Shown here: piece by piece, positions 1 through 23,274 of the stretch
How positions within the stretch are numbered: position 1 is the first letter of the stretch
How the letters are laid out: each line of letters opens with the position of its first letter
DNA from: Saccoglossus kowalevskii
Lineage: Eukaryota > Hemichordata > Enteropneusta > Harrimaniidae
Direction: 5' to 3'
Length of the DNA: 23,274 nucleotides
Assembly: GCF_000003605.2 (NCBI RefSeq)
Contig: NW_003137828.1
Location: 292,043-315,316 of the forward strand
Notes under the pieces: generated by a model
Seen by the model: the letters and a program-made list of their open reading frames with translations, nothing else
Database searches by the model: none
Told to the model about the DNA's origin: nothing
Made by a program: the position numbers and the translations under genes

Positions 1-1300
1 CTTGTCTCCTTTAAAGATTAAATATGACAGTGTTTTTTAGCGGGTTATTCAGTTCTGGACAGCGTGATGAACTAGTGAACTAGTTCATGAATATATCATA
101 GCGATCAAGTCGTTTGTACTGGTCCAGTGAATTCAGAGTTGTTTTCTCACGCCAGGACACAGTTGACCTCCTGCATCACTAGAACATTATCACGGCAATG
201 CGCACTAATTATTTTTAAGTGCATAAATATCATCGTACAGCGATCCCACCATAAATAATTGCACCAAACCATTAAAGTGGGCTTATCAGGCCATTATAGG
301 TCGTGCTTAAGGGGAGTCCTTGCCATTTGTGGTAATTCCTTTCTTACTTCATCATGAGTCTCTGTTTATCGCAAGTGTCAAACTAGGAACTGATAACGTC
401 ACTATTACGTAAACAAGACTACTCCACTTATCAGACAGTAAATACTTCCCCAAATTGTTTTCTGTTGACATCCCACTCCATATGTCATGTGTTTGCCCAA
501 ACCACATCATTGTTTTGTACACTGTTATATAAGCAAGATATTGGAGTATATTTGCTCACAGTGTGGTCTTATTAACGTTCCCTTGTATAGACATCAACGA
601 CGCAATGCATCCCAGAATGCATTCCTGTCTGTGTTCACACACATTGCACTCAATTACATGGTTACCTAAGGGGAAAAATGAAATTGATTCGCGTGCCTGC
701 ACATAATTGTTATGCAAGGATTTCAATTATTTAAATCATGATACAATTATTACACGAGAACACTGCTTGCAGTTTCAAAAGATTATTTATTATCAGTCGA
801 CCATGCATGTACAGGTATGCGAGGCCCCAACCTTTGTTGAAAATTACTGTCCGAGAAACAAATTTCTTAAAAACACATCCTTTAAAACTAATTTTCAAGT
901 GGAAGTGGTTTAAACATTTTTTTACACAACCATGATAAAATGAACCTATCATTGCTAGAACTGTATTTTACGTCATCTATTTTCAACGTTTTCTACTGAC
1001 ATTTAGTCTGTTTTCTTACCAATTATCGTTCAAAGCACATTGTATCAACACAGCTAAAATACGAGTTCTTTGATTCCTAAAAATGTCAAAAAAGACCCTT
1101 GGTCAGTGTAAATGTCAAAAAGGACCATTTTAAAACATAATTTATAGACCCCTTTGATGCCTCAGATACCCGTGTGTATGTTTTCACTCGTGATTCCCCC
1201 AGGGCACCAAGAAGACATTATCGAGACAACGTGTGTTTTAGCGATGCGACACGTGGGTGAAAGGGTACGGAACATCCGCTGTTATATGAATAACATCCGT

Positions 1301-1355
1301 AGCTTACGGGGTGTTGTTGGATAGTGATACTGAGCTGTCCACAACAAATGACGAT
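1301..1355 (+). repeat. Short dispersed direct repeat, copy 1
   Basis: About 52 nt here, including GGATAGTGATACTGAGCTGT and CAACAAATGACGAT, recurs at 2218-2271 with around five differences. It may be a fragment of a dispersed element whose ends cannot be defined. Confidence 0.7.
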
Positions 1356-2217
1356 AACAGTTACACGCCTTGTGGTGCGTTGAAAGCGCCGCGCTTAAAA
1401 CAGCCACTTTATCTGTCAACCTAGAGCATCTTCTCAGCGTTTGATAAAAAACGCGGCACTCCAAACGACAACACATTCCCGAAGTGACGGTGCACAGACC
1501 CATCTATTTGACATGGGGTTTTACTTTGTTAAGTGGTGAGGCAATGATTTAGTGTACGATACCGGAAAGGAATTCAGTCCTGCCAGCGACCTAGAGGGCA
1601 CAGAAACTAATCAAGTTCAAACCTGGAAAATGCGGTCCAGTTTTATTCATTGCTGTAAGGTATGTTTACTCTTGTCTCCATTACATAAAAAAAACTTTTT
1701 TTGCATATAAAAGAACATGTATAGAAAATACGAAAATATTTTATAATATTTTTTTTCTAATGAATATGTTTTTACATGCAGTGAAAATGTCGGAAAATGT
1801 TTTTTTTTTTTTTTTAAAAAAAAAAAAATTGGCATAACGTTTAGAAGTCTCCAATTATTTTGATTGCACGTTATTTGATATTTCTTTTTACAACAAACCG
1901 GTTTTGCGGCGAGCTTCACCAGACAAATCCTCATAGTAGTAACTGCACCCAAAAACCGTAAATAAAACGATAATAAAGTACCAGCTCAGGGCAAATTGAG
2001 TTGCTGTATTTTTGCCACCTTGGTATTGGTGCCTTCTTAATTAATATTCAATGCTTAATTTTCATGCCCGTATACCGTGTATACAGTTTTCGTTCTTCCT
2101 CCCTCAATTTAATAATTATAAAACAGCTCATCGGCTTTTTAGTTTTTCAATTGAACAGCAGTTCACAACTAAGACTGAGTACACAGAACTATTCTTTTTG
2201 AAATGCCATCAGAAGTT

Positions 2218-2271
2218 GAGCTACGGGGTGCTGTTGGATAGTGCTACTGAGCTGTCCGCAACAAATGACGA
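2218..2271 (+). repeat. Short dispersed direct repeat, copy 2
   Basis: This is the partner of 1301-1355 in the same orientation (GGATAGTGCTACTGAGCTGT, then CAACAAATGACGAT). Similarity stops at a T run just after it. Confidence 0.7.
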
Positions 2272-2987
2272 TTTTTTTTTGTTTCCATTGTTTTAATTTT
2301 AACTTTAAAACCCGTGAAATAATTTAAATTTGAAGGTATGACACAAGACAAGTAAATATATACTAGGACTGTTTCTCGTCAATGCGTGTATGGCTATTAC
2401 TAAGTCAGTAATTGTTTTTCTCTTTAATTTTCTGAACTCTTGTTGTAGTTTTTGTCCATGTACTATTCACTGTAATGCAGTATTCAGACGAAATTTATCG
2501 GTACGAACTATTTATACAAATGGCTCTATCGAATTTTTGAATATTAAATTATGTAATTGATGTTGTCCCAGCAAATGGGTACCTTAGAATTCAGTCGGTA
2601 TTTATATACTGTATGTTCACGACCGTTGAAGACAAATCAGTAGTATTGCGCCCTCTCGAGTCTAGAAAGTTTAAATGTGTCCATAGTATCACTGACGCAA
2701 ACGGGCTACATTTTAAATATACTTGCGGATGGTAGGAGAGTATTATATCGATGTGGGTGATTGCATGTGAGGTACTCTCTTTTTTCTTTGGTTTGTTTTG
2801 TTTTAAATATAATTTTATAAAATAGACATACTGAGCGGAGTGCAGCAGATAACTGAAAAACCGAGCGAGAGAGGGCGGTATACGATTATATGGCGTAAAC
2901 TTGTTTTTATTTTTATTTTCCAGTCAGCTCTGCAGGACATTGCACTTCTGATTGATGATCAAGTTGCTTTTTCATTTTGCATACAAT

Positions 2988-3111
2988 AGGCGGAGTAAGG
3001 AAAGGTCGGATAGAGAAGAAAAAAGAGGGAGGAAGGGGAGGAACTAAGGAAGGAAGGGATGGGAGGTAGGGAGAGGGAAGTGGAGAAGAAGCAGAAGGAA
3101 GAAAAGGGGGA
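2988..3111 (+). repeat. Polypurine tract with G-quadruplex motif
   Basis: The + strand is nearly all A/G over about 124 nt, with an uninterrupted 32-nt purine run at 3012-3043. Within it, 3056-3077 contains four GGG runs with loops of 2, 5 and 3 nt, satisfying the usual G3+N1-7 quadruplex rule. The open frame on the other strand here (Pro/Ser-rich) is a by-product of this composition. Confidence 0.8.
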
Positions 3112-4377
3112 CTGCTACTATACCCCTCGAAATAGAAAAAAGTAACCGTGATGTACCGTAACATTTGCTGCGTATGGGGCCATGTAACCGCCTAACAACT
3201 TGATTTAGAATCTAACGGGATGAACGAACACGTCTAACTTTTGTGTTTTGTGACGGACGGCATTTAGAGTATAAGAGTATTAATATTAGTGAAATGTTTT
3301 TCGAAATCATATTCACCGTATATAATGCATACATCGGTCGAAAATCCAAACCTCTCAAAACATGATAAGTATGTATTACAAATACTCGATTCTTGTTTTG
3401 CACAACATGTTGTGGAAGCATCTGTATGAACTTGCATGGGAACAAAATTCTTTGAACATTTATGAGTACACGTGCTACCCCTTTTTGAATGGTTTAACCT
3501 TAGTCTGTTTCAAGATAACATATTGTTTCCCGTTTACGACAATTAATGATTCCTAATTTTGTGAGCAAAACTTGGTTTGCGTGGTTTCGATCAGCGCTCA
3601 TTTGCCACAGAGTGGTTCTACAACCAACAGAAGTGTACACGCTACACGAAGTACCGGCCTAAGATTTAAGCTTATCCTATATGTTTGCATATCGGATAGA
3701 CCCAATTGCGTTCAAGCACGGAGGGGAACAGGACTAAGGAATGCCAATACTTATTAAGCTATACACAATCTTCAGTCATTTTAACTATGACTGCTCAGTA
3801 TAGTAGCTAGGAAGATATACATGTTAGTTCCACGGTTATAAAACAACACAGAAGCAAATTCAGAAAGTGCAGTATGTAGCCTGAGAATAACAGGAAAAAG
3901 CACAGTATCTATTTGTCAGTATTTTTTTTCTCGAGAACAGTCTTTCTATTTGTGCTCGCGTTGATTGTCATGTCGGAAATGACATACCGAAGTGAATATA
4001 GTCACTAATACATGTATAATAGTAAATCACAGAGGGACTGTGAGTAAATGTTTCAAATGAACATTGAATACAGCAATTTTCATTTCTGGGCGCTCAGCCC
4101 AAGCTCATCGTTCGCGCACTCTTCGTTAGCCCGTGCTAAGGCTCTGGTCTTAAAAACGGGCCAGATTAAATACATTTTTGGATTAATTTGAAAATCCATG
4201 TTAACGTATCACTTCAGAAAAAGCTAAAGAGTACTAATTGTGATTTCCATTAATTCGTGACAATCAATTATAGGCACCCATCTTACAACTACAGACATTT
4301 TTTTCACTACATGAAATCAAACTAAATGCGTTTTACCGTGTGTTGTCTGTTTGCTGTAAATTTCATAATATTATTGA

Positions 4378-4509
4378 TTAAAGGGCGGTGGTCGTGGGAC
4401 AGCGCCCATTCGAATTTCACGTAAACAAACAATGTACACGCGTTGTGTACGTCGCTATCACGAGTTCCAAATCGACTGAGAGCAAGGCGCGGCGATCACT
4501 GCCCTTTAA
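4378..4509. mobile_element. MITE-like element with TTAA ends and ~20-bp inverted repeats
   Basis: The left end TTAAAGGGCGGTGGTCGTGG matches the inverse of the right end (TTAAAGGGCAGTGATCGCCG) at 16 of 20 positions. The 132-bp element begins and ends with TTAA, the target duplicated by piggyBac-type transposons. It has no coding capacity. A small hairpin GTACAC-GCGTT-GTGTAC lies in the middle. Assignment to piggyBac rests only on the TTAA and is tentative. Confidence 0.55.
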
Positions 4510-4542
4510 AATTGGATAACTAGTCAACAAAATGATGCTCAC

Positions 4543-4575
<33 letters not shown>

Positions 4576-6205
4576 AAAAATTTATATATTTGTTTTTCTT
4601 TTTCTCTGTCGCTACCCTAAAAGGTGAGAAAATATTTTTCTTAAAAACAAATTAAAGGTTTGAAATCGGGACGGGAGTGGACTTACATCTATACATATCC
4701 AGAACGTTTAGTTTACACTTTCTTTTCGGTATATTTCAGCAACCGACTTTTCTATCCACCATCAGTGGGGGCTTTATAGTTTGTTTCACTTTTTTGCTCA
4801 CCATTTACTCGGATTTTTGTGTCTGTTCTAGTCTCGGTGAGCAACATTTTACTGGCCCTTTATTTACCATATTATTTGTTTTGCTTTCCGGGCTATAAAC
4901 AAAGCTAAACATGCGAATATATAGGAATAATACAATAACCTTATTAACGAGTCACGTGACTAAGAGTGGTATGGCAAATATACCACACAATTTTAAAATA
5001 CTGGAAATAAAAATGCTTATTATTAATATAAATAATTATGTTAAGAGACTTTCAACACAGAATAAGGCATTTTTCCTTTTTGTATTTTATACTGTGATCC
5101 ATGGATCACGGTTGTATCGTTTTTCTTTTGTCTACGGAGCAAGTTGCACCCTATCCAGAGGGACTGTGATTGTTCATACTGAAGTTGGCGCACCCCTTTG
5201 TGTCCCGGGGTCGAAACCTGTCAGCATCTAACGGACCACACCTTCGTATTGACGGGTCAAAACCACTCATAACCTAACGAACTACACAATTTTATTGTTT
5301 TCCCAGCATAATCATGGACAATCAAGTAATTAATTGTGCCGCCATTAATTAATTAATTAGATAATTGACACAATACTGAATCAGGGACATTACAACATAT
5401 GGCCACTAGCATTAAGCATGACGTCACGGTAAGTATGACGGGTATATTACTCGATTGGTCATTTAAAATCTGATCATATCCCAAATCACTTTCCCCCTCA
5501 AGCAAATAATTCTTAAAAACGTGCCCTTTTACCATATCTCAAACCTTCGTAATTCCGCCAGATTTGCACGAATGGTATATAATTTAAACAACTGCCATCA
5601 AGACATGCACATTTCCCAGAAATATCCACCCTTCATACATATATATATAAAAATAATCTCTTATAATAAACATATTCCCTTCTCCTCAAAATAATGCAAA
5701 TGAAATATCCGTCAACGATGGAATCCATATTCCAATTACTGCGGTTATTTTACATCCACCTGTATCCCATCACACGGGGATGTATGAATATAACAGAACC
5801 GGGCGATGTACAACGGGGTTTGGCCGTTTTGATTTGTATCCATATTTGCCGGATGATGTAATACCAATGCGGAATATATTTGACAAAAAATATATATATT
5901 CAAAAGTTGCACATGTACCTGGTGTACATTATTTATTACCGATAAATATCCATATTAAAAGAAAGGTGGTCCGGTCCACGTGGCTATGAAGAATAGGATA
6001 TAATCAGAAAAAAATGTAAAATCAAAAGGCGAATTATCATAATTTAACTGAGGGTGTGCAAGCCGGGCTACTGTACCTACTATACTTATTTAATTTGTGC
6101 TTTCATGTAAAACTTATCTGCAATATTATGCATGTTGTGATTTTAAATTGCTTATACTTTTGATTATTTATATTTCATTGATATACTAAATTTGGGAATT
6201 ATATT

Positions 6206-6226
6206 GCCAAATCGGCGTAATTTGGC
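6206..6226. promoter_or_regulatory. Dyad GCCAAAT-N7-ATTTGGC in the proximal promoter
   Basis: A perfect 7-bp inverted repeat with a CpG-containing 7-bp spacer (CGGCGTA) lies about 140 bp before the start codon and about 75 bp before the proposed transcription start. The arrangement suits a dimeric transcription factor (NF-I half-sites are TTGGC), but binding is inferred from position and symmetry only. Confidence 0.3.
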
Positions 6227-6266
6227 CCTCCCCTACAAATGAATATTGGAACAGTCCGACCCGCGC

Positions 6267-6303
6267 ATAAAAATGCACAATCATCTCGTGGGTTTCTCAG
6301 TTC
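6267..6303 (+). promoter_or_regulatory. Candidate TATA/Inr core promoter of TXNDC5
   Basis: ATAAAAA at 6267-6273 is TATA-like, and TCAGTTC at 6297-6303 matches the initiator consensus. Taking A6299 as +1, the TATA-like box starts at -32, the expected spacing. This predicts a 51-nt 5' leader before ATG 6350 and excludes the in-frame ATG at 6239. No transcript evidence is available. Confidence 0.4.
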
Positions 6304-6349
6304 GTCCTGGAGGAAAGAAACAACCAACCCCTACCGCTTTCTTTTCAAC

Positions 6350-6528
6350 ATGGCAGCCATGGTGCAGAGTGGTGTGTTTCGTCGCTTAGTCCAAATAGCA
6401 CTGTGTTTTCTGTTTATTTCGATATCTCTTGTCAAACCTGACGACGAACAGAAATATGTTCTCGACGCTGAAATGTTTGCGAAGGCTGTGAAAGATAAGG
6501 CTCATTTCATCATGTTTTTCGCACCGTG
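6350..6528 (+). CDS. TXNDC5: TXNDC5 exon 1: signal peptide and start of thioredoxin domain 1
   Basis: This exon encodes residues 1-59 and two bases of the Trp60 codon (phase 2). The ATG at 6350 has A at -3 and G at +4. A second in-frame ATG at 6359 sits in GCAGCCATGG, an even better Kozak context, so either could start the protein. Both put [18 protein letters not shown] near the N-terminus as a signal peptide. The frame is also open upstream to an ATG at 6239, which would add 37 polar residues and bury the signal peptide; that start is unlikely and lies upstream of the proposed transcription start. The exon ends FFAPW, running into the CGHC in exon 2. The donor is GTAAGT. Confidence 0.9.
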
Positions 6529-9500
6529 GTAAGTAGAGTTACCTGTACGCCTACAGCTCTAGTAGTGCCTGGTATTTTGGTCTCCAAAAGTTTTTGTACA
6601 ACCAATATTTTGTCAACATTCCGTCTTTTATATTGTATTATCAACTACGTTGTTGTTTGATGCTAACGTGAAGAAATAATTTTTTTTCTGTTTGAAAAAT
6701 CTGGCCTTTTTAATACCTGCAGTTTTCTTGAAAACTGCTAGCACAGTCGACTTGAACGGTTGTTTTGTTAGGGCCAGGTACGGTGAATAGTCGAATGCAA
6801 CGTGGCATTCGAACATTGGTTGCTGGTTACTACAAGTTTCCATTTGTATTGAATACATAGTCATTTCAAAGTGTGGACATTTGTACTATACTAGAGTCAA
6901 CATTTAAATCGGTACCTCCTAATGGTTCAAACAACGTAATGGCAACATAATTGTCCTTGTTAGGTCTGGACGCTTTCGATTAACAGTGTCAAACTGTGTA
7001 TCGCCTATTCACTTCGAACAGTTGTTGAGAAAAATAAACATAAGCCCATTCTGTTTTGTATGTTTTCCAGTATTTTTAAATTGTATTTAAATTAATCCAA
7101 TCATTTAGCTTTGCCTTGTGCCGAGTTACATACCATATGGTAGGTTACATAGCTTTGTTAGAACTCCCTGATATTGTGGCATGTCTACTGCACAATTAAA
7201 TTTAACAGTCCTAATTTGGGTTTGTAGCTCACAAATAATATATAATGAAAAGAAAACATGATCACACACAAATGTGCATTTGGATGGATGGAGTTGCGTG
7301 TGAAGAGATTTAAATCCAGCATCGATGACTGCATTGTTATTGACCTTACCTGTAGTTTTCCAAAATACCAAAGTGCAAAAGATTATATTATAGTAATTTT
7401 GTTCTTCTTTGGTAGCTAACCTACTGTAAAATACTTTACTTTCGCTTGGAATTTATTTTCGCTATTTTCGCTGAAGGGATGATTCAGTGAAAATAGAATC
7501 CAGCGAATATATTTCACATTAAACTCATCAAAAATCAGTAAAAATAAATTCCATACAAAATGCCCAAAAAGCCCTTTCAGCGAGAATAAAGTATTCCACA
7601 GTATTTTAATAAAAAAAGGAAACAACATATTTTCAAAAAAGGCAGAGTGGTGGAGGAGGTAAGGAAAACTTGATATTTTTTCTAAATATCTTTGCAGAAA
7701 AAAAATCAAAACAATAAATAAAATTGATCCATGCTGATTATGCATGAACTAGTAGTTTTTGGTACAAATCTGCAAAATAAATAGCTAATTTGCTTACTAT
7801 GTAAATAATTGCAGAACTGTTTTAATCAATTTATTGTAATTGCTGATTATCGTAAAAGTGAAACTTTTCAGTTTTTAATTTGTTTATTTAGTAACGCTGA
7901 TTAGCCTATTCTGCACTATATTACATCCAATTCTTAGAACTCATTGTTTTACTATTACCGGGTAAATATATTCACAGTTGCTATGCACACAAATTAGTGA
8001 GAATGTTACATCAAGTCAATAGTGCACATTTTTAGTCTATAATTACTATAAGTTAATACTACCAGTACATGTATGAATTCAGATTTACATTCATTGCAAA
8101 TATTACTCATAAAATATTTTTCCTTATGATATATCAAAATTGTAGAAAAGTAGATTTATCCCTGTAGTGCAATAATACCTATAACACATTGAAAACTGCT
8201 GTACTAAAAAGGGTGTGGTTTATATTCTTATTTGGTAACTTGTACAAAGCTAAGAATAAATGACAATTATGTTTATCAAAACAAGTGGAAACATGCCTTT
8301 TAATATAACAGTTTTGAATACATGTGTTCCTGTGCCTTTTTACTGTATTACAAAGAGTGTGTGAATGGGTTCTTTTGGTCACCTACCTAAGCTTTGAATA
8401 AAACATTTTCAGTGAGTACTTTAACCAAGTAAAATTGAATATAAAAAAAAAAATAGTGAGACAGATTTCAACTCATGAAAACTGGAAATCCAGTTACATT
8501 TATGTTTTTAATGTTATGAACTAAAAACAATTGAAAGTAGTACTGTAAAAAAATTTATTTTAGCTGAAATTAATTTTCACTGAAAAAAATTTGTGGACAT
8601 TTTGTGTGGAATATATTTTCACTAATTTTTGGCAAGTTGAATGTAAAATATTGGAATAACTGTATATTCGCTGGATTTTATTTACACTGAATCATTCCTT
8701 CAGCAATAGTAGCGAAAATTAATTCCAAGCGAAAATAAAGTATTTTACACTATATATTTGTACCTGTGTGGTACATTGGCGTACAGAGGGTGTGAAGTTT
8801 TATAACTCTACTGACTGCTCATAGCATGTGCTATTATGTTGGGGGAGAAGTGCTCTATTCCATGGGATAACAAAAACTGCTTTTCTCGATACGCTTTAAA
8901 AAACAGTAAACTATTTTCACATGATTTCATTCCCTGTAAGATCTCTAATTGAGTTCTTTAATCTAATGAATAATTGTTATTCTTGGACTTTTTGAATACT
9001 TAGTGAAGCTTACTGAATTGTTATAATCCGACAGTATTATTGAGTTTCACTGCAACCATATTGGTGAATAGGAGCAATTAATATATTCAGTGGATGAGTA
9101 TTTCAGATTATGTAGTTATTAAAAATATGCTAACGTACGTCCAGCTTTGCTAAACCCTTGTTGGATTTACACAGCCTCGGGTTTTGTTAATAATCTGCAG
9201 TTCTTGCATGAAAATAAGTTCTCAAATTTTTATTTCTACATTTTTTTGTGCTAGGATTCTGGATCTTTCAAAACAAATTTTCTCTTTCAAAATTTTAGTC
9301 TAGTATTTTGCATATTTAAATTTATTGTTTAACAAGTTTTGTTAATTTTGAACCAAAAGTACATAATTTTGTAATTTTGTTACTATTCAGTAAGTATTGG
9401 TGTATATTGAGAAAATATGAAAAAAAAGCTATGCGAGATGTTTGTAAAATTTGACAAGTTGATTTTGCTTTTTAAATTAATAAACTTGTGTATTGCCCTA

Positions 9501-12500
9501 TCACATAGAATTTATGCTCTTTCTAGGCACGCTACTTCACAAGATATTCCAATTAATATGATTAAAAATCGACTTCAGCATAAAGTGCTTAACCATTCAA
9601 AAAATAAACCAGCATTTTTTCTAGAGAGAAATTATGTTTAAAATTAATGACGAAATTATAGAAATGTACATTAGAAAATTTGATGCAAAATTTTGCATCA
9701 AAATTCTGTGTTGAAAAAATGACATTAAAAACGATTACTTTTGTAACTCAACCTTGCATTCTTTCAATACATTCGCAATAAATTAAAAAAAATTGTATAC
9801 ACAAGGCCATGCAAAAATTATATTCATTTATTAATTATTATATCTCAATTTTTCATGTTTATTGTGTAGCCAGGTTTCAATTTCCCAGTCAATCATTATA
9901 GTGCAACTAATTTAAATATATAAATTGAATCAGAGATGGTGGTAATACATATGGTCGATTCTAATTACATTGTGTTATTAAGCCCTGCCTCCCTACCACA
10001 GACTTGCATAATTACAAGAGACGTATGTACATGTGCGTTTTAGGCATACATGTAGCTGCATTAATAACTGTTGTACAGTATGGAAACACATGGGTGTTTT
10101 TTGACCATATGGTGTACAAGATGAGCATTTCCTGAAGGCTTACCCCAAGGCACTATTTGGGTATTTCATTTCCAAATTATGCTAGTTTTGTTTCTGGTAG
10201 ATCACACCAAGTCTGACTAGTTTGATGATCAAGTAATATTTGACAATAATTAATTAAAAAAGCCTTTATAAAAAAAATAATTACATGTAAATAAAGTCAT
10301 CATAAAAAAAATAATGAATAGCTTGGTTTTCACTGTGTTCGCAGGACTGTGTTGATATTAATAACTGCACATTAATTCCGATTGATGAATGAAAAAAATG
10401 CAACAGCCAGTGTAGGTCATTTCTTGTATTCTATTCAAGGCTTGTTGACCAGTAAAATTATGAATATTAAAAACAAGTTTTACATTGGTCTCCAATTTAC
10501 CACAGTAATTATCAGGATAAAAAAAATTAGAAAAACAGTGTGAAATAATACACTGACGGGTAAATTGAGGGAAAATAATTCCCATTATCACGCCTTTGGC
10601 AGTTTAGTATTAAGCTGACCACCATATGGAGGAATCAGAATTATCTAAATCTGAATGAAGATCCGCTTAAATGACAGCCTCCAGTGTACTATATGCATGC
10701 CAAACGTGTACTGTCACAAAGATACTTGACAAAAATGAATAAATGCATTTAAAAAAAAAAATGCAAATGAAAATAGGGGGAGAATATCAACGCCATTTTG
10801 AATTTTTTAACGTACAATGTTTCTGCTTACTACCACCACATACTAGTATCTTATAAAAGAAATGATGCAGGTTAGTTGCGCCGCCACAGTTAAAATAGAG
10901 AAATGTTCAGCCAATCATATTGCTTCTTCTATCTAGGATAGGGAATTATATTTTGTTTTCCATGTATGATAGATCACTAGAATGCCCTCCTTACTCAGTT
11001 TCAGGTTGATTATGGTTAGGCTGAAAAAAATCAATATATTAGTAGTCAGAAATGGCTTTATTTTAGTTTTCTTCCTTTTTTTTGCCCCAATGGACCAACT
11101 TTTAACAAGTATTTTATATAACAGTCCTGTCTTTAATACAGATTTGAGATTATGAAAAAATTACCACCAATTGCAAGTTAGTCGTAACAGTTTTCTTACA
11201 GTGATGTTCCGGAAAACCACTACATCAAATTAAGTAAATGAACCAAAATTATTTCTGTGGATGGAGAATTTCCATGAAAATAAAATAGGCTTGCATGTAG
11301 CCATGGTGGATTATACTACATTGTTTTTTTTGGCCAATTATCAACCTGTTAAATCACTTGGAAAATGGGAAAAATTATTTTGCATTATGACATTTTCAGC
11401 TAGATTCGTGTACGCTTTTCAAAATAAAAATATGTATCTTCAATAATTTTTTCTAAATGTATTTGAAAATGGAAAAACTGTCTATTGAATAACATTGTTA
11501 GACTAGGCCCCCAGAGATGAGAGAACAAACATGTTTGATTTGTTGAACTAAAAACTTACTGGTAACTGCATTACAATATAAAAGAAAAGTGCATTTTTAA
11601 ATCAGAATTCAACGATCTGCATGCTAAAACTGAAATCATGTGTAAATATTGATACACAAATGTATTTTGTATGTTCACAAATACAACCATTTGTCCTTAC
11701 TATTGTTCCTGGATGAATACAGGAACCAGACAGGTGGTTAACAAGCAGTGGCATAGAAACCAAAGGAGGCATTCTGAATAAAACTCGTATTTATGATTTT
11801 TGAAATCAAAAATAGAATGAGGTCAAAAACAATTGCTGGTACATCTATATCAATACTATTTCATCCTAGTACAATAATAGAAAAATTCGCGTTTTCATGC
11901 ATATGTACTATTGTTGTCAATTACCAGTGAGGATTCTTGTGGCTGTTTTGAATGAAATTGAATTAACAATTAATGTTTTTATTGTGTTCCAGGTGCGGTC
12001 ATTGCAAACGACTACAGCCAACATGGAATGAACTTGCTGAAAAGTACAACAATAATGAAGATAGTGAAGTTAATTTGGGCAAGGTATGTACATGCACTTA
12101 ACAAAATCACCAAAACAGTTTACAATGCTGAAATGTCTTGACTGCGAGTGCCTATTTTTACAATAATGCCAGTTTCAAATGTTCAAACGATTAAAAGGAT
12201 GGTTTGAATCCAAATCTGATAGTACCCCATAAAATCTGTATTAGTAGCCACATCCCTAATAGAAGTCGCACCAATTTATTTTGAATAATAGAGAACCAAA
12301 GATTCATCATTATGTGTAGGTGCTCTAATAGAAGCCACATCCCCTCTATTGCATTGTACCATTTTAATAGAAGCCGCGGCTTCTAATACAGATTCTACAG
12401 TAGTTTATATGTTAGTACTTGTAAATTGCATAAACTCTATAATACTTTTACTGTTCTCTCAAGATTTTTCTGGCCAATGGCATTTCTGTTTGAGATCATA

Positions 12501-15500
12501 TACTTGTGCGGATTTCAATATGTGCATTCTTAGGCGTGTGTAATTATATCTCTTCTGTACATTTAGGTTGATTGCACAGTGGAAACTGCACTGTGTTCTG
12601 AATATGGAGTTACAGGCTATCCTACGTAAGTGTATTCTGTATTTATATTTATTTTCCCGCAGTGTGGCCGCTTACCCATTTGTGCGTCACTGATTAGCAG
12701 TACGCCGCTGGAATCGTACAGTTGCTGCACAACATTGATCTTGATATATGGTTCCCATGTTAAGTTTCCTTCCACTGTCTTCTTCTCTGGGCTAATCTGG
12801 TGATTGTGTGCCAGTTGTGCCCCATCTTTTTTATTTCCTGTTCCCATATTCTATGCCAGGTATTTCTTGGCCTTCCTCTATTTCTTTTCCCCTGTGGATT
12901 CCATTACAATGCTTTATTCAGTGTAGGACAAATCCAAGTCAATTCTCTTTTCTTCAGCTGATTTGTGTGAGGTAGCTATTTTGCTTGTTCCCAGAGCTTT
13001 GTTACTAGTCCCATTTGTGTTCCAAATTTAATAGACTCTTTGGTATTTAGGACATTCTACCGACCAGCTTCCTTGCGGCTTTTACTCGCCATCTTCATCT
13101 GAGGCCCCATTACTTTTAGTTTTTGTTCTGAATTCGGCAGTCTGTTTTTCTGTAATCCAAGTTATCCACTTAGTGGGGGATTAGCCTACCAAGCGTCACA
13201 AGAGCCCTGTTAGTCAGCATTAACTGTTTACACCTTCCACGATGATGATGTAGGGTTAGGGTTATGATATTCTTTGAGGTATGGTTTCCATGTTGCGTAT
13301 AGCATGTGTACAAATTTCATGCATAGGTTACAGCATTTTAGTAGAAGTTCATGCTTTTGAGTACAGGTGGTTGCTCAAGACCCTTAACTGCAAAGATGTG
13401 TAGATATCTATCTTATTATCCCTTAGCATATTGCTGGTTGGGGATATATTGGTTAGCAGCGTCTGTTTGTGTGTATGTATGTCCAGAGTTGTATCAGTAC
13501 TATTGCAGATATAAATATTCAGTGTTGTATTTAAGACATTGCACCCTAGAACGTATTTAATCACCATGTGGTCATGTGACCTCATTAAAAATGTATACCA
13601 TATCTGTAGCAAATAGACTTAACCAGAGCAATTTTGAAGACACATGATCTAATCAACATATTTAATGACCATATATGGTCTTGTGACCTCAATGAAAATG
13701 CATGTGCCTAATATGGATACCATAATATGAATAGTTGATTGTAATTTTTACAATTGCCAATGAATTTTCATCAAACTTTAGTAGATTAGAATGTAAAGTA
13801 CCAACGCTTATCTAATAATATTTTTGGACCTACTGTCTGTTACCTAAACGACAAGTCTTATGTGTACTTCCTGCAATACATGTACTTGTTGGTAGAACCA
13901 GGTCGGTTGTGGTAATTTAATTTATAAACTCAAATCTTGCACAGTGTGTTAAATTCTACACTGTATTCCTCACTATAATAATTTACCAAACTGCCTCCTT
14001 TTTTTCCCCCCATGTTTTGATTTTTTAAATTATAGGGTGGATTTATTGGTGTTGACAATAACTTGTTTTTTTTTATAATATGCCATCTGACTTGTTTAAA
14101 AATCTGCATAGAAATTGCAAAAATTTAAAAAAACATTTCTGTTAATCCTTAGAATCAGTAAAGTGTTAATAATTTGTGTGTGCATATATATAGAAGTTGG
14201 TGTTAGCTCCAGGTTGATTACATTTATTTCAACTAGAAATTAGAAGTACACATTTTTCACAAAAATGTACATTTTTGTACAGCATAACTTTCGCAGTGTC
14301 CTTTGTGCAATGCATGTACACTACACATTATTTGCATCTTGTTTTGTATATAAATAAACCTGTGTAAAAAAACTATATACAAATAGTGAAATCACCAGAT
14401 ATACTGGTATATTTTATGCTAGCAATATTCTAACTGTAGAGGGCGCTAATCACTCCTATAAAGGATTGTATCCTCGGGCAAAGCTATGTCATAAGAATTT
14501 CCAAGTTGCTAAGTCGCACACCACTGTACCACGTATTCCTATGGGCTCTGAGCGTGCTGCTAAGGAACCTCAAGCGATGATCCGGTGAAAATTTGAGAAA
14601 ACAGGAACTCAACTTTGAAGTAATCCTGAACAATCAAATCGATGTGCGTTACACACACAGGGCTAATCTTGTTCAGGGGAGTCTCAACAATGTATTCCAA
14701 AGTACCGTTTTCTGAGAGTTTTCGGCTTTTGTTTCCACCGTGATGGTTGCCATGCGCTGAAAATGCCCGGATGTCCGCCCCCAAGAATTGTATTGTTCCT
14801 CAATCCTTTCCCTTGATACAAAAAGTAAATAAATACATTTTTTTTATTCACTCGGTTATAATTTTGCTATTTTATCTAATAAATAATATCAGCAAAACTA
14901 AATACATGTGAATGCTAAGTGAGTATTTTTAAGTTAGCATTAAAAATCAAGTTAATTGAATTAATAAATAAGAATCTAAAAATCAATAAGATTGTGGGCA
15001 AGTCTAACAATAATGCTGACAGACATTACTTACTATACTGTCCATTCTACCTGGTTGTTCACATCTGTCAAAACATTGCTTTTTGAGACTTGTAAGATTG
15101 TAAAGTACAAACTAGATGAATGCTTTGTGGTTAGAATTTGTACTGCTCACTTAAAATTACATACAACAGTGCCTGACACAGTGCACATTCATTTCAGACT
15201 GCGAGGGCTCACTGCACTGCACTGCTAGTGCACCTATATATACCTTGTACTGCCTGTGAACCTACAGATACTGTGTTCTGTTTAAGGCACATTGTATGGT
15301 AACTGCTTTGGGACATGCACCAAATAATTTAGTTTACCAAAAATCATTTTCTAGATGTTACATATTAGCTACTTGTGATGGAATTTACCTACTTACGGAT
15401 TCCCTGCTAAAACAGGCTGTTGCTCTAGAAAGTATCCTGTATCATGATCAAGTTCAGATCAGTTGTTGAATTTCCTTTGAGACTTGAAATGGGATTTGCA

Positions 15501-18500
15501 TAGTTTGTCAGGTATACAGTTTAGGTTCATCTACACCAGCGGTTATATATTAAAAATGAACAGAGCAGCCTCAACAAATTTCCATTCTACTAAAAACGAT
15601 TTTATTTAAAAAAAAAAAACCTTGGAGTATTTGTAGTTTTTTTTTTTCTATCCAATCATAGACAAAAATAACAGAAAATGAAAAAAAAACACATCCAAGA
15701 CGAGAAAATGGTTTGGTCAGAGTGTAAATATGTGCGTCAAATGAGGTCAATTTCAGGGCATGGACCGAGAGCATCCGCAGAACCCAGAAAGTAGTTTGCG
15801 CATGCGTATATTCCGCTTCATTATTACAACCAACTGCTCTGCCATACTACTGTCAGATTATCAATTATGTTTCAGTGGGAGGGTTTTGGGAAAAAACCTA
15901 AAAGAATTAAGTTTTTTATCAGACATCGATCTTTTGATGTCGTCCCTTAGTATAGTTGTACATAAAAGACTTTATCTGCCTGGGCCATTTTATCAAAATC
16001 AGTCAGTCCTGGAATCGTATTATAAATATATTTTTTTTTGTCTGATATAGATTAAAGTTTTTTAGACCAGGTGAAGAGGCGGTAAAATACCAGGGCAAGC
16101 GTGATGCAGAAACATTGGAGAAATTCATGAAAGAAACTTTGGATCCTTCTACTAAGGTGCGTGTGTTGGAATTCAAACAAGAGGATGACGCGATGTATAG
16201 CTATGCAATTCGATGCAGATTTAATTTGATTTAACCTAGTATTTACCCTGTTGTGTATATTCAGTGTTGGTCATTTGCTTTACTTCCTATAATAGCATCT
16301 AATAGAGCTAGCGTATCTTAATGGCTGTTATTGAACCTCGTCTAGTCTAGTGGTACAATAAGTGTAAAAGGAGAAAATATTGAGTGTGCTTAATTTAACT
16401 TGATATGACTTTGCATGGGTATCGGCTGGCTGCATTGTTATGAATTAAAACTATATGAATGGCCTTTGTGCCACCCATTTGTCACAGAAGCATAAAGTTT
16501 GATGTACAGAAAATGTGCATTATTTACTGAAGTTATAAATTGCAGAATAGTCCGTTATAATATCTTTCAATTTGCTACTGAATCTGAAAAATCTTTCTTT
16601 CATTCTGTTCGTCTTCGTGTGTTTTCTCAAGTAGCCAATATTTGATAATTGGTCAAGAAACCCAACCATATTTTTCACTGTGTCTAAAATGTATTTGCAT
16701 TGTTTATTGTTGGTCTTTAGGAAGAACCTGAGGTGGCAGCCACTGGACCACCAGAAGCTAAAGATGGTTTATACGAGTTGAACGCTGGTAACTTTGACAA
16801 ACATGTAGCAAAAGGTAGCCACTTTGTAAAATTTTATGCTCCTTGGTGTGGTCACTGTAAACGTCTTGCTCCAACCTGGGAGGAACTTGCAAAAGACTCA
16901 GACGGCAAAGTGACTATCAATAAGGTAAGTCTAATTGACAATTCAGAATACCTGCCCAAGTCATAGATGAAAGGATAGGTATATGCATTGGAAAAATGTT
17001 AGTGATTTTACATTCGCGAGCACGTCTTTTTCACGAATTTAGCGAGAGAACTAATTCGCTAATTCAAGATGTCGCTAATGACTTTATTATCAATTCAAAA
17101 TGGCCGCCAAACAAAGAAATAAACAATGACAAGAAAGATTCGCTAAATCAACATTTCGCTATTACGTCACTTTACCACAATTCGCTAAAATTGCATGCTG
17201 CTTTTTCAACATGTTTTACAGTATTTTTTTCTTTCTTGTTACTCAACAAATTTATCCAATCTTATTCAAACTCTGATTCAATAATTAAACTTCAGTTGTT
17301 TTGTGACTAATGTTTACTTTTTAAAGCAATAAATATAGATATTATTACTACTAGGTAATATTGGGTTCCATATTTTTGTAATTTTAGTACTCAGATATTT
17401 TATTTAAATAGTGGTAAATGTTTTTTTTGTTTATACTTGATGTCCACTCAAATAGTTATCCCTTCTCACAGTACAGTCCTAGACCAACTTTTTTGGGAAT
17501 ACTATCCAAAAACATGGGTTAGATTAGTAGTAGTGTTTTGGAGGCCAACTTTGGGTATTTAAACAATAACTGGAAATTATGAAATTTTCATCTTGGAAAT
17601 GTTATTATGCAACAGAAAAGTGTGTTTCTGTCATTGTTTAGACCAAATTGTTTCTCACAAGGTTGATGTTCCCAGTTTTGGTGGCAGACCTACTTCAATT
17701 TTTTGTTTGTTTACTGTACTGAATTCCCAATGTAATTTCCATTATATTTAACCATTTTTTTCCTCCCAGATTTTGCCTGGTTTTATGTATTTTAAATTTT
17801 GGACGAAATGTACATAATTTCCTATCCTCGGGGGCGGAGCTACGTCACAGACGTTCCACGTTGCTAAGACGCGCACCACTGTAACATGCATTTCTATGGG
17901 CTCTTTGTGCGCTGCTGTGGAACGCCGGTCGAGCCGGTGAAAATTTGAGAAAACAACACAAACTCAACTTTGAAGTAATCCTGAACAACCAAATTTATAT
18001 ATGTTACACTCGTAGGGCTAATCTTGTTACACTGTTCAGAGGAGTCTCAACAACCATCCCCAAGTATCGTTTTCTGCCAGTTTTGGGCCTTTGTTTTCAC
18101 CGCCGCGGGTTGCCAGGCGGTGAAAATGCCCGGATGTCCGCCCCGAGGATTGCTACAGATCTTTATCAAAATTTGATAAAAATCTGGAAACAGTTTTGGA
18201 TTTATTTTGTGACCAAAGTTTATCTCTTAGAGAAATGAACCAGATTTTGTTATGAATGCATTTCCAGATTGATTGCACTTCTGAGAAACCGGTGTGCGAT
18301 AAATTTGAGGTAAGAGGATACCCAACACTTCTTTTCATCAAAGATGGTCAAAAAATAGAGAAATATGGTGGAGCTCGTGATTTGGATGCTTTGAAATCAT
18401 ATGTTGAGAAAATGCAGGCATCTGGTAAAGAAGCACCTAAGCCTGAAAAGGTTAAGAAGGTAGAGGAAAAACAAGAGGTAAAAAAAGATGAAGACAAACC

Positions 18501-21220
18501 ATCAAAGGTAAATTACTTGTATCAAAGCCAGTAATATATTTACCCCTAATGACAATGTTAACAGTAGGTTGAATATCAGCGCAAATTAAATTCATATGGC
18601 TAACTTGCAAGCTAACTTGAAAATCCAATGTTCTAATAACCCAATCAAGTTCTCCGACATGGTTGAAGCAACTGAGATTTGTATGTGTAATTTAAAACTT
18701 ACTTTGTATAGTCACAATAATGTTGTACTCTAAAAACAGACAACTTAGCCATAGTACATGCATAAACAAAAATTAAATAGTATAAAATGAAGTGGCACCA
18801 TAGAATGCAAGATTGCCACAAAATATAGCAAATCGTTTTTGTAGCAGATCATTTGATAGCGCCAATAAGTCTCCGTACGAATCTTGTTTGTGTGCACTGT
18901 AAACCAAACTATTGAATACAGCGACAATCTATAACATCATCAGGTGGAATAATATGCACATTATCTAAATTATATTTAACTAATTTGGTGTTGCAACAAT
19001 ACAGCTAATCCCCTTTTAATGTTTATATTTGTGAATGATCATTCGGTATATTCTGTTTTATAGGTTGTAACGCTTGGTGAAGATTCTTTTGAAACTGGTA
19101 TAGGAACCGGCCTTACCTTTGTCAAATTCTTTGCACCATGGTAAGTTATTGTCTGGCTGAAGGTAATGCTTCATTCACTGGGCTAATTCCTCTTACTATT
19201 TATAATACTTTGATCTTGGTTCAACTCTTGTGTTAATTTTGTGTAGATAAACATGTACCCAAAAAATCTGTATTGGCTGTAACCTTGAAATAAAGAGGTA
19301 GACTTGACTTGTTGCAAAAAAACGAAGAACATTATATATGAAGCACCCTTCTATAATATTTACATAAAAAAATATATTCAGTCGTGCTGCAAATTATTAA
19401 TTGCGTCATTAACCGTTTTACTCCATTTTCGCGTATTCTTGTGATCACGTGACTTGGTATTTACATAATTTAAAAAAATTGCCATATTTTCAAAGTTTGA
19501 AAAAAGATCTTTATTATGGTATATAACATGTATGGGTAAAATGTATGTTTCAGTCTGTAAATTGAGGCCAAAAAATTGAACCAGCGAACGTATGCTAACC
19601 CCTTAAATAACCCATTAGGTTTACATACTAGTAGTTAATGTTCTATAATCAGGAAGATATTGCGATGGACCTGTAAATGAAATAATTAAACTGGTCCTTG
19701 TTGATTAGCTTTACAGAATTTCAGACTACTAGAATTGAGGGATTTTGCTGACATAATGAAAGTGTCAGTGTCAACAAGTTATAAAAAATTAACTGAAATT
19801 TGTAGGTAGATTGGCCATTATAAATAATCTAGAAACAAAATGAGATTAACTCGATCCTTTTAATATTGCTCCTTACAATTAGCATGTTCTGTTTATAGGT
19901 GCGACGATTGTGATCGTCTTGCTCCAACATGGGAAGAATTAGCTGAGAAAATTGCAAATAACTTACGATTAGCATGTTTTGTTTATAGGTGTGGCCATTG
20001 TAAACGTCTTGCTCCAACATGGGAAGAATTAGCTGAGAAAGTTGCAAGTAAACCCAATATCAAGATTGCTAAAGTTGATTGCACTGTAGATAAAGATGTA
20101 TGCAAAAAAGCAGAGGTAATGTGGATTTGTTTAAAGCATTGGACAGTAGTTTGTGAGTTCTGGTGCACAAGGCAGTGAATATTCTGTATAGTATGTGCTC
20201 CATATAGGTGATTTTCCGTACAATTGTGAGATCTCACGAGATGCATGAAAGACGCGCGTCGAACGTCTGCCGCAAAAATCGAACGATTTGATTTTGAACT
20301 CTAATTTCCTTATTTCGTAGCTCACACTGACCGGCCGATCTTCGACAGAGGAATACTGCTTCCGAATACCCTTACTTAATCGAAATTGCCTATCATCAAA
20401 TGTGGACAGCACATTATTAAGCATGGAAATGTCATTGGCTGCCATGTTCAACATTTGTTTGTTGCATAGCATTAGTTAGTACCAATAGTAATGGTCAAAA
20501 CAAGCTTCACTAACCATACTGAGCGTGTATGTAACTAAAGTGATATCAATGCAAATAAAATAAAATAAAGCACAAACATTTCATTTTTTGTGATCATGTG
20601 CATAGCATAACATTCTTAGTAAAGCTTTTTCAATTTCCATCAATTACGAACGTGCAGAGCATGATTGACGATATGTTCCAAAAAAAAGTGTTTTTATTTT
20701 ATTCCGTGTGTCCATCTCAATATAATCAGATAACTACATCTGCCCAATTATGCAAAACATGTTTAGGTCTTGTATGACCTAAAATAAATCAGATTGCACA
20801 TCACAGAAGAGCTGTCTGAACATAATTTGCATAGTTGAGTGTTATAAGAGGTGTGGTACATCCAGAATTAAAATGAGCCGCTGCTTAAAACACAAAAATC
20901 AACTTTTCATGCATTTTACAAAATAAAAGCTGCACAATTCTTTGCTTGTTCCCTTTCAAAAATGTTAATCGAAATGTAGAAAATGGAAAATCTACCCATG
21001 TTACATCAAAAATGTTACATCAAAAATGTTACATCAAAAGGTTGCTTGGAAAAATTGTCATTGCATGTAATAACTGATCTGTTTATTTCTATTCCAGGTT
21101 CGTGGATATCCAACACTAATTCTTTATAGCAATGGAAAGAAAGTAGATGATTATAACAAGGCAAGAGAATTGGATGCCCTGTACAAATACATTACAGAGC
21201 GCCCCCATGATGAGTTGTAA
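6350..21220 (+). CDS. TXNDC5: TXNDC5/ERp46-like protein disulfide isomerase, nine coding exons
   Basis: This is a spliced gene for an ER-lumen thiol-disulfide oxidoreductase with three thioredoxin domains. The exons are 6350-6528, 11993-12083, 12567-12625, 16051-16156, 16721-16924, 18268-18507, 19064-19140, 19989-20115 and 21098-21220. Their lengths sum to 1206 nt, which is 401 codons plus TAA, and every junction is GT-AG and frame-consistent (phases 2,0,2,0,0,0,2,0). Residues 1-30 or so form a signal peptide with two Arg followed by a hydrophobic [13 protein letters not shown] core. The three active sites CGHC are at residues 61-64, 188-191 and 320-323, with GYPT cis-proline loops at about 107-110, 230-233 and 364-367. 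A Lys/Glu/Pro-rich linker covers about 264-293, and HDEL ends the protein. Three Trx domains, the signal peptide and the retention signal match the TXNDC5 family in order and in length (the human protein is about 430 residues). By family, it introduces disulfides into secretory proteins, with PRDX4 as a known oxidising partner. An alternative acceptor in exon 8 would give 431 residues. Family assignment is very secure; splice choice in exon 8 is not. Confidence 0.95.
7422..7603 (+). mobile_element. MITE-like element, family 1, copy 1
   Basis: This 182-bp AT-rich element starts TACTGTAAAATACTTTACTT, and its far end, read in reverse complement, starts TACTGTGGAATACTTTATTC. These are terminal inverted repeats of about 25 bp with TA at the outer edges, the target preferred by Tc1/mariner-type elements. 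A diverged copy lies 1 kb downstream in the opposite orientation. It has no coding capacity. Confidence 0.7.
8541..8752 (-). mobile_element. MITE-like element, family 1, copy 2 (inverted)
   Basis: Read on the - strand this 212-bp segment follows copy 1 closely in its first ~90 nt (for example TTTCGCTTGGAATT and ATGATTCAGTG, then ATCCAGCGAATATA) and more loosely after that. It is about 30 bp longer than copy 1. It ends TACTGTAAAAAAATTTATTT on the + strand side, preserving the terminal TACTGT. Confidence 0.7.
9679..9702. repeat. 24-bp perfect palindrome in intron 1
   Basis: The core TGATGCAAAATTTTGCATCA (9681-9700) is perfectly self-complementary, and two further T/A pairs extend it to 24 bp. 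It has no spacer, so it could form a cruciform. It is not obviously the end of any element. Confidence 0.9.
11993..12083 (+). CDS. TXNDC5: TXNDC5 exon 2: first CGHC active site
   Basis: The acceptor TTCCAG is at 11987-11992. The first base completes the Trp60 codon, so the junction reads [17 protein letters not shown]. Catalytic cysteines are Cys61 and Cys64, and CKRLQPTW is the usual helix after a PDI-type active site. The exon codes for residues 61-90 and ends phase 0 at ...NLGK with donor GTATGT. Confidence 0.95.
12084..12566 (+). other. TXNDC5 intron 2 (483 bp)
   Basis: The donor is GTATGT and the acceptor ATTTAG, phase 0 between NLGK and VDCT. Its middle is occupied by the MITE-like element at about 12221-12403. 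Confidence 0.9.
12221..12403. mobile_element. MITE-like element, family 3, with internal AGAAGCC repeats
   Basis: AATCTGTATTAGTAGCC at 12233-12249 is the inverse of GGCTTCTAATACAGATT at 12378-12394 with one mismatch, giving inverted repeats about 150 bp apart. The motif TAATAGAAGYCRC recurs at about 12257, 12324 and 12365. The last copy runs into the perfect 18-bp palindrome TAGAAGCCGCGGCTTCTA (12368-12385). The outer right end reads TACTGTAG in reverse complement. The exact outer borders are uncertain. Confidence 0.55.
12567..12625 (+). CDS. TXNDC5: TXNDC5 exon 3: Trx1 VDCT strand and start of the cis-Pro loop
   Basis: This 59-nt exon lies between ATTTAG and GTAAGT. It reads [20 protein letters not shown], the conserved VDCT strand, the second cysteine pair typical of TXNDC5 domains, and the cis-Pro (Pro109) of GYPT. 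The Thr110 codon is split (phase 2) with exon 4. An antisense LINE remnant begins within a few tens of bases of the donor. Confidence 0.92.
12650..13060 (-). mobile_element. LINE ORF2 C-terminal remnant, antisense in intron 3
   Basis: Read on the - strand, 12838-12903 gives [18 protein letters not shown] and then IWEQ, the W-PQGKR-RGRP-TW signature near the C-terminus of many non-LTR retrotransposon ORF2 proteins. Downstream in the same frame comes [18 protein letters not shown], the RLAQ-R-RW block that usually follows. Upstream lies LWEQ and a basic KKRELTW block, as expected. In-frame stops (for example TAA just before WNPQ, and after QWKET) show it is dead. The 3' end of the element points at exon 3 and nearly reaches its donor. 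Borders are approximate; the clade is not assigned. Confidence 0.75.
14471..14786 (+). mobile_element. MITE-like element, family 2, copy A
   Basis: This 316-bp element matches 17825-18149 along its length, for example GGTGAAAATTTGAGAAAACA, TCAACTTTGAAGTAATCCTG and GAAAATGCCCGGATGTCCGC in both. It starts TCCTCGGG and ends CCCCCAAGA (inverse TCTTGGGGG). The hexamer ATTGTA directly flanks both sides (14465-14470 and 14787-14792), a likely target-site duplication. It has no coding capacity of note. Confidence 0.75.
16051..16156 (+). CDS. TXNDC5: TXNDC5 exon 4: C-terminal part of Trx1
   Basis: The acceptor is GATATAG and the donor is GTGCGT. After completing Thr110 the exon reads [20 protein letters not shown], the last strands of the fold and the GxRD turn seen in TXNDC5 domains. 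The terminal helix [15 protein letters not shown] follows. It ends phase 0 at residue 145, exactly at the border between domains 1 and 2. Confidence 0.93.
16157..16720 (+). other. TXNDC5 intron 4 (564 bp)
   Basis: The donor is GTGCGT and the acceptor TCTTTAG, phase 0 at the Trx1/Trx2 border. I see no repeat, RNA gene or further exon in it. Confidence 0.9.
16721..16924 (+). CDS. TXNDC5: TXNDC5 exon 5: linker and second CGHC active site
   Basis: The 204-nt exon follows TCTTTAG and precedes GTAAGT. It encodes residues 146-213: a short acidic linker ([16 protein letters not shown]), then a full first half of Trx domain 2 including [19 protein letters not shown], with Cys188 and Cys191. In this domain the active-site Trp codon is not split by an intron, unlike domains 1 and 3. 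An ATG inside the exon at 16733 makes the open frame look like a separate short ORF, but it is part of this exon. Confidence 0.95.
16999..17226. repeat. TTCGCTAA-rich repeat-like stretch, possible transposon remnant
   Basis: The hexamer TCGCTA or its inverse TAGCGA recurs at least six times in about 150 nt (near 17040, 17055, 17072, 17140, 17156 and 17182), in a stretch richer in CpG than the intron around it. It ends TTTTACAGTA, like the outer TACTGTAAAA of family 1, and shares the TTCGCT vocabulary with it. No convincing left inverted repeat was found, so its nature is open. Confidence 0.35.
17825..18149 (+). mobile_element. MITE-like element, family 2, copy B
   Basis: This 325-bp element starts TCCTCGGGGGCGGA and ends TCCGCCCCGAGGA, near-perfect terminal inverted repeats of about 13 bp. 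The flanks TTCCTA (17819-17824) and TTGCTA (18150-18155) differ at one base and may be a decayed 6-bp target duplication. It is in the same orientation as copy A, and its better inverted repeats define the family ends. Confidence 0.78.
18268..18507 (+). CDS. TXNDC5: TXNDC5 exon 6: second half of Trx2 and charged linker
   Basis: The acceptor is TTTCCAG and the donor is GTAAAT. The exon encodes residues 214-293. It begins [20 protein letters not shown] with cis-Pro232, then [20 protein letters not shown] and the terminal helix. From about residue 264 it turns into a low-complexity Lys/Glu/Pro linker (for example [20 protein letters not shown]) that separates domain 2 from domain 3. It ends phase 0 at the domain border. 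Confidence 0.94.
18508..19063 (+). other. TXNDC5 intron 6 (556 bp)
   Basis: The donor is GTAAAT and the acceptor TTTATAG, phase 0 at the Trx2/Trx3 border. I see nothing else in it. Confidence 0.9.
19064..19140 (+). CDS. TXNDC5: TXNDC5 exon 7: start of thioredoxin domain 3
   Basis: The acceptor is TTTATAG and the donor GTAAGT. The exon reads [20 protein letters not shown] then KFFAP and two bases of the Trp319 codon. This phase-2 split just before the active site is the same position as the exon 1/2 junction of domain 1. In frame it can join either of two exon 8 acceptors, 19899 or 19989. Confidence 0.93.
19141..19988 (+). other. TXNDC5 intron 7 (848 bp, or 758 bp if the upstream acceptor is used)
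   Basis: Phase 2 in the active-site Trp codon of domain 3, matching intron 1 in domain 1. Its 3' end is duplicated, giving two equivalent acceptors at 19898 and 19988. The rest holds no recognisable feature. Confidence 0.88.
19872..20051 (+). repeat. 90-bp direct tandem duplication spanning intron 7 end and exon 8 start
   Basis: Unit 1 is 19872-19961 and unit 2 is 19962-20051, aligned without gaps and differing at 9 of 90 positions. Each unit opens with CTTAC, a match to the metazoan branch-site consensus yUnAy, 23 nt before its own TTTATAG acceptor, followed by 63 nt of coding sequence. The duplication thus copies a whole 3' splice module plus the active-site helix, and its length is a multiple of three. 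Confidence 0.95.
19899..19988 (+). CDS. TXNDC5: Alternative in-frame 5' extension of TXNDC5 exon 8 with CDDC active site
   Basis: If the upstream acceptor (TTTATAG, 19892-19898) is used, 90 nt are added without changing frame and without a stop, lengthening the protein from 401 to 431 residues. The added 30 residues begin [20 protein letters not shown] and end in a translated copy of the intron end (ACFVYR) before the normal CGHC. Compared with the downstream copy, Gly, His and Lys of the active-site loop CGHCK are all replaced by Asp, while the next 11 codons are identical. This could be an alternatively spliced segment, the constitutive form, or a decaying duplicate that is skipped; the sequence alone cannot decide. 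Confidence 0.5.
19989..20115 (+). CDS. TXNDC5: TXNDC5 exon 8 (short form): third CGHC active site
   Basis: With the acceptor TTTATAG at 19982-19988 the exon completes Trp319 and reads [20 protein letters not shown], giving a standard domain 3 with Cys320 and Cys323. It goes on with [18 protein letters not shown] and ends phase 0 at GTAATG. This form gives a normal-length domain and is the conservative choice. A 90-bp duplicate lies directly upstream and keeps the frame open, so the exon may instead begin at 19899. Confidence 0.9.
20131..20472 (-). other. Unrecognised 113-codon antisense open frame in intron 8
   Basis: This is the longest open frame in the window that the TXNDC5 exons do not explain. 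The first Met is at 20472, and a Met with good context (AACATGGCAGCC, reading MAAND) is at 20445. The translation is mixed in composition, not low-complexity (for example [20 protein letters not shown]), but I recognise no family. A GTGAGA donor-like site on the - strand within the palindrome at 20226-20237 would allow it to be a first coding exon of an antisense gene. Chance is the simpler explanation. Confidence 0.2.
20998..21039 (+). repeat. Three tandem copies of a 14-bp unit
   Basis: ATGTTACATCAAAA is repeated at 20998, 21012 and 21026 without change. The array ends 58 bp before exon 9, just upstream of the region expected to hold the branch site and pyrimidine tract. Confidence 0.95.
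21098..21220 (+). CDS. TXNDC5: TXNDC5 exon 9: end of Trx3, HDEL and stop
   Basis: The acceptor is TATTCCAG. The exon reads [20 protein letters not shown], then [16 protein letters not shown] and HDEL before TAA. GYPT supplies the cis-Pro (Pro366) of domain 3, and HDEL is a KDEL-receptor retrieval signal that places the mature protein in the ER lumen. Confidence 0.95.
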   Translation, partial: VRGYPTLILYSNGKKVDDYNKARELDALYKYITERPHDEL

Positions 21221-21722
21221 TTCATCACCTTCAATATTTTAATTTTCTGTTAAACAGATTTCTTTTAATATTTTTTTTTTTTAATACAATTGTTTAACTC
21301 CCAAATTTTGTAGCTTTTTGCTTTGTTTCGTTATTTCTTCAAAAAGGTATAGATTGTTTTTTCAAGTAATACTGAGTCAAAACTGTTGATACTAAATAAG
21401 TAAACTTGTGATATGTCATAAACATGGTATATATTTATGTCAAACCACTTATTTTCCTAGCTGTTTTTTAGACTGCATGTGTACAGCCACATTTTTATAT
21501 CATGTCATTCAGTTTTCTCAGTATTACATGAACAAGGATGAAACAAATGCAACTCTGCGTTACTGTTATTTCTTGTTGCGACTGTTGAAATGTTTTTTTT
21601 TTTGTTTAATCTCTATTTTTAGTATAATTTGCTTTAGAAACTGAATTACCATAGAAAACCCTGAAAAGAAGCCAAATGTGTACTTTTTAAAATCAAGTTT
21701 AAAATACATTTGCTTTTTCTTA

Positions 21723-22330
21723 GCACTAGCCAAATCGAAATATTATTTGAAAACAAGTAGCGCTGAAGTGTTTTCATTTGAACATTACCCACATTGAAAT
21801 TCTCATTTTAACACCTTGCCTTCTAAAGTCTCCACCAACGCGATATAAACTGTTTCATCTTGGCACTAACCAAATAGAATTATTTGAAAACAAGTAGCGC
21901 TGAAGTGTTTTCATTTGAACATTACCCACATTGAAATTCTCATTTTAACACCTTGCCTTCTAAAGTCTCCACCAACGCGATATAAACTGTTTCATCTTGG
22001 CACTAACCAAATAGAATTATTATTTGAAAACAAGTAGCGCTGAAGTGTTTTCATTTGAACAATACCCACATTGAAATTCTCATTTTAACACCTTGCCTTC
22101 TAAAGTCTCCACCAACGTGATATAAACTGTTTCATCTTGGCACTAACCAAATAGAATTATTTGAAAACAAGTAGCGCTGAAGTGTTTTCATTTGAACAAT
22201 ACCCACATTGAAATGTTCTCGTTTTAACACCTTACTTTCTGAAAGCCTCCACAGACTAACCAGTTGGTGAAAAGTTAGCAGGCAATGTGCACTAGTAAGA
22301 TCACAGCAGTATGATATAAACTGTTAAAAA
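21723..22330 (+). repeat. Tandem array of four ~139-bp units downstream of TXNDC5
   Basis: Units begin GCACTARCCAAAT at 21723, 21863, 22000 and 22140 (periods 140, 137, 140). The first three are nearly identical; the fourth diverges after about 22215 and ends, after an insertion of about 60 bp, at GATATAAACTGTT. Each unit contains the imperfect dyad GAAAACA-N4-AGCGCT-N4... TGTTTTC (27 bp; first copy at 21749-21775). No coding frame is conserved. Confidence 0.93.
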
Positions 22331-22586
22331 TTGGGTTTGTTTTGCTTATGAAAATACCTTTTATATAAAATCAATAGTGCTGCAACAAATATTTTGGTAC
22401 CAAATTGAGATATAATTTTCTATGTACGAGGTGTTGAAAACTAAAGTGCAATTTCTAGTGTTATAAAAAGGTACCACTCTTGAATTTTACATTGTATAAT
22501 GTGCATTGAGACCAAATCAACAGCTGGAAAGACTAATATATTGATTGGGTATAAATAAGCTGGTTAACATTGTCAGGCCAGTTTAC

Positions 22587-22596
22587 AATAAATAAA
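22587..22596 (+). terminator. Double AATAAA polyadenylation signal
   Basis: Two overlapping AATAAA hexamers (22587 and 22591) are followed within 20-40 nt by GT/T-rich sequence (GTCTTTGTGATGGTC and TTTATTGTTTGTCC). It is the first canonical signal after the TXNDC5 stop. The signal could alternatively belong to, or derive from, the flank of the LINE fragment that follows. Confidence 0.45.
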
Positions 22597-22639
22597 AGAA
22601 ATATGTTCTGAAAGTCTTTGTGATGGTCTTTATTGTTTG

Positions 22640-23274
22640 TCCTGTCTGCATTGTCGAAAAAGTACTTGCCACAGACATTAACGCTACTTTTTAAGTCCTT
22701 TCTAAGAGAAAGCAAAATTCCTGATGGCTGGAAAGAGGGTGTTGTAAAACCAATCCACAAAAAGGGTGATACAAAAGACCTCAACAACTACAGAGGTATC
22801 ACTCTAAATTCCCGTTTCAAAAATTTACAGTAAGGTTATTGAAACAAAGTTAAGAAAATTTGTTGAAGAAAATAACATTCTGGGAGAAATTCAAGGAGGT
22901 TTTAGGGAAGATAGATGTGAGGATCATGTGTTTACACTCAAAGGTATAGCGTCCTTAAGGAAATAAAGAAATCTACTTGTGTAGCATTTCTTGATTTCTC
23001 GAAAGCATTTGATAGAGTTTGGAGGGATGGTTTGCGAGAAAGCAGGAATACAAGGACAATTATGGAATATTATAGATGACATGTATGAGAATGTTTTTAA
23101 TAAGGTCAATTTTAATGATATTGAGACTGAATACTTTGAAACCAGTGAAGGTGTAAAACAAGGATGCGTTTTAAGCCCCGTACTCTTCTCAATTTATATA
23201 AATGAATTTGCAAAAATGTTATTTGAATCAAAACTAGGGGTGAGGATAGGAACACAAATAATTCCAGGACTTTT
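22640..23274 (+). mobile_element. LINE-type reverse transcriptase fragment, frameshifted, runs off the window
   Basis: Non-LTR retrotransposon reverse transcriptase motifs appear in the right order: IPDGWKEGVVKPIHKKGD (22717-22770) and NNYRGITL, then QGGFREDR, the catalytic motif FLDFSKAFDRVW (22987-23022) and EGVKQGCVLSP (23147-23179). The coding frame changes at about 22820, 22965 and 23035, with stops at 22831 and 22964, so the copy is dead. Both the 5' part (endonuclease) and the YADD box are outside the window or lost. It is on the same strand as TXNDC5. The clade is not assigned. It is a different fragment from the antisense remnant in intron 3, and the two do not overlap in protein region. 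Confidence 0.88.

What the first reader, a model, noticed from the sequence alone, without database searches (positions are those of the whole stretch)
19872..20051. In-frame 90-bp duplication creates a second 3' splice module and a CDDC active site in TXNDC5
The two units each carry a CTTAC branch-site candidate, a TTTATAG acceptor 23 nt later, and the coding start of the third active site. The length is 90, so both acceptors keep frame and the upstream one gives no stop. Differences are not spread evenly in the coding part: 11 codons after the active site are identical, while CGHCK becomes CDDCD in the upstream unit, three residues all changed to Asp. Use of the first acceptor would insert 30 residues and a second active-site helix into Trx3, with the CGHC then preceded by VYR instead of APW. 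This may be a NAGNAG-like but domain-scale alternative-acceptor device that switches a PDI domain between redox-competent and altered forms, or a recent duplicate in decay.
Basis: partly seen in the sequence, partly recalled or inferred. Interest (0 to 1): 0.88.

Follow-up and report, generated by a model that had tools for sequence, protein, structure and literature searches.

The report
Partial exon duplication in acorn-worm TXNDC5
In an acorn-worm gene for a disulfide-bond enzyme, 90 bases spanning the start of one exon were copied in tandem; the downstream copy still encodes the normal active site, and the upstream copy looks like a neutral leftover that might sometimes add 30 amino acids, so this is a neat but ordinary duplication.

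Summary
Two 90-nt units lie head to tail at 19872-19961 and 19962-20051, 81 of 90 bases identical. Each carries CTTAC, TTTATAG|G and the first 63 nt of exon 8 of a TXNDC5 gene modelled with nine exons and 401 residues ending in HDEL. Both acceptors keep frame; the upstream one would insert 30 residues. The genome is Saccoglossus kowalevskii by its COX1, and the whole unit is found once in it.

I found no support for a redox switch. The downstream copy has the canonical CGHCK. Of 205 homologues listed by two searches, 200 have C[G/S/P]HC[K/Q/M/R/L] in the last Trx domain; none has Asp at the changed positions of a CxxC there, and none an insertion of 10 or more residues at the active site. Copy differences fit neutrality: 6 nonsynonymous, 1 synonymous, P=0.57; clustering P about 0.07. 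Two-copy tandem arrays are not rare nearby. A published potato gene has similar anatomy (PMC4974935).

Most likely this is a non-adaptive partial tandem duplication whose upstream half is drifting. Whether acceptor 1 is used cannot be told without RNA.

The parts
6350..6528 (+). TXNDC5 exon 1 (start codon, hydrophobic N-terminus, start of Trx1)
   Evidence: spliced model
11993..12083 (+). TXNDC5 exon 2 (Trx1 CGHC), phase-2 acceptor like that of exon 8
12567..12625 (+). TXNDC5 exon 3
16051..16156 (+). TXNDC5 exon 4; its modelled donor AAG|GTGCGT resembles the GTGCGA that follows acceptor 1
16721..16924 (+). TXNDC5 exon 5 (Trx2 CGHC)
18268..18507 (+). TXNDC5 exon 6 (end of Trx2, linker)
19064..19140 (+). 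TXNDC5 exon 7 (start of Trx3, ends ...FFAPW with the split codon TG|G)
19872..19961 (+). upstream copy of the 90-nt unit: 27 nt intron tail, acceptor 1 (AG at 19897-19898), 63 nt exon-like sequence with CDDCD
19899..19988 (+). the 90 nt (30 codons) that would be added to the mRNA if acceptor 1 is used; also a possible 90-nt GT...AG intron
   Evidence: the intron reading is inferred
19903..19918 (+). perfect 6-bp inverted repeat GACGAT-TGTG-ATCGTC made by differences of the upstream copy; predicted RNA hairpin just after acceptor 1
19962..20051 (+). downstream copy of the unit, with acceptor 2 (AG at 19987-19988) and the canonical CGHCK
19989..20115 (+). TXNDC5 exon 8 as in homologues (Trx3 CGHC helix and what follows)
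21098..21219 (+). TXNDC5 exon 9 (end of Trx3, HDEL); these coordinates include the first two bases of the TAA stop

Best explanation
A replication or repair error duplicated, in tandem, 90 bp spanning the last 27 nt of intron 7 and the first 63 nt of exon 8 of TXNDC5 in Saccoglossus kowalevskii. Shown: the duplication, two acceptors with intact motifs, the frame, one locus in the assembly. Inferred: normal mRNA is made from acceptor 2, which keeps Trx3 functional; the upstream copy lies mostly in intron, is free of protein-level constraint and has drifted (CGHCK to CDDCD). Some transcripts may use acceptor 1 and carry 30 extra residues that duplicate the active-site helix and probably disturb Trx3. 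Such leakage is tolerable because it neither shifts frame nor truncates, and because Trx1 and Trx2 remain.
For: Structure of the repeat. One full match of the unit in the 572 Mb assembly; the 6 matches to Trx3 on contig C2922 all lie in this gene, and the other 7 of 13 lie on other contigs and are at most 49% identical. The downstream copy keeps CGHCK; in the last Trx domain of 205 homologues 200 read C[G/S/P]HC[K/Q/M/R/L], so the Asp changes are derived in the upstream copy. Copy differences fit neutrality: 6 nonsynonymous against 1 synonymous, P(syn<=1)=0.57, and intron and exon parts differ alike (2/27 against 7/63, P=0.72). Clustering not significant. Two-copy tandem arrays of period 40-300 are not rare: 3 distinct ones (4 rows) in 20 stretches holding 147,541 non-N bases of the same contig. 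Similar anatomy published for a potato RdRp gene (PMC4974935, passages).
Against: Acceptor 1 is intact, and its -50 to -24 region is more pyrimidine-rich (19/27) than that of acceptor 2 (11/27), so sequence alone does not favour acceptor 2. About 10% divergence without a stop or a lost AG is compatible with drift but also with use. An open 30-codon insert is somewhat unlikely by chance (7.6% or less). No RNA was available, so no splice junction, not even 19140-19989, has been observed.
Confidence: 0.74

Rival explanations
1. Both acceptors are used appreciably and the 30-residue insert is a standing protein variant of Trx3, without regulation or a selected function. (This overlaps with the best explanation, which allows leaky use; the odds are not exclusive.)
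For: Both acceptors have identical core motifs and equal pyrimidine counts (12/20 each, the 20 nt before the last three); frame is open through the insert.
Against: No such insert in 205 homologues, which does not exclude a lineage-specific one; loss of Gly and His inside the inserted CxxC and a duplicated helix should disturb the fold (inference).
Confidence: 0.35
2. A regulated alternative-acceptor device switches Trx3 between redox-competent and altered forms, with selection having made CDDCD.
For: Three changes to the same residue in one motif; frame and stop-free tail kept.
Against: Neutrality not rejected, clustering P about 0.07, no homologue with the insert or with Asp in a last-domain CxxC, no RNA.
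Confidence: 0.05
3. The upstream unit is removed as a nascent 90-nt intron or by recursive splicing: exon 7 joins acceptor 1 with a zero-length exon, recreating a donor (ATG|GTGCGA), which then splices to acceptor 2. [quoted passage not shown]
For: Acceptor 1 reads ATAG|GTGCGA; a GTGCGT donor is modelled for exon 4 of this gene. The AGGT model and a duplication across an intron-exon boundary are both published (PMC4974935, PMC2891723, passages).
Against: GTGCGA after ATG is a weak donor by recalled consensus; the mRNA would equal that from direct use of acceptor 2, so no sequence evidence distinguishes them.
Confidence: 0.1
4. The Asp cluster is a mutational by-product: the differences turn the active-site codons into a perfect 6-bp inverted repeat, as in quasi-palindrome correction or template switching. 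(This concerns how the changes arose and can hold together with the best explanation.)
For: Best inverted repeat 6 bp in copy 1 against 2 bp in copy 2; chance 0.026 (same positions) or 0.007 (random positions); 31-nt hairpin region -9.3 against -2.2 kcal/mol, 7 of 200 shuffles as good. Template switching is reported to cause clustered amino-acid replacements in yeast (PMC8604942, abstract) and RNA hairpins (PMC8794818, abstract and opening text).
Against: No single template switch explains more than 2 of the 9 differences, no more than in any of 2000 random controls, so several events would be needed. The folding energy alone has chance 0.04-0.08, and the whole 90-nt copy folds no better than shuffles (z -1.06, 23 of 200). 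The pattern was noticed after the fact.
Confidence: 0.15
5. Assembly artefact or merged haplotypes.
For: Raw reads could not be inspected; the assembly is in 4830 contigs.
Against: Two copies 10% apart, in register and without indels, are not what a collapsed haplotype or a repeated consensus usually gives (inference); no second locus.
Confidence: 0.04

Closest known systems
Potato RdRp gene PGSC0003DMG402000361 (PMC4974935; passages read)
   Different: There a new intron was detected, its GTAAG donor activated from a cryptic site recruited from the upstream exon. Here the only candidate that I noted is the weak AG|GTGCGA, and no transcript is available.
AGGT or proto-splice-site tandem-duplication intron gain (Rogers 1989 as cited in PMC4974935; Drosophila cases in PMC2891723, passages read)
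   Same: A duplicated AG|GT motif brackets a stretch as long as the duplication (90 nt).
   Different: The classical case is within an exon; here the AG is an existing acceptor, so a splice at both sites would leave a zero-length exon.
NAGNAG tandem acceptors (recalled; mentioned in PMC2891723)
   Same: Two in-frame alternative acceptors at one intron end.
   Different: 90 nt apart, each with its own branch-site candidate, produced by duplication, use unproven.
TXNDC5/ERp46 (PDB 8eky chain M)
   Same: Trx domains with CGHC and an ER-retention-type tail.
   Different: The 90-nt duplication at the exon 8 acceptor.

Membership tests
TXNDC5 (ERp46) | three thioredoxin domains, each with CGHC | tested here: met
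   The spliced 401-residue model reads APWCGHC three times; Pfam PF00085 gives two stretches in the Trx2-Trx3 part; Trx1 was not scanned
TXNDC5 (ERp46) | closest relatives are TXNDC5 proteins | tested here: met
   Best PDB match 8eky chain M, TXNDC5, E 9.9e-112, for the Trx2-Trx3 part; the top hits that bear an informative name are mostly TXNDC5
TXNDC5 (ERp46) | signal peptide and C-terminal KDEL-like tail | tested here: inconclusive
   The model ends HDEL and begins with a hydrophobic stretch; no signal-peptide predictor was run
Functional alternative tandem acceptor | both acceptors intact and in frame | tested here: met
Functional alternative tandem acceptor | transcripts from both acceptors | not testable with these tools
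   No protein labelled S. kowalevskii among the 120 hits listed in each; no read data
Functional alternative tandem acceptor | insert conserved or constrained between species | tested here: not met
   No insertion of 10 or more residues at the active site of the last Trx in 205 homologues; the same script finds the 30-residue insert in the window's own insert form. No hemichordate TXNDC5 was recognised in hand, so this speaks only to more distant relatives
Intron gain by tandem duplication | duplicated AG|GT with branch-site candidate and pyrimidine tract | tested here: met
Intron gain by tandem duplication | the duplicated stretch is spliced out as an intron of its own | not testable with these tools
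   needs RNA

The most novel reading that the evidence does not exclude
A 90-bp duplication has turned an ordinary acceptor into a two-state 3' splice module in a PDI-family gene: use of acceptor 1 adds a second, Asp-rich CxxC helix to Trx3 (redox-altered), or acceptor 1 acts as a ratchet point for recursive splicing of a newborn 90-nt intron, with the hairpin behind acceptor 1 setting the ratio.
Probability: 0.06. Interest if true: 0.6.

Novelty: new member of a known kind. Interest (0 to 1): 0.24.

Why it matters
It is a natural case of an acceptor caught not long after tandem duplication, in a conserved enzyme, with both splice outcomes in frame. One RNA-seq junction count would show whether such duplicates start as silent intron, protein variation or intron gain. 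It does not, on present evidence, show a new redox switch.

Tried and rejected
Second haplotype or paralogue of the unit: no other full match in the assembly. Insert in other species: two protein searches; the 205 distinct proteins they list (of 6624 and 1422 significant ones) were checked for close CxxC pairs and for insertions in the last Trx. Five proteins had two CxxC motifs 10-60 residues apart; in each the first motif starts within the first 22 residues, so it is not in Trx3. P0320 has CDYC in its first domain. My first insertion and residue census was flawed: it cut each protein 30 residues before a motif that already required H, Y or F, so it could neither see this insert nor judge His; one search replaces it, with the window's insert form as positive control (30 residues found). 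In one search, 63 the exceptions in the last domain are P0103 (SGHCK), P0251 (CGHSK), P0249, P0250 and P0323 (no CxxC aligned; P0249 has Asp at the fifth position of a site without cysteines); P0290 has a 10-residue insertion near its C terminus, away from the active site; P0005 ends in a repeated half domain. Single template switch for the Asp cluster: not supported. Clustering of differences: not significant. Intron phase was coded wrongly (its stop-free fraction only); one search is the corrected version and the only one used. The 200 kb sample contains 52,459 N, and its two-copy count uses a cut-off of fewer than 2.6 copies (one 153-bp row with 2.6 copies falls just outside). Literature listings; no paper on this duplication was noticed in the titles and abstracts listed, which is not proof of absence.

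Full report
What is there. The window holds a TXNDC5 gene on the + strand, modelled with nine exons: 6350-6528, 11993-12083, 12567-12625, 16051-16156, 16721-16924, 18268-18507, 19064-19140, 19989-20115, 21098-21219; the eight introns are all GT-AG and the protein has 401 residues ending in HDEL. The model rests on reading frames and splice motifs, not on RNA. The best solved relative of its Trx2-Trx3 part is TXNDC5 (8eky chain M, E 9.9e-112). At the intron 7/exon 8 border a 90-nt unit occurs twice in tandem, 19872-19961 and 19962-20051, without indels, 81 of 90 bases identical. The unit contains 27 nt of intron end and 63 nt of exon start, so the acceptor is duplicated. Using acceptor 1 (exon start 19899) adds 30 in-frame residues, [30 protein letters not shown], before the normal CGHCK.

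Whose genome. The assembly has 572,110,611 bases in 4830 contigs. Its COX1 lies on a 17,037-base contig. The best match of that COX1 is COX1 of Saccoglossus kowalevskii, 98% with the invertebrate mitochondrial code, on a record of the same 17,037 bases; read with table 24 the two agree at all 516 residues compared. The organism is therefore S. kowalevskii or something extremely close. The 90-nt unit has no other full match in the assembly; the only other hit is 41 bases in exon 5 (Trx2) of the same gene. A protein search with the insert form gave 13 matches: 6 exonic ones in this gene and 7 weaker ones on other contigs.

Is it more than chance? The tandem duplication certainly is. Its reported subtleties are not striking. 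The 36-nt identical run has P=0.075 and five differences in 13 nt P=0.065. In the 20 full codons of the exon part there are 6 nonsynonymous and 1 synonymous differences over 47.8 and 12.2 sites, P=0.57 for so few synonymous ones under neutrality. Intron and exon parts differ alike (2/27, 7/63; P=0.72). One third of duplications keep frame. The intron tail is open for 12 codons upstream of acceptor 1; of six other acceptors of the gene in the same test one (11993) is open for nine codons and the rest for eight or fewer; duplications simulated over seven acceptors, this one included, are in frame and open in 7.6%. That is uncommon but not remarkable, and selection against frameshifting cases would enrich for it.

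Which copy is the working one? In the last Trx domain of 205 homologues (the distinct proteins among the 120 best listed by each of two searches), 200 read C[G/S/P]HC[K/Q/M/R/L]; two have one cysteine changed to serine, and three show no CxxC there, one of which has Asp at the fifth position. Asp at the second, third or fifth position of a last-domain CxxC is not seen; one protein has CDYC in its first domain. None carries an insertion of 10 or more residues at the active site; the only one of that size lies near a C terminus. The downstream copy is thus canonical and the changes of G, H and K to D belong to the upstream copy. The I/V and N/S differences cannot be polarised, because those columns vary widely. 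The nearest protein found, P0001 (57% identity, unnamed metagenome source), has an ordinary Trx3. No hemichordate TXNDC5 was recognised in the listings, so a clade-specific insert cannot be excluded.

How common are such duplications here? In 20 stretches of the same contig (200,000 bases, of which 52,459 read N) Tandem Repeats Finder gave 17 rows with period 40-300, of which 4 rows (3 distinct arrays) have fewer than 2.6 copies. At that rate, about one per 50 kb, an assembly of this size would hold on the order of ten thousand, and by my rough estimate, assuming an acceptor about every 3 kb (not measured), one to two hundred would cover an acceptor. A case like this one is thus expected somewhere without adaptation. 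The window itself has two more arrays nearby, 20998-21039 and 21718-22252.

Splicing. Both acceptors share CTTAC, the same 12/20 pyrimidines just upstream, and TTTATAG|G; further upstream acceptor 1 is richer in pyrimidines (19/27 against 11/27). Sequence alone therefore does not say that acceptor 1 is silent, and I give appreciable use about one in three. [quoted passage not shown] Exon 4 of this gene is modelled with the donor AAG|GTGCGT, so the motif is not absurd, but GTGCGA after ATG is weak (recalled consensus).

The Asp cluster. The differences make a perfect inverted repeat GACGAT-TGTG-ATCGTC (best arm 6 bp against 2 bp in the other copy), chance 0.007 to 0.026, and an RNA hairpin of -9.3 against -2.2 kcal/mol. 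For the energy alone chance is 0.04 to 0.08, and the whole 90-nt copy does not fold unusually well (23 of 200 shuffles as good). Inverted-repeat template switching is a reported source of clustered amino-acid changes (PMC8604942, abstract) and of RNA hairpins (PMC8794818, abstract and opening text). But no single template switch explains more than two of the nine differences, which every one of 2000 random controls reaches too. I keep this as a minor rival.

Comparison with the literature. [quoted passage not shown] Drosophila cases of intron gain attributed to tandem duplication are in PMC2891723 (passages). The finding is a new example of a known kind of event. I noticed nothing about this gene's duplication in the listings.

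Verdict.

Noticed in passing
window 21718-22252: Tandem array of a 137-bp unit, 3.8 copies, 94% matches, downstream of TXNDC5.
   Followed up: no
window 20998-21039: Three perfect copies of ATGTTACATCAAAA about 60 nt before the exon 9 acceptor.
   Followed up: no
window 22985-23272: Reverse-transcriptase fragment (PF00078, E 6e-7); upstream frames looked RT-like to me but two of them gave no Pfam match. Probably a broken retrotransposon next to the gene.
   Followed up: partly
P0005 (Aplysia californica TXNDC5 homolog): After ...ENHDEL the protein runs on as LISSHLILPSR into a second copy of the CGHC helix and the rest of the domain; PSR|CGHC resembles VYR|CGHC here and may be a read-through of a duplicated acceptor in that gene model.
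   Followed up: no
window 6350-21219: No protein labelled S. kowalevskii is among the 120 hits listed by either TXNDC5 search, although the species' COX1 is in the database; the gene may be missing or misannotated there.
   Followed up: partly
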